In this document: positions 1 through 64,000 of the stretch, piece by piece
How the letters are laid out: every line of letters begins with the position of its first letter
Numbering within the stretch: the first letter of the stretch is position 1
Source of the DNA: Cylindrodendrum hubeiense
Lineage: Eukaryota; Ascomycota; Sordariomycetes; Hypocreales; Nectriaceae
Length of the DNA stretch: 64,000 nucleotides
Direction of reading: 5' to 3'
Assembly (NCBI GenBank): GCA_014621425.1
Contig: JAANBB010000066.1
Span: 62,001-126,000, forward strand
The notes under the pieces: model-generated
The model's database searches: none
Told to the model about the DNA's origin: nothing
What the model saw: the letters and a program-made list of their open reading frames with translations, nothing else
Program-made: the position numbers and the translations under genes

Positions 1-551
1 GTAACTGATGAGCTATTATAGTCCTCCTCAAGCTCGCTCAAATCGAGGGTTGTAGCTGTGTTCTGAGATTGTGATGTTTCGGATCCGTCGACAATCGTGG
101 ACGGAGAAGAACCCGAGGCTTGTGTAGTAGAGTCGCCTACTGGGATTGAATCGGTGGCTATAATTTGAACACCCTGAAAGACAATTTCTGGCCTCTCTGG
201 CTCATTATGTGTCTCCCGAAGCGAAGCCATTCTATCGGCCTTCCATTTGTCAAATTTTGGCTTCACAATCTTTTTGTGGTCATGACAGTGTGTGCAGGAG
301 AGAAAATCTTCCACCATTGTGTAAAACTCATCATCATGCGGGCATTGTTGTAGTTTGTTTAACTTGTTCATAAGCCCTTCTGCTTTTTTAGCCGCGTCGT
401 TAATCCAATGCCGTTGACATGGGTCTTTGTTCTTTTTTTTTGTGACTCCGAGGCAGTAGACAATGCCAGGTTCCCAACGCGTCTTAGGCGTTGTGTCGAG
501 CAATGATTCGGATAGCTCGATCAGAACTGGAGAGGGAATATCGGTGCCCAT
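1..551 (-). CDS. Partial gene, N-terminal 183 residues of an unknown protein (possible T5orf172/GIY-YIG-type family)
   Basis: An open frame reads from an ATG at 549-551 to the left edge without a stop, so the gene is cut by the window. The first ~110 residues look like the N-terminal region of fungal proteins that carry a T5orf172 (GIY-YIG-like) domain further on: a TRWEPG segment, a CQRHWIN stretch, then CPHDDEFYTMVEDFLSCTHCH with spaced Cys and His. The rest is Ser/Thr-rich and looks disordered. That family assignment is from memory of similar fungal proteins and is weak; the diagnostic domain would lie outside the window. The frame crosses a 9-nt A run without breaking. No intron is visible inside the part seen. 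Confidence 0.6.
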   Translation of the reverse strand, partial: MGTDIPSPVLIELSESLLDTTPKTRWEPGIVYCLGVTKKKNKDPCQRHWINDAAKKAEGLMNKLNKLQQCPHDDEFYTMVEDFLSCTHCHDHKKIVKPKFDKWKADRMASLRETHNEPERPEIVFQGVQIIATDSIPVGDSTTQASGSSPSTIVDGSETSQSQNTATTLDLSELEEDYNSSSV

Positions 552-1372
552 TTTGTGAGAGGATGCCCCGGGTGTGGCCGTGATTGAGAAGACTGAGATG
601 AGAAGACAGGGATAAGCACCAACACCGAGGGGAAATGACTCAATATTTGTGGCCGCTTCTTGATTCAGCTGCCTAAGACGGGTGGGGTCATGCAACTTGT
701 TATGCAGTTGGTTCAACCTGCATGGGAAGAACCATGGGAATGGCCGAGCGAACCAAGTCCAAATCCACAAGACAGGGAGGGACTAGCTTGATGTACCTTC
801 ATAATCCCCACTGGATAATCTGTCGGTTTCATATCCGCTCCTGGACTACGTAGCAGCCACAAAATTGGGTTATTCCCATTTTCGCCGCCTTTGGGATAGA
901 GTCCCTAACATACTTTTCCTCTCGCGGCTGATGAGCAAAGCGGCTCCTCCATACTTCAGCAACAAGTTGAAGAATGGAAGTGGTAGAGTTTAGTTGGCAT
1001 TGAAAACTTAAAATATACGAAAGTGGTTGCTGGAATTCAACTCGGTTTCAAAAGTCGATGAATGGATTTGTTTTTGCCATGTGGCAGGGGCAGCACAGCT
1101 TCGAGGAAGTGGGCCTTTTTAGTTTTGATGGTAAATTTCCAAGGTCAAGACAGCCTCTCTACTGCGCCATGAGCTCCCAATTTAGATTGCGAGGATTTAT
1201 TTTAAATTATAGCACCTTATCAGATTGGAAGATAAGAGAATGAGAAGGGTTCTAGTTGGACTTGGTACTAAGCGGCACGCTCTGAGGTATAGGGTAGAGG
1301 GTGGAATGTTGACGAATGAGTTTGCTGCCCAACAGACCGATCGGCAGATAAACATGCCAGTGTATTAACGCA
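552..1372. other. Intergenic, no gene seen
   Basis: About 820 bases between the partial gene and the CHY finger gene. Only short frames without coding character occur on either strand. It presumably holds the promoter of the left-edge gene and the 3' end of the CHY gene. Confidence 0.5.
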
Positions 1373-1726
1373 TTACATCTCAAAATACAAATTGTAATGC
1401 ATTGCACATCCCGGATTGAACGCAGCAGCGCAGGAAGGACAGCAGTTCCCACTGGACAAATACTGAGTTACGGTCAGTTCATGCGCGCAGTTGCCACACA
1501 TAACAGCCTTTTCGTCGCGCTCTGCTTTCGGCCACACCTCCGGTGGGTGGTCAGCCTGTGCCTCATGGCAGCTGATGCAAGCGTAGTACAATTTGCAACA
1601 CTTGTGACGAATAGCGATAATGTCAAGGTCTGAGTGCCAATGCGAGCATTGTGTTCGTGAGCCAACATCGAGCCCATGGACGACAGGTGGGGTTGGTGGT
1701 TCAGCGTCGGCCTGGTCTTGCGCCAT
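1373..1726 (-). CDS. CHY-type zinc-finger protein, Hot13-like
   Basis: A 117-residue protein almost wholly made of a CHY zinc finger. After a short start (MAQDQADAEPP) comes HGLDVGSRTQCSHWHSDLD, then a paired-Cys segment (HKCCKLYYACISCHEAQADHP), a conserved W, MCGNCAHELT and a final CCPSCAAAF...CAMHYNLYF. This order of Cys and His ligands is that of the CHY domain, which binds three zinc ions. In yeast the single-domain member Hot13 works in the mitochondrial intermembrane space, helping to keep Mia40 metal-free in the import of small Tim proteins; whether this copy does so is inference. The frame is open further upstream, but the Met at 1726 sits just before the domain and gives the usual length for the family, so I chose it. 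Confidence 0.82.
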   Translation of the reverse strand: MAQDQADAEPPTPPVVHGLDVGSRTQCSHWHSDLDIIAIRHKCCKLYYACISCHEAQADHPPEVWPKAERDEKAVMCGNCAHELTVTQYLSSGNCCPSCAAAFNPGCAMHYNLYFEM

Positions 1727-2589
1727 CAAATCGAACTTGGCGGGGTCGTTTTGCGTGTAGGAGTTATAATGATGGGGAATAGTAATGATGAGCCTACCGG
1801 TGTGTTGGCAGATTGGATGCTCGCTAATGCCGACTGTAGGTGACACAATTGAGGAGATGAAAAATGGATGTTAAGCAATGCTGGCTCGTTGGAGGAGGCT
1901 GTGTCCCCACACTGGAGCTGAGCTTGTAGAGATGATTGGGCTTGTGGTCCGTGTACTAACTTGTTCTCGGCTAAATGAATTCCCCAAACCATATGTTGTC
2001 AGCGGGCGGGCCAAGTTCGATTGCCTATTGGCTGCACATCTTGTTCGAGTATGTCGCCAGGCGATGTGCTCTGTGAGTAGATTAGATAGAATATATAAAA
2101 TGGAGGTAAATTGAGTGTGAGTACGTGATATCAGGCCCATAACAATGCGGTTTGTTTTGAAATACGTTACTACGAGAAGTCAGAGTTCGTGTCGTGGGCA
2201 TGTTTGTCCCACATTGTTTGGGAACAACACCTCGAAATGAATGACGTGCCCCTCTGGGGATTGCAGCTAATGTCAATGCACCTGTCGCTTTCTTTTGTAA
2301 ATCTTAATGCCCTACTTCCTATAGAAATGTAAAAACCCATTAGTCGCCGCCACTAAGCGGTCCAGGCCAACTCCGCCTCATTCAAAATTGCCTCATAGCC
2401 TCTTAGGCACCAAGGCAGATCCATCACCCAACACTCTCGGAGACGTACGAAAATAACATCTTTCTTTCCTTCTGCTCTTTAAATTCTTGCAGTCATTGTG
2501 GTTATCTTGTTCTTCAATTACGAAAGATTTATCCTGTCTATCCCTGGCGATCTCAGCGTTGCTGTATCTGGTCAGCGAGATCCCTCGAG
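1727..2589. other. Intergenic, divergent promoter region
   Basis: Roughly 860 bases between two divergently transcribed genes. I see no convincing gene. Frames on both strands are short and overlap one another. Confidence 0.5.
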
Positions 2590-3957
2590 ATGAGCTTCAT
2601 GAACCCCAAAAACCACACAAGATCTCACAGTCGCACTACCTTGAAGTCTTCTCACATGCGAAGTGGCTCCATATTTGGTCAATATTCCGAAAGCCGACGC
2701 CCAACTCTCATCCGTACCTTGGTCAATGGCAAAACGTCCAAGGACTTCAGTGTCGGCGCGTACCAAGACACTCAAGGCCATATCTGTGTTATTACCTTGG
2801 ATGGGGATGTGAAGAGTTTTACAAAATCAGGTCCAAATTCACTTTATGATGTGTCTCCAACAGGAGATAGAGTCTGCATCGTCAGCCCACAGGCTCTGGA
2901 TGTTTATAGTGTTGAAAAGCAACGACTTTTGGGTAGCTGGGACACCACTAAATGTGGTAACAAGACAGGCCTCTACAGTTTCTCCTCCCAGGCCCTGATT
3001 AAAAGCGTTACCATGATTGACTCACATATTGTGGTCCTCGAAGTCATAGACAGTGAAAGGTGGCCTGGCGACGTGGTTTTGGTGAGCCTCAAGGCGCAAG
3101 ACCTAGCAGAGTCTACAGCGAAAAGTACTTTCCAACAAGCTGAAGAGAATGAGCCTCAACCAGTCTCCTTCAGACTCATTTCAACCTTTACATATCAGAA
3201 CTTTCCATCGACCCGCGTTTTACTACCACAGGATGGGGACATTGTCTCAATTATTTCCAAGTACCGATACATTTGCCCCGAAGGTGCGCCCTCAAAAACA
3301 AAACTATTTGAAGGTGCACTGGCAGACACAAACTTTTACGACTTAACCAGTTGGCTGACATCGGAAAATCGATGTCATGGAGAATCAAGGCACGGCTTCT
3401 CCTTAAATAACCTCCTGGATAACCCTACGCGAGCATTTTATTTGGGCGGTACCGATCCTGGGGCTGGCTCTCATGATGCTCTTCATATTGCAATTTGGAA
3501 AAATGAAGCTCAGAAGTTGATATGGCAGCCATCTAGCTGGGTAGTCGCGCTTCGTCACAAAGGTGAATCCATCACTGAAAAGTCCATGGAGCTTGATGAA
3601 AGGTTCCACGCTCTGATGAGGTCAAATGCGCCTTCGAGACATATGTCGGATCGAATAGCCTCCTCGCAAATTGAATTTGCCATCGGATCATACATGCTAT
3701 CACGTCACGATTCTGTCATGAGGACCCTAGCAGCATTTCCCAGATTTGATCCGCATACAAGAAGAAGTGTGATAGATATTTGGGACCTGGACCATAGAGA
3801 AAGGAGAGCTACTTTGACGGACAGACAAAAGAACTTTTGGATTGGTACTGGCCGATGGGACGGGTTCTCGTCCGACCTTAGTATGCTCAAGGTCCACTGT
3901 GAAGTTGTAGGACGGGAAGATGAGAACCCCCTGGAAGAGCTTTGGCTGATTCCTTGA
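2590..3957 (+). CDS. Hypothetical protein, 455 aa, possibly beta-propeller-like
   Basis: A single-exon gene; the ATG at 2590 lies in the context gagATGagc. The N-terminus is basic and Ser-rich (about residues 1-35). The rest is beta-rich, with short strands such as HICVITLDGDVKSF, RVCIVSPQALDVYSV and HIVVLEVID separated by turns. That pattern recalls a WD-like or other propeller fold, but no WD signature is clear and I do not recognise the family. The C-terminal part holds HTRRSVIDIWDLDHRERRA. No signal peptide or membrane segment is seen. A possible AATAAA poly(A) signal follows the stop near 3967. Confidence 0.72.
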   Translation: MSFMNPKNHTRSHSRTTLKSSHMRSGSIFGQYSESRRPTLIRTLVNGKTSKDFSVGAYQDTQGHICVITLDGDVKSFTKSGPNSLYDVSPTGDRVCIVSPQALDVYSVEKQRLLGSWDTTKCGNKTGLYSFSSQALIKSVTMIDSHIVVLEVIDSERWPGDVVLVSLKAQDLAESTAKSTFQQAEENEPQPVSFRLISTFTYQNFPSTRVLLPQDGDIVSIISKYRYICPEGAPSKTKLFEGALADTNFYDLTSWLTSENRCHGESRHGFSLNNLLDNPTRAFYLGGTDPGAGSHDALHIAIWKNEAQKLIWQPSSWVVALRHKGESITEKSMELDERFHALMRSNAPSRHMSDRIASSQIEFAIGSYMLSRHDSVMRTLAAFPRFDPHTRRSVIDIWDLDHRERRATLTDRQKNFWIGTGRWDGFSSDLSMLKVHCEVVGREDENPLEELWLIP

Positions 3958-4069
3958 GCGCTTATTAATAAAGTCATAATTGAGACATTTGCAGCTCCAA
4001 AATCCATAGTTTTCGTTTTCTGCAGTCGATAAGGATATGGTGCGTCTTAAATCGACGTTTTTCAACCAA

Positions 4070-4141
4070 GGATCGATAGCTCAGTGGTAGAGCGGGAGAT
4101 TGCAGATCTTCAGGCCGCGTGTTCAAACCACGCTCGGTCCT
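4070..4141 (+). tRNA. tRNA-Cys (anticodon GCA)
   Basis: A 72-nt cloverleaf with all arms. The acceptor stem GGATCGA pairs with TCGGTCC (one G-T). The D arm is GCTC/GAGC around loop AGTGGTA. The anticodon stem GGAGA/TCTTC holds loop TTGCAGA with GCA at the anticodon positions. The T arm is GCGTG/CACGC around loop TTCAAAC. The discriminator base is T, as usual for tRNA-Cys. No intron is present, and a T-rich stretch suited to Pol III termination follows at once. Confidence 0.95.
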
Positions 4142-6014
4142 ATTATTTTTGCTCTTTTCAAGAATTTTGCGACGTAAGACATCCAGTGTCGAAAGCGGTG
4201 TGAGCTACAGATTACTTAAGGTGGGGTTTGATCTAACCGTCAATGAAGCGTTACTCTGGGAGGAAAATGAGATGGCTGGCACTTGACAAACAAGTGGCTT
4301 TATGGAATCCCCACTTCTTTTGCTGTCTCATCCAGTTTTCCAAGCTGCGGATCTTCACGAGTTGGCAATAACTCTGACGTTCAAGAATGATCAAGCAGAC
4401 TCAGGTTCTAAAATCCAGGTATAAAATACATCACATAATTGATGAGCAGTTAAAAAGAGACCCATAAAATAATTAGATTGACTCAATCCGTAGGTACTCT
4501 GCTCCATGTGGCCATCCTGTTACTCCGTGCTTGGATTGGATTGGCTCTGTCCCTTCATGCGATTCCTAGTTCAGCCTTTCAAGGTCTTACGGGTGTACGA
4601 ATGTTCCCCATCGTGATCAAATTTTCATCTGCTTGACAAGTATTCACTTTTCGACCTTAATTTACTCCACCTCAACTCTCACATTTAATTCACTGCAAGA
4701 GAAATGTCCTCTCTTCCATCAACCAATATGTCCATTAGTAAAAGCCTTCAGCTAAGCATGACACTGGAATTTGGGATGAGCAGAGGACTAACTCAAAGAA
4801 TTTGGAGAACTTTAATGCTTTTCTTGCAAATTATTTGCACGCAATACTAATCAACGGAAGCACTTACTTTGACCTCTTTATTCTCACTTCATGAGTTCGT
4901 TAATACCAGTGCAGTCGGAGAGTTGAAAAAAAGGCTTGGTGCCTTCATCCTATTCCAACTTCATGTGCCTCTTTGTCAACTATTCTCCCAGACCACTTGG
5001 CCATCACGCCTCTCCTTGCTGCCACAGAACCTTTCATCTTTAGCGTTGCGACAGACATTGGGGTCAACCAGTTGCCTGTATTTGGGGCTATGTTACTCTG
5101 GTTTCTTCGGGGTGCTGTTTGTGTGAATTTCTAGTCTTTCATCTGGAAACGACTCATCCATTGAGGTATGAGAAGATTTGGGAATATGAGGTTAGTACTC
5201 TGTGTGTTTGTGATAGGGTACTGGCGAGAGGGACTTGAGCGATTGAGCTCGGCCACTGGGTAATCTACTGACCACCGGATCTCCCCGTCGCATTGGTAAG
5301 TCTTATTGGGAATCTTTTACGTCTATCATCCAATGTCGTAGGCATATGTCGTGGGCCTCAACGGGACTAGTCGCACTCATCGGTTAGTGAGAATGCAAGA
5401 CAGCTCAGTGAATACGAGATAGGACCACAGAACGGGATTGGCGATAAGGGTCACACTAATTGGATATGGAGCTCCGTGGAACCGAGATGGAGGTCTGGAA
5501 CCGAGATGGAAATCATTGGCCAACTTAACCCTATGGAGTGATACCTAAGCGTGCCACGTTGACCGACACAGCGAACAGGCTAGATAACGTCGAATCTGCA
5601 GGAAGTCTTTCACCGAGCCCCTCAATGATCAGTCGCATTCCAGGGACGGCAATTCGTGCAGTAATTGCCGCATGCGAACCATCTAGCAGGGCGACCGTTC
5701 GCCTTGTTTTACCTGGATCAATGTTGCATTTCCCCGCTCAGGCGTCGAATGACAACAACATAACTATTTGTAGAAAGTTGACTGCAACCACAGGTAGGCC
5801 ACTAGTGTATGAGTGGCTGCCAGAATCAACCCTTGATTGGTTTGTTGGTCAGAGAACGTGTGATGCTTGCACATTGCATCATGTCGGCTGACTGCTGCCT
5901 GGTCCACGACATATTGCAGAAGCATTCGTCCCAATTGATAAATCTCGGCCATCCCAATTCTCCGCTAATTATCTCTTCAAGCCTTTTGTAACCACCATTC
6001 TGCTCACCACCAAG
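4142..6014. other. Long intergenic stretch, no gene supported
   Basis: Nearly 1.9 kb with no frame I would call a gene. Frames at 4869-5126 and 5538-5891 lack a good ATG or coding character. A 15-base motif (TGGAACCGAGATGGA) occurs twice, at 5477 and 5496. The left part is AT-rich. Confidence 0.5.
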
Positions 6015-6875
6015 ATGACCTACGACCAATCCCAACTCTCGCTGATCAAATGTGGAGGAATCGTCTCTTACCTTGAAGGGAGGAACAACATCGTCCTCCC
6101 CGATGACCTCGTTACAAGCAACACCTTGACTGAGCTCAACGTACGAGTCAGACGCCTCGAAAACACTCTCGTCGTCATTCCTCCCCCTCCCAGTTTGGAA
6201 CCAACATGGGACTCGCTGGCATTGCGCATCTGCCGCATCAAGCAGAAAACCGACAGCTCCCTCCCTACGAGAAGGACTAACGAGAGCGACTTTGCTTCCA
6301 TGGTTCCTGACACCTTGGAAATTTCCATCGAGACACTGCAGATGATTTGTGCGGACCTGACCCGTCCCCCTCACCCTGCGATGCCACCACCCACGTGGCC
6401 TAAACTCATCGAAGATGATCAGATGCTGGACGTTATCCGGCAGAGGTTGTGTCACGCAGCCGGAAGAAATAGGATCATAGTGGATCCAATTCCAATCACT
6501 CGGATTGAAATATATGCCCAGCTTATTGGGATGACTCTCAAGTTCGAAGACGGAGACTTTCCATATCTGAGAGGGGCTGGAGTGATGCCGGGTGGAGTTA
6601 TGCCACCTGGAGCTCTGATACCTCCTCCCAAAAAGCCTTGCTGTGGGTGTTGTTATTGCAGCTGTCACAGCCGCCCTCCTCCACAACGCAACGTCTATCC
6701 TCCAGGGCCTAGAGTTACATCTCGATATGACAGTGAAAGGAAATTTTCGAAGAAGCGAAAGACAATTTTTGGGTTTGGATGGCTAAAGAAATTGGCCTGT
6801 TGGCGGAGATCTAAGGTTGATGATGATAGGTCATCGATTTCAAGCAAAACAACCAGTACAATTGTGGACTATTAG
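6015..6875 (+). CDS. Hypothetical protein, 286 aa, with Cys/Pro-rich patch and basic C-terminus
   Basis: A single-exon gene; the start AAGATGA has a good fungal context. Residues 1-180 look globular and mixed alpha/beta, including LELNV-type leucine-spaced segments. Then follow a Gly/Met/Pro stretch (GAGVMPGGVMPPGALIPPP), a dense cysteine patch (KKPCCGCCYCSCHSRPPP), and a basic tail rich in Lys, Arg and Ser. Closely packed Cys next to basic residues can be palmitoylated, or the patch could bind metal; both are guesses. An overlapping minus-strand frame of the same length (5826-6686) is open, but it is poorer in coding character and in start context. I do not recognise the family. Confidence 0.6.
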   Translation: MTYDQSQLSLIKCGGIVSYLEGRNNIVLPDDLVTSNTLTELNVRVRRLENTLVVIPPPPSLEPTWDSLALRICRIKQKTDSSLPTRRTNESDFASMVPDTLEISIETLQMICADLTRPPHPAMPPPTWPKLIEDDQMLDVIRQRLCHAAGRNRIIVDPIPITRIEIYAQLIGMTLKFEDGDFPYLRGAGVMPGGVMPPGALIPPPKKPCCGCCYCSCHSRPPPQRNVYPPGPRVTSRYDSERKFSKKRKTIFGFGWLKKLACWRRSKVDDDRSSISSKTTSTIVDY

Positions 6876-7746
6876 AGGTTTTCATGTATGTTTAACTGAC
6901 TTGGTACTTGTGGGAGCTCGCTAGTGGTGGGAAGGACTGGCCTGCGATGAATCTCCTTTAGCCCTATGTCGTTAATAATCTGATGTTCTTTGCGCTTCAA
7001 TAATTCAATCAATAGTGACGATGATTACTTGGACAACATGGCGTCAGAGACATGTATCAGAGGGATCAGACAACCCTTTCTTGTTCGTTATATGGATGGG
7101 GGTCCGGAGGCAGAGTTGTGGCCCGCAAATGCGGAATATGACAACCGCGAGAAAGCTCAAAGTGAAGCGTCGATTAGACTGAATGGGAGGCTTTCTATGC
7201 GAAATGAGAACAAGAAACTATTACGCCCTAATACCAATACTTCCAAGCTAACTGCTTTCCCAGTAGCTAGATTGCATTTGCCTCTACAATGAGACCATCG
7301 TCTGACCTGGTCACACCATCTCTAACCTTGCTGTCCGTCCCACAAATTGTCGATCTACTTTTTGAAGTTGAGCAAATAGCCCAAACAATTAAGGCCTATC
7401 TTGCTCGCATTTTTCGCGTCGACAAAAAATATACCGGCGCGATCATCGAAGCGCAATTTTTCGTTTTCACTCGGCCGATTCCTGTGAAATCTTCGTCGGA
7501 TAAGCTTCTTATTAAAATGGGACCTGCGATTGACAAGGGTCTCTAATTGCCCGTTTGGATTGAACTGGGCCAAACCGTTATTTGGCCAATAAAAACATCA
7601 TTCTTGACTGGGATTCAGCCCGGAAATAACCGCCCCTGACTTGTCATGCGTTATCTCACCGAAATCTGCGAACTTTCTGGACATTGACAATACACCGCCA
7701 CCACTTCGCTCATAATTGCAGCATCCGAAATCCAACCGTAATTACA
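6876..7746. other. Intergenic with two weak plus-strand frames
   Basis: About 870 bases. An ATG at 7038 opens 84 codons and an overlapping ATG at 7289 opens 85 codons. Neither has a recognisable motif, and I cannot join them by a clear intron. They may be chance frames or a small decayed gene. Confidence 0.35.
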
Positions 7747-8991
7747 ATGTTTTTAGGCCTTTTGCGGCCGGTGTGGAGCCTGCTGAAAACGCTCATCCTC
7801 ATCTCCCTCCCCGTCACACTTCTCCCCTTCTTGAACGGCCTCATTGAAGGCGTTTTCGTTGGAAATTACTTGATAAAAACTGGCTATGACAATGTCCGTT
7901 ATTTGGATCAGGATCTTGAAGCTAGAGCGTTGTCCGAATTCCGTTTTGCTATCGGTTCCCCTCAGGTCACTGGTGTCGCTCTTGCACCTTTCCATGTCGT
8001 CTTGCTTCAGGATCCCACACAGTGGTGGGAAAAGCTAGGTCTCGAGCGGCTCGATTTCGACAAGGAAGCGTATCCTCCTTATGGAACTCCCGATGCAAAC
8101 AACTTCGCAAGTCTAAATGGCTTGCACAGACCGAGCGATTCTGAGGGAGAACCATGGCACCACTGGGTTTATGCTTCTGCGCAGTTCTGGCATATTGAAG
8201 GGTTTCTCCTGGATGATTGGGATAAAGCATTTGAGGAGCTGATTCAATACCGTTATGCCAACCCATCAATCGCATCAGCTGGATTTCACTACATAGCCTG
8301 CCCAGAGAGCTTCCTCTGCAGTTCCTGGAGGGTCAATGGACCAGCCCTCTTGCATTTCACCACTGAGGTTTTCGAGACGGATAAAGTCAAGACAGAGGAC
8401 CAGATCCCCGACTACGATGCAGTAACTGTCCGCATCATCGAACTTCCCACCCAAGAGAGTCTACTGCCCGGCGTTTTTCCCAGTCATTTAAATCAACTGA
8501 AAGCCGTGACAGAAAATTCCTCCTGGTCAGACCATTCGCCGCACTCTGAGTTTGGGCAGTTCCAACGTCGCTATTACGAGGTCTGTGACAGTTCAGAACG
8601 GGCTTACCCTCAGACATATGGGCAGCTGGCAAAACTGGAGAGGTCTGTGCTCTGGACAATGAGCTTTGAAGACTCTTCATCACCTAAAGTTGCTCGATTT
8701 ATCGCCGTTTGTCTATCCGGCGCGACCAGGATTCTTGGTTATCGAGCTTTCTACAAAGTTCTCGACCTTTTGGGATACAACGAACCCCAACAGCCCCAAT
8801 CCCAGGCCGAAGGTCAAAGTGATGAGGATTACATCACTGAGCAAAAAAAAGAGATATTGGAATCCCTGGGAGATTTGGGAGATGAAATGAAGAAGACATT
8901 GGCTACTCCAGAGGGAACCGAAGCTTGGAATGCGATGTTGGATAGCATGTTGAAGGAAAAGAGGGAAAAAGAACAAAATAAACAAGAATAA
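7747..8991 (+). CDS. Membrane-anchored hypothetical protein with a possible thioredoxin-like half domain
   Basis: A 414-residue single-exon protein. The ATG at 7747 (ACAATG) is the first in frame; the open frame further upstream has no ATG. Residues ~5-35 form one hydrophobic segment (LLKTLILISLPVTLLPFLNGL), probably a signal anchor. Around residues 190-225, SIASAGFHYIACPESFLCS followed by SWRVNGPALLHF resembles the beta3-alpha3-beta4 part of thioredoxin folds (Cys near a helix, then xGPxLLxF with the cis-Pro position), but no CxxC active site is present. The C-terminus (about 375-414) is charged and helical. The fold suggestion is inference; the function is unknown. Confidence 0.72.
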   Translation: MFLGLLRPVWSLLKTLILISLPVTLLPFLNGLIEGVFVGNYLIKTGYDNVRYLDQDLEARALSEFRFAIGSPQVTGVALAPFHVVLLQDPTQWWEKLGLERLDFDKEAYPPYGTPDANNFASLNGLHRPSDSEGEPWHHWVYASAQFWHIEGFLLDDWDKAFEELIQYRYANPSIASAGFHYIACPESFLCSSWRVNGPALLHFTTEVFETDKVKTEDQIPDYDAVTVRIIELPTQESLLPGVFPSHLNQLKAVTENSSWSDHSPHSEFGQFQRRYYEVCDSSERAYPQTYGQLAKLERSVLWTMSFEDSSSPKVARFIAVCLSGATRILGYRAFYKVLDLLGYNEPQQPQSQAEGQSDEDYITEQKKEILESLGDLGDEMKKTLATPEGTEAWNAMLDSMLKEKREKEQNKQE

Positions 8992-9139
8992 TAGTCATAG
9001 AATATGATATAATCTGTCCAAACCATCTTTATTTGTTCTTGTCTTGACTCATGCCGCTCTAATCAATTACAGTGCAGTCAGCCATCATCACATCCATTAT
9101 AAAACCCATGCCGTCGTAATAGAGTGAGTTTATCAGATA

Positions 9140-10414
9140 TTATTCGAAGGAGCACTCAATATTAGATTTTGTGAAGACTTCCCTTAACCTGACCTGCATA
9201 CCTTCAAGTCCTGGCAATTGGACCTTGCGGAGACTCGGAAATCTTCTCGGCGCCTCGGTCGCTAGTCTGATGACATCGTTGCACATATCTGTCGGGCAAG
9301 ATGTAAGTCGGAATGATTGAATTGTCGGAGGAAGAAGGTTCAACAGTCCAGCTCTCTCCGACAGCAGATTACTAGACCTGGTTGCTATGATGTTTTTGCT
9401 GTCGACACTCAGACTCTCGAGAAGCGTCGTGTTGAGATTGTCGATCAGATCCGAAATTTGGAGATGAAATGCAGAGTCAACATCGAGGTCGAAATGTCGA
9501 AGGGTGTCGCGGCGAATCATAACAGCGGCTCTGATTTGCGAGGGGGTTGCGTCAGCTTCCTCGAAAAGAGAAAACTTGGGAGTTCTGAAAGTGAACGATT
9601 CAAGTTTGGGGAACGCCCTCATAGTGGCTTGAAAGTCGTCCATTGTCATGACGCTGCGTTCCAGGACCAATGACCTGAGGTTGCTATGCTCAGTCAGAGC
9701 ACCTGCAGCACCAATCCCACGAGCCTCGACTGTGTGGAGATTGGGCGCTGACCTCATAATGTTTTCGACTGAATTCAGTGAGACCTGGCTGGATCTATAC
9801 CGGCATATCAGGGTAATATGTCGAAGGCGAGGTAGTTGGCACGGCCGGAGAAGGGGGATCGCGTCCTTACATAGCGCAAGCTCGAGAAGCTCCAGGTTTG
9901 GAGCTAGGCATATGAGAAGGCCAAGTTGAATCAACTTAAGATCTTCACGAAGAAAGTTTCTGTCGACGCCGTATCGGTTGATGTCGATGATCAAACGTTC
10001 CTGTACCGGCTGGTCTGAAGCGTGAAGTAATTTGACTGCCAACCGATTAAGGAAAGCCATGGCATCAAGATCAAGCTCACCTACAGACCAGAAGTTGGTG
10101 ACTGACCCAAGCTCCTTGATATGCGACGCAAGGTCGGGTCTCTGTGACAGTGTTCTTAGAAGTGAAATGGTCTGGGGACCTCGAGTGGCTGGGAAGTGGT
10201 AGAGAAATGGCTGGGTAATGTTTTGTAGCCACTTACACGAGCGTGAAAGATTGGCCAGGCCGTTGAGCCGAGGCGGGTTTAAGTCGTCGCGTCGATGCTG
10301 CCAACAAGGATCGAGACGTGACATTGGAGCAGTCCAAGGTGGGGTGCAGTGTGGGCACAACTGCTGGAGAATAGCCACCAGTAATTCGGGAGGGAGTTGA
10401 TGGAGCGGAAACAT
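9140..10414 (-). CDS. F-box-type protein, 424 aa
   Basis: The N-terminus has an F-box-like motif (LHQLPPELLVAILQQLCP, then LANLSRSCKWLQNITQPFLYH after a ~25-residue insert). F-box proteins bind Skp1 and select substrates for SCF ubiquitin ligases. The remainder is rich in leucine-spaced segments (NLELLELALC, HSNLRSLVLE, FPKLESFTF), consistent with irregular leucine-rich repeats as in many fungal F-box proteins. It is a single exon with an ATG at 10412-10414. No substrate can be named. The F-box call is likely; the LRR call is inference from spacing. Confidence 0.75.
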   Translation of the reverse strand: MFPLHQLPPELLVAILQQLCPHCTPPWTAPMSRLDPCWQHRRDDLNPPRLNGLANLSRSCKWLQNITQPFLYHFPATRGPQTISLLRTLSQRPDLASHIKELGSVTNFWSVGELDLDAMAFLNRLAVKLLHASDQPVQERLIIDINRYGVDRNFLREDLKLIQLGLLICLAPNLELLELALCKDAIPLLRPCQLPRLRHITLICRYRSSQVSLNSVENIMRSAPNLHTVEARGIGAAGALTEHSNLRSLVLERSVMTMDDFQATMRAFPKLESFTFRTPKFSLFEEADATPSQIRAAVMIRRDTLRHFDLDVDSAFHLQISDLIDNLNTTLLESLSVDSKNIIATRSSNLLSERAGLLNLLPPTIQSFRLTSCPTDMCNDVIRLATEAPRRFPSLRKVQLPGLEGMQVRLREVFTKSNIECSFE

Positions 10415-11307
10415 TGAATGCGGTTTAATGTTGAGCAGTCACTAAATTAAAGTATCATGCAGAGATCAAATAGCTCCGGCTTCTCTTATACTTGTACAAT
10501 CAAGTCGCCAAGGTCACTAGTAGTGTCCTTTCGACCATGAGATCAAGCATCTGAGGCGGTCAAAATGGGGCGCTAATGGAAATGTCACTCTCCACCTAAT
10601 TACTGTGTACAAATCAAATACCCACAACATGTCCAATATTCTCCACCAAAGGCAGCAGCTCAGCCCCCAGGCAGCAACGCGGGCCAAGAACAAATCACTC
10701 CGAGAAATGCGTCACAAATCCTCTTAATCGTGGTTGTTTGGTGTGAAATTGCTCTAATCCCGCATGATGCATGCAGCGCATAGTTTACATGGTCTTTTAT
10801 CGCGCAAATGTCGAGGGGATGTGTCACAATAAAGGTGGGCTGCTTGTTGTCGGGGAGAGCGCGGCGTGCCATGGGGCGGCGTGTCGGACAGTGTCTGGCC
10901 GACCAACATCAAATCGTGCTTCTGTTCTCGACGTCCACAAGGCATGCAAGGTAAATATAATCCATCTAGGTTTGATCTAGACTGGAAATTGGATAGAATA
11001 ATCCCTGAAACCAGTAGGAATTGTTTCGACGGCTTTGAATGGTGGCGAGCTTGTTTGTCGCTTGAACATCACGAGATAAATCGATCAACTCAAGCTGAAG
11101 AGACGAGAAGTTTGAAGAATCTGTGCATGTGACCTTAGCCACGGGATTTCCTTTTACATAAATTATTTGGGACACTTAGATATACTATGAAACTAGCTAT
11201 TCTCGGTGTGGTGCTCACTCCGAGTTCAGTTGTCTCTCGAGGAGGATAGTGTACCATCGCTTGTGTCTTTTAGTACCCATCAACAAAACAAACTCTCCAA
11301 TCCTATC
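10415..11307. other. Intergenic, no gene seen
   Basis: About 890 bases between the F-box gene and the small Cys-rich gene array. Short overlapping frames only; no Met-Cys start typical of the neighbouring array was found on the minus strand. Confidence 0.5.
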
Positions 11308-11532
11308 CTACTTGGGAATCACATCGCCTTCTGACGCTTTGCGATTATTCTTGGACTTTGGGGGGTTGCAGGTCCAGCAGCCGGCAGGGTCAACGAATAC
11401 CTCAACCACATTCTGACTCTTCTTGCATGTGAGACCCTCCAGCTGAGGTTGGCAGAATTCCCAAAGTGGTCTATTGTAAATACATGTCTTGCAAGAGGAA
11501 CAGATAGACTTCCAGTCGGTAATGGTGCACAT
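11308..11532 (-). CDS. Small Cys-rich protein, array member A (74 aa)
   Basis: Last gene, in transcription order, of the six-gene array at 11.3-13.8 kb. It starts Met-Cys. Cysteines are at 2, 11, 14, 17, 27, 36, 52 and 55, so it keeps the array framework (2, 11, 14, 27, one in the middle, CxxC near the end) plus an extra Cys17 that makes C-x2-C-x2-C. It shares MCT, the Cys11/14/17 triplet and the terminal CxxC with member B. There is no signal peptide and the C-terminus is basic, so a cytosolic or nuclear metal-binding protein is the simplest guess. The longer open frame upstream is ignored, because the Met-Cys start aligns with the paralogues and lies 81 bp below a TATA box. Confidence 0.72.
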   Translation of the reverse strand: MCTITDWKSICSSCKTCIYNRPLWEFCQPQLEGLTCKKSQNVVEVFVDPAGCWTCNPPKSKNNRKASEGDVIPK

Positions 11533-11612
11533 TGCGGCGGTGTTAGTATGGAATCGAGAGTGCTTGGGGTGCGTTTGTGGTGGAGTTGGGCATTCTTGGA
11601 GCGATGCTCGCG

Positions 11613-11619
11613 TTTTATA
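11613..11619 (-). promoter_or_regulatory. TATA-like box for array member A
   Basis: TATAAAA on the minus strand, 81 bp upstream of the member A ATG. Confidence 0.5.
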
Positions 11620-11718
11620 GGCAACCTTTTGACACGATTCACTCAATATACGTGTATTAATTCATTGTCTGACACTCGTGCTTGCTTGGCAAAACAGTTC
11701 TAGGCGGCAACACGATCA

Positions 11719-11958
11719 CTACTTCTGAACCACTTTCTTGCCTTTACCAGTGGGATCATTTGATTGCTGTTGACTAAATGCAACACATTCAACGCATTTG
11801 GTAGCATCAACATGATCTTCTTCAAAGATCGGTGGCGTCGCTTCGCAGATGGTATCTGGAGATTGCACTTTCTTCGTGCAGATCAACCAATCGCGCGATA
11901 TTTCGAGACAGTTATAGCACGCGGTACAGATGGTGCGAACTTCTTTATAGGTGCACAT
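11719..11958 (-). CDS. Small Cys-rich protein, array member B (79 aa)
   Basis: The ATG at 11958 is followed by TGC, giving the Met-Cys start seen in all six members. Cysteines are at 2, 11, 14, 17, 27, 38, 55 and 58. Members A and B form a subtype with the extra Cys17. The middle is acidic (IFEEDHVDATKCVEC) and the tail is Gln/Lys-rich. Four cysteine pairs could hold one or two zinc ions; this is inference, since no known zinc-finger signature fits exactly. There is no signal peptide. The gene is intronless and is separated from member A by 186 bp. Confidence 0.75.
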   Translation of the reverse strand: MCTYKEVRTICTACYNCLEISRDWLICTKKVQSPDTICEATPPIFEEDHVDATKCVECVAFSQQQSNDPTGKGKKVVQK

Positions 11959-12061
11959 TTTAGCGTTGGCCTCTGCAGTGTATGTAGTGGCGTTAAAGCT
12001 GGTTCATATGAAGGTAGTCTTTGTTGGAAAAATTCTGTGCACGTTGAAGTGATCTCGCAGC

Positions 12062-12070
12062 ATTTATATA
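12062..12070 (-). promoter_or_regulatory. TATA-like box for array member B
   Basis: TATATAAAT on the minus strand, 104 bp upstream of the member B ATG. Confidence 0.5.
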
Positions 12071-12306
12071 TGCATATACGGCTGATTCACGTCAGATCTG
12101 GGAAAAATCATTCTGCTTATAATCAAGGTAAAATCAGAATACATCATTGATAAAGATTTGTTCTGCGTTAGCATGGGGCAGAGGGTGTTGCTCTTCACGC
12201 TGTATTTGCGAGTCAATCATACATCTTATTATTATTAAGGTCACAGGGAGAATAACAGTGTCTGTCTTGATGTTTTTAGATTAATTGCATGTCGATATTT
12301 CCCCTA

Positions 12307-12522
12307 CTAGAAGTACTTTCTAGTGCGTTTCTTCTGGGCCTCGGCACGACATTCGGGACACAGAGTACTCTTATCTGGTGCCGGCTTCTCAATTGTTCCA
12401 CACGACCCTGTGAGCCTCGACTCGGTCTTGCTTGCTGCGTCGCATTTGTCGAGTTTGTACCCATCCGTGTATAGCAAACCGCACTCCTTGCAGTAGAATA
12501 AGGCGAATCCTTCAACACACAT
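12307..12522 (-). CDS. Small Cys-rich protein, array member C (71 aa)
   Basis: Cysteines are at 2, 11, 14, 27, 41, 55 and 58, exactly the positions found in members D and E. The N-terminal part reads MCVEGFALFYCKECG; the middle holds DKCDAASKTESRLTGSCGTI, very like D and E; the end is LCPEC plus a basic tail (KKRTRKY). The CxxC pairs at 11/14 and 55/58 look like two knuckles of a zinc ribbon, with Cys2, 27 and 41 in addition. There is no signal peptide and no intron. The function is unknown. Confidence 0.8.
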   Translation of the reverse strand: MCVEGFALFYCKECGLLYTDGYKLDKCDAASKTESRLTGSCGTIEKPAPDKSTLCPECRAEAQKKRTRKYF

Positions 12523-12650
12523 AATTGTGAGAAAATATGTGCACCGGTTTGAAATGCGCGTTATGAGATAAAAGGGTTTTTAGAGGGTCGCTCGATAAAT
12601 TGTGTGATGTTGGGAGATTTCATTTAGGCTGTTGGAAAGGGAAAGGCTAA

Positions 12651-12658
12651 TATTTATA
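12651..12658 (-). promoter_or_regulatory. TATA-like box for array member C
   Basis: TATAAATA on the minus strand, 129 bp upstream of the member C ATG. Confidence 0.5.
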
Positions 12659-12784
12659 CACGTTCGACATCTCAATTTGGCCCTGTCACAGAACATACAT
12701 GCGCTGTCACTCACAGATGATCTTCAAGTATTAACTATGGCGCATTATCCATGAATGAGTCCAATTTGCCCTCCTTAATCCACA

Positions 12785-12976
12785 CTACTTTCTCTGGGAT
12801 TCACACTGGGGGCACAACTTGCTCCAATCAGCCGGCGGTAGATTGATTGTGCCGCAGGAACCTATTCCCTGTGTCTTGGTCCTCATCGCTACCGCACATC
12901 TCTGGTTTATCCATAAATTAGCATACCGCGTAGCGCAAACCTTACAGTAGGCCCAGTAGAAACCACGAATGCACAT
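12785..12976 (-). CDS. Small Cys-rich protein, array member D (63 aa)
   Basis: The shortest member. Cysteines at 2, 11, 14, 27, 41, 55 and 58 match C and E position for position. It begins MCIRGFYWAYCKVC, shares LWINQRC with member E (MWINQRC) and SCGTI with member C, and ends LCPQCESQRK five residues after the last Cys. The aromatic stretch before Cys11 (FYWAY) is also seen in C (FALFY) and E (LFQAF), so it may be a hydrophobic core or binding face. It is a single exon with the ATG at 12974-12976. Confidence 0.8.
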   Translation of the reverse strand: MCIRGFYWAYCKVCATRYANLWINQRCAVAMRTKTQGIGSCGTINLPPADWSKLCPQCESQRK

Positions 12977-13090
12977 TGTTGAGTTGATTGCTGTGAGGCT
13001 AATGTGAAATTATAGCAAGGTAATGGAAAAGGTTTGATCGAAGCTATGAGTCCTGGGATTCTCTGGCTCGATTGGAGAGGGGACTGACTC

Positions 13091-13098
13091 TATATATA
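13091..13098 (-). promoter_or_regulatory. TATA-like box for array member D
   Basis: TATATATA, 115 bp upstream of the member D ATG. Confidence 0.45.
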
Positions 13099-13185
13099 CT
13101 TCGGATCAGTGACTTCTGTGAATCAACGATCCAAGGTCAACACGTGGAATTATATTTGCTAGCCAGAATCTGTGCTTTAATTGCA

Positions 13186-13413
13186 TTAATTGACGACCCT
13201 GCCGTCGTTGTCAGTCAGTGTGTCCTGGGACTGAGGAGTACAAACAGGGCATGACTTGGTACTCTCCGACTGTGGCGTATTCAATTTGCCGCATGTTCCT
13301 ATTTCCTTTGACCTGGTCTTGCTTGCCGCTTCACATCTCTGGTTTATCCACATCATGTCGTACCGCCGACCGCAATCCTTGCAGAAGGCTTGAAAAAGGC
13401 CCATGGTACACAT
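13186..13413 (-). CDS. Small Cys-rich protein, array member E (75 aa)
   Basis: Cysteines at 2, 11, 14, 27, 41, 55 and 58, identical to C and D. It begins MCTMGLFQAFCKDCG, continues MWINQRCEAASKTRSKEIGTCG, and ends SCPVC followed by an acidic, polar tail of 17 residues. D and E look like the most recent duplicates by shared residues between Cys14 and Cys27. There is no signal peptide, no membrane segment and no intron. Confidence 0.8.
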   Translation of the reverse strand: MCTMGLFQAFCKDCGRRYDMMWINQRCEAASKTRSKEIGTCGKLNTPQSESTKSCPVCTPQSQDTLTDNDGRVVN

Positions 13414-13483
13414 TAAGTAAATTTGAACGATGACGTGTGAGATTATGAGAGGTATCGCCTTAAACCACTGAGGAAAGTTGGGG

Positions 13484-13490
13484 ATTTATG
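13484..13490 (-). promoter_or_regulatory. Possible TATA-like box for array member E
   Basis: CATAAAT on the minus strand, 71 bp upstream of the member E ATG. A weaker match than those of the other members. Confidence 0.3.
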
Positions 13491-13607
13491 CTCACTCGGC
13501 GTCTGTGAATTGCTATTTGTGTCACAATGTCAAGACAGTGATCCATTCGCGGTAAATTTATGATCAAGGTAAGAAGCAGTGATTGCTTTGTTTGGGACCC
13601 AGTGGAG

Positions 13608-13817
13608 TTAATCCGCTTCACCCTTGCCCTTTTCTCGGCGTCTACGACATGTACCGCACTCGGCATTTTCCACGCCGTCTCGTACCTCCACTCGCATCGA
13701 ACAACCTCCAAACCTATCGATTGTCCCAACCTCTGGGCAAGGGTCTTGCCTGAGCTTTCTTCCCAGTTGTCTGTCACAACTTCTGCAGATTGTTTTTATG
13801 ACGGTGTTCCAGCACAT
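13608..13817 (-). CDS. Small Cys-rich protein, array member F (69 aa)
   Basis: First gene of the array in transcription order and the most diverged. The Met-Cys start at 13817 gives cysteines at 2, 11, 14, 27, 39, 54 and 57, so Cys2-11-14-27 is kept and the later ones are shifted by one or two. The N-terminus (MCWNTVIKTICRSCD) resembles members A and B more than C-E, but it lacks Cys17. The tail after the last CxxC is strongly basic (RRRREKGKGEAD). The frame is open 14 codons further upstream; I took the inner Met because it aligns with the paralogues. Confidence 0.68.
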   Translation of the reverse strand: MCWNTVIKTICRSCDRQLGRKLRQDPCPEVGTIDRFGGCSMRVEVRDGVENAECGTCRRRREKGKGEAD

Positions 13818-13901
13818 ATTGGACTGTTCGGATGGCGGTTGAATGGGATGTGAGGTCAATTTGGCTGGTTGTTGGGTAGGATTTTCGAGAGGGCCATCAA
13901 G

Positions 13902-13908
13902 TTATATA
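13902..13908 (-). promoter_or_regulatory. TATA-like box for array member F
   Basis: TATATAA on the minus strand, 85 bp upstream of the member F ATG. Confidence 0.5.
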
Positions 13909-15163
13909 GACGACCGTGGCAGTGAATATCTGTTCGTTGTCTGTGATTACTGATGAGCTAGACATAAAACATCAATGATCACGGCGTAGATGTGTAGAGG
14001 GCTGAGGGGTTACGAGAACGCTGTGTAACCGAGTTACCGCCATGGGTGTCGTACATCCAATCTGCGCTTGGCACAGACATTGGCTGTGAGGTACAAATGG
14101 TGAACATTAAAGCCGAAGCATACTGAAAGTTGGACCAGTAGAAATCCCGGGCTTTCGAATGCCGCGCATTGCAACAAGCAACTTGCATCGGCTGTGAAGC
14201 GAGACTAGACGGACATCTCTGAATTGCCACCACATCATCGGATTTATGAGCTACTCCGATGTTCTGCCTCAAGATGAAGGAGCTGCGTCATCTCTGATGT
14301 AAACGGCTCTCCGATTGTCATTCTGATGCGTGACGCAATTCTTTGTTTGGAGTGGTGAAATTGACAAGCCCTTGTTGATGGCTGAGTACTTGGGTTTCGA
14401 ATAGAATATGCCTCTTAAGAACGCATCTTGATGGCCGCTGTGATAGACAGTACTGTCTCAATATTTGAGAAGAAGTTACCGGGATAAAACCCAATCCAGT
14501 CCACCCTCACTGCGATTAGAACGAATGGGGTAGTGAATTTCTGTTGAGGGCCTGCCAAGGCTACGTGCTCGTACCGTACCGACTTGTCCTCTGAATTCCT
14601 TTTAGCAGCTAACTGATCGAGTCGGCGCTAGGCATGCCGCTGTCTCACACTAGACACTATCTGAGACTATTGAAACTAGGGATGATTCCAAACTGGCCCA
14701 GTCAAACGGCCCGAGCCGAGCCTGCGATTACCGCTTCTGCAGACCCAAGAAATGCTCCATTACCCCAAACCACTTGACATGGGATGGTGATGTCACCCTT
14801 TATCAAAGCCAGAACAGCTAAGTCGAAGGGAGCTGGCCTGCGTTTAGGTCACACACTGTCTCACTTTTACTATCCTAGACTGAGTGAGCCACTCAAGATG
14901 GGGCCATCCCCACTAGCCCCATGGTCTAGGCCGACATTCTAGCCAGCCATCACACATTAGTTTTTGGGCTATTGGTAGCTCACTGCTGTTGCGGCTGAAG
15001 CATGAACTCGCTTTCGACAGCGATTGACTGGAAACGAAACATACTTGGAGCATTGAGACAGAAATGACCTAGTCAAGCCAGACTGGTTTGGTGTGGCTGA
15101 CTGGACGTCAGCACTTGATGCTTGTCTTGGAATCCATCAGTTCTCCAGTCCGAGCTCAGGAGG

Positions 15164-15171
15164 CATAAATA
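15164..15171 (+). promoter_or_regulatory. TATA-like box of the 232-aa gene
   Basis: CATAAATA, 98 bp upstream of the ATG at 15269. Confidence 0.4.
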
Positions 15172-15268
15172 GATGGTCGGTGTGTCACCAAAGCGAGACG
15201 CAATACTCCCATCACTGAAGCGCAACAGTCACAACCAATATTTACCGCCCTGTCCCTTCATTTCCAAG

Positions 15269-16011
15269 ATGTCAATCTACTCAATCAAGATCAATAACGA
15301 GTCCGGCAACGATGGATCCTTTCTGCTCTTCCAGAGCCCGCCCACTCCTACCAGCTCAGTGTTCAAAAATTCCTACAAAGCTTCCCATAGGATCTCGGGG
15401 AATGACTCTAGTATCACCTTCCAGATGAGCAAGGACTGCTTTGCCATTTTTGGCACTGAAGGCGAGGACGGCGGCGGCGCAGTCAAAGTGTCTACGACCT
15501 CGCACAGAGCGGTCAAGCTCGGCCCGGGAGGCAGCGCCGTCGCGCTGACAACGGTGGATGGATATCCTATGTGGGATGACAAGCAAGCTGTGGGAAATAT
15601 AGCAGATACGCCTGGTTCATTCTGTATCATCACAGACGACTCTTTTTCGACCCCCAACCCGGGTAAGTTTATAACCGTCAAGACAGACACGACCTAACAG
15701 ATGCAGCAAAAATCTACATTGGCTACGGTGCTCGCAACCCCAACTCCTTTACAGATATTGTACCGATCTCGACCTTCGTCGCCGAGCCTAGCACGAGCAC
15801 GACAATTGTACCGTCTAGAAAGTTTTTTGTCGCGTTTGGTGATTATAAGCCGGGCACGGTTGTGAACACCACCATCCTCGGCAAAGTCCTAGTTGTTGAC
15901 TTTTCTGCGGCCGCTGTTCCCCAGATTACTTTTACCTACAACACAGATGGCACTTACAGCTCTGATCCCAGCGACGATGGAAATGGAGTGCAGTGGTTTT
16001 GTAAGGAGTAA
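15269..16011 (+). CDS. Hypothetical beta-rich protein, 232 aa, one intron
   Basis: Exons 15269-15662 and 15707-16011. The intron (44 nt) has GTAAGT, CTAAC and CAG and restores the frame after GKF (phase 1). The ATG in CCAAGATGTC is chosen because it starts the conserved-looking MSIYSIKINNESGNDGSF. The protein is Ser/Thr/Gly-rich with many short beta strands (FLLFQSPP, KIYIGYGAR, KFFVAFGDY, VLVVDFS), ends in WFCKE, and has no signal peptide. I recall similar unnamed proteins in other fungi (YSIKI.NESG, LFQ..P) but no function, so I give none. Confidence 0.75.
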
Positions 16012-16482
16012 ATTTGAAGAGTGAGCCGTTAAGTGGGGCGTGCAGCCAGGGAGGAAAATAACAATGAGGAGTAGTGTTCTCTTTCATAAATCAAGCGCAT
16101 GAGCCGGGATATATCTATCTATTCATTGGTATATTTCGTGACGTATATCGTAACCGCCGATTAAATGTTACCTGGACAACCTCACACCTCCGTCGACAGC
16201 TGCATTCTAGTTGAACTGCCGGTATCTACTCCCACAATCTGTCGGGCGATTAGCAAGCACGCTCATCATGCTCAAATGTTGAAAATTACCTGAAGTCGCG
16301 CAAATGGAAGCCAATAATTATGCACACATCTTGCAAGACCCGAAAAAACAGCCATGGACTAAACAGTAATATCGTTGGCGATGCATTCCGAACGGAACCT
16401 CATCCATGTGTCTGGAGTAGGCAAGCAAACATTATTTGCTGCGGTTGAAAGGACACTGAAATTGCCACCTGGTAGACAATAC
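16012..16482. other. Intergenic between convergent genes
   Basis: About 470 bases between the stops of two convergent genes. Nothing beyond 3' sequence is seen. Confidence 0.5.
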
Positions 16483-19400
16483 TCAGGATTTGATGTTTGC
16501 GACAGTTTCTTTGGCATCGCTGATCCTGGATATACTTCCAAGGAGGATATCGGGAACGTGGTCATCGCAGTGTTTCGTGTCCACGATATCACTGTGGATC
16601 CAGGTCAGTATTAGCTCTCTACACCAGGAAAAAATGTACTGACTATTTGTCAAGATCGTGCTCTTCAACGAGATCATCATCCAGATGCTTAAGCATCGCG
16701 TACCCAATTGGCTCATCTCCAAAGCGGATAAATTGGACCATGATCCGCTGTGGGGAGATGTTCTCCGCCGCAAGCTTTCTGGCAGATTGTGCGATCACAA
16801 AACTGAGTTGGTCATCCCCAGATTCCCACACGCCATCAGTGAGGACGTATACACTGACGGGATTGTTGCTGCTTTTGAAACCCTCCCAGATATGGTCGAG
16901 AAGGCTGCTGAGGCATTGGCTCATGGGACAGGATCCCTCAACGAATTTGTGCTTACGAATGCATGACTCCACGCCGGTGCTTGTGGTGCATCTGCGAGGC
17001 GTCGCAACGTCCGAGGCAAAATAGAGCTCCATCTCGTTGTGATCCACATCTTTCACGTAGTAGCTGAGAACTCGGGCAGCCGCAATTACTTTGTCCTTGT
17101 ACATTTGCATCGATGCATGATCGTCAATAAGGAAGTACTGTAGTCGAGCAACGTTCAGTCAGCGGACAAGATCTAAGAAAGAAACCCGATAAACGGTAGA
17201 GACAAACCTGCTCGCGACCTTCCACCGATTTTAACGTCGACAGGGCTGTTTGAATACCGGGTAGGCTCATAGCCTCTGATGGGTTGTGTCCCAACCAGCG
17301 CCCTAGCCTACGACCCACTCCCTTATTATCCTTCTTCATTAGGATATTATAAACATCTGAAAACGTAACCGTTCGTGAGCTGAGTCTGGACTCAGATCGA
17401 TCATGGGTACCCGGTGGCTGGCTGCTCTTTCTGGAACTCCGGTTGTCCTTGGATTTACAAGGGATGGGGGGATCCGGCGGATCAACTTGCGTCATTGTCT
17501 TAAATTGAGGAACGTCGTCTTGTTGAATAGGTTCATCGTAGATTGGTTGAGATTCCACTTCGGGGTTGTGTTTCGCACTACCGTAGCTGGATTCATAACT
17601 CTCAGGACGGCGGTAGGTCGGAACTGGGGTGCTTAGAGATGATTGCGGTGATTTCCGTCGTTCTGTGTCACTAGTTCGTCCTAGTTCACCCATCACCCAT
17701 AGTGAACGTTGAGAGTTCCTTGACTGAGGATTGGGTGACGTTGGGTGTGAAACTGGCGTCGTAGCATGGGAATAGGGGGTTTCGATCGGGATCTTGTCTG
17801 GACTCTTTTGTATCACTCCCAGACCCTCCGCTATCGTTTCCCGTCGCAGCAATTTGCTTACATTTTGTGGAAAGTGATATGAAGAGTCAGAGACTGATCG
17901 AACATGGGAGGAGTCCGGCTGTGTGAAGTCAAGCTGCTGTGTGGAGTCCAGCTGTTTCACAGAAACTCTACCCGTATCTATGTTTGGTGAAGATCGGGCT
18001 GGTGACGGTGGATAGATTGGAGATTGAGCGTCTTTCTCTGCTTGTTTCAACTTATCTTCAGCCTTTAAAAGGGTAATCTCCGCAACAAGTCGACCACGAG
18101 ATCTGGGTTGGAGCATGTGCTCTAGTATCAGTTGGCTGATGTATGAAGATATCGTATCACTTTTTCGTGCTTGCAGAAGAACTTCGCGATGCGTTATTTC
18201 CACAGCCGCAAGTACACTGGTGCCGTTGTGGAAACATGCATCATATCCGCTGCCATACATCATTTCGATTTGTGACGTCTCTCGCATTCGTCGTTTTCGG
18301 TATCTCTCTCGACCATCCTCGCCCCAAATAGTCCAAATAAGTATGTCGCTGAAGACAGCACCGAGGGCCCACACGTCAACAGTAGGATCAACTTGTTTTG
18401 GGAACCGGTCTTGAATGGGATGGATAGGACAGCATTCGGGAGCCGCTTTGATACATTCGTTAGGTCGGGTTCGTCCGCAAAACTAGGAAGCAGACTCACT
18501 ATACATGCGGTTTCCATCATTTGCCATGGCCAGAGCGTTCTTGTCTCCAGCAATTTTCTTTCTGATGTGGGATGTACCAAAGTCAGCGAGTTTAAAGTAT
18601 GTATCATACTCGGAGTCTGGATCTCGAGGAAAAACCAGGATATTAACTGGCTGAATGTCGTGGTGTGTACTGCTAACGGTCAGCTTAGGGACAGTTGGGG
18701 TTGTGAACATGGGCTTACGCCGAAAGGACCCAAGTGGAGACATCAGTGGGCCGAGACATTTCGTGAATTAAATAAAGGGCATTTAGGAGCCGCAATAATT
18801 CAGTCCAGAACATATTGAGTTCTCGTTCGTCTCTCGGGGCCCTTTTCTTCTCGAAGAAGTCTAGCAAGGTGCCACCAGGCGCGTATTCGAGGATAATGGT
18901 TCTCTTCTTCTTTTGCTCAAACGAGCCATAGCACTTGACGATATAGTTCCAGTAGTCCTCTGGGAACTTCGAATATGCGTCCGCCTCGGTCGAGAACAGT
19001 TCGCTTGCTGCCTCAGTCTGGTAAACCTTGAAGACAACAGTGCCCTGCTCGTGAAACGACATTAGCGATTGATACCATGCCCGCCTGCGAGAAGGAACCC
19101 ACTGTTGGAATTTTTCCTTTGCATTCATCATTGATCTTGACCTTCCAAACGATGGCAACGTTTTCATCGGCAACGTTTCGGCTGAGACGCTCCTCGTATT
19201 GAATCGGCAGGATCATTTGTGGAGGAATCTCTCTTTTGTGAATGAAGCCATTCCCAAATTCCAGAGGGCAGAATCTCCACTGATACTTGTAAAAATCCTC
19301 GTATAACCGATCGTTGGGTGGGTTTTCTAGCCACATGCCGGGTCGAGTGGTAAGCGGCAAGTGTTGGTCGTCGAGATTATACCGAGTGAAACGGCCGATT

Positions 19401-19648
19401 TCCTGTGGTTGCCCGATGAAAGCTAGTATCGAGAAGACGCGAATAAAACCGCCCTTGATGATCTGGTTGAAACTTTGGTAGACGATAGGATTTTGGGAAT
19501 TGAATATGCCTTCCACATTGGCAGGCTGCCAATATCTCTCAAGGGCGGATTGGAGGATGTAATCGGCGGGGCTCTCGTCACCATCCAGGCCTTGGATTGA
19601 GTTTTCAACCACATAATTTTCGAAGGAGTGCCTAAACTCGCTCGACAT
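16483..19648 (-). CDS. Protein kinase fused to a C-terminal von Willebrand A domain, ~960 aa
   Basis: Six exons: 19103-19648, 18719-19044, 18500-18669, 17208-18445, 16644-17137 and 16483-16591. All five introns (58, 49, 54, 70 and 52 nt) have GT-AG and a CTAAT/CTGAC-like branch, and all keep phase. Residues ~1-180 are an N-terminal region common in fungal kinases. Kinase domain: FK at 187-188 (VAIK position), HHDIQPVN at 293-300, ADFG at 319-322, TAPE at 348-351. The catalytic-loop Lys is replaced by Gln297. A Ser/Pro-rich linker (~470-730) follows. The vWA domain begins YFLIDDHASM at 761; its metal site reads D-x-H-x-S instead of D-x-S-x-S, though VLTDG is present. It ends soon after DIVDT and LGSIS, as vWA proteins of this type do. 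A signalling or scaffold role is inference. Confidence 0.8.
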
Positions 19649-20780
19649 ATTGACGGTAGTTTCTGCGGAAGACTTCGTTACCAGTCGACGCCTTTTGGAC
19701 TGTGCTCAGGGATGCAGCGTGGTGGTCGAGGAAGGAGGTGTGCGAAGATGCGGAATGCAATGCGACCGAGGATGGGTGTAGCCCGCACAGCGCTTCCCCG
19801 CGAGGGGTCGGTATGCGCGAAGAAGTTGGAGTTCCGAAAATCCGACAAGGGTGAAATGGATAATCGCAGATGGTGTCGATGCGCAGACAGATTGAGACGA
19901 ATTCGGGGGGCGTCAGACCTCGTATATGAAGGTGGCAGCGGATGGCGAGCACCGAACAGGGAAAAGTTCTGTCAATTGCCTTAATCCCATCCATCGTCAC
20001 ACGTCTCCACTGTCAGCCTCAAAGCGATGGGTGCCATCGCGAGGCAGGAAAGCTAACATAGGTGGTCAGTGGCCTGAGGCTTGGACCTGCAGGAACGGAT
20101 GGTGTGGTCTCCTACTCCGTAAGGCTCTTGTTGTTCTTGTGTGATGGATACCCAATCGTATCATCAAGCTATATTAAGTCGGCCTTTGTGTGCGATGGAT
20201 AGCCGTCAAGGCACCCTCTGAGCGATCCTTAGTCTGATCGTAAGGCTGGAGGCTGGGGTTGACAGCTGAGGGGTTAAAGAGGCGTATCCATGTTGGTTCA
20301 ACGTTGGTGGTGTGCGAAATGGGGCTTCAATTGGCTGGAAATGGGTTGACCCGCCACAATGCCACCGCTTCTCACACGATGGCTCGGAAGTGGTCGCCCG
20401 CTGCGGAGGTGGATGGCGGACTGGGGGGCGAACTGCTCAGCCCGTTGGTGGCGAAGCGAGTCCAGATCCAATCCGGGGGACTCGTCAGCCAGCCCACTCG
20501 AGCAGGGCTTATTTCTGCCTGGTAGCGTGGTCGCCTTGCGATTGAACTGCATACCGATGTTCGCAAATGGTCAGCGGCATATGCTTAGACAGGGGCAGAG
20601 AAGGCCCAATCGGCCAACGATAGGGATAACGAGGCTCTGTTAACGCCGAGATTCGGCTCGTGAAACGGTGAAACGTAAACTGCAATGTATGTACGACTCT
20701 AAATCTAAATAGCAGAAAGAATGGAGTAAACGATAGCCCCAAGTGTGGTGATTGACGCCGAACAACTAGGCGCCGTCCAA
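19649..20780. other. Intergenic, no gene supported
   Basis: About 1.1 kb between the kinase-vWA start and the 3' end of the CorA-like gene. Several overlapping short frames in GC-rich sequence at 20.26-20.64 kb read on both strands and show no motif, so I treat them as chance. Confidence 0.45.
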
Positions 20781-22848
20781 CTACACCTCCTGTCCAAGAA
20801 TTTCGGGGCGTTTGCGGCTCCTCCTCCGAAGCCACAACCACCACAATCCAAAGATGACCACCATTAGAGGGAAGCATATGCCTGCAAATAGAGAAAATGC
20901 AATCCAGTTGAACTTCAGTGATTCTCGTACACTATTGCCGCCCGGTTGCCACTCGAAGAGGCCGCTCTGGAAGAATGTCTGGTCAAGTGTCAGATCCAGA
21001 GCGAATCGCTTCAAAAGTGGCCATCCAAATCTTACAGCAACAAATGTCCCCGGCAGGAACGCGAGGGTGACGAAGGTGATGATGTGCATCGATTCTGTCT
21101 CTTGTTCTGTTTTGTTCGCAATTTCTTGCATGTTGTGTGCCTGCTCGTTGGCCGTCACGGTGAGGATTTGGTTGATTTGCACGCTTCGGAATTGAAGAAT
21201 GCCGTCGAACTGCCGGTGTTGTGGTTAGTTGAAGGTACAATGGAGGTTATGTTGGAAATTGAAGGATGCTTACCAATGCCTTTCCATCTTTAAGCCACGA
21301 GGTCATTGATTCCAGCTGTGTTAGTCTAATCTCAAGGTTCTTTGCGATCCTATCTACTTTTCGGAGGAACTCCGCCATTCTCCTCTTGCAATCGGCATGG
21401 ATTTCTTTTGGCAGCTCATCCCTTTTCATGAGGCTGCTGTAGCACTCCCCAATGTCCCGAAGTGCTTGCATATCCAGGTTGATGACCAGTCGCATCTCCT
21501 CTAGCAGTTCGCCCATGTGATGAAGCTTCTGGAGCTCCCCAAAAGAGAACATTTCCAGTTCCTTGAGGCGATCCATCTCCTTCTTGAGCTCGTCCACATT
21601 TTTAGTAGTGTTCGTAGGTGGGATAATAACTGGCTGGGCTACAGCCGTTGGTAAAGGACTGCTGTTTACCCTATCTGTTAATTTTGTCATTGTTCTTTGC
21701 ACTTTGGAGAAGATAGAGCTGCTGCTGGTGCGAAGGCTGCCAACAATAGTTTGGCTCCTCGATATGCCTTGTTCCCCGTTTTTTTGGAAGGTTCCATGGC
21801 TACGTAGGCTCATGGCTCGTTTGACGGCATCCCGAATGGCCGTAGATTCGTGTTTTTGATCCAGTCTGGCCGTCTTGGCCTTGATTAAAATGGCGGATAG
21901 GTCTTTCTCAAAGTCATTGATGCATCTTCGCCAATTACTATCGCACCATTCCAGGAAAATTAGATGCGTTGTAAGAGTCGCGTTAAAACCGCCTCCTAGA
22001 TCTTCAATGGAGCTGGCTTTTAGTTCTGGGAGGTCTGTTACTGCCTCCGTGATGCTCTCCTTCATTAGATCGTTGGCCTTGATGTTTAGCCACAGTGATC
22101 TCCCGGTTACGAAGTCAAACGAGTGATAGACAGCCATTTGTCTTACTCTCCAGGGCCATTTTTTCTCTGTAGTATCGCTGTCATCTTCTTCCTCTGTGCG
22201 CTCGACAGAGCGCAGGAGGTATGACACCCGATGCTCGCAGCCTGAGCGCCCGAGCCTCGGAATATTTAGGGCATCATCCTTGGCGACATCCAAGGTGTCT
22301 TCGGACAGAAAGCCGGTCATGGAATAATCCTTCGGCAGGGTGGTGTAGCCAAAGGAGTAAACAAAGTCGAGAAAACTCGGAGATATTTGGTGGAATGCCA
22401 AGATATTGGAGAAGCTCTCGCGCGAGCAATTTAATGGCGCTCGAGAGTCACCGGATTGAACGAAGCTGATCAGTGTTAACGTTGAGTACTGGCAATAAAT
22501 AATTGGCATATTGCGCTTACATGTGTCGATACTTGGGGTCCTTATGATTTTCGAGTAGATGGGATCGAAGCTCCGAGGGAGTCCTCGTGGTCATTGGCAG
22601 ATACCCTGTATTTCTTTAGCAGTGGAGCGTCATATTTCACATCAGAACATACGGGTTTCTCCGTCACGGGCTTCCAAAAAGTCCACGGCCTCACAGCTGT
22701 GGTCAAAAAGGAGATATTCATTGTCTTTGAGATACTCGCAATGCTTTCGCAATGCTCGTTTCAAATGGCCCGGCCGTAAAATGTTGCTGGGATAAAATTG
22801 GCTCTCGCTGCAGCAACCAACCAGCTTATCGTGTAAATTTATCGACAT
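20781..22848 (-). CDS. CorA-like membrane protein (fungal CorA-like transporter-domain family), 633 aa
   Basis: Four exons: 22653-22848, 22521-22605, 21274-22465 and 20781-21209. The introns (47, 55 and 64 nt) have GTATGT/GTAAGC donors and keep phase. The N-terminal half includes FVQSGDSRAPLNCSRESF and FLDFVYSFGY, typical of fungal CorA-like proteins. The middle is helical and charged (MDRLKELEMFSFGELQKLHHM). The C-terminus has the long helix and two membrane spans of the CorA fold: TFVTLAFLPGTFVAVRFG, and a second span around FNWIAFSLFAGICFPLMVVI. The Gly-Met-Asn motif of true Mg2+ channels is not seen, so ion transport is uncertain. Related fungal proteins are often found beside recognition-type genes (inference from general knowledge). 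Confidence 0.82.
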
Positions 22849-22991
22849 GGTTAACGAAGGGACTGAAGTGATATCTTGTCTTGCCAATCGTTCTCGAATT
22901 GTTGGCATGAGGCCTTTAATTGTAGATGGATGAATGACTGTTTTGCAGTCGTGGAGCCTCCAAATCTGCCGTGGGCTGAGAGGTGCAAAGT

Positions 22992-23033
22992 GGACAAAGA
23001 GCAGCGGACAAAGAGCAGCAGACAAAGAGCTGC
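22992..23033. repeat. Three-copy 14-bp tandem repeat
   Basis: Three adjoining units of GGACAAAGAGCAGC, the third with two changes. They lie about 145-185 bp upstream of the CorA-like ATG, so probably in its promoter or 5' leader. Confidence 0.8.
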
Positions 23034-23854
23034 GGACGGTGAGCGCAGAGGGCTGCACTTCGTGAGACGCAGAGCACACAACCTGTATTTCTCTGCTGCC
23101 AACCGCCAATTGAGAAACAAATTCTTCACAATATGACACATGGAGGCAACACGAACGCGAACCACTGCGGCTGCCAAACATCATTCGCTAACGCAACAGG
23201 GCCCTGCGCCACGGCACCGGCGCCCTGTGTCTCTCGATTGTCCAACCGCAGAACAAGGAGGGTGACCTGCTCACAGTGCCCCCGTTGCGTGTAAAAATGC
23301 CTTATCGGCGCCCAGCTAATTACATTGCTCCGTCCTGTCATCCACCTTCCTATCTGTCCACATAACATCACACCACACAAAGTCGGGGACAAACCAATGC
23401 GAGACGGCCTGAGCTGTTGAGCCTCCAAACAGCCGCGTCGATCTTCATTGTGGGGGCTTCCAGACCCTCGCACCTTTCAGTTTGCCTATTTCCTGTCTGT
23501 CATTCTGAATTCAATGTCAGGGTTGCCAAGACCGCGTGGATCGGGAACAAAGACGCACGTTGGTTAGCACTTGGCCATCCGGCAGGTCGAAAACAAAGAA
23601 CCCATTCCTGGGCTGGATCACAAGTTAGCTCATTGTCCCCCGGACGTGTACCAGCCATCCCAGTTGGGCTTAGACTTGTCACTCACCTCGACCACAATGG
23701 TGGGGTCGCTATACCTGTGCCGCAACCACGGCTCCAAGACGTCCTTGCGCATCCTATACGACGGGTATTGTTCAGGCATATTTCGAGGGCAGTGCAGAAG
23801 TGATTTGCGAGTGATGCGGGGTTAGGCATTCTTCGCTGTCCTCCGGCTGTGGTT

Positions 23855-24169
23855 TTACGTCTTCTTAACCGACCTCCTCTTGCGGCACTGCATGCGGCGA
23901 AGCTGGTTGGTGTGGGTACACGCATTGCAGATGCGTGTCGCACGTAGCAGCTTGTTGGTTGAGGCTGCGCGCAACGTGACAGCCTGATTACAGCCCTCGG
24001 TAGCTAGACGGGAAATCCGCCGGGGTTGAGGCTCATCTTACGATCAGAGATCAAACGGCGATGCTGATTGGATGCCTGATTTGTGCAATGCCTCGGAGAA
24101 GTTGCTGACCTCGACGTCATCATTCGCAAAGGCTGGCTCGCAGGGCAAGACATTGTCAATTATTTTCAT
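23855..24169 (-). pseudogene. Possible decayed small gene (105-codon reading broken by two stops)
   Basis: From an ATG at 24169 one frame reads MKIIDNVLPCEPAFANDDV and on through codon 41, meets TGA and TAA at codons 42 and 44, and then continues in the same frame with ICNACTHTNQLRRMQCRKRR to a stop at 23855. The last part, with C-x2-C and clustered basic residues, looks coding. I could not remove the stops with a good intron; the only phase-keeping acceptor is GAG. It may be a pseudogene or a chance open frame. Confidence 0.2.
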
Positions 24170-25395
24170 GAAACGAAGCGATAGTATTGTGCAAGAGGCT
24201 GATGTAAGAAATCAATGCAACAGCTCACCGAAACGAGCCTAAACTACTTGGTCTGGTATTGCACAAGCCCAAGCCTTGTCTGGCTTTCAGCATGACCCAT
24301 CGACCGAGGCAGACCTCAGCCTTAATTTTCTCCAATCATAAATCTATTTACCACGCATCCTATTCGATAAGCATCTGAAACTTGATTGGTGCTTCTGCGA
24401 ACCCTTACTAGTAAAATTAAATACAGATTAAGTGGTGATGGTGGCCATGACGAGTGACGATGTGAGTTAGGGTGGAGGCGGAAAGGAGTTTGTGCAGGGA
24501 AATCTTTTGCACTGGGGGTAAGGTGTGAGGATGAAGGGGAGAAGACCAAGCCAGCCCTAACAAGAAAGCAAATGTTAATTGGTAAAATCCCTAACGGTCA
24601 CTTCCTCAATGCTACTGGCAGCCGCTGAAGGTCAACAGCTGCCACTCCTGCATGTCGGCTGGTTGACAGCTGCCAACCGTGCAGTACCCGCTCAAAACCA
24701 GTCCCAAACATCGGGCATACGTTGGCCGGCTCGGGACTCAGAGCGGAGGCACCCGCATGAGCTTAGGTGCAGGGATGCTACTAACTCACAGGGCATAGTT
24801 GGCATCACTGAGTAAGTGTTTGTCACAGGTCTTCTAATGGTCGGTCGAGGTCCGTCTGTTTGGTCTTTCCGGGTTGGTGGAGATATTTAGGGGACATTAG
24901 GTAATGTTTCCTTGAGCTCAAGCGCCTGGATCAGATGGTGTTTGCTACAAGCTACGACCATTGATGACATCATGTGATACATCGCTACGGACAATCCCTT
25001 GTCCATAGCTGCAATCGAGAACGTTGAGCTAGAATACTATTTTAAGCCACACTGTGATGCTACTCATTAATGAAATAATACGGAGTGGAAATAATGATCC
25101 CATTTCGCCAACAAATTCGATCTGGCACAACCCCATAAAGCCAGTTGCTGGATCTGGAAGCTCTTCCCGTGGGCGATAGTGACACACACTACAGTTTGTT
25201 TGTTTCCCGCCAGTTTTGAGTCTGTCATCAATACCAGCTTGTCAAACACCTGTGCGGGGCATTCACTACCCACGCTGGATCATGTTGCAGTTCGGGTTGA
25301 AGTTCAAAGAACTTACCACGTGACCCACCTGGTCGCGTGCTTGTGTTTGTCAAAATCACAGAAACTCCCATCGCAACCTCGCTATTTTCGCATCT

Positions 25396-26676
25396 ATGGC
25401 CAATCGAACCATCATGGGAAGCCCAGTTCACCAGAACCATGTAAGTGACGCTCTCATTCCTGTCACCCTGACGCTCAGTCAAGTCTCCCACGCAGTGGCC
25501 CGAAAGCCTGCGGTGTCAGAGCGGGCGAGAATTTGCACCAACGGCATCATGGAGCCCGAGCTGACATCTCGTTGGCTTTTGGAAATGACCGTCTTTTTTT
25601 GGGAAGGAAACTCATATGCTGACCACGTACAGGGCATGCGACCGCATGAGCGAATCTCTCTCGAATCGGAAAAGGCTGTTTTAGAAGACCAGTTGTCACA
25701 CCTCGAGCATGCCTATCAGCTCCAACGCGGCCGTGCAGAGCAGGAGGTGAATGAGTTGAAAGCCCTGTTGGACGACCGCAACGAGACGCTAGACGCTCTT
25801 CGCCAATCACTCTACCAGTCCCAACGAAAGGCTGAGCAGCTTCAACTGGACCTCACCGCAGCTCGAAGCCAGGAGGCACTGGCGGATGAGCTTCAAGCAC
25901 GGATGGAGCAGATCTTCCATGGAAGAACCGACAACGAAGCGCCCGAAAACGCACAGTCTCGGCAGACCCAACCATCTCTTGAACATGGCCAAGCTCGAGC
26001 CAAACTTGCTGCAAATTCCAATGCGGCACTCGGAATACGCCAAAATGACGACGATGACGACGATGACGACCAGGAACAACACCACAACAAAGACACCATG
26101 GTGGCAATGGAACGAGAAAGGGACGAAGCCCACGTACTTTGTAAAGAGTTACAAGCGGCACTCGATCACACCACGCGGGTCAAAGGCGAGTTAGGAACTG
26201 AACTCGAAAAGGAACGGGTAGGGGCCAGAGCGCTGCAGGCGTCCCTTGCTAAGCTACAGCCAAAGGACACCGGCCTTAAGCGTCTCTGTATCTCTACCCC
26301 CGAGAAGAACACAAGCACCATCTCGAAATTATTCACCTACCTTGCAGATCAGGCTGAGTCTTTGCATGTAATCGATGATAGGCATTTCGATTTGCTTGGT
26401 GTCACTACAGCCATGGCAGCCACCTTGAACAACGACGTTACGTGCAGACACCTGCATCGGTTTAGATGTGAGGGACCTATGAATAAATGGGTCTGCTACC
26501 AGAGAGTGGAGGACTACGGGCCGAGGGCGGAAGAATGTTCTCGCAATGAGTCTAGAAGGCTCGAGTGCGTTAAGCATGACGGGCAATGTATGTTTATCAA
26601 AGTCGTTTGGCATGGTGGCGAAAAGAAGTTTGAGTTCCGGAATTGTCCAAGAATTTCGAGGACGCAAAAGGATTAG
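25396..26676 (+). CDS. Coiled-coil protein with Asp run and Cys-containing C-terminus, ~426 aa
   Basis: The ATG at 25396 opens 426 codons. A GTAAGT at 25441 with a CTGAC and an AAAG at 25506 would make a frame-keeping 66-nt intron, so the real N-terminus may be 22 residues shorter. Residues ~85-160 form a coiled coil (SEKAVLEDQLSHLEHAYQL, then heptads with Leu and Gln). A GAC/GAT repeat near 26044 encodes eight aspartates. A second coiled coil follows at ~230-275. The C-terminus (~345-420) holds six Cys and several His among basic residues (CRHLHRFRCEGP, GEKKFEFRNCPR). No family is recognised. Confidence 0.55.
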   Translation: MANRTIMGSPVHQNHVSDALIPVTLTLSQVSHAVARKPAVSERARICTNGIMEPELTSRWLLEMTVFFWEGNSYADHVQGMRPHERISLESEKAVLEDQLSHLEHAYQLQRGRAEQEVNELKALLDDRNETLDALRQSLYQSQRKAEQLQLDLTAARSQEALADELQARMEQIFHGRTDNEAPENAQSRQTQPSLEHGQARAKLAANSNAALGIRQNDDDDDDDDQEQHHNKDTMVAMERERDEAHVLCKELQAALDHTTRVKGELGTELEKERVGARALQASLAKLQPKDTGLKRLCISTPEKNTSTISKLFTYLADQAESLHVIDDRHFDLLGVTTAMAATLNNDVTCRHLHRFRCEGPMNKWVCYQRVEDYGPRAEECSRNESRRLECVKHDGQCMFIKVVWHGGEKKFEFRNCPRISRTQKD

Positions 26677-27290
26677 TCCAAAGGGGACCAGTCATGTACA
26701 GGAGCGGAAGACAAAAAGGGTCGTGTTTCTTCTTTGCGTTGGAAGGCCTGGTGTTCTTTGGACTTGGATTTCCAAACTCCAGGTTAGCACCCCCTAATTC
26801 GGTTGGGAGGCCCCATCATTGAATGCGTGTGGTTCACAAGACCAGTTCCGGGATTTAAGGATATAGAAGGCATGGGTAACAATATAAACCCACCAAAACA
26901 CTTTGCGACAAAGTGATCCTGCGACAGACCCGCTGATCCACGTAAGCCTTGCTTAAATCTCAAAGACGTCTGGGTAATTCAACTCAGCTTTCAACTTGAG
27001 AGCCCCCAGTAGGTAACAAAGCGACAATGGCTGGATGTACAGACACGAGATTGCTGTGATGAGCAAGCACTTCGAATTGACGCCGGCCAGCGATCCACCA
27101 TGGTTCACTTGCACACTTGAAAGGTATTCGACTCTCGGGAATTTTGGGTGTCGGCTGGTGGAAGGGAGAGAGGGGTTCGGTTTGAGAACACTATGCTTGA
27201 ACGCTTGCAGTTTGACATTGGTATCCTGATGGTCATGAAATGTTAGTAAATTGTTTTCAACTCGATGATCACGGATTTTGTTACAAACAC
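26677..27290. other. Intergenic, possibly the 3' part of a decayed minus-strand gene
   Basis: About 610 bases. A perfect TACTAAC branch-like motif and a CAG lie on the minus strand near 27229-27250, just below the pseudogene segment. They suggest that a further 3' exon once lay here (an open frame runs to 26953), but no domain is visible. Confidence 0.3.
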
Positions 27291-27762
27291 TTGGTCGCAG
27301 CTGTCGCTGTCGTTGTCTGTGTTCATCTTTTTCTTGACAAGGTCCCGAAGATCGATGGCTGCAGGGTCTTGCTTGTCGGCAGGCTACTTGGAAGGGATTC
27401 AAATGATAGGTAGCAAGGGCCTTAATTTCAAGTCCCCCCAAAAGTTATTTCTTGGCGTCGACCCTCTGCTGTTGTATAGCTTGATCTCTTCGTCGGGGGT
27501 CGAAGGCCTGCTAGGTGAGGAGACGATGGGGTCCTTCTCTCCTAAAGAAGCGGGATTGCTTAAGCGGGCTACCTTCGGCGAGGAAGCGGCTGTGCTTGTG
27601 TTGGATGACTTGAATCAAGCAGTCAAGATCACTCGTCTTGGTTCCGGGGAGAGCCTCCAAAGGAATCGAAAGCTCGGAGTAAAGCTACCGCACAGTCAGC
27701 CAACGGTTGGGGGGGGGGGGCTCCCTTTCTTTGGGAGCACGCAGATCTTCGGGGTCGGTCAT
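27291..27762 (-). pseudogene. Probable decayed gene, function unknown
   Basis: An ATG at 27762 starts MTDPEDLRAPKEREPPPP, ending in a 12-nt C run (G run on the plus strand). After that run the coding-like reading continues in another frame (PLADCAVALLRAFDSFGGSP). It then stays in one frame through two pairs of stops: TGA..TGA after NQDE, and TGA..TAG after RPLLPII. Between and after them come coding-looking segments rich in Ser, Pro and charged residues (SRPSTPDEEIKLYNSRGS, PAAIDLRDLVKKKMNTD). No good introns remove the stops. I read it as a gene broken by a slip in the C run and point stops. A sequencing error in the homopolymer could explain the first break only. Confidence 0.35.
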
Positions 27763-28109
27763 GGCTGGTTGATATGGCGAGACAGAAGATCAAATCTTGG
27801 AAATCATTGCTTCGGTGAGAAGTGAAGAGCTTAAGCTGTGACGGCTACCATGATTCACTGCAGGATGAACGCGCTGCCTAAACAGCTGCCGCTCTTCCTT
27901 TGGCAGCTGCATTGTTTACAAACCCCACTTGAGAAAATTGGAAACATCACATTCTTTGTTTGCTTACTGTTTCCGTAAGCAAACACTTGTTTCTCGCTGA
28001 GTATTTCGACTGCCCTCTGATTCAAGAAACGACGAGCCATACTCAACGTCATCTCCATATCCGCCGCACTTCACTTCACAAAGAATCGCCCACCGTAAAC
28101 ACGCAAATC

Positions 28110-30176
28110 ATGTCTCAGGCACATCTTTCGGGCGACCAGAGCTCTGTTATCGAACGGATCGCAGAATGGACGTTGCCGCAGCTCGGCCACGATGACGGCG
28201 ACTTCCGATTTGGTCACATCCAGGGGCCCGGCGTTACCGACAAAAGTTCGTTGAAGCAGTCCATCCCCCTCAACATCTGGAAGGCGATTGCGTCCGGCTC
28301 TCACGACACGCTCCTTATGCATGTCACATCTCCTACAAAGTCATTGGAGATCACGAAGAAGCACGATACAGACTCATTCAAGGCGTCCTTTGATGAAGTA
28401 GACTCTGCTCAGTTCGATCTCGCTACTGAATCCTATGGGATGCTTTTGTCGATGCTGCGAGACAATACTATCCCTCCACAACAACTCGAACCACAAGATT
28501 GGGACGGCTGGATCCTTCCCGCCAAGGTTCTGTTCGTCATAGATGTCGATCCCGATTTCTCCGCAGACTTTGTCCTGGCATTGGTCGCTCTTCTGACGTG
28601 GACCACGAAAACCGCGTCGCTACAGATGAATTCAAAGATGAGAGTTCTGACGATGTCTTCAGAAGCAGTCCATCCCCTTGTCCGACGAATTTTTGGCATC
28701 TACCGAGACAGCCCAATCATAGAGTTTCAGCAACCCCCAGCACTCAAGAGCTCCACGCCAATCATTCTGCCCGTGATCGCAGATGGTGAGAGTCGCAGCG
28801 CGGAGGCGATTTTTCTTGAGTTGTCAAGAGAAAATCCGGAACATTTGCACATGGCTGTATGCTTTCGGCCATGTGATCACCTCAACCTCCCACCGGATTG
28901 GTTCATCGACGTAATCCACCTGTACTTTGCGGAACGCAACTTATACGCACTTGAAGAGAGCCAAAGAAACTTCATGGTTTTACATTGTGATGTTCCTGTC
29001 GCTGAACATCTTATTTCACCCGACCACGTCCACGTCATCACGGACGGCACCAGACCCCGAAAGGTCTTCGATCGACTTACCAACCAAATCGTCAGGGTCA
29101 ACTTGGAAGCCTCCGGATCCGATCGCCGAGAACAATTGTCATGGAGGGACCGTCAAGATGTTCTCGACTCTAAGGTGACCCTATATGAGGAGCCAGGCTT
29201 CCTCGATGACGCCAACCGGAACCGACCTCGGCGGATGGAAGTTACGGGCGCCCAACTAGCTGGCTTTCTGGCCGGGCTGGCTGAGTTCGCTGACTGGCCT
29301 ATCCAGGCCGATAAAGTAATGAAAGCCCTGCGAGAATTCGACCCGGTCGCTATGGACGAAACAAAAAGGCGTCTCGTCCAACAGAACCTTGTCATTTTTG
29401 ATGGACCAGACCTCAACCCGATTCTTGGTCTTCCTAAAACTGCCCACGAAACTTTCTTCAAAACACTACCCCTGGTCAAGTACGATGCTCGAATTGCGAG
29501 GTTCCTGTCCCAGCCCTCACACACGCCGAACGTTATACTTGTCAAGATCCAGCTTGCTGCCGTCATGGCGGTAGGTGTAGACAAGATGATAACCATCGAT
29601 ACCACTGAGACCACATTAGAAGATGTTCTGACGGCTGCCTCCACTGGTTTGACCAGTCCATTTGTTGGTAATGGAACACTGTGGCTTGTTCTTGGATTCG
29701 TCAAGATGATGCTTTGTCAACGAGAACTGCTCCAGGACCCTGACATTTTTCGTGGCAACATGCACCAGTGTCTTGGAGGTGCTGTGTGGATTAATTCTCG
29801 TGCTGTCAGGCAAGTTTCAAGTCTGACTGAGGAGTTAAAAGCGGGTTTTCAGTCTCTTGGTGTGGAAGTGCCCAGTCTCCGTGTCGAGGACGAGATGGGT
29901 GTCCTAAGTGACGAGGACTACAATACCGTGTTATGGGACCTCATGTGCGCCTTTGTTCATCAAATTGGCATCACCAGGGATCCATCAATTGGTCCGTCCA
30001 AGATTTACGACCTCGCATCCAAACAACCTATTAAATGGTGCGGCTCAGCCCTTTGGCCTCTTACCTGGGACGTTTTCCGAGAGGCGGACAAAAACGCCCA
30101 CGTGTCTGCGGGCTTTTATACTCGACTAGTCAGGCGCTCTGCAAATTCAAACACATTTGCTTACGACTGGAATTAG
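28110..30176 (+). CDS. DEAH-helicase-like protein without Walker A, 688 aa
   Basis: A single exon. The ATG at 28110 (AATCATGTC) is the first; the frame before it has no ATG. The order of segments follows a DEAH-box RNA helicase: YGMLLSMLRDN near 109-119 (TxGMLL position), LFVIDVDPDFSADFVLALVALL at 141-162 where the DEAH box should be, VLTMSSE at 179-185 (SAT position), then HVHVITDGTRPRKVFDRLTN and a WRDRQ segment where the VI-D-G and QRxGR motifs fall. No GxGKT exists near the N-terminus, and DEAH and SAT are altered. It looks like an intact but catalytically eroded relative. The alignment was made by eye; the function is unknown. Confidence 0.7.
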   Translation: MSQAHLSGDQSSVIERIAEWTLPQLGHDDGDFRFGHIQGPGVTDKSSLKQSIPLNIWKAIASGSHDTLLMHVTSPTKSLEITKKHDTDSFKASFDEVDSAQFDLATESYGMLLSMLRDNTIPPQQLEPQDWDGWILPAKVLFVIDVDPDFSADFVLALVALLTWTTKTASLQMNSKMRVLTMSSEAVHPLVRRIFGIYRDSPIIEFQQPPALKSSTPIILPVIADGESRSAEAIFLELSRENPEHLHMAVCFRPCDHLNLPPDWFIDVIHLYFAERNLYALEESQRNFMVLHCDVPVAEHLISPDHVHVITDGTRPRKVFDRLTNQIVRVNLEASGSDRREQLSWRDRQDVLDSKVTLYEEPGFLDDANRNRPRRMEVTGAQLAGFLAGLAEFADWPIQADKVMKALREFDPVAMDETKRRLVQQNLVIFDGPDLNPILGLPKTAHETFFKTLPLVKYDARIARFLSQPSHTPNVILVKIQLAAVMAVGVDKMITIDTTETTLEDVLTAASTGLTSPFVGNGTLWLVLGFVKMMLCQRELLQDPDIFRGNMHQCLGGAVWINSRAVRQVSSLTEELKAGFQSLGVEVPSLRVEDEMGVLSDEDYNTVLWDLMCAFVHQIGITRDPSIGPSKIYDLASKQPIKWCGSALWPLTWDVFREADKNAHVSAGFYTRLVRRSANSNTFAYDWN

Positions 30177-32887
<2,711 letters not shown>

Positions 32888-33585
32888 TGCTCGTTGGCTT
32901 GGCTAGCTACGCAATGTTGCCGATACGTTTCAAATATGAATGCGATTGGTCTTAGGACTTTGGGTTAAGTTCACTCCAATGTCACTATTTCAGCATTCCA
33001 GCATATGGGACCTTGAACCTTTTTCTCAGAGATGAATACTCTCTAGAATCCCATTGCTGATGGGTGGATCCTTTTTCTTTTTCCAACGCTGATGCTCGGC
33101 CGTGGAGAGGAACTCGAAAATTATAGGGCTTAGCTACGGTAAATATAGAGCACAATAACTACAGCTACAGGGCATACCAACTATAAATACAGGGCAAAGT
33201 GTACAGTCCACTGTAATGCGTGAGAGCGGCACCCACCTCAGTGACCCTCCCGCAAAACTCATCAAAGGGCCGTTTGAAGTCACTGGTGCAAATAACCGAA
33301 CGCGCAAGCAAATGGATCTCACTTATGATGACAGATCCAAACGCTACACATCTAAAGTACATAATTCCCATGTCTTAAGAATTGACATTGCCCGGATATC
33401 AGTCCGGATTATTTCCCGGCGCTTCAATACCGCTGCGACACGATCACCTACCTTGGGGCTAGTTCTTAAAGCTCCGCAGGTGACACTAGAACCCCAAAGC
33501 AAATCCTTAACCACTTGTGGCAGCCTAAGTCCAGGGCTCAGGTCATGTATTGTGTTAAAAATAAACATCCCAGTACCATCCGCAA

Positions 33586-33597
33586 CTCCGCGCGGAG
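33586..33597. promoter_or_regulatory. 12-bp palindrome CTCCGCGCGGAG
   Basis: A perfect palindrome containing CCG-N2-CGG, about 200 bp upstream of the MFS ATG. Zn2Cys6 proteins bind paired CGG/CCG triplets, so it is a candidate site. Confidence 0.3.
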
Positions 33598-33669
33598 GAT
33601 CGAATATGTGGGTCGCTGACTTACTCTACTAGGGTGTTCCACTCTCGCCCCTGGGACGACGCATTTGAT

Positions 33670-33685
33670 CCGAGAGGATATGCGG
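33670..33685. promoter_or_regulatory. CCG-N10-CGG paired-triplet motif
   Basis: Everted CGG triplets separated by 10 bases, 114 bp upstream of the MFS ATG. It could be a site for the neighbouring Zn2Cys6 regulator, but such motifs also arise by chance. Confidence 0.3.
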
Positions 33686-33798
33686 AGATTACACCACTGG
33701 GGAATGTATCAAGTTTTAGCCCATGAATGTAATAACTGAACCTCAATCCTTTTCCAATGCTGAATACCCATCATTGCAAGCTCAAATCATCACGCAAG

Positions 33799-35712
33799 AT
33801 GGCTCCGACTCTGAGTGGACATGAATTGATCAGCTCCCGCGGAGGCACTCCCCGATCGTGCGATGAGAAGGGCGAAACTCCAACCCGGTCCGGTGATGAG
33901 TCGACATCGGGTTTGACAGAGGTTGACGATGCTCCCCAATATGTCCATGGCCTTCGTTTGGCGCTCATCGTTACCGGGCTCATTCTGACCGTGTTTTGTC
34001 TTGGCCTGGTGAGGAATCCCATGAATTACAAGCTGGACAAGCTCCCACTGATCAAGACACCTTAGGACAACTCGATCCTCGCCACAGCTATCCCCAGCAT
34101 CACGAACGAATTCAAATCCCTTGAAGATGTAGCCTGGTACGGCTCTTCGTATCTCCTGACGACATGCTGCTTCCAGCTTATATACGGAAAGCTGTACGCC
34201 GAGTTCAAAATCACCTGGGTATTTCTTGCCGCACTCGGCATATTTGAGCTGGGCTCGATTATATGTGCTGCGGCTCCAAACTCAATCGCCCTCGTCATTG
34301 GCAGAGCCGTGGCTGGTATTGGCTGCGCTGGGCTTTTGTCGGGTGCACTTACTATCATCGCCGAAAGTCTCCCTGTCCATAAGCGTCCGATATACACCGG
34401 GGCAATCGGCGGAACTTCTGGAATTGCCCAAATTATTGCACCCACTCTAGGAGGTGAGCTCAAGTTCTTTGGGAGCCTCATACACTGTTGCAAGCTGAGC
34501 TAATCCTTTTTAGGGGTCTTCACCGATCGAGCGACATGGCGCTGGTGCTTTTGGATCAACCTCCCTTTCGGAGCGATTACTGCTATCATCATCCTCTTCT
34601 TCGTCAAAATGCCTGATAGGACAAAGAGGAACAAGACGGTTGGAATTCGCAACTTCCTGATCCAAATGGACGTACCCGGCACCCTGATCTTAATGCCTTT
34701 CATGATCTGCCTTCTACTCGGCCTTCAATGGGGCGGTACTACTTATGCTTGGACCAACTGGAGGGTAATTCTCTGCCTTTGTCTTTTCGCTATTCTATTT
34801 GCGATTTGGCTTTTTATCGAATATCGGCAAGGTGATCACGGAGCATTACCACTTCGAATCATACAACAGCGGTCAGTCGCCTGTAGTGCATTATTCACGC
34901 TGGGCATGAGTGGTGCACTATTCGTCATTGTCTATTACGTCCCCATTTGGTTCCAAGCTGTTCGAAATACTACAGCAGAACAGTCCGGTATTAACTTTCT
35001 CACTGCTTCGGGCGCCATGTCCGTAGCCGCTGTTGTAGGTGGAGTATTGGTGAGTGACCACTCCTTTCTCGACGAAACTTCCGCCTGCTTACTTCTATCC
35101 ACATTTCAGACCACTAAGATTGGCTATTACGTACCTCAAATGATTTTCAGCTCAATCCTTTGTGCCATCTCTGGTGGGTTGATTCTACAGTACGACCTTG
35201 ACACAAGCACGGGATATTGGTAAGTCTCATTTTATGTATAGTTTCCATCAAATTGCTGACACCATCAAAGGATTGGGACCTTGATCATGTTCGGCTTTGC
35301 TGCGGGCATGGGTCTACAGATGCCTTTTACCGCTATACAAACTATTTTCCAAGGCCCCGACATTCCTCTTGCCACTTCCATCATTATCCTCGCCCAGTCA
35401 ATCAGTGGCACAATATTCCTCGCGGTTGGGCAAAACTTGTTTCAGTCATCTCTCCTCAAAAAGCTAGCAAGTGGAGCCCCAGAGGTCGACGCCAAGGGAG
35501 TCATTGCACATGGCGTTTCCAACTTGTTTGCAGACATGCAAGAGCAATACAGTACCGCCTCGGCTACAGAGGTTTTGAAGGCATACAATGGTGCTTTGCA
35601 GAAGTGCCTCATGCTGTGTGTTATCCTTGCATCCATTAGTCTGCTGGGAGCGGTTGGTATGGAATGGAAAAGTGTCAAGCCAAAGAAAGCGGATGAGGCG
35701 ACGGAAAGCTGA
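33799..35712 (+). CDS. MFS drug/toxin efflux transporter (DHA2-type, 14 TM), ~561 aa
   Basis: Five exons: 33799-34008, 34066-34453, 34514-35049, 35110-35219 and 35271-35712. The introns (57, 60, 60, 51 nt) keep phase. The start AAGATGG is preferred over an upstream ATG at 33757. An acidic Ser/Thr-rich cytosolic tail of ~50 residues precedes the first span. Family marks include DNSILATAIPSITNEF in the first transmembrane region, YGKLYAEF, the GRAVAGIGCAG segment, and GTSGIAQIIAPTLGG with TDRATWRWCFWINLPFG, typical of fungal 14-TM efflux pumps of the HC-toxin/gliotoxin-exporter kind. The substrate is unknown. It is convergent with the Zn2Cys6 regulator gene, 349 bp away, as in many transporter/regulator pairs. 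Confidence 0.9.
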
Positions 35713-36061
35713 ACCAACAACAGCTGGATAACATTGTGCTCTGTTTTATCTAAAACGAAGAGGGATATGGCTTTCATAAGGGATTGGCTTGGGTCTAAGA
35801 AGACACCAACAAATGCACCTGTCAACTTTTTGAGACGAGAGTGTGGAGATTTTATTCATTGTACCATCAGGGAAACAGATCGAAATTAATTCAGATCAAG
35901 GTAATTTTAGACTAGAACATATAAAATGTACATAGATTGAACCCAATATACAGCTGAGGCTCATATAGAACATGAATCGTAATTATTTAACATCTCGGAG
36001 TATCGTGTCATCTCTCTCGGCTTCTCCATCGACCCAACCTATTCAGTGCTCTCGTTAGTCA
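35713..36061. other. Intergenic between convergent genes
   Basis: 349 AT-rich bases holding the 3' ends of the MFS transporter and the regulator. Nothing else is seen. Confidence 0.6.
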
Positions 36062-38419
36062 TTAAAATGGCAGGTGGGAGATTGCGAACGTGCCATGGTC
36101 GAATTCGATATCATGTAGGTCACCCAACAGCCCCATGTAATTCTCACTGTCCGTTTGAGCACAGAAGCCCGTGCCAGTTGACATTTTAATTTTGTCAAAA
36201 AGAAAGGCCAGCAGATTCTTGGCCGTTTTCGCTTCCTGTGAATGACTGCTTGCTCGATTCCATATTTTATATGAGCGTCTGAGGCTCGTCTCAATCAACC
36301 GCATCTTCGTTTCGTCCGTGTTCAGATCTGTAGATACCATCCGAATCATGTATGAAGACAACAATACAGTGGCCATGAGAAATTCATGAGAGACGGAAGA
36401 TGAAGTTGCCCATCCTGCAAAAAATAGAACCCCGCCAAGCTGTGTTTCAGTATCTAGAATGTGCTGGTATTCTAATAACTGAATAGCTGCATCAAGACAC
36501 CTCTGGAGAGAGGGATTGGAGTCTCTATTAACCCTAGTTTGAGTTAGAACATGATAAAATAGCATTTGGGCAGTAAAAACACTCACTCAGCATTGACATG
36601 ACGCCTGTTAAGAATGATGATGCCCTTGAGGTACATCAAAGTACTGCTGAATCTGGCGATAATATTCTGCGGATCATCGGCTAAGTAATCACCAAGAGAA
36701 GTGAATTTCATGGTTCCGGGAATAGAGTCATAAGTTGACTGAAGAAGTTCATCTAGACGTTGCCTTTCGATTTCGGCATCTGAAGTCGTCGATAGTGTCA
36801 TTACCCAATCAGATATTTGACCAAGAACACGGAAAAGTGGGTGATTAAGAGCCATATGTAGGAGTGGAGTTTCAACTGTATCAGGCTGAGAACGAGGTGT
36901 TTCTGAAATGTCCTCATAGAGGTCTGCGTCGAGCAGATTTGCTGGTAGTTTGGTATCCCACTGGCCATCTTTCAGCATTCGAGGGACACCCATCTGCAAG
37001 GACATTGTAACATCAATACAGTACAGATTTATCCACAACCGTCTCCGAATCTCTCCCTGAAATGGAGTGATATTAGGAAAGTGAGATGGGTCACGGTGAT
37101 AGCCCATCTGAAGCGCGAGGCGGAGAATGATGCCCAGTAGAAGCCAGTCCCCCGCTTGAGAATCTGGAGACCGTATATGCTCAAGCATATAGTAATGGAG
37201 CAGTGCTTCGATAACATACGGTCCTCCGCTGCTGTAGTCACCGAGAATGAGACACTGGACAACCTGGGAGAGAAATCGGGGTTCTTTTCGGTGCGATGTG
37301 TCGGGACCTGAAAATTCTCCGTCGTGAGATTGGCCCCGAGGCAGGTGAAATTGGCTGGCAAGAGACATCATGCCAAATAGAAGCCCAAGCCATATGGGAA
37401 GAACCTGTTGTGGATTTTTCCAGAATGCTTGATACTAAAGATTCCGTGCATATTAGCCAATTTGTGTATGAAAGCTTCACAGAAAGAAGTAGATATGGGG
37501 ATTAGATGGCGTTGATTACGACCGGGAAACGGCAATCGTACCTGTTCAATGAAGGTCTTTCGGTGTATGAATGCTGAGTTATTAAAGCTTGGATGTCAGT
37601 CACGCTTTTATTTGAGAAGAGACGAAGGTGGATGGGATAATCTTGAACTGACTTAACGATAGGCTCATCTCATTGAAATAGGTAAACAGAAATCGATCGA
37701 CAAGTCGTCGTTCCGGCATGGCGGCCAACACATCATCTAGCAGTACTGACTCTTGTCGCCCACAAATGAGTTCTGGCCTGTTTGTTTTCGAGTTCATCTG
37801 TTCATGTCCAGAGGCAACCATGCCAGAGTCGGTGGGGGTATCCTCCCCCTCGGACTCATCACGGTCTCCAAGAACAACCTTCAGTTCGACAATGCCATCT
37901 AAAATTGCTCTCCAATGAGAGCTATCGACATATCTGGTGCTATCAGGGCTCTGGAGAATCTTTCCGGCCTCTGAAGTGCCCCCTTCAAGTGGACTAGGTG
38001 CAGGGCTGTTGAGGGTGGGTGGGGCTTGATTTCTGGACGATGGTTGATGCTGCATCATACTGTGGGACAAATGAGCTGTCATTTCACTGTCCTCTCCGTA
38101 TAGATTAGATATCAGTGTGACGACCAAACCTTCAAGCTGGCCTAGCCTCCCTTGGATAGTGGCTGGTGCCACCGTAGATGGATCCTGAGGTTGGGGCGTG
38201 TAGCCCGGAGGATACGCGCAGGAAGACGACACTCCACGAGCGGAACATGTCGAACATGGTAGTCGTCGATCGCAGCCCAGCCTATTGCCCATTGTCAGTA
38301 ATTGGTTCAGCACATTTTGAAGTGGATCGTAAGGGTTCACACTTTCTTCGACGACATGTATTGCACGAGAGCTGCGTCTTAGCTCGACGCCGATTGAGTG
38401 GGGTCCGTGAGTCTTGCAT
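36062..38419 (-). CDS. Zn2Cys6 transcription factor with fungal-specific middle domain, ~685 aa
   Basis: Five exons: 38343-38419, 37653-38281, 37542-37573, 36587-37434 and 36062-36533. The introns are 61, 79, 107 and 53 nt and keep phase. Residues 19-47 form the binuclear cluster CNTCRRRKLGCDRRLPCSTC...C (C-x2-C-x6-C-x5-C-x2-C-x8-C), interrupted by intron 1 as often seen. A Gln/Ser/Pro-rich linker follows. From ~235 the Fungal_trans domain (PF04082 type) is recognisable: FIHRKTFIEQYQAFW, MGYHRDPSHFPNITPFQGEI, RRRLWINLYCIDVTMSLQMG. Such factors bind CGG triplets in the nucleus. The neighbouring MFS gene is its most likely target (inference). The 32-nt exon 3 is small but supplies the conserved IHRKTF segment. 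Confidence 0.88.
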
Positions 38420-39959
38420 GGTTGGCGCTGTACTCCGTTAATTATGTGAAAGCTAAAAGCAGTTGGGCGAAAACACTGACAATAGGAGTAATGACTGAAG
38501 ATACGCTTGAAAAAGCGAACAATTTTTTGATGATCTACAAATTATCTTACGGATCATCCGTGATGCGTGTCTGCCGTGGGCTCTCGGGCGTGGGCAATTT
38601 CCGAGTGTCGGGAATGACAGCCGCCCGAATGTCCGACCATCCGATCGTCCGCGCGGCATTACAGAAAACAAAAAGAACCTGACAAGGGAGCATTTCGAGT
38701 GCACGGATGATGAATCCGCGGCTTCAGGACAAGGATGTCTCGATTTGCCGAGGCGCGACAACTGGGGAGTAAACCAAGGCTCAAGGCAATCGTCGGCTTT
38801 GCTTTGGCCGTGGGCCCATTCCTCACTGGCCCAGTCAACTGACAAGGCGCATGTACAATTTTGTGAGCTATACACTCTTCTGTAAGCGCCCTAATAAAGT
38901 GATAATTTAGAAAAAATATGCTGTGAGCACAGGTTGCTGCACAAAAATTGACAGGTTTGTAAGGGGATTCACTTTGTCTTCCATGCAGCACCACAGAACG
39001 CCGAAACCAACGGCTTGCACACTCGCGACGATGGTGTCACGGCGCACCAAAAGTCTTCCTTTCAATCAAACAGCTGACTTTGAAGTGCCCTGTTCCATTG
39101 GTTCTTTCTTGTTCACGAGTATCATAATCCGGAGATCTCGAATCTTTCTGGTCCGTTTGTCTGTTGCTTTGACTAGTCACCCAAAAATGCGCCCATGCCT
39201 TGTCGCACCCTGGTTGAGCCAAGAAGTGGCGAGTTAATATTCTGCTCGGGGGCTCGCTCAGATATCACGCAGCTCAATGTTCTATCACGGGTGGCCATAC
39301 GTGTTTCGGAATCGGCCCGGGTCACATTGTCCGACGGAAAGCCCTGAGTGCTGCCTTCATCGAAACCGTGGTGACGTTCCGCGAAAACACCAACATCCCC
39401 GTGCTGAAAGAGCATTTTGACAAGGGTGACAGCAACTCACTCCCAACTCCGTGTATAATCGTGAGCCACCCGTCAGGTTTCTACATACAATAAATATGAA
39501 CAGGGGGAAATACTAAAACCTCGGGTCGAGATTGATCGTGTTCGAAACAATATTCTCTCGACACTAACGGAGGCGATGATGCATCGCCAATCTGAGTCAG
39601 TACAATAAGAGCCGAGCGCACATTGATGCGCAAATATGGAAACATCAGAACAAATTCAAATGGTTCCAACGTGAAATAGAAAAGTGAAGACAATGTATGA
39701 TCATTACCATAGTGGAGAGCAGTCTACAGCAACGAAACAGATTATCGTCGCCAACCTCCCACAACCAATGCGTTCTCAACTACCGCCCAACCCTCATTCC
39801 AGCCTAGCGACACAGCAAGCTTTTGACAACCGTCCTTTGATGCCCGTTCCTCTATCCACTGATCCCGGTTGCTACTCATCCAGCACATGCACCGGTTTGT
39901 ACCGGTTTGTTCGATGTTGATGTTGTCGAATCTCGATTGGAAAATAGGAGACGTCTCGT
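38420..39959. other. Intergenic with an old dispersed repeat
   Basis: About 1.5 kb without a supported gene. It contains one copy of the short repeat shared with 41066-41158. Confidence 0.45.
38996..39069 (+). repeat. Copy 1 of a diverged dispersed repeat
   Basis: Matches 41066-41158 in the same orientation: GAACG, then CGG with TGCA, ACTCGCG, later CAAAAG, TTCCTTT and ATCAA in the same order, with an indel between. It looks like an old duplicated or mobile fragment. Confidence 0.4.
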
Positions 39960-40693
39960 TCATGTCCTGTGATGAATGTCAGTGACGAAAAAGGCCGCTA
40001 GAAAGGGATGACCACATACCAAGATCGGAATAAAGTATTGGGGGGTTTCGTTTCCTTGTCGTCATTGAACATCTCTGGCTTGATGGGGTCAGGGGCCTTC
40101 CGGTCTAGTCCCCTGGCTGGGTCACCTGGAGTGAACCATTGCACCGGGTGGGTGATCCAGCGTGGATCGTCGCGGGGTATATCCCGCTTTGGCGAAAAGA
40201 AACCACAGGCGATTTCTTCGGATCTCGTATTCGTCCTTGCTTGATGTAGAGCGGAAAGGAACATTTCATCTGTAGTAGCGCAGCAGGCGATAGCCCCCCC
40301 GTCAACGCCTAGCAGGCGGCCCATGAAGTTGGTATGTGCCCCTGATTCGTCATCATGCAGCGAGAGACGGGCCAGTGGGTTTCCGTGCTTCATTGAACTC
40401 TGCAGCGTTAGAGCTGGGACCATCTGAACGACCGGCAGGGAGTGGATGGTGATGCCCCTACCGCCGAAACCACCGCGATTGTTGCCCGCAGCATATCCTC
40501 CTCGAGCGTAACCCCCAGTGTAGCCTCCGGCGTGGCCTCCACCGCGACCTCTCCGACGCCCTCCACGCACGCTATTATGGCCCCTAGGGTGGGCTAGCGG
40601 GTTGTGCCTACCGGGCGGGACCCAGCTCTTGTCGAAATGATCTCCTTCGGTGTCTGGCTCCTGCTTGATCTTGTTCTTGTTGTGCTTTCCCAT
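39960..40693 (-). CDS. RGG/Gly-rich protein, ~226 aa
   Basis: The ATG at 40693 starts MGKHNKNKIKQEPDTEGDHF; the frame upstream is open, but this Met begins the hydrophilic protein. Residues ~40-80 are an RGG-type region (RGGRRRGRGGGHAGGYTGGY and on), usual in RNA-binding proteins and a target of arginine methylation. The C-terminal ~120 residues hold CATTDEMFLSALHQARTN and DPRWITHPVQWFTPGDPA, which I do not recognise. Near the end a GTATGT at 40019, a CTGAC and a CACAG give a 53-nt intron; spliced, the protein ends FRSWT at 39960. Unspliced, it would end at 39998 with a different last five residues. An RNA-related role is inference. Confidence 0.6.
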
Positions 40694-42097
40694 TGTAGCG
40701 ATGGCAGTGCGTAGCAAAACGAACAGGAGAAGAGTTGACAAATTGAAATTGAGAATTAGAGCAGAAGGTAACAGCCGTGGCGCGGACACAGTTGGTGCAA
40801 AGGTGAAAAATGAGAGTTGGAAGGGTGGAAAGTGGATGGAGGGGTGGAAAGTTGGTGAAGAAGAAGAAAAGAGTCCGCCTCACAAAGTTGCAAACACCGG
40901 CAGCAGCCTAGATGGAGAGTCCTGTGTCATGCATTCATTATACAGCTGTCAACCAGCTGGCGGGTGGATCCTCTCTTTTCCTGCACAAACAAAAGCATTG
41001 CACGCAAACAGCAACGGGCCTGGCACTGATTCACCAAACCGAGACCCCTTCTGTTGAACAACCCGGAACGTCAAACACAGCGGTCTGCAAACTCGCGGCT
41101 TCGATTGATGTTTGATCGCACCATCGCTTGTGGCATCAAAAGGTTTCCTTTGGATCAAGAATTGGCGGCGAGCTGATCTACTGCATGTATTATTTTATCT
41201 TCTCCAGTATTAAATCGTAGAAATGCTGTAGTGTCCATTTGTCGATTGTATTGTCCCTTATTTCCAGCACCTCTTTGTCTGGTTAATTTCCCACTACAGC
41301 TCTTTTCATGTTGCCCTGAGAATGCCTCGTTTAGATGAAATATGCGGACAACGTAGGGTGCCTCAATGACCTTCGGCAACTCTATGTACGCAAGACAGCT
41401 GCAGTGATGGTTTCTGTTTGGACGGCCCAAGGCATCAGTCAGATACTTCGATAGTTTCAGTCGCTATGTAATATTTCTATCCGTCTTTTTTCTTGGATCC
41501 TGTCATTATGGACGCGCGCCACGGCGTACAGATGTCTACCTCAGATGCCGATTCGGCCCTTGCTTAGATCCACTACCCCAATAATCACACGGAACACAGG
41601 ATCGCATCTGTGAAGAAGATTTGGCATAGTCAGGAGCCATACCTTTCTCCCTGATTCCCGCAGGCGATCACTCGTCTTTACACGATTGAGAGAATCACTA
41701 GCGAAAGGGATCAATTATGAGATGCACCAGAGAACGCAGGAGAGTTGGAGTTGGCCCAGTCGCCATGTTCGCTGGGGAATGAATGCGGTAGTGGGTGCGC
41801 CACAAGTCAAGTGGCTTGCGGAATCTGCCATGGCTGATGGCTAAGTCCCACTGACCATCAGATGAGGGCGTCTCCAGACCAATGAGAGACAAAGGTTCGA
41901 GCTACCTCCGTTGAGATGCGGCTAGAGACATGCTCCAAGGCTGACACCGGTTGATTCTCTCAAATCTCGTGACATCTTGGACACTCGGATACGTTTCCCC
42001 AAACCCCTCGAGTTCGACCCCATGGGAAGTTCTAAATATTCATCCTTTGACCTTGTCTAAGAAGCTGTCTGACCGACCACCAAAGATCACATCCAAC
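40694..42097. other. Intergenic, divergent promoter region
   Basis: About 1.4 kb between two divergent genes, with copy 2 of the dispersed repeat at 41066-41158. No gene is supported. Confidence 0.45.
41066..41158 (+). repeat. Copy 2 of a diverged dispersed repeat
   Basis: The partner of 38996-39069, with an extra ~20 bases in the middle. The two copies flank the RGG gene at about 2 kb distance and lie in the same orientation. Confidence 0.4.
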
Positions 42098-42985
42098 ATG
42101 GGCCAAACGGAATCCGCCTTCGCGCGCATCACCCCTACCCTCTCACCCGAGATTAAAAAACTCGGCTTCCCTCAGAGATTCGTCGCATCGTTCAAGCCGT
42201 CGTGGGTAAACTCCCCCGCCCTCCTGCTCAGCGAGCCAGGTTCGGACCCCTCCTTCATCATCAGCATGACAAACGGCCGCTTTGACGAAATGGTCCTGCA
42301 CAGCGGGCCGACAAAGGATGATGCTCCCCTCGCCAACGCCAAGCCGGAGAGATATCGCCGAAACTACACAATCACGCTGCCATCGTCCAACAGCAGTGCT
42401 CGCCAGGAGCTGCTGCATTTCAAACCCGGCTTTTTTAGAGACAAGATATGGTTTGAGATGGAGGTGGGAGGAGAAAAAGGATGCCGCAAGGAGAGGTTTG
42501 AATGGAAGAAGTCATACGGTAGTGAAATAAGGAGTGTCGGGGGTTGGTCGGGATGGAAGCTCGTGAGAGTGAAGAATGAGGAGCGAAACAAGGTCGTGGA
42601 GAATGATCCCGAGAAGGTCATGAATCAGGACCCGGAGAAGATCATGGAGGACACTCCAAATGAACAAGACGGCTCCAAGAGTGGTCGCGACGACATTGTC
42701 GCTGTATGGGCCGACGCCACAATGAGCTTTTTAAAGGTTGGCGAGTTCCAGTTCCAAGGAGCTGGCGCTACGGGCGAGTTTGGTCAGGTTTGGGCCCTTA
42801 TGGCAGTCTTGAGTTGTATGTGCGTCTGGCAAAAGTACGAGTATGAGATGTATATGCAGTCAATGAATTCTAATGACCCCTACCCGCCGCCGACATCAGT
42901 CACCATATCATGGCAGACTTTCCTGGAGTACGTCCAGTCATGCAAAAATTGCACTGGTGCAAGTGAGGATTTCCTGATCCGTTAA
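42098..42985 (+). CDS. Hypothetical protein, 295 aa, possibly N-myristoylated, tubby/LURP-one-like
   Basis: A single exon. The ATG at 42098 is the first in a frame that is open further upstream without ATG. It begins MGQTESAF: Gly2 with Ser6 fits N-myristoylation. Residues 30-165 contain beta-strand segments ending in Trp-rich WSGWKLVRVK, and phrases such as FIISMTNGRFDEMVLHSGP and LHFKPGFFRDKIWFEME. These recall the tubby-C-terminal/LURP-one-like fold of many unnamed fungal proteins. A charged linker with a near-repeat (ENDPEKVMNQDPEKIMEDTP) follows, then VAVWADATMSFLKVGEFQF and a Cys-containing tail. Fold and membrane targeting are inference. Confidence 0.72.
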   Translation: MGQTESAFARITPTLSPEIKKLGFPQRFVASFKPSWVNSPALLLSEPGSDPSFIISMTNGRFDEMVLHSGPTKDDAPLANAKPERYRRNYTITLPSSNSSARQELLHFKPGFFRDKIWFEMEVGGEKGCRKERFEWKKSYGSEIRSVGGWSGWKLVRVKNEERNKVVENDPEKVMNQDPEKIMEDTPNEQDGSKSGRDDIVAVWADATMSFLKVGEFQFQGAGATGEFGQVWALMAVLSCMCVWQKYEYEMYMQSMNSNDPYPPPTSVTISWQTFLEYVQSCKNCTGASEDFLIR

Positions 42986-43062
42986 TACACGCACGGATGT
43001 GATTTGATCATATATCCAATGTCGATTTATCTAGAAAGCCAAGATAAAGCCGGTGTCCTCGC

Positions 43063-46000
43063 CTACTTCCTGACCATAATGCCAACAATGGCATCCTTCT
43101 CACATGCGCTCGCAACATCCAACGCGCTCCTTCCCTTCGCATCCTCCTTCAGTGGATCCAGTCCCTTGCTCATCATCAACTCGAAGAGGGCCTTGTCATG
43201 GTCGTCTGAGTTAGGATACCCAGTCGTCTTACCAGCAATAGCGTGCAGCATAGTCTCGCCTCCGTGATTGGTAGCAAAAACATCAGCACCACTCTCGGCC
43301 GGGAACAGTTTGTCGTAGTGGGTCATATGGCACGCCATCGGGATTTGCTCCTTATCCGATGCCGGAGACCTCATGTAGACGTGCAACGGCGTGGTGCCCT
43401 CCTTGTCCCTCGCGTTAATGGAACCTCCAGCATCGATGAACTTGTTCCAAAGTGCCAGACTGTGATCGAAGTACTCCTTGGGCAGGTCGATATTTAGACG
43501 GCCGCTTCTACCTGGGTTTCTGGAATTCTTTAGGCACCGGGCTGCGATGTGGTGGAGCGCTGTCAGACCGTTCGGATCAGGTTCCAACAAGTCTGCGCCT
43601 TTGGAGAGAAGCACCTCGCAGACTTCGGGGCGCAACTCCAGGAGAGCATACTGGAGAGGCGTGTAGCCATCGTTATCCTTTGTGAGGAGGGTTGGAGCAA
43701 CCTCTGGGCGGTTGATGAACTCGATGATAACGTCGTCCGGCATGCCACTGTTGTTCAAGATGTGGTGCAGCGCCGTCTTCCCCTGGTAGTCAACCAGCGT
43801 AGCGTCCGCTCCAAGACCAACAATTCTGATCGGTGGGCCTGTCTCCTTCGGAGACCAGTGTCTGTGGGAATAGCCAGGCAAGACATCATGCCAGTCGCAT
43901 GCCGCCATCAGGACGGTTCGTCCCTGCTGGTCGCGCCTGTTGAAGTCTATGCGGGACACACACGGCTCCTCAAGCAGCGCCTTGATGGCCTCATATTCGG
44001 GATGCTCAAAAAGAAAGTTGATTAGGTTTTCCTTGTCGTTCAGGGGCAGATAAATATCCGCCCCTCGCTCAACCAGGGATTTAATCAGCGGAACGGAATT
44101 AGAGACCGACGCGTTGGTGATGGGAAACACTGAACAGAGAAGAGGGTATACTCTCCGCTGCTCTGTCAACGTGTAGTGAATGTCTCGACTGTGACGCTTC
44201 TCGTCGAGAGAGTCAGGACTCACGCCGTGATCGAGTAGCACCTCTAGTGCTTCTAGGTTCTGGTCTTGAATGGCCAAGAACAGGGGATTGATCTCCCCAA
44301 TTGTCGCATCTGCGCCCCTACGCAGCAGCTCCCGCATGACTTCGGGCGCCGCCGACGCCTTGTGTAGAGCTGAGTGGCCCTGCTCGTCCACAATGTTAGG
44401 ATCAGCCCCATTATCGAGAAGAATCGTCACGGCGGTGGCTCTCCAAAAATGCTTGATCTTGCTGTTGTCCCACTCCATTCCCCTAGCCGCCAAGTGCAGC
44501 GGAGTCCGTCCCTTATCGCCCCGTGCGTTGACGTCGGCGCCTTTGCTGATCAAGTACTTGAGACCCTCCAGCTGCCACCAGAGACCCCCTGAAGCAAGCA
44601 TGTGAAGGGCTGTCTCTCCAGGGGCGACCTCCGCCTTGCGATCGTAGTACTGCCCTTGGGTAACTGCACTGCGCTCATTGATGTCGACTTTGAGCGTTTC
44701 CACGAGAAGCTGCAGCATCTGCATGTTGGACTCCTCTTTGCTGCATGCCATCTGGAGGGCTGTTTGAGCACCACGGCCATAGTATGACACTTTCTTATCC
44801 TTTTTAGCTCTTTCAATTTTATCCTTGAGTGGTTTATAAGTGCTGTATGCTGCAACCAGGCGAGGGACGCCCTTTACAACTGGCAGCAGGTCGGAGTTGA
44901 CAAGTCTTTCCAGAAGCTCGTAATACGATGATTCGAGAGGGTGACGTTTAAATCCTTCATTAATCAGATATATAGCATCTTCGCAGTTCCAGAGGTTCAG
45001 GTAGTCGGCAGGAGCACGGAAAATCTCGTCCAAGGCGGACGCGGGGAGAGAAGCCCGAGATGATTTGGTGCAAATCAGCGCAATCTGAGTCTTGATCCGG
45101 CTTTTGATCAAGGAAACAAGCTCTGGCTTCTCGTTGTAGCCTAAACCTTCTATCGTTTTCTCAAATAGCTCCTCATTCGTAGCAAAGACTTCGATGAATT
45201 CTGTACAGCTGAGGCTAAGGGCAATGTCCAAAGCTGTGGATTCCTTACCGTTGACAGCGGAAGGATCAGCGCCGGCATTCAGAAGCATCTCCGCAATGGT
45301 GGCAACCGCGTAATGGAATGTCTTTCGGGCCACCAGCTTGTGTGTGCCGTATTTTATCCTGTACCACGGTTGTTCCTCACACAAATCCCGACCGCAGTTT
45401 GGCCGCAACGGATCCCGAGGGTCATCACCGAACCACCTGCGGCGTCGCTGGCGAAGGGCATCCCAAATATTCTGTTCGACTCGGAACGCTGCGCAGGCAT
45501 GAAGAGGGGTACATTTATCCTCATCAACTGCGTCAACGTCGGCGCCGTGCTTGAGCAGAAATGCGACGGATTCGGCTTCGCCCGAGGCACAGGCATAGTG
45601 AAGCGGTGTTCGGCCGTGGTCGTCCTTTTGATTGACATCAAGACCACTCTCTTCCGCCTTACTAAGAGCTTGGCCAACGATATCAGCGTTTCGGGAACGA
45701 GAGGCTAGATGCAGGACATTCTGGGAATCTGTAGTCAAGTGGCCCAAGTCGGCACCAGCCTCGATTAAAATAGCAAACTCAACCTCAGACCGCATGCTCG
45801 CCACGTGCAGGGCCGTCAAGCCATCCTTGTCTCTGATGTTAAAGTCGATATTCTCGCCATCTTGAATTGCGTGGACAAATTTGACATTCTTGGAGTTGGG
45901 ACGAGTGTTGCTAGAAGCCGTGGCTTCCATGTTGACGTGAATAGCGGTCTGGCCGTCGCTGTTGACGGCGTTGACGTCTATGCCGAGACTGACAATCCAC

Positions 46001-49000
46001 CGTACGTAGTCGGCTATTTTCTGTTCCGCGTGGTAAAGACTGGCAACAATATGGAGCAGCGTCTCTCCCTTGTTATTCGTAGCGAGCGGATCTGTGCCAG
46101 CGTCGATGAGGCGTTGGAGCACCCCCCGTGAGTTGTCTCTGCGGGCGACAATATGCAGAGCATTGTTCCCAGCGTTGTCGACAGTGTCGGTCTGAGCACC
46201 ATAGCGTTGAAGAATTTCCAGATAGCTTTCCCTGAATAGACAGCTCAAAAACAGTGTAGAGCCTTGCGCTGCTGACTTTGTGTTGATATCAATGCCTTCT
46301 GCGAGCAGTAGTTTGAGGTTTTGCTCGAAATCTGATTCGTTGCGTGCGTTAGCTAGCGAAAACCAGCATCGTCTCTTGACTGTTTCGCTTTTGCATTTTG
46401 ATAGCAGCAGCTTGAAGGTGGCGGGTCCGGTCAATGAAGACATTGCGTATTGTACTGGTGTGCATCCATAATTGTCTTCGATGTTGGGGTCAGCGCCCTG
46501 CTCAAGTAGATATCTAACGATGGCATCGGTATGATCGGGTACCATTTTCGTGGAACAGTTAGACAGCAAATGGTGCAAGGCTGTACTTCCACGAGAGTCC
46601 TTGGCGTTTGGATCGCTGCCGCGCTCTATAAGAGAGTGCACCATCTCGAGGTCGTGGAAGCTCTGGAGGAATACGTGCAAGACCGTCTCCCTTTCGCCAC
46701 GAGGATGAGACGACAACTTAGTGACGTCGGCTCCAGCCTCCAGCAGAGCACGCATTGCAGCCATCTGCTCTCGCTTGGGCCACGAGCCCCTTGTATTGAT
46801 TCCAGCAGTGCGAAACAGGCCCGTCTGTCCCTTACCGTCGGGCTGGTCTACGTCTGCGCCTCGTTTGACCAGCATGTCGAGAATGGCGCGGCAAGCGGCA
46901 TCGTTCTCAGAATTCCACATGTTGACGAGGTAATTCAGCGGCCCTCTCATAGTACTGGGCCTAAATGAGCCGCCATTGCGGCTTCGTCGCGGATGATAGA
47001 CCGATGTTTGCTTGACATTGGCCCCTCTTTTGATGAGAGCCTCGACACATTTAACGTTGACCGCACCACACGCAAAGTACAGGGCTGTTGCGCCGCTGAA
47101 GGTTGCATCTGGCGAGACATCAGACTTTTCAAGGATAGCTAACACGGCATCGGTGCGATTAAACCGACAGGATTCGCATAAGAGCTGCTCCAGCGTCTCT
47201 CCCTTGCAGAAAGGAATCATGGCAACCACGGCGTCTGTATTGCCACGCTTAGTGGCATAAAAAATTGCACATTCTCCCTTTGTAATCGTCTCGCCACCCA
47301 GCAATCGTCCAGCATGATTCTCTTTAGTTTTGATTGTAGTTGGCTCGACTCCCGCCTCGAGTAGGATAGTCAAAACTGCGGCGTGGTTTCTCCTTGCTGC
47401 GAGATGGATCGGTTTCAGACCGCGTCCGTCAATGGGGTTTGGATCACTTCCATGTTTTAATAGCAGCGATACCACTGTTGCATGGCCGTTCCTTGCTGCC
47501 CAATGCAATGGAACGCGTTCTTGTGCATCCAGAGCAGACACAGACTCTCCCTCCCGGATCAGCTTCAGAGCCAACTCCGACAGCCCACAAAAGGCAGCAA
47601 GATGAAGCGCCGTTGGGATACCGTCGGTGCTGGACTTGGTTCTAGATGTTGATTTCCACTGGAGGACAAGCCACCTAAAAAGTTCTAGTTTGGGCTTCAA
47701 GAATCCCAAAACCGCATCGAAAAATTCGTCGTCGTGCACATCATAGTGACTAGCATGATGTGCCCAATTCTCAACAGCGTAACTCAGAAACGGATGTTGT
47801 AGGCGAGCTTCCATGTATAAGAAGGGATCCCTTTCTTCTTCCAAGCCTAGATAGGACTGTCTATGATGCATTTCGTCATAATCGAACTCATGTGCGGGTT
47901 TGCTGAATGCCGTGGAGACTTGGTCTGCAGAATGCTCCCCTTCCAGCAACAGTGAGCCAGATTGAAGATATCGCAGGCAGTTAATCGTCAGCCGCTTGTG
48001 AGCTTCAGGGGAGTTGATGATGGGGAAATCCAATAAGGCCCCGCCGACGGGTTCGTTCCGTGTATCACCGCGCAGAAACTCGGTGAAAGAATGGTGAATA
48101 ACCTGTAATGTCTCGTCCTCCAGGACTTCGATGAGTGGGCCACAGCTGCTGCTAACTAGAGCTTTGAAGCCCGTCGGCTCAGCTGCATTTGCGCAAACGC
48201 ATTTTAATAGAGTTGCTAACTCGTTCAATCTCAAGGGGCGAGAGGCATGAGTCACCGCCTCGAGGATAAGAACCTGCACCTCGGTACTTATCCCGTTTTC
48301 TCTACGGTGCTTGGCCAGCAACCTGTTGTATGTCTGCTCCAGGCCAACAGGTAGCGATGCTTCGAGAGCTTCGATGTTGATGGGCTCATCAGAAAGAAGG
48401 GCGGACTCGATTTGATCCATGGTAAGCTTCGCGTAGAGAAACAGCCCTTCGGATCTTTTGGAGACCATATCAACGACCTGTTGTTTTATCGCACGCTGGT
48501 CGTCGGATTTGGGAGTTATGTCAAAGCGATATTTCAAATACGAGGTGATGTCGAGCTGAATGAGTTTCTGCTGCAGGCTGATGTGCACAATGGAGGAGTC
48601 CCGCAGCGCACTTTGCAAGTACTGTTTGGGTCGACTCGTCATGAACAGCTTGAGCGAACGCGGGCGGTAGGTGGCTAGGCTGTTGAGCCTGTCCAGAAAG
48701 GGCTTGTTGTCCAGAGTCATTTCATCGAGGGCGTCAGCGAAGCAATACACCTTTGGAACCGAAGAGACACCGTCCAGGAACAGGTCGACGAGGTCATTGT
48801 CGGACAAATCTGCGAGGTTGGTCTTGAGGAGCGGCTGAAGCGCGTACTGGAGCTTGACCGAGTGAGGCAGAAGCTGTGCCAGCCAGTCCTGCATCAAGGC
48901 ACGGGGCGAGAAATTGGAGGCCACAATATTGCGGAAGAAGAAGAAGAGCACGGGAACCTGCTCGGTGGTGCGCAGATGCTGGATCATGGACGCCGCAACG

Positions 49001-49269
49001 ACGGATTTGCCGGCGCCTGGAACGCCCTTGATCCAGAGGCTGCCACGGTCTGGAGAATCGTGCCATTGTCTATACTCTTCCGTTTCCGTGAGCCAGACGC
49101 CGGTACCTGGGGCCTGCGACAGGAGATGGCGACAGAACTCGCCTGAAACGGCCAGATAATCGGTGGGCTGGAGCCATTCCCGGATCTTGGCTACGTCGTC
49201 GGGGCCAAGGGCGGCGTCATCGTGACTGACAATGTCGTACTCGTCGGCTGTGAGTGCTGAGCGCGGCAT
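43063..49269 (-). CDS. NACHT-ankyrin NLR protein, 2068 aa, intronless
   Basis: Residues 1-75 hold the linker typical of fungal NACHT proteins (REWLQPTDY, then GTGVWLTETEEYRQW). The NACHT P-loop GVPGAGKS is at 82-89, the Walker B region VYCFADALDE at 174-183, and LFMTSRP (sensor) at 208-214. A helical winged region follows to ~600. From ~610 to the end there are well over 20 ankyrin repeats (for example TALHLAAFCGLSELALKLI and TPLHYACASGEAESVAFLL), some strongly diverged. The start at 49269 (MPRSAL) is the first ATG; the open frame upstream to 49440 has none. There is no HET, purine-nucleoside phosphorylase or lipase domain at the N-terminus, so its output domain is unclear. Such STAND proteins act in non-self recognition and cell death in fungi. 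No interruption was found in 6.2 kb. Confidence 0.93.
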   Translation of the reverse strand: MPRSALTADEYDIVSHDDAALGPDDVAKIREWLQPTDYLAVSGEFCRHLLSQAPGTGVWLTETEEYRQWHDSPDRGSLWIKGVPGAGKSVVAASMIQHLRTTEQVPVLFFFFRNIVASNFSPRALMQDWLAQLLPHSVKLQYALQPLLKTNLADLSDNDLVDLFLDGVSSVPKVYCFADALDEMTLDNKPFLDRLNSLATYRPRSLKLFMTSRPKQYLQSALRDSSIVHISLQQKLIQLDITSYLKYRFDITPKSDDQRAIKQQVVDMVSKRSEGLFLYAKLTMDQIESALLSDEPINIEALEASLPVGLEQTYNRLLAKHRRENGISTEVQVLILEAVTHASRPLRLNELATLLKCVCANAAEPTGFKALVSSSCGPLIEVLEDETLQVIHHSFTEFLRGDTRNEPVGGALLDFPIINSPEAHKRLTINCLRYLQSGSLLLEGEHSADQVSTAFSKPAHEFDYDEMHHRQSYLGLEEERDPFLYMEARLQHPFLSYAVENWAHHASHYDVHDDEFFDAVLGFLKPKLELFRWLVLQWKSTSRTKSSTDGIPTALHLAAFCGLSELALKLIREGESVSALDAQERVPLHWAARNGHATVVSLLLKHGSDPNPIDGRGLKPIHLAARRNHAAVLTILLEAGVEPTTIKTKENHAGRLLGGETITKGECAIFYATKRGNTDAVVAMIPFCKGETLEQLLCESCRFNRTDAVLAILEKSDVSPDATFSGATALYFACGAVNVKCVEALIKRGANVKQTSVYHPRRSRNGGSFRPSTMRGPLNYLVNMWNSENDAACRAILDMLVKRGADVDQPDGKGQTGLFRTAGINTRGSWPKREQMAAMRALLEAGADVTKLSSHPRGERETVLHVFLQSFHDLEMVHSLIERGSDPNAKDSRGSTALHHLLSNCSTKMVPDHTDAIVRYLLEQGADPNIEDNYGCTPVQYAMSSLTGPATFKLLLSKCKSETVKRRCWFSLANARNESDFEQNLKLLLAEGIDINTKSAAQGSTLFLSCLFRESYLEILQRYGAQTDTVDNAGNNALHIVARRDNSRGVLQRLIDAGTDPLATNNKGETLLHIVASLYHAEQKIADYVRWIVSLGIDVNAVNSDGQTAIHVNMEATASSNTRPNSKNVKFVHAIQDGENIDFNIRDKDGLTALHVASMRSEVEFAILIEAGADLGHLTTDSQNVLHLASRSRNADIVGQALSKAEESGLDVNQKDDHGRTPLHYACASGEAESVAFLLKHGADVDAVDEDKCTPLHACAAFRVEQNIWDALRQRRRRWFGDDPRDPLRPNCGRDLCEEQPWYRIKYGTHKLVARKTFHYAVATIAEMLLNAGADPSAVNGKESTALDIALSLSCTEFIEVFATNEELFEKTIEGLGYNEKPELVSLIKSRIKTQIALICTKSSRASLPASALDEIFRAPADYLNLWNCEDAIYLINEGFKRHPLESSYYELLERLVNSDLLPVVKGVPRLVAAYSTYKPLKDKIERAKKDKKVSYYGRGAQTALQMACSKEESNMQMLQLLVETLKVDINERSAVTQGQYYDRKAEVAPGETALHMLASGGLWWQLEGLKYLISKGADVNARGDKGRTPLHLAARGMEWDNSKIKHFWRATAVTILLDNGADPNIVDEQGHSALHKASAAPEVMRELLRRGADATIGEINPLFLAIQDQNLEALEVLLDHGVSPDSLDEKRHSRDIHYTLTEQRRVYPLLCSVFPITNASVSNSVPLIKSLVERGADIYLPLNDKENLINFLFEHPEYEAIKALLEEPCVSRIDFNRRDQQGRTVLMAACDWHDVLPGYSHRHWSPKETGPPIRIVGLGADATLVDYQGKTALHHILNNSGMPDDVIIEFINRPEVAPTLLTKDNDGYTPLQYALLELRPEVCEVLLSKGADLLEPDPNGLTALHHIAARCLKNSRNPGRSGRLNIDLPKEYFDHSLALWNKFIDAGGSINARDKEGTTPLHVYMRSPASDKEQIPMACHMTHYDKLFPAESGADVFATNHGGETMLHAIAGKTTGYPNSDDHDKALFELMMSKGLDPLKEDAKGRSALDVASACEKDAIVGIMVRK

Positions 49270-49572
49270 GCTCAAGCGAAAAATGAATAATGAATAATGG
49301 ATAATGGAGATATGTGATGATGGTGTTGAGAATGGAAAATGATGAAGCTGGAGTCTGAAACCAACGCCTCCTGTCAGACGTTGGCGCTGGATTAGGCAAC
49401 AGTGGAGAGTGGGGGCCAAAACAAGGCAGATTTCGACCACAGTGCCATAGCAGCAAAAGGTGGAACCTCCAGATACCAGCAGTTCTGTACACTATAACCA
49501 ACCCCTAAGCCAGTGTTCCTTTCACCAAACGGAACGAGCTGCTAGACTTGGGGGTTAGGAGGGATTCATTTT
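49270..49572. other. Intergenic, NLR promoter side
   Basis: About 300 bases upstream of the NLR ATG. It contains runs of ATTATTCAT-like sequence near 49280-49310 and the left target-site duplicate at its end. Confidence 0.5.
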
Positions 49573-49868
49573 GAGTGTTGCTATTCACTCACTTTCATGT
49601 TGTTATTCGCGCACATCCGTGTACAACTGTTTCAAAAGATAATTACCAGTAATATGACATTTGAGCAGGGAAAATCCAAGAAGGCTAATTAATCGCATTT
49701 ATTTATCCTAATACTGCACTTTATTTTTTTATTTATTCCCTAATAGCAAAAATTGCTTTTAGGTTAGGGATGCATATGCGCATGATGTAGCTAAGATTTA
49801 GGTGCTAAAATTGTATCTGTGTGCGAATAGCAATCTGCGTGTGTGCAAATAGCAATACTCTTCATTTT
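49565..49868. mobile_element. Short inverted-repeat transposon (MITE), 288 bp plus 8-bp target-site duplication
   Basis: The element runs from 49573 to 49860. It is flanked on both sides by the identical octamer TTCATTTT (49565-49572 and 49861-49868). Its ends are inverted repeats of about 40 bp: the left end reads GAGTGTTGCTATTC, and the right end, on the other strand, GAGTATTGCTATTTG. Both continue to TTGTTATTCGC or TTGCTATTCGC followed by a CACA. Each terminal repeat holds two copies of a TTGYTATT motif. The inside is AT-rich with no coding frame. An 8-bp duplication is the mark of the hAT superfamily, so it is probably a non-autonomous hAT-type element (inference; the end bases are not the classic CAG). 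Confidence 0.82.
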
Positions 49869-50352
49869 ACCATCTAGTGACCAATCAAGGTACGGGTGTA
49901 GCGTTCCAGATCTCGGAGCATTACCCTTACTCATTAGTCTTCAGTCTCACTGCTTCGCCGCCCAGCCCTATCAGCCTTACTGGGCTGGCCCGAAATCCCT
50001 TTCTATTCGTGTCTCCTCCGTCTGACAATGGACGGTGGTGCTTATCATCTCAGCCCCCAACCGACTGATGTGTTACCCTATCAGCACCGGAGTATCCGGG
50101 CGGCGTCCACACTGGCAAATCAGGCGCCGCCCTGGCAAGACACATGCTCGACGTGTTAACTCGGCGAAGGCCCAGACGCAGTCAGCCGTTGATGAGCTAA
50201 GTGGCGGCTGAGTGCTTCGTTGCGGCTTAAAGCCGTCCAAAGTGAAGACTCCGCACGAGGCTGCGTTGTCGTCATCTGATGTAAAATGCCCTGTCTCCCC
50301 GTTTTCTACTCGGCTGGCCGCATGGGTCTCGCATACGGCCTCCAGCAACGCA
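49869..50352. other. Intergenic, promoter of the membrane-protein gene
   Basis: About 480 bases. The coding frame of the next gene is open back to 50212, but no ATG occurs there. Confidence 0.5.
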
Positions 50353-52638
50353 ATGGACCCTTACGCCAGCAACGAATGGATCCCTAGTCGGAGCATCTCC
50401 AGGAAACCGGTTGCACATGATGGAACGGGCGTTTCCCCGTATCACTCGCCCACGACCCCGCAAACTCCATGGATGGGGCACTCGACGACCTTTTTTACCA
50501 ACTCCCCCGGTCGCTCAACCGACACAGGGTATCCTTCGAGTATCTGGGAGCCAGTGCAGCAACCTCCAAGGCCGCAGAGCCGTCGCACAAATGACAGCCA
50601 GACTGGGCTTCTCCGGTCACAAACCGTCGATGATCCTCCACCGCCGCCGACGCAAAGTCAATCGCGCGTTGTCCGGTGGTTCAGGAAGCACTGGACCCCA
50701 GCATGGAGCATGTACGCCTTTCTACTAGCGGGCATCGCTTTCGCCTGTGGACATCACGCATTCTACAACAGCCTCGACGGCAAAGAGGCCGATGATCAAT
50801 TACGAAAGCTCCGATACGGAACGGCGCTGGCCTTCTTCGCCAAGGCAAGCTTTGTCACTGCGGCAATTCTAGCCTACCGCCAGCGAGTATGGATGATCGT
50901 TCGAGAAAAGATCATCTCTCTGGGGGCAGTCGACTCCCTTTTCGCGGCCGCGGAAGACCTGACGGCGTTGTTCCATTGGGAGGCCTTCAAGAGCGCCAAG
51001 GTCGCCATGTGTCTTGCCATCTACATTTGGGCAACTCCGCTGGTGGTCATCTTCACGTCTGAAACTCTCTCCGTTGTTCCAAAAACAATGCGAGAAAACA
51101 CGACGTGCGGGGGCATTCAAACCCTCAATTTTACCCACGAAGAAACCAACGACTTTCGTCATCCACAAAGGGCGAGCAACGGCCTTGTCAAGCTGTCCGT
51201 GTCCCTTTGGAACACAACTCAGGCGTCTGGGGATATTGAGCCCAACAACGAAAACTCGTTCGATTATTGGATCGCAAGCAGCACACAGTTCAAAGAGGTT
51301 GCCATGAGGAGCCAATATCTCCGACAGGTGGTTTCACGAAAAGGTGCCGACGTGGACATATGCGGCAGAGGATGGAATTGCACCTTCAACATCGAGTTTA
51401 CCGGCCCAAGTTACAAATGCGAGACCCTTGCCTCCGGTATCGACTCCAAGGTGAAGAAACTCGGGGATGCAGAATGCCCGTTCAATACGAGTATGCTTGT
51501 ACCAAAGGGTAATTACACCTACTATACCCTCTCCGACAGGGGAGAATATGGAGGGGAGCAGATCATTTCAGAAGATGGAGGGGTTCCAAAGACAAAAAAA
51601 AGGCCATATCCCAAGAATCTAGGCGCTTTCAGAACAGAACCTTTGTTATGGGTGGGGTACGCTGTTACGAACCGAACTCCAGACGATGTGCCCGAGAACA
51701 AGAGCAGTCCAAACTTTTCAAACGATGCATTTGTACCCAAGATTTTTGGATGCGAGCACTACGAAACAAAATACAAGGTCAAGTTGAACTATACAAACGG
51801 TATTCAGTTCCACGAGGTCAAACGCGAGATCGGTGACAAGATCATCGACACACGATTCCTTCCGGGGAAAAACATCGGCAACGAAGGCCTATTGGACAAC
51901 ACAACTGCGACGCCCCCAAGCAACTATGTCTTTCCGAAAGATTTGCATCTTTATCGCAAGACTGCAGCGTATCATTCCGTGGGAAGGCAAATGCGCGATA
52001 TCATTAATGGAACCATTACGCTTCTCAACAAGGTCGCCAATACACGTGCGCTAGAGACACGACTAATCGAGAGGAATAATTACCTGCCCATCGATAATTT
52101 TGAAGTGGAAATCGAAAAATTTTACGAAGAGATTATCTTGTCATTGCTATCCGACCCGCAGTTTCTTGCCGTATCCTGGGCGTACGATCCTTCGAAGACG
52201 GCACTAATTCCCACAGGGGACAGGAATATGCGCTTTCCCTGCATGAGAGAACGAACCACTAATGTCTACCGCTACCACCGTGATGACCTGTGGGTGGTGT
52301 ACTCACTAGCTATACTAATGGCCGTCATTGCCGTGGTGTTTGGTGTCGCGGCGATGCGAAACGAATACGTGGTGCGAGACACCAGGTTTTCGTCAATCGT
52401 CGCCGCGACACGAGGCCAAAGTCTGAACAGGGTACAGTGGGAAGAGGATCGGAGTGTGAAGAAATTAAAGGTCGGCTTTGGTCTTGTGCCGGATGTTGCA
52501 GGAGAAGCAAAATATGGCTTTGGACTGGAGGGAGATGTGGCGCAACACAAGTCGCAGGGAGCAGCTCGGTCGCCAGCGGTTCAATTAAGAGAGTGGGGTG
52601 GTAAGAGGGCAAGTTGGTTGATGGGGGGGCCGCGTTAG
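50353..52638 (+). CDS. Multi-pass membrane protein with large glycosylated loop, 761 aa
   Basis: A single exon; ATG in AACGCAATGGACCC. An N-terminal cytosolic tail of ~115 residues is Pro/Ser-rich. Membrane spans are seen at ~120-140 (MYAFLLAGIAFACGHHAFY), ~160-180 (ALAFFAKASFVTAAILAY), ~225-245 (VAMCLAIYIWATPLVVIF) and ~655-675 (VYSLAILMAVIAVVFGVAAM). Between the third and fourth lies a ~410-residue loop with many Asn-X-Ser/Thr sites and several Cys (ICGRGWNCTFNIEF, FGCEHYETKYK), so it faces outside. The C-terminal tail is cytosolic. This layout matches a fungal family sometimes annotated, without good reason, as formylmethionine deformylase-like. The function is unknown. Confidence 0.82.
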   Translation: MDPYASNEWIPSRSISRKPVAHDGTGVSPYHSPTTPQTPWMGHSTTFFTNSPGRSTDTGYPSSIWEPVQQPPRPQSRRTNDSQTGLLRSQTVDDPPPPPTQSQSRVVRWFRKHWTPAWSMYAFLLAGIAFACGHHAFYNSLDGKEADDQLRKLRYGTALAFFAKASFVTAAILAYRQRVWMIVREKIISLGAVDSLFAAAEDLTALFHWEAFKSAKVAMCLAIYIWATPLVVIFTSETLSVVPKTMRENTTCGGIQTLNFTHEETNDFRHPQRASNGLVKLSVSLWNTTQASGDIEPNNENSFDYWIASSTQFKEVAMRSQYLRQVVSRKGADVDICGRGWNCTFNIEFTGPSYKCETLASGIDSKVKKLGDAECPFNTSMLVPKGNYTYYTLSDRGEYGGEQIISEDGGVPKTKKRPYPKNLGAFRTEPLLWVGYAVTNRTPDDVPENKSSPNFSNDAFVPKIFGCEHYETKYKVKLNYTNGIQFHEVKREIGDKIIDTRFLPGKNIGNEGLLDNTTATPPSNYVFPKDLHLYRKTAAYHSVGRQMRDIINGTITLLNKVANTRALETRLIERNNYLPIDNFEVEIEKFYEEIILSLLSDPQFLAVSWAYDPSKTALIPTGDRNMRFPCMRERTTNVYRYHRDDLWVVYSLAILMAVIAVVFGVAAMRNEYVVRDTRFSSIVAATRGQSLNRVQWEEDRSVKKLKVGFGLVPDVAGEAKYGFGLEGDVAQHKSQGAARSPAVQLREWGGKRASWLMGGPR

Positions 52639-53839
52639 GGTGTTCATGGCAGCGATTCTGTGTTACAGCCAGCGTTTGACTTTTTCCCTTGGACCGAAAA
52701 ATTGACTAAATCTTATTGATTTGAATCGGCACCATCTCGTTATCAAAGGAAGATCGGTACGGGGCAAGGAACTATTCCTGGAAAGGAATTTGCAGGAGCT
52801 GCATGGCGAGATACAGGATAAAACAAGCTAAGCCCGGAAAGGAATTTTCAACAGCTTGTACAGGAACAGATCTGGGGTAAACGCGCTATACTGGGAAAGG
52901 AATTTACAGGAGCTTGGGGTAGCGTTATCTTTAACTCTTATAAGAATATCTTCTAATCGCAACTGATGCCCAGCACCCCTTGTCAGTTCTGAAGCCTTCA
53001 TAGCAAATCTAGCGTGATGTGTCGCGTTATTGAACGAATGTCTTAACTTGAGGGACTATGTTCAAACAAGTAACGCCATTCATTCACGCCAACAAATCAC
53101 ATGGCCTGGTTTGTTCTAAGGGATGTCGTGCAGATAAACTCAACACCACAAGCTGCGGCAATACGGACAGGCAGTCCCATTTAGGCAAACTGGGCTGAAA
53201 GATGTCTTAATAAAGCGGGATTCTTCACTTACTCCCACTCTCTGATGCCCGGGGTTAATGCTGGCAACCAATGATGGACGGTTGAACACACCAAAGGGGA
53301 AGGACTCAAAGATATCAGGGGTGTTTGGATTTCTAGAACACCCTCTTGGCAGCCAGGGTCTCTCCATATGATCTCCTTGTCCCACCTATTACTACCATAA
53401 TCCAACCTTATACGGCTTACTGACTGGTTAGTAATCGCAGAAAAGGGTCAATACTCTCAAATGTGCTCTTCTTCCCATCTGTAGGGTAGCTACCCCAGTC
53501 TCGTGTTCTCCAACCGACACAAATTGTCGTGCTTCCTGTCTCCACAGCGACAATTGTACCTCCTCACAAGTCAGGTCCGCACTACACTCCAGATCACTCA
53601 TATAAAAGCAACCCTTCTCAATCTGACCTGGAGCATGCTGTATTCCCGAACCACCCGATTAGCTGCGTAGTAGATCAATCAGTCTCGACGGCCTATTGGT
53701 GGTGACATGACAGATGTGGGGGCAACCGTCTTATCTTGCAGTCCTTATCTTGCGGTATAAATCCACCTCCACTCCCAATCGTAAGATACGGCGGCGTCTG
53801 CACACACATGTCTTGGTCTTTGAGGAGACAATTATTCTT
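52639..53839. other. Intergenic, with a three-copy repeat
   Basis: About 1.2 kb. Besides the repeat at 52780-52920, a minus-strand frame at 53140-53385 has no recognisable domain. No gene is supported. Confidence 0.45.
52780..52920. repeat. Three imperfect direct repeats, ~57-bp period
   Basis: GGAAAGGAATTT followed by an A/C/G-rich stretch and AGCTTG or AGCTGC begins at 52780, 52836 and 52894. Spacers between the cores also share bases (TACAGG, GCTA), so this is a tandem array of a ~57-bp unit that has diverged. Confidence 0.6.
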
Positions 53840-55393
53840 ATGCCTGGGAAAAGATCTCGACAAGGGTGTGAAGAGTGCCGAAAGAGGCGCAGGAAGTGTG
53901 ACGAAATTAAACCAACGTGTGGGCAATGCTCCGCCTTCAAGCGGTCATGCCATTACACATTGAAACTGGTCTGGGGTGGGCGGAAGTTCAAAAAGTCGTG
54001 CTTTGGCGTTTGTTTAACCTCGCAGGAGGATTCGGCTGAAAGAATAGGTAATTCAATCCTTCTCCGATGAGACATTGGCTAATCAGCTAGACGATGATAA
54101 CGGCGGCTTCGTCTATGGCACAAAAGTCCTTCCACCAGATGAATTGGCTATGATACCCCGGAGCCTTCCTAATGGTATGCCTATGCCGCAAAGATATCGG
54201 AAACTGCTAGATTACTTTACCAAGGATATTCTGCCGTCCTTATCAACCCACCCGTCAATAAATGAGGACCTTTGCAAGGGCCTGCTCCCTGCCATGCTAC
54301 AATCGCCCCTTTTGCTCTCAGCTGGCCTCGCTCTATCAGCAGCGGGGTTTTCGTCAAGGGGACTAACTGAAGTTGACGGCGTTGACATCTTCCGGGTGAT
54401 AGAACACCTACAAGCTTCCGGCCTGTCTCTGCTGAGGACAGCCCTAGCAAGTGGCCAGGTGGATGAGGTAGTCTTGGCAACATGTTTCATCTGGTGTCTA
54501 GCAGACGTGTTCGCAGGCCGACAAGAGGTGTCTTCCTGGCGTGTCCACTTGCAAGGATTCAAGGCCATTCTCGGAAACGACCACGCCTATCAACAATTCG
54601 TTACAAATCCAGGACCTGTCCAGTCAGCCATGAAGCACCTTTATCTTTTATATCTTTCACTCCAAACGCTGCCTCACCTACCCTCTTTATCGATCTCCGA
54701 CAATTCAACAATGAGTGTGGCCACTGTATCCAAGTCATTTGGACAGATAGATGGGTTCCTAGGGTACAGTGAGGAGGTCCTCGAAGTACTGCAGCAAATC
54801 AACCAGCTGCCTGCCTCTGGCCAACCGACTTCTTATGTTGAAGCCGACGTTCTTCTCGGAAAGGTCAAAGGGATGATTAGTCGAGACGCAAAGGCTCCGC
54901 CAGACGTTTCAATTTCCTCGGTCCTCACGCCTGAATCTGGACGCGAGTTTGTGCTCTGCCACAAGACATTTCAACAAGCCACATTGATCCACCTGTACCG
55001 ACGGCTGTATAACATGCCCTCCGGATCGCAGCCAATCCAGTCCGCCGTCGAAGCAATCAATAAAATGATCAGCAACATGACGCAGGGCCAGCCGTGCAAC
55101 ACATGGGTCGCGATGGCAATGCCTATTTTCACCATTGGATGTGAAGCTTTTAGTGTGGAGCAAAAGACATTCGTCCTCGATAAAATTGACAAGCTCGAGG
55201 CTTGCCTTGGTTCACTTCACGTGCGAATTGTTCGACAAGCCCTTGAGGATATCTGGAAACTCAGAACAGAGTGGCAAGACTTTGACGGGAAATTGTGTGC
55301 CAGTCAATTACTTAGTAAGTGAATTGGACGACACCAAATTCCAAGGCTAACAGCGTGACAGAGGAGTTACAGTACAATATTATTTTATTTTAA
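53840..55393 (+). CDS. Zn2Cys6 transcription factor (Fungal_trans_2 type), ~487 aa
   Basis: Exons 53840-54047, 54091-55314 and 55362-55393. Intron 1 (43 nt) has GTAATT, GCTAAT and CTAG. Intron 2 (47 nt) has GTAAGT, GCTAAC and CAG and adds ten residues at the C-terminus; without it the protein stops two codons after the splice site. The cluster GCEECRKRRRKCDEIKPTC and on has Cys at 10, 13, 20, 27, 30 and 37. It is followed by KLVWGGRKFKKSCFG, typical of regulators with the PF11951 domain (acriflavine-sensitivity/pathway-specific type). The rest is helical (FTKDILPSLSTHPS, FIWCLADVFAGRQ). It points towards the agmatinase gene (convergent) and may control the cluster to its right. Confidence 0.88.
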
Positions 55394-55597
55394 TCCATGA
55401 GGTTATCACGAAAAAGTAAGTCTAAGCCATCCGGCTCACCTCAGCGACTAACTAACCCATCTAGTGCTCCGACACCTCTGGAGTTAGCGTTGGTATCACA
55501 GGGCCAGTTTGAGATCGAACTCTTGATCCAATAGCCTGTATTTACTTGAGCTTATGTTGCTATGACTAATGAATATCTTGATGCCTGAGCCGACGCC

Positions 55598-56969
55598 TCA
55601 CAGCTCACTCTCCTCCGAGTCAATCATTTTGCTGAGAGGTCCCTTCTTGACCATGATGCTCATGACTTCGTAGAGAACATCAGCTGCTGCCATGGTGGTG
55701 AGCTCGGCATTGGTATCGTAGGCGGGTGCAACCTCCACAATATCAGCAGCAATCAAGTTAAGCTCCTCCAATCCTCGGATGATGGTCCTCAGCTCTCTGG
55801 TCGACCATCCTCCAGTCTCAGGGGTACCGGTGGCGGGCGCAAAGGCAGGATCCAGGGTATCAATGTCGATGGACAGATACACGGGGTTCGTGGTACCGAC
55901 GCGCTTTAGGATCCTCTCAATGATTCCGTCAGTGCCAATGGTATCAATCTCTCGAGCCTCGACAATCTCAAAGCCACAGTAGCCGTCGTTGTCGTAATCA
56001 CTGGGTCCGCTGAGAGTGGTGCGGATACCAGCATGGATGTTGGTGTCATTGGCAAGCAAGCCCTCCATTGCCGCATGGTAGAAGTAAGTGCCGTGGTTGA
56101 TGCTGGCGACATCAGATGGCTCTCCACCGAAAACCTTGGGTCTCCCTACTGGGGTTAGCGAATCTCTCACTGCGGATGGATTGCCTTACAGGTATCCAGA
56201 TGGCTATCGAAATGGATAACCGAAACGGGTCCGTAAGCACGGTTGATTGATCGAAGAAGAGGAAGGGTGATTGTGTGGTCACCACCCAGAGTAATGACAC
56301 GAGGCAGGGTCTTCTCCTTCTTTGCAGGTCCTTTCTTGAAAGCATCAGTCATAGGAGCACGAGACAAGATGCTGTAGTGTCCTTCTTCAATCTGCTTAAG
56401 GGCATAGGTGTTGTCATAGCTGTGTGTGTTAGCATTGCCCAAGACGGCGTTGGAAGTACATACGAAGTGACCGGGATGTCACCACAGTCAAGGACAGTGG
56501 CCCAGCTGTTGAAGGGGTTTACGGCGAGAGGAACATTATACCCTCCACTGGGATCGGTTAGCATTTATAAGGACCTGGAACAAAGTACATACTAAAGATT
56601 CAGTCGTCGAGACCCCTGTCGAATGCCAGAGGGTCCGAATCGAGCACCGGGTCGGTAAGACGTGCCAGTATCGAAGGGGGCGCCTGTGATGTTAGAGGAC
56701 GGACGGACTGAAATATGGTTACCAAACTTACCAATGAACGCAATATCGTATTTGATATCACTATGACTCAAACAAGGAAGGTAAGGCAATCTTGCAAACG
56801 TAGATATACCGGAAAAGACCGAGTCGGCTTGTGTGCCACCATCTCCGGGCAGTGCATTGTACCACAAGGACGGGTGAGGCCCGGAGGAGAACGGCTCCTG
56901 GTCATCGTGTCCTGCGTGAGCTGCAACAACGGCAGCCCAGCCCAAAGCGAGGAAGGTAGTAGGAAACAT
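55598..56969 (-). CDS. Agmatinase-type ureohydrolase with signal peptide, ~396 aa
   Basis: Five exons: 56732-56969, 56593-56683, 56464-56547, 56190-56419 and 55598-56145. The introns are 48, 45, 44 and 44 nt. It hydrolyses agmatine to putrescine and urea with two Mn ions. The family motifs are complete: [26 protein letters not shown] at 182-189, HFDSHLDTW at 207-215, and [19 protein letters not shown] near the end. The N-terminus [19 protein letters not shown] is a signal peptide, as in other fungal agmatinases, so the enzyme may be secretory or vacuolar. The last intron ends CAGTAG; the second AG restores the conserved Trp215, the first would give Leu-Gly instead. Agmatinase rather than arginase is favoured by the motif variants. 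Confidence 0.9.
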
Positions 56970-57725
56970 TGTGCTACTGTGTGCTACTGTGTGCTTGAGT
57001 AACGATCCCAACAGGCGGGATACGAGCCAATATTTATGCTCTTCCCCTCCGGTCAACGCCCGGCATACTCACACGGAGCCCGCATTGCCAAGTCACTACC
57101 TCATCCCCGCCTCACCCTCGCCTCATCCCCCGTTATCAAACGGTCTGGTGTAAGTATCTGGACATCACGTTGAACTTCATCTGCCGGCGCGTAAATGACT
57201 GAAACGAGTTAGCATGCCTCGTCGACAGCAAAACGTCGAGACCCACCCGGAGGCTCGACCTGCATCCCCCACATTGTGGCTAACTTGCCGAAACGAGTTG
57301 GCGGGCGGTGGCAATCGGGTCAATGAGATGCCACCATCAATGCTGCGTCATGGTTTGTTGTCAATGAGCTAATGGCGGGACGCCGCAAGATAACCGGCGG
57401 GGTCCTCCGCGATGCAAGTGGCCGGTTGACCACCACCAGTCCTGCAGTCGATAAGGTGCGTGAGATATTTCTCCCCATCGAGGATGTACTCATTTTTCAC
57501 TTGATGGCATGGTCGTACAAGTTATCCGGTATGTAAATATTCTGCTCGTTTACACGATATTGATCATAGCTGAGCGTTGCACAGTGGATTATAAGCGCCC
57601 CCGTCTAAGACAAATCCACAGCTTAAGTCTTTACTTTTTTTCAAAATTTCCCATCGCTCATTCCTTACACAAATAAATCTCTCACATAATTGTCAGCATC
57701 GCTTACTACTGAGAGAACCTCAAAA
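56970..57725. other. Divergent promoter region, agmatinase/MATE
   Basis: About 755 bases between divergent starts. It holds a CGG-N6-CCG motif at 57398 and a direct repeat GAAACGAGTTRGC at 57201 and 57290. No gene is seen. Confidence 0.55.
57398..57409. promoter_or_regulatory. CGG-N6-CCG motif (Zn2Cys6-type site)
   Basis: An inverted pair of CGG triplets with a 6-base spacer, the spacing used by Ppr1/UaY-type regulators. It lies between the agmatinase and MATE starts, 317 bp from the latter. Confidence 0.4.
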
Positions 57726-59204
57726 ATGACCACCTCACGGTCATTGCGCGCACCGCAGTCGGCGGACGAGACGACGCCGCTGATTGCTCGTTCACCGCCA
57801 ACTCGCCCAGAGTACCTTCAATGGATAACTGAAGGGTGGTTTCTGACAAAAGCGGCTATCCCGGTCATTTTGGCATACATGCTCCAAAACAGTCTGCAGA
57901 CGGTTTCGGTCCTGGTGGTCGGTCGCCTTTCTCCTGAAGCATTGGCCACCGCTGCCTTCTCCTATATGTTTGCAATGGCAACGGCATGGCTCATTGCACT
58001 TGGCGGAACTACCGCTCTCGACACCCTGGCATCGACCAGCTTCACTGCATCAAAAGACAAGCGAGACCTCGGCATTCTCCTCCAAAGAGGCATGTTTGTC
58101 CTGACGGCCTTTTATATGGTCGTTGTTGTCATCTGGTGCTTTTCCGAGCACATCTTCCGAGCTCTCGGGCAGGAGGAATTCATCTGCATCCAAAGCTCCA
58201 AGTTCCTGCAACTCCTTGCCCCCGGTGGCCTGGGCTACATCTGGTTCGAGTGTATGAAAAAATACCTCCAAGCACAAGGCATCTACCGGCCAGGCACCTA
58301 TGCCCTCCTCATCACCTCGCCGCTCAACGCGTTTCTCAACTACCTCTTCATCTATCCCCTAGGCTTCGGTCTATACGGCGCTCCTTTGGCAACCGGTATC
58401 TCCTACTGGCTCTCGTTCTTCCTCTTGGTTGCCTACGCGGCATTCGTTCAAGGAAAAGAGTGCTGGCCTGGTTTTGCGCCGAGACGGGCACTCACACATC
58501 TGAGGCCGTTTGCCAGACTTGCCTTTCTTGGAGTTATCCACGTTGGAACAGAGTGGTGGGCGTTTGAGATTGTGGCTCTTGCTGCTGGTCGTCTTGGAAC
58601 GATTCCTCTTGCTGCCCAATCGGTTGTCATGACTGCGGACCAAATCATCAACACGATTCCGTTTGGACTCGGCGTGGCAGCTTCTGCGCGACTGGGCAAC
58701 TTGCTAGGAGCTCGAGATCCGCTTGGTGCGAGGCGATTAGCTCATTGCGCCGCTATATTGTCTGTATTTTTCGGCACCTTGATTCTCATCATCTTGATGT
58801 CGACCAAAAACGTTATTGGCCGACTGTTCAACGACGACGTGGAGGTCATTGCCCTGGTCGCTCACATCATGCCCTACGTCGCATTGTTCCAGATCGCAGA
58901 CGGGCTGAATGGCAGCTGTGGAGGAGCACTAAGAGGTATGGGACGCCAATGGATTGGCGCCCTCGTAAACTGTGTCAGCTACTACGGTGGCGCTCTTCCT
59001 GCGGGCGTTTACCTTGCTTTTCACGGATGGGGGCTGCCCGGTCTGTGGATGGGACAATGCGTAGCGCTCTCCATTGTCGGTATTCTAGAGTGGATCATTG
59101 TTGGCATGAGTAATTGGGAGACTGAAGTTCGCAGGGCGTCGGACAGGCTGGCAGACGGTGGCATGGGCGAATGCATCGATGACGATGAAGTCGGCGACGT
59201 TTAG
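57726..59204 (+). CDS. MATE-family multidrug/toxin exporter, 492 aa
   Basis: A single exon; the ATG at 57726 (AAAAATGACC) is the first in frame. The protein has ~12 membrane spans in two similar halves. Marks of fungal MATE proteins (yeast Erc1 group) include PVILAYMLQNSLQTVSVLVV at the start, LDTLASTSFTAS, the C-half NTIPFGLGVAASARLGNLLG, and ADGLNGSCGGALRGMGRQ. MATE carriers export organic cations by proton or sodium exchange; the vacuolar or plasma membrane is likely. Next to agmatinase, an exported cationic amine is a natural guess but unproven. The C-terminus is acidic. Confidence 0.93.
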   Translation: MTTSRSLRAPQSADETTPLIARSPPTRPEYLQWITEGWFLTKAAIPVILAYMLQNSLQTVSVLVVGRLSPEALATAAFSYMFAMATAWLIALGGTTALDTLASTSFTASKDKRDLGILLQRGMFVLTAFYMVVVVIWCFSEHIFRALGQEEFICIQSSKFLQLLAPGGLGYIWFECMKKYLQAQGIYRPGTYALLITSPLNAFLNYLFIYPLGFGLYGAPLATGISYWLSFFLLVAYAAFVQGKECWPGFAPRRALTHLRPFARLAFLGVIHVGTEWWAFEIVALAAGRLGTIPLAAQSVVMTADQIINTIPFGLGVAASARLGNLLGARDPLGARRLAHCAAILSVFFGTLILIILMSTKNVIGRLFNDDVEVIALVAHIMPYVALFQIADGLNGSCGGALRGMGRQWIGALVNCVSYYGGALPAGVYLAFHGWGLPGLWMGQCVALSIVGILEWIIVGMSNWETEVRRASDRLADGGMGECIDDDEVGDV

Positions 59205-59789
59205 ACAGATCGTAGATAGACTCAATCCTACCCAATCCCAAAATGGCATCTTTTCCGGATAGGACCGATCATGCAACTAACGAGGAGCGCTGCAGGAGCT
59301 CATTCGCCCCGGCATTGAATCCTGGACGCTATCTTTCGAAACAATGCGACTTCGCCCCACCCCCGTGGCCCGCGATAAGACTGCAAACATGCCCAGGGTT
59401 CCCAGGTGCTCTGATAAGGCTAAAGGGGCTGACTTGGAGTTGACTGATGGTCTCAAGCCCCCAAGGCATTGCCCAATCTGCGTGGTTCTGATAACAAGAG
59501 GCGCCGCGGTGGCACAGAGAGATGGTCCTACACCCCTGATACACATGAACCCCCGCGAACCGGGGAACCTCAGTGACAGGCCACGCAGGTGGTGATTTTT
59601 GTTATCTTTTGGTCATTGTACGACAGCCCCATACATATATAGCTGGGCGCCCACCAAGGACCGAGGATGGCTGCTAGATCGCAAGCTCATCCTCCCCATT
59701 GTTTAATAGTCTTGGAAACAGGCTTTCTGTATCAGCTTTGCCTTTGTGACAATTGACCTTCCTTCAAACACAACAGACTGTTGCCCACA
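59205..59789. other. Intergenic, promoter of the permease gene
   Basis: About 585 bases between two plus-strand genes. A CATACATATATAG stretch at 59630-59642 may serve as a TATA element. No gene is seen. Confidence 0.5.
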
Positions 59790-61516
59790 ATGACTGCACA
59801 TGGGGACGAAAAAGACGCAGAGGCTCTGAAGATGGGAGTCAACGAGGATTCCGCTGTCGTTGGTGAAACTGCTGTTCGAATCAATGCCTCGGGCCACAAG
59901 GACCAGCTGGCTCGACAATATGGACTGGTCGGCCTCACTGGCATTGCAGTCACAGTCAACAACGCCTGGGTAGTTCTGGGTTCTTCCATCTCCATCTCAA
60001 TATGTAAGAACAACCACCTAGTAGCGCTGGGCAGAGCTAACCGTGTTAGTGAACGGCGGTCCTCCAGGAGTCATCTACGGACTAATGGCAGCATTGGCTT
60101 ACTACACCCTCATTGGGTTGAGCTTAGCAGAGGTGAGTTCCCTTTAGCCTGTTACAGACTCGTCTAACAAGATAGCTCGCCTCTTCCTTCCCGACGGCCG
60201 GTGGTGTCTACCACTGGGCCACTCTCGCGGCCGGACCGAAATGGGGACGAATGGCCGGCTTCTTTGCTGGGTGGATCAACTTCTACGGCTGGATGTTTGG
60301 TCTAGCATCGCTAGTCCAAGTATCAGCCAACACGGCCGTGCAGTTGTACGCGACATACACCGACGACTATACACCAGCCGCATGGCACATCTACGTCACA
60401 TACCTCATTGTGCTATGGCTCAGCACCATGGCCATCATCCTCGCAAACCGGCTGATTCCTTACACGCAACACCTCGGCATGATTCTAGTCATCGTCGGCG
60501 GCCTGGTGACAATCATCGTCATCGCAGCCATGCCCAAGAAACACGCATCCAACCACTTCGTCTGGGGCTCGTTCGACGAAAACAACGTTACCGGCTGGAA
60601 CGGCGGCGTCGCATTCATGACCGGAGTCCTGAACGGCGCCTTTACGATCGGAACGCCCGACGCCATTACACACATGGCTGAGGAAATCACCAACCCGAAG
60701 CGAAACCTGCCGAAAGCCATCTTCCTCCAGATCGGACTCGGCGGGCTGTACAGTCTCGCCTTTGCGGTTGTGCTTGGCTACGCCATTTCCGACCTCTCCG
60801 TCCTGCAGAGCGGCGTCAACACGTTCCCGTTGGCTGGCATCTACCGCCAAGCCACTGGCAGCTCAGGCGCCACGTTTGGACTTTTGTTCATCATCTTCAT
60901 GTCGTCTCTCTGCTGCGTCATCGGCACAGTATTGACAAACTCGCGGACGTACTGGGCCCTCGCTCGAGACAAGGCCGTGCCATTCTCTGGCATTTTCGGC
61001 CGAGTCAACGAGTCGCTGAGTTGCCCAGTTGAAGCGACCTTGTTCGTGGCCGTTATTGCCTCCGCTCTCGGTGCCATTCCAATCGGAAGTTCAGTAGGGT
61101 TCAGCAACCTCACTGGATCATTCATCATCATCAGCACCGTCTCATACGCGATCCCCTTTGCGTGCAACATGGCCACCGGCCGAAAATACTTCCCCCCAGG
61201 TCCTTTTCACCTCAAAAACATGGGCTTTATTGTCAACGGGCTCGCTGTTCTCTTCATCATCCTCTTTGACGTATTCTTTTGCTTCCGTAAGTGCTCTTTG
61301 ACCTTCACATGGACATCACTAACCATATCAGCTCTCGCTTTGCCTTTTGATGCGACGACGATGAATTACAATTCCGTCATTCTTTGCGGGATAGTCTTCC
61401 TCACTGGGGTCTGGTGGCTATTACACGCCACCAAACATTACCCAGGTCCAGCGTTCAATGTTACTTATATCCACGACGAGGGAGAGTCAGGCGAGACCGA
61501 GACGGACGGACACTAG
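59790..61516 (+). CDS. APC-superfamily amino acid/GABA/choline-type permease, ~530 aa
   Basis: Exons 59790-60003, 60050-60132, 60176-61286 and 61332-61516. The introns (46, 43, 45 nt) have CTAAC branches and keep phase. The protein has 12 predicted spans. Typical segments: NNAWVVLGSSISISLLNGGP at the first span, AELASSFPTAGGVYHWATL after it, TGVLNGAFTIGTPDAITHMAEEI in the middle, and NPKRNLPKAI. This is the fungal group holding GABA permease (Uga4), choline transporter (Hnm1) and polyamine-linked carriers. Which substrate cannot be told from sequence. With agmatinase and MATE nearby, uptake of GABA or an amine is plausible. Confidence 0.9.
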
Positions 61517-61712
61517 ACCAGTGCTAGAAAATACAAGTAAAATGTTCTCAGCTACACTAACGTGAAATCATCTCTCATTACTCGCTGTACAAAAGGTGAA
61601 CACCAAACTCCAGATCCAACCCATGCTCATGATTCGTGGACACCCAAACGCACCGGCTTACCAACTAATACTCAAACATGTAGTAGTAGCCGAAACAATC
61701 TCGCTGTATCTT

Positions 61713-63974
61713 TTACTCGTACCCCTCTAGATCCCGTAGAGTCATCACCTGTCTAGCACCCATGGGGCCTTGGCCACCATATTTCCTGGCTCCGGCACCG
61801 CCATGGCCAGATGCTTGACCGAGAATTGTCACCAACTCTTTGCCAGTGACACTCAGGTCCTTGCCAGTATATCCCTTCATAGCACACTCCTTAAAGATGT
61901 GCCCAATAAGCCTCTCGCCAAGAGTCTCAACACTGCGGCCGCTGGCCCAACCCTTTTCGTTGATGAGACGATTAAGAAGGGTCATGAGAGATGTGCGGGT
62001 CATGGTATCCATCTCGCGGGTCGACTGGATTGTGATACCGACACGATCGACGACGGCTCGTAGCTGCTCGACACACTGCTCGGCACGCAGAGGTCGGAAT
62101 GTGAATTCGGTGGCGAATCGACTTCGCATACCCTGGTTGCTGCGCAGCAGACGGTCCATGTCGTCCTCGTATCCGGCCAGAACGATGATGAGCTTGCGTG
62201 CGAACTGGGGCTTTGTCACTGCGTCCACAAGCTCGCTCACAGCCTCCTCGGCGAAGGAACCGGCATGGCCTGCAAGTCGGTACGCCTCGTCGATGAAGAG
62301 CACCTTGCCGAGTGCCGACTCTAGCAGGCGCTTCGTCTTGGGACCCGTTTGGCCACAGTACTCGCCGATAAGCTGCGACGCGGAAACTTCGATGACGTCG
62401 GGAGCTGACAGAAGACCCATGTCGTAGAAGATTTGGCCGAGCTTGCGTGCCGTTGTCGTCTTTCCGGTTCCGGGGAGACCCTTGAAGACATACGTAAAAG
62501 GCACGTATGGTCGGGGGTCTACGTTGCGCAGGCGCATGCCTTGAACCATGTACTGGTACGACTCAAACTTGGAAATGATTTCCTCGTAGCCAACGAAGCC
62601 ATCAAACTGGGCGCGCGTGTTGGCGACGGCTCGGGTGAGGCGGTCGTAATCGGCATCGAAATCCTGGGGCTCAATCGGGAACGCGTCGAGGTCGTCGTCG
62701 TCCGACTTCTTCTCTTTGGAAACACGGCGCAATCGAGCCATGATGGCCTTGGAAATGAGGTTGTCCACCTCACCTCCGTTGCCAAAGTTGGGCCGGACAG
62801 CGGCACGCGACAGAACTTCCATCGCCACCTCACGTGCCTTGTCGGTCGCCACGAGCTTCTCCTTGGTGAGCTTGAGATCCAGAATCTTGCTCAGAGCATC
62901 CTCGTCAAAGTTGTCAAAGACAAAAGCAGAATCCAGAGGGAACCTTCGTGCCAGGCCAGGATTGCAGTTGCCGTACATTTCCTTCATCTGATCCGGATAA
63001 CCACAGAGAATGACACAACGATCCTCGCCGGGAGTTCCAGCGACCTCAGCAACAATGGTATCGATGATGCCGCCGCGGAAATCTCCATTCTTGGAGTGGC
63101 TGTTGGAGGTGCGCCCCGGATCCAACATGTGGGCGTCGTCGATGATCAAGACGCTTCCCTTGGCTTCTCGCAAAGCCTCCTTCGTGTTATTCTCCGATCC
63201 TCCTATGTATCGGTCTAGAAGATCAGTCGGGGTTTTGACAAAAACTTCTCCCTTGGACAGAATGCCAAAGTCTGCCAGGATTCTGCCGTAAAGACGGGCA
63301 ACGGTCGTCTTTCCAGTGCCGGGCGCTCCCAGAAACACCCGATTGGCACTGACGTTCAAGGGTTCGTCGCCTCGCATCTCTCGGATGTGGTTCTGGTTGA
63401 CTTGGTTGACAACGGAAAGGATCGACTCCTTGACTCCATCCAGTCCCACTAGTTCCTGCAGCTCCTTCCACGCGGGGCTGTTGTCGGGTCCGAGTGAGGG
63501 CTTGTTGCCGAGCAAGTCCTCCCTGGTCATCTTGTAATCCTCAAGATAATTGCCGTCCTTTCGCGCCAGGCGAAATCTCTCCACCTGTCGCCTGCAGGCT
63601 TCGAGGAATGCTTTGCGGACCGGCCAGATGTTGCCAAACGTCTTTTCGTTGATTCCCTGAGTGATTCGTCGCATCAAAATCTTCATAATGGGGCCATCGT
63701 AGCCACCCTCGACCTCCATCTTCTTGTTGAACCATTTTCGCATCATGCCGTGGAAAACTGTTTGAAGCTCGTCCTTGTTGTAATTGGGCAGTTTCAACAC
63801 CGGGAAGTGATTCGAGACGTGGGCACTGTAGCCAAGTTGATCGGACAAGCCCCAATCCCCGTTGCCTGCGAAAATGATGACAATCTTGCCCGGGAGATCC
63901 AGGGAACGGACGTAAAAGTTCCACAGGTTGCAATCATCGTGATCGAGGAGATGAGCGTGGTCGATAATTGCAAT
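61713..63974 (-). CDS. CbxX/CfqX-type AAA ATPase, C-terminal 753 residues (partial)
   Basis: The gene runs off the right edge: the exon begins at 63974 after an acceptor (CTAAC..CTAG on the minus strand), and its intron starts beyond the window. Three AAA modules are seen. The first is only its Walker B end (IAIIDHAHLLDHDD). The second has GAPGTGKTT and VLIIDDAHML. The third has KGLPGTGKTT and KVLFIDEAYRLAG. The modules share the spoVK/CbbX layout, with IVLAGYEDDM and RSRFATEFTF. A basic, Gly-rich tail (GGAGARKYGGQGP) ends the protein. Bacterial CbbX remodels Rubisco. The fungal multi-module proteins have no settled role; some occur with NFX1-type helicases. Confidence 0.88.
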   Translation of the reverse strand: MAIIDHAHLLDHDDCNLWNFYVRSLDLPGKIVIIFAGNGDWGLSDQLGYSAHVSNHFPVLKLPNYNKDELQTVFHGMMRKWFNKKMEVEGGYDGPIMKILMRRITQGINEKTFGNIWPVRKAFLEACRRQVERFRLARKDGNYLEDYKMTREDLLGNKPSLGPDNSPAWKELQELVGLDGVKESILSVVNQVNQNHIREMRGDEPLNVSANRVFLGAPGTGKTTVARLYGRILADFGILSKGEVFVKTPTDLLDRYIGGSENNTKEALREAKGSVLIIDDAHMLDPGRTSNSHSKNGDFRGGIIDTIVAEVAGTPGEDRCVILCGYPDQMKEMYGNCNPGLARRFPLDSAFVFDNFDEDALSKILDLKLTKEKLVATDKAREVAMEVLSRAAVRPNFGNGGEVDNLISKAIMARLRRVSKEKKSDDDDLDAFPIEPQDFDADYDRLTRAVANTRAQFDGFVGYEEIISKFESYQYMVQGMRLRNVDPRPYVPFTYVFKGLPGTGKTTTARKLGQIFYDMGLLSAPDVIEVSASQLIGEYCGQTGPKTKRLLESALGKVLFIDEAYRLAGHAGSFAEEAVSELVDAVTKPQFARKLIIVLAGYEDDMDRLLRSNQGMRSRFATEFTFRPLRAEQCVEQLRAVVDRVGITIQSTREMDTMTRTSLMTLLNRLINEKGWASGRSVETLGERLIGHIFKECAMKGYTGKDLSVTGKELVTILGQASGHGGAGARKYGGQGPMGARQVMTLRDLEGYE

Positions 63975-64000
63975 CTAGCCAAGTTAGCAGGGATCCGGGA

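Follow-up and report, generated by a model that had tools for sequence, protein, structure and literature searches.

A tandemly arranged family of small Met-Cys proteins, probably intracellular and of zinc type, in Cylindrodendrum hubeiense

Six small genes that lie head to tail in the analysed window, by which we mean the whole stretch of 64,000 nucleotides of the Cylindrodendrum hubeiense genome that was studied, belong to a larger family defined by a shared cysteine framework. The species is a filamentous fungus of the family Nectriaceae (Hypocreales). On balance, we favour the reading that the family consists of undescribed small intracellular cysteine proteins of zinc type, which are individually promoted and have been expanded in tandem; their metal, fold, expression and function are predicted from sequence.

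The six-gene array and the genomic extent of the family

On the minus strand of the window, between positions 11308 and 13817, six ORFs starting with ATG were found head to tail, each encoding 63–79 amino acids and separated from its neighbour by a gap of 186–348 bp:

Gene A: 11308..11532, minus strand, 74 amino acids, cysteines at 2, 11, 14, 17, 27, 36, 52 and 55
Gene B: 11719..11958, minus strand, 79 amino acids, cysteines at 2, 11, 14, 17, 27, 38, 55 and 58
Gene C: 12307..12522, minus strand, 71 amino acids, cysteines at 2, 11, 14, 27, 41, 55 and 58
Gene D: 12785..12976, minus strand, 63 amino acids, cysteines at 2, 11, 14, 27, 41, 55 and 58
Gene E: 13186..13413, minus strand, 75 amino acids, cysteines at 2, 11, 14, 27, 41, 55 and 58
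Gene F: 13608..13817, minus strand, 69 amino acids, cysteines at 2, 11, 14, 27, 39, 54 and 57

All six proteins start with Met-Cys and carry cysteines at positions 2, 11, 14 and 27, followed by an additional cysteine at 36–41 and then by a CxxC pair within 52–58. The cysteine sets of C, D and E are identical at all seven positions, and within the array a further cysteine at position 17 is present in A and B only. The original prediction gave the cysteine positions of all six genes correctly, without the details of Cys17 and of an in-frame TTG upstream of gene A, which extends this ORF mechanically to 112 amino acids; no in-frame ATG was found upstream of the ATG of gene A.

To count the motif, ATG-ORFs of 40–130 amino acids carrying MC-x8-C-x2-C were collected. 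The window contained six, all of them array members, compared with none in 40 first-order Markov windows of equal size, and a chance origin of the array framework is therefore excluded. Another six ORFs of this kind, again all family members, were present in a further 184,011 bases of the same genome, a sample which includes contigs C503 and C44, both chosen for earlier matches. When all six frames of the window were scanned for remnants, a single match lay outside the array, at 39885, and it contains stops; random windows averaged 0.2 matches. Small unannotated Met-Cys proteins with CGxH instead of CxxC are common in Pezizomycotina, and neither the window nor the 184,011-base sample contained a Met-Cys ORF of that kind.

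The genome (47.5 Mb, 798 contigs) was searched protein by protein, and the flanks of the matches were then scanned for ORFs. In this way the family was found to comprise at least 20 members on seven contigs, namely the six in the window (contig C623) and 14 more on six contigs, of which C503 carries five, C516 and C504 three each, and C44, C53 and C234 one each within the DNA read. Eleven of the 14 added members sit in head-to-tail clusters, and every cluster (of six, five, three and three genes) is confined to a single strand, so the local clustering originally described for the window recurs at three further loci. The cysteines at 2, 11, 14 and 27 occur in 20 of the 20 counted members, as does the fifth cysteine at 36–41, a retention which is partly built in since flank members were accepted by eye on the framework after a loose filter (MC-x5..11-C plus at least four cysteines). 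Nine ORFs that passed this filter lacked the framework and were not counted, and a match on C594 (E 0.188) was dropped because there was no member-like MC ORF there. The late CxxC is present in 19 of 20 members, the exception being C516_3 with CxC. Residues 1–27 are constant in length, and the frame of the 20 members can be written as MC-x8-C-x2-C-x3-[hydrophobic]-x8-C-x2-[A]-...-C-...-C-x2-C, with 8–13 residues between Cys27 and the next cysteine. Position 18, four places after the CxxC knuckle, is hydrophobic in 19/20 members and position 30 is alanine in 15/20. No position of a CxC is common to the members, cysteine makes up 10.5% of all residues, the number of shared cysteines (seven) is odd, and there is no fixed histidine.

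Matches within groups were strong (D to E, 5.5e-16; C504_1 to C504_2, 1.3e-14; C44 to C516_1, 9.6e-9). Those from the window to other clusters were weak (F to C503, E 0.029, in reverse 0.0157; E to C44, E 2.02), so that the link between them is based on the precisely shared cysteine spacing and on the arrangement in tandem. About 0.9 kb from the C516 cluster is an ORF with a PAP1 domain above the cut-off and a bZIP_1 match below its own.

Divergence of the proteins and upstream elements of the genes

Outside the cysteines little has been kept: for non-cysteine residues in columns 3–26, the mean pairwise identity among the 20 members was 0.094, compared with 0.065 expected from composition. The earlier statement that the cysteine framework is retained while the rest diverges was thus borne out. 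Cysteine codons are mixed between TGC and TGT (12 and 8 in column 11), which indicates that the amino acid is kept and not the DNA. When cysteine codons were left aside, dN/dS was finite in 8 of the 16 closest pairs listed, of 190 in all, and ranged from 0.34 to 0.77, and dS over all codons in the closest pairs ran from 0.84 up to saturation, that is, synonymous change was at or near saturation. Selection is purifying or relaxed, with no sign of positive selection among the measurable pairs; neither the arms race nor the stress-metal role that had been suggested finds support in these ratios, all of which, at near-saturated dS, are below 1. In the protein tree, 13 of the 17 inner branches were unresolved. 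Supported groups were C/D/E (94/88), A/B (94/81), two of the three C504 genes (87/96) and two of the C503 genes (97/91). The window genes were clustered on the tree (only 2 of 500 shuffles as low), and the C503 genes, all five taken together, showed no clustering (184 of 500 shuffles as low). Since the grouping is partial, recent local expansion holds for parts of the clusters only.

A strict TATAWA was found at -160..-60 in 10 of the 20 members, where 0.80 were expected, and this count was reached in none of 1000 shuffles; for the window array the figure was five of six genes compared with 0.27 expected. Among control ORFs of at least 200 amino acids, 2 of 63 had the element (Fisher 3.8e-6), the control starts being the first ATG of long ORFs, some of which may not be true gene starts. 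The other ten members, gene E among them, have no strict TATAWA in this interval. The upstream features in the window are as follows, with the TATAWA sequences listed as putative promoter boxes:

11614..11619, minus strand: putative TATAWA box, 87 bp before the ATG of gene A
12063..12070, minus strand: putative TATAWA box, 112/110 bp before the ATG of gene B
12653..12658, minus strand: putative TATAWA box, 136 bp before the ATG of gene C
13091..13098, minus strand: putative TATAWA box, 122/120 bp before the ATG of gene D
13903..13908, minus strand: putative TATAWA box, 91 bp before the ATG of gene F
12083..12089, minus strand: TGAATCA, an exploratory candidate for a shared cis element, upstream of gene B
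13119..13125, minus strand: TGATTCA, an exploratory candidate for a shared cis element, upstream of gene D

Each clustered gene appears to have its own promoter. Two hexamers were also enriched in the upstream regions, each occurring in 11 of 20: GAATCA, where 2.80 were expected (corrected p 0.042), and AATCAC, where the expectation was 2.24 (corrected p 0.0046); one or the other occurs in 14 of 20 members and 18 of 63 controls, a pair chosen after looking. An EM motif search favoured a CT-rich motif, with a log-likelihood of 29.0 compared with 22.9–27.0 in 12 shuffles, although it was uneven in using 60 starts for the real set and 30 per shuffle. Because the pair was picked post hoc and the EM search preferred another motif, GAATCA/AATCAC as a possible shared cis element is regarded as exploratory.

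Database searches and comparison with known cysteine-rich proteins

None of the six window proteins reached the cut-off of any Pfam or NCBIfam family. When all 20 members were compared with Pfam, 34 families appeared at E<=1, the best being YnfU with an E of 0.0013 for one member (among the matches listed, the best 25 of 34, given without cut-offs). The original prediction had named no family for this spacing, and no named family was found in these searches. Against a protein collection, the six-member alignment gave 16 candidates and the 20-member alignment 73, none of them, and no copy from this genome either, at E<=1, in a search that needs shared five-residue words and candidates of 0.55–1.75 times the query length and that a cysteine-only family or a merged gene model may escape. 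Homologues with the same spacing were thus found inside this genome (14 more) and none came from the collection. The collection contains fungal proteins, one of which (G7Z17_g4557) is from the window's own contig; a transcription-factor ORF elsewhere in the window is 100% identical to this C. hubeiense protein over 47% of its length. Since the collection holds a protein of the same contig and the family's own copies were not found in it, the deposited annotation apparently lacks these genes, at least as separate proteins of comparable length.

Protein E gave four pattern-matching stretches in viral contigs and 33 in prokaryote genome contigs, none of them confirmed. A PDB profile search with the 20 members returned 38 matches up to E 10, the best of which (cytochrome b-c1 subunit 6, E 0.13) was taken, like the others, as a chance cysteine match. 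No description of the family's cysteine spacing was found in a literature search, and the full string C-x8-C-x2-C-x12-C, in compact spelling, was absent among the matches listed for spacing strings.

Several known systems share parts of the frame. Zinc ribbons, treble clefs and short RING-like fingers combine a CxxC knuckle with a distant second CxxC, as the family does: CxxC 11-14 is found in 20/20 members and the late CxxC in 19/20. In such folds two CxxC/CxxH knuckles surround one zinc ion. No zinc-ribbon or treble-clef profile in Pfam or NCBIfam matched the six window proteins at cut-off, and the fold model is too weak to show a site (AlphaFold on the six window sequences, mean pLDDT 41.1, pTM 0.22). 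Zn2Cys6 binuclear clusters (PF00172) are likewise fungal and have six or seven cysteines; their spacing is CX2CX6CX5-12CX2CX6-8C, and they were rejected because the observed C-x8-C-x2-C-x12-C-x8..13-C-...-C-x2-C differs from it. PF00172 was not among the matches listed (best 25 of 34 Pfam families at E<=1). Fungal metallothioneins are, like the family, small, intracellular and cysteine-rich, and are characterized by a very high cysteine density and repeated CxC; they were rejected on the family's cysteine content, the absence of a shared CxC and the single fixed framework. The DUF26/Gnk2 proteins (PF01657), which are secreted, have an identical first spacing C-x8-C-x2-C, whereas the first cysteine of the family directly follows the initiator methionine; they were rejected since PF01657 matched only 1 of 20 members (E 0.077). 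DUF26 is described as unique to land plants (PMC7461100). The plant SRNF/GIR proteins have the CX2CX12C spacing in common with the family (PMC8494181). Their signature is printed there as CX2CX12CX2X10 and stands before the C-terminus; in the family, by contrast, 8–13 residues separate Cys27 from the next cysteine, the protein begins with MC-x8, and the late CxxC stands apart.

Interpretation and rival explanations

The consensus resembles zinc-ribbon/treble-clef logic, which is why the members are read as small intracellular zinc-type proteins. The cysteines would bind one or two zinc ions. C11 and C14 would form a zinc knuckle pairing with the C-terminal CxxC, as in zinc-ribbon and treble-clef folds, and C2, C27 and C36-41 may either contribute to an incomplete second site or stabilize the N-terminus; with seven shared cysteines and no fixed histidine, two full Cys4 sites are unavailable. 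Such a metal-held scaffold would tolerate nearly any surface, and tandem duplication would then supply a large set of small binding modules. These would probably be regulators that bind proteins or nucleic acids, driven by putatively inducible TATA promoters. Removal of methionine before cysteine would leave the cysteine as the N-terminal residue. In a rather doubtful extension of the scheme, the cysteine displayed in this way would complete the metal site or act as a redox- or oxygen-sensitive switch, and the tandem copies would form a variable recognition layer of a fungal non-self or stress response.

The small size, the cysteine framework with a divergent surface, the tandem clusters and the individual promoters are all common in exported disulphide-rich peptide families, and the members could be such peptides, leaving the cell by an unconventional route and acting outside it in an effector-like or antimicrobial manner. 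We judge this unlikely. The highest 19-residue hydropathy mean within residues 1–30 was 0.92, and a signal-like N-terminus was seen in 0 of 20 members by this simple hydropathy test, which is not a signal-peptide program and takes the ORFs as unspliced. At that level the proposed lack of a signal peptide is supported, and small secreted cysteine-rich effectors, which carry an N-terminal signal peptide, were rejected on the same values for the unspliced ORFs. There is also little open frame upstream of the start (only 2 codons in C503_1 and 11 in gene D), the shared cysteine number is odd, and a double CxxC is a typical feature of metal sites.

A different metal-handling role, either in chelating Cu(I) or Cd under stress or as a small Fe-S protein, would agree with at least seven cysteines within about 60 residues, with TATA-type promoters, which would fit inducible genes, and with the PAP1-domain ORF near the C516 cluster. 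However, the cysteine content and the lack of a shared CxC are unlike metallothioneins, and no window protein reached a Pfam cut-off, with Fer4_2 (E 0.26, gene B) as the closest Fe-S match; we therefore consider this role improbable as well. That the ORFs are functionless, either untranslated or decaying, would explain their apparent absence from the deposited gene models, but it is very unlikely indeed, since 20 open frames keep their cysteine positions despite near-saturated synonymous sites, no such ORF arose in the 40 random windows, and TATA elements are enriched upstream.

The family is real and its presumed chemistry ordinary; what is unusual is how little is kept beyond the cysteines and that the genes are apparently unannotated. 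A multigene family can thus escape both annotation and homology search when little more than seven cysteines persists, and the frame gives a concrete pattern for seeking the family in other fungi. Should these proteins indeed bind metal and act inside the cell, they would represent a naturally occurring library of minimal scaffolds, each held together by metal and free to vary at its surface.

Domain-bearing ORFs in the window and near other family members

Four open reading frames were recognised by their domain matches, two in the window and two on other contigs of the same genome (stretches L022, on C516, and L029, on C44):

Window 1376-1870, minus strand: CHY zinc-finger ORF (PF05495), close to the start of the window
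Window 43066-49491, minus strand: NPHP3_N and ankyrin ORF, 2142 codons
L022:2583-3182, minus strand: PAP1-domain ORF (PAP1 above its cut-off, bZIP_1 below its own)
L029:4294-6012, plus strand: ankyrin-repeat ORF

The 2142-codon ORF is one uninterrupted frame that joins a Nephrocystin-3 N-terminal (NPHP3_N) domain to numerous ankyrin repeats, with a NACHT match slightly under the cut-off, and its product is predicted from sequence to be a fungal NLR-like protein. On C516, roughly 0.9 kb separates the PAP1-domain ORF from the cluster of three family genes, and the lone C44 family member lies about 3 kb from the ankyrin-repeat ORF.

AT-rich block on C44

Across the 10-kb block L039 (C44:20001-30000), GC content was 25.5% and no open frame of at least 220 codons was found. 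The block resembles AT-rich DNA left by repeat-induced point mutation, which is its putative cause.

Upstream hexamers of the family genes

Upstream regions were scored for the six window genes (11533-14167) and the 14 other members (L007-L048). GAATCA or AATCAC, a pair selected post hoc, was present upstream of 14 of the 20 family genes, compared with 18 of 63 controls. These hexamers may represent a regulatory element common to the family genes.
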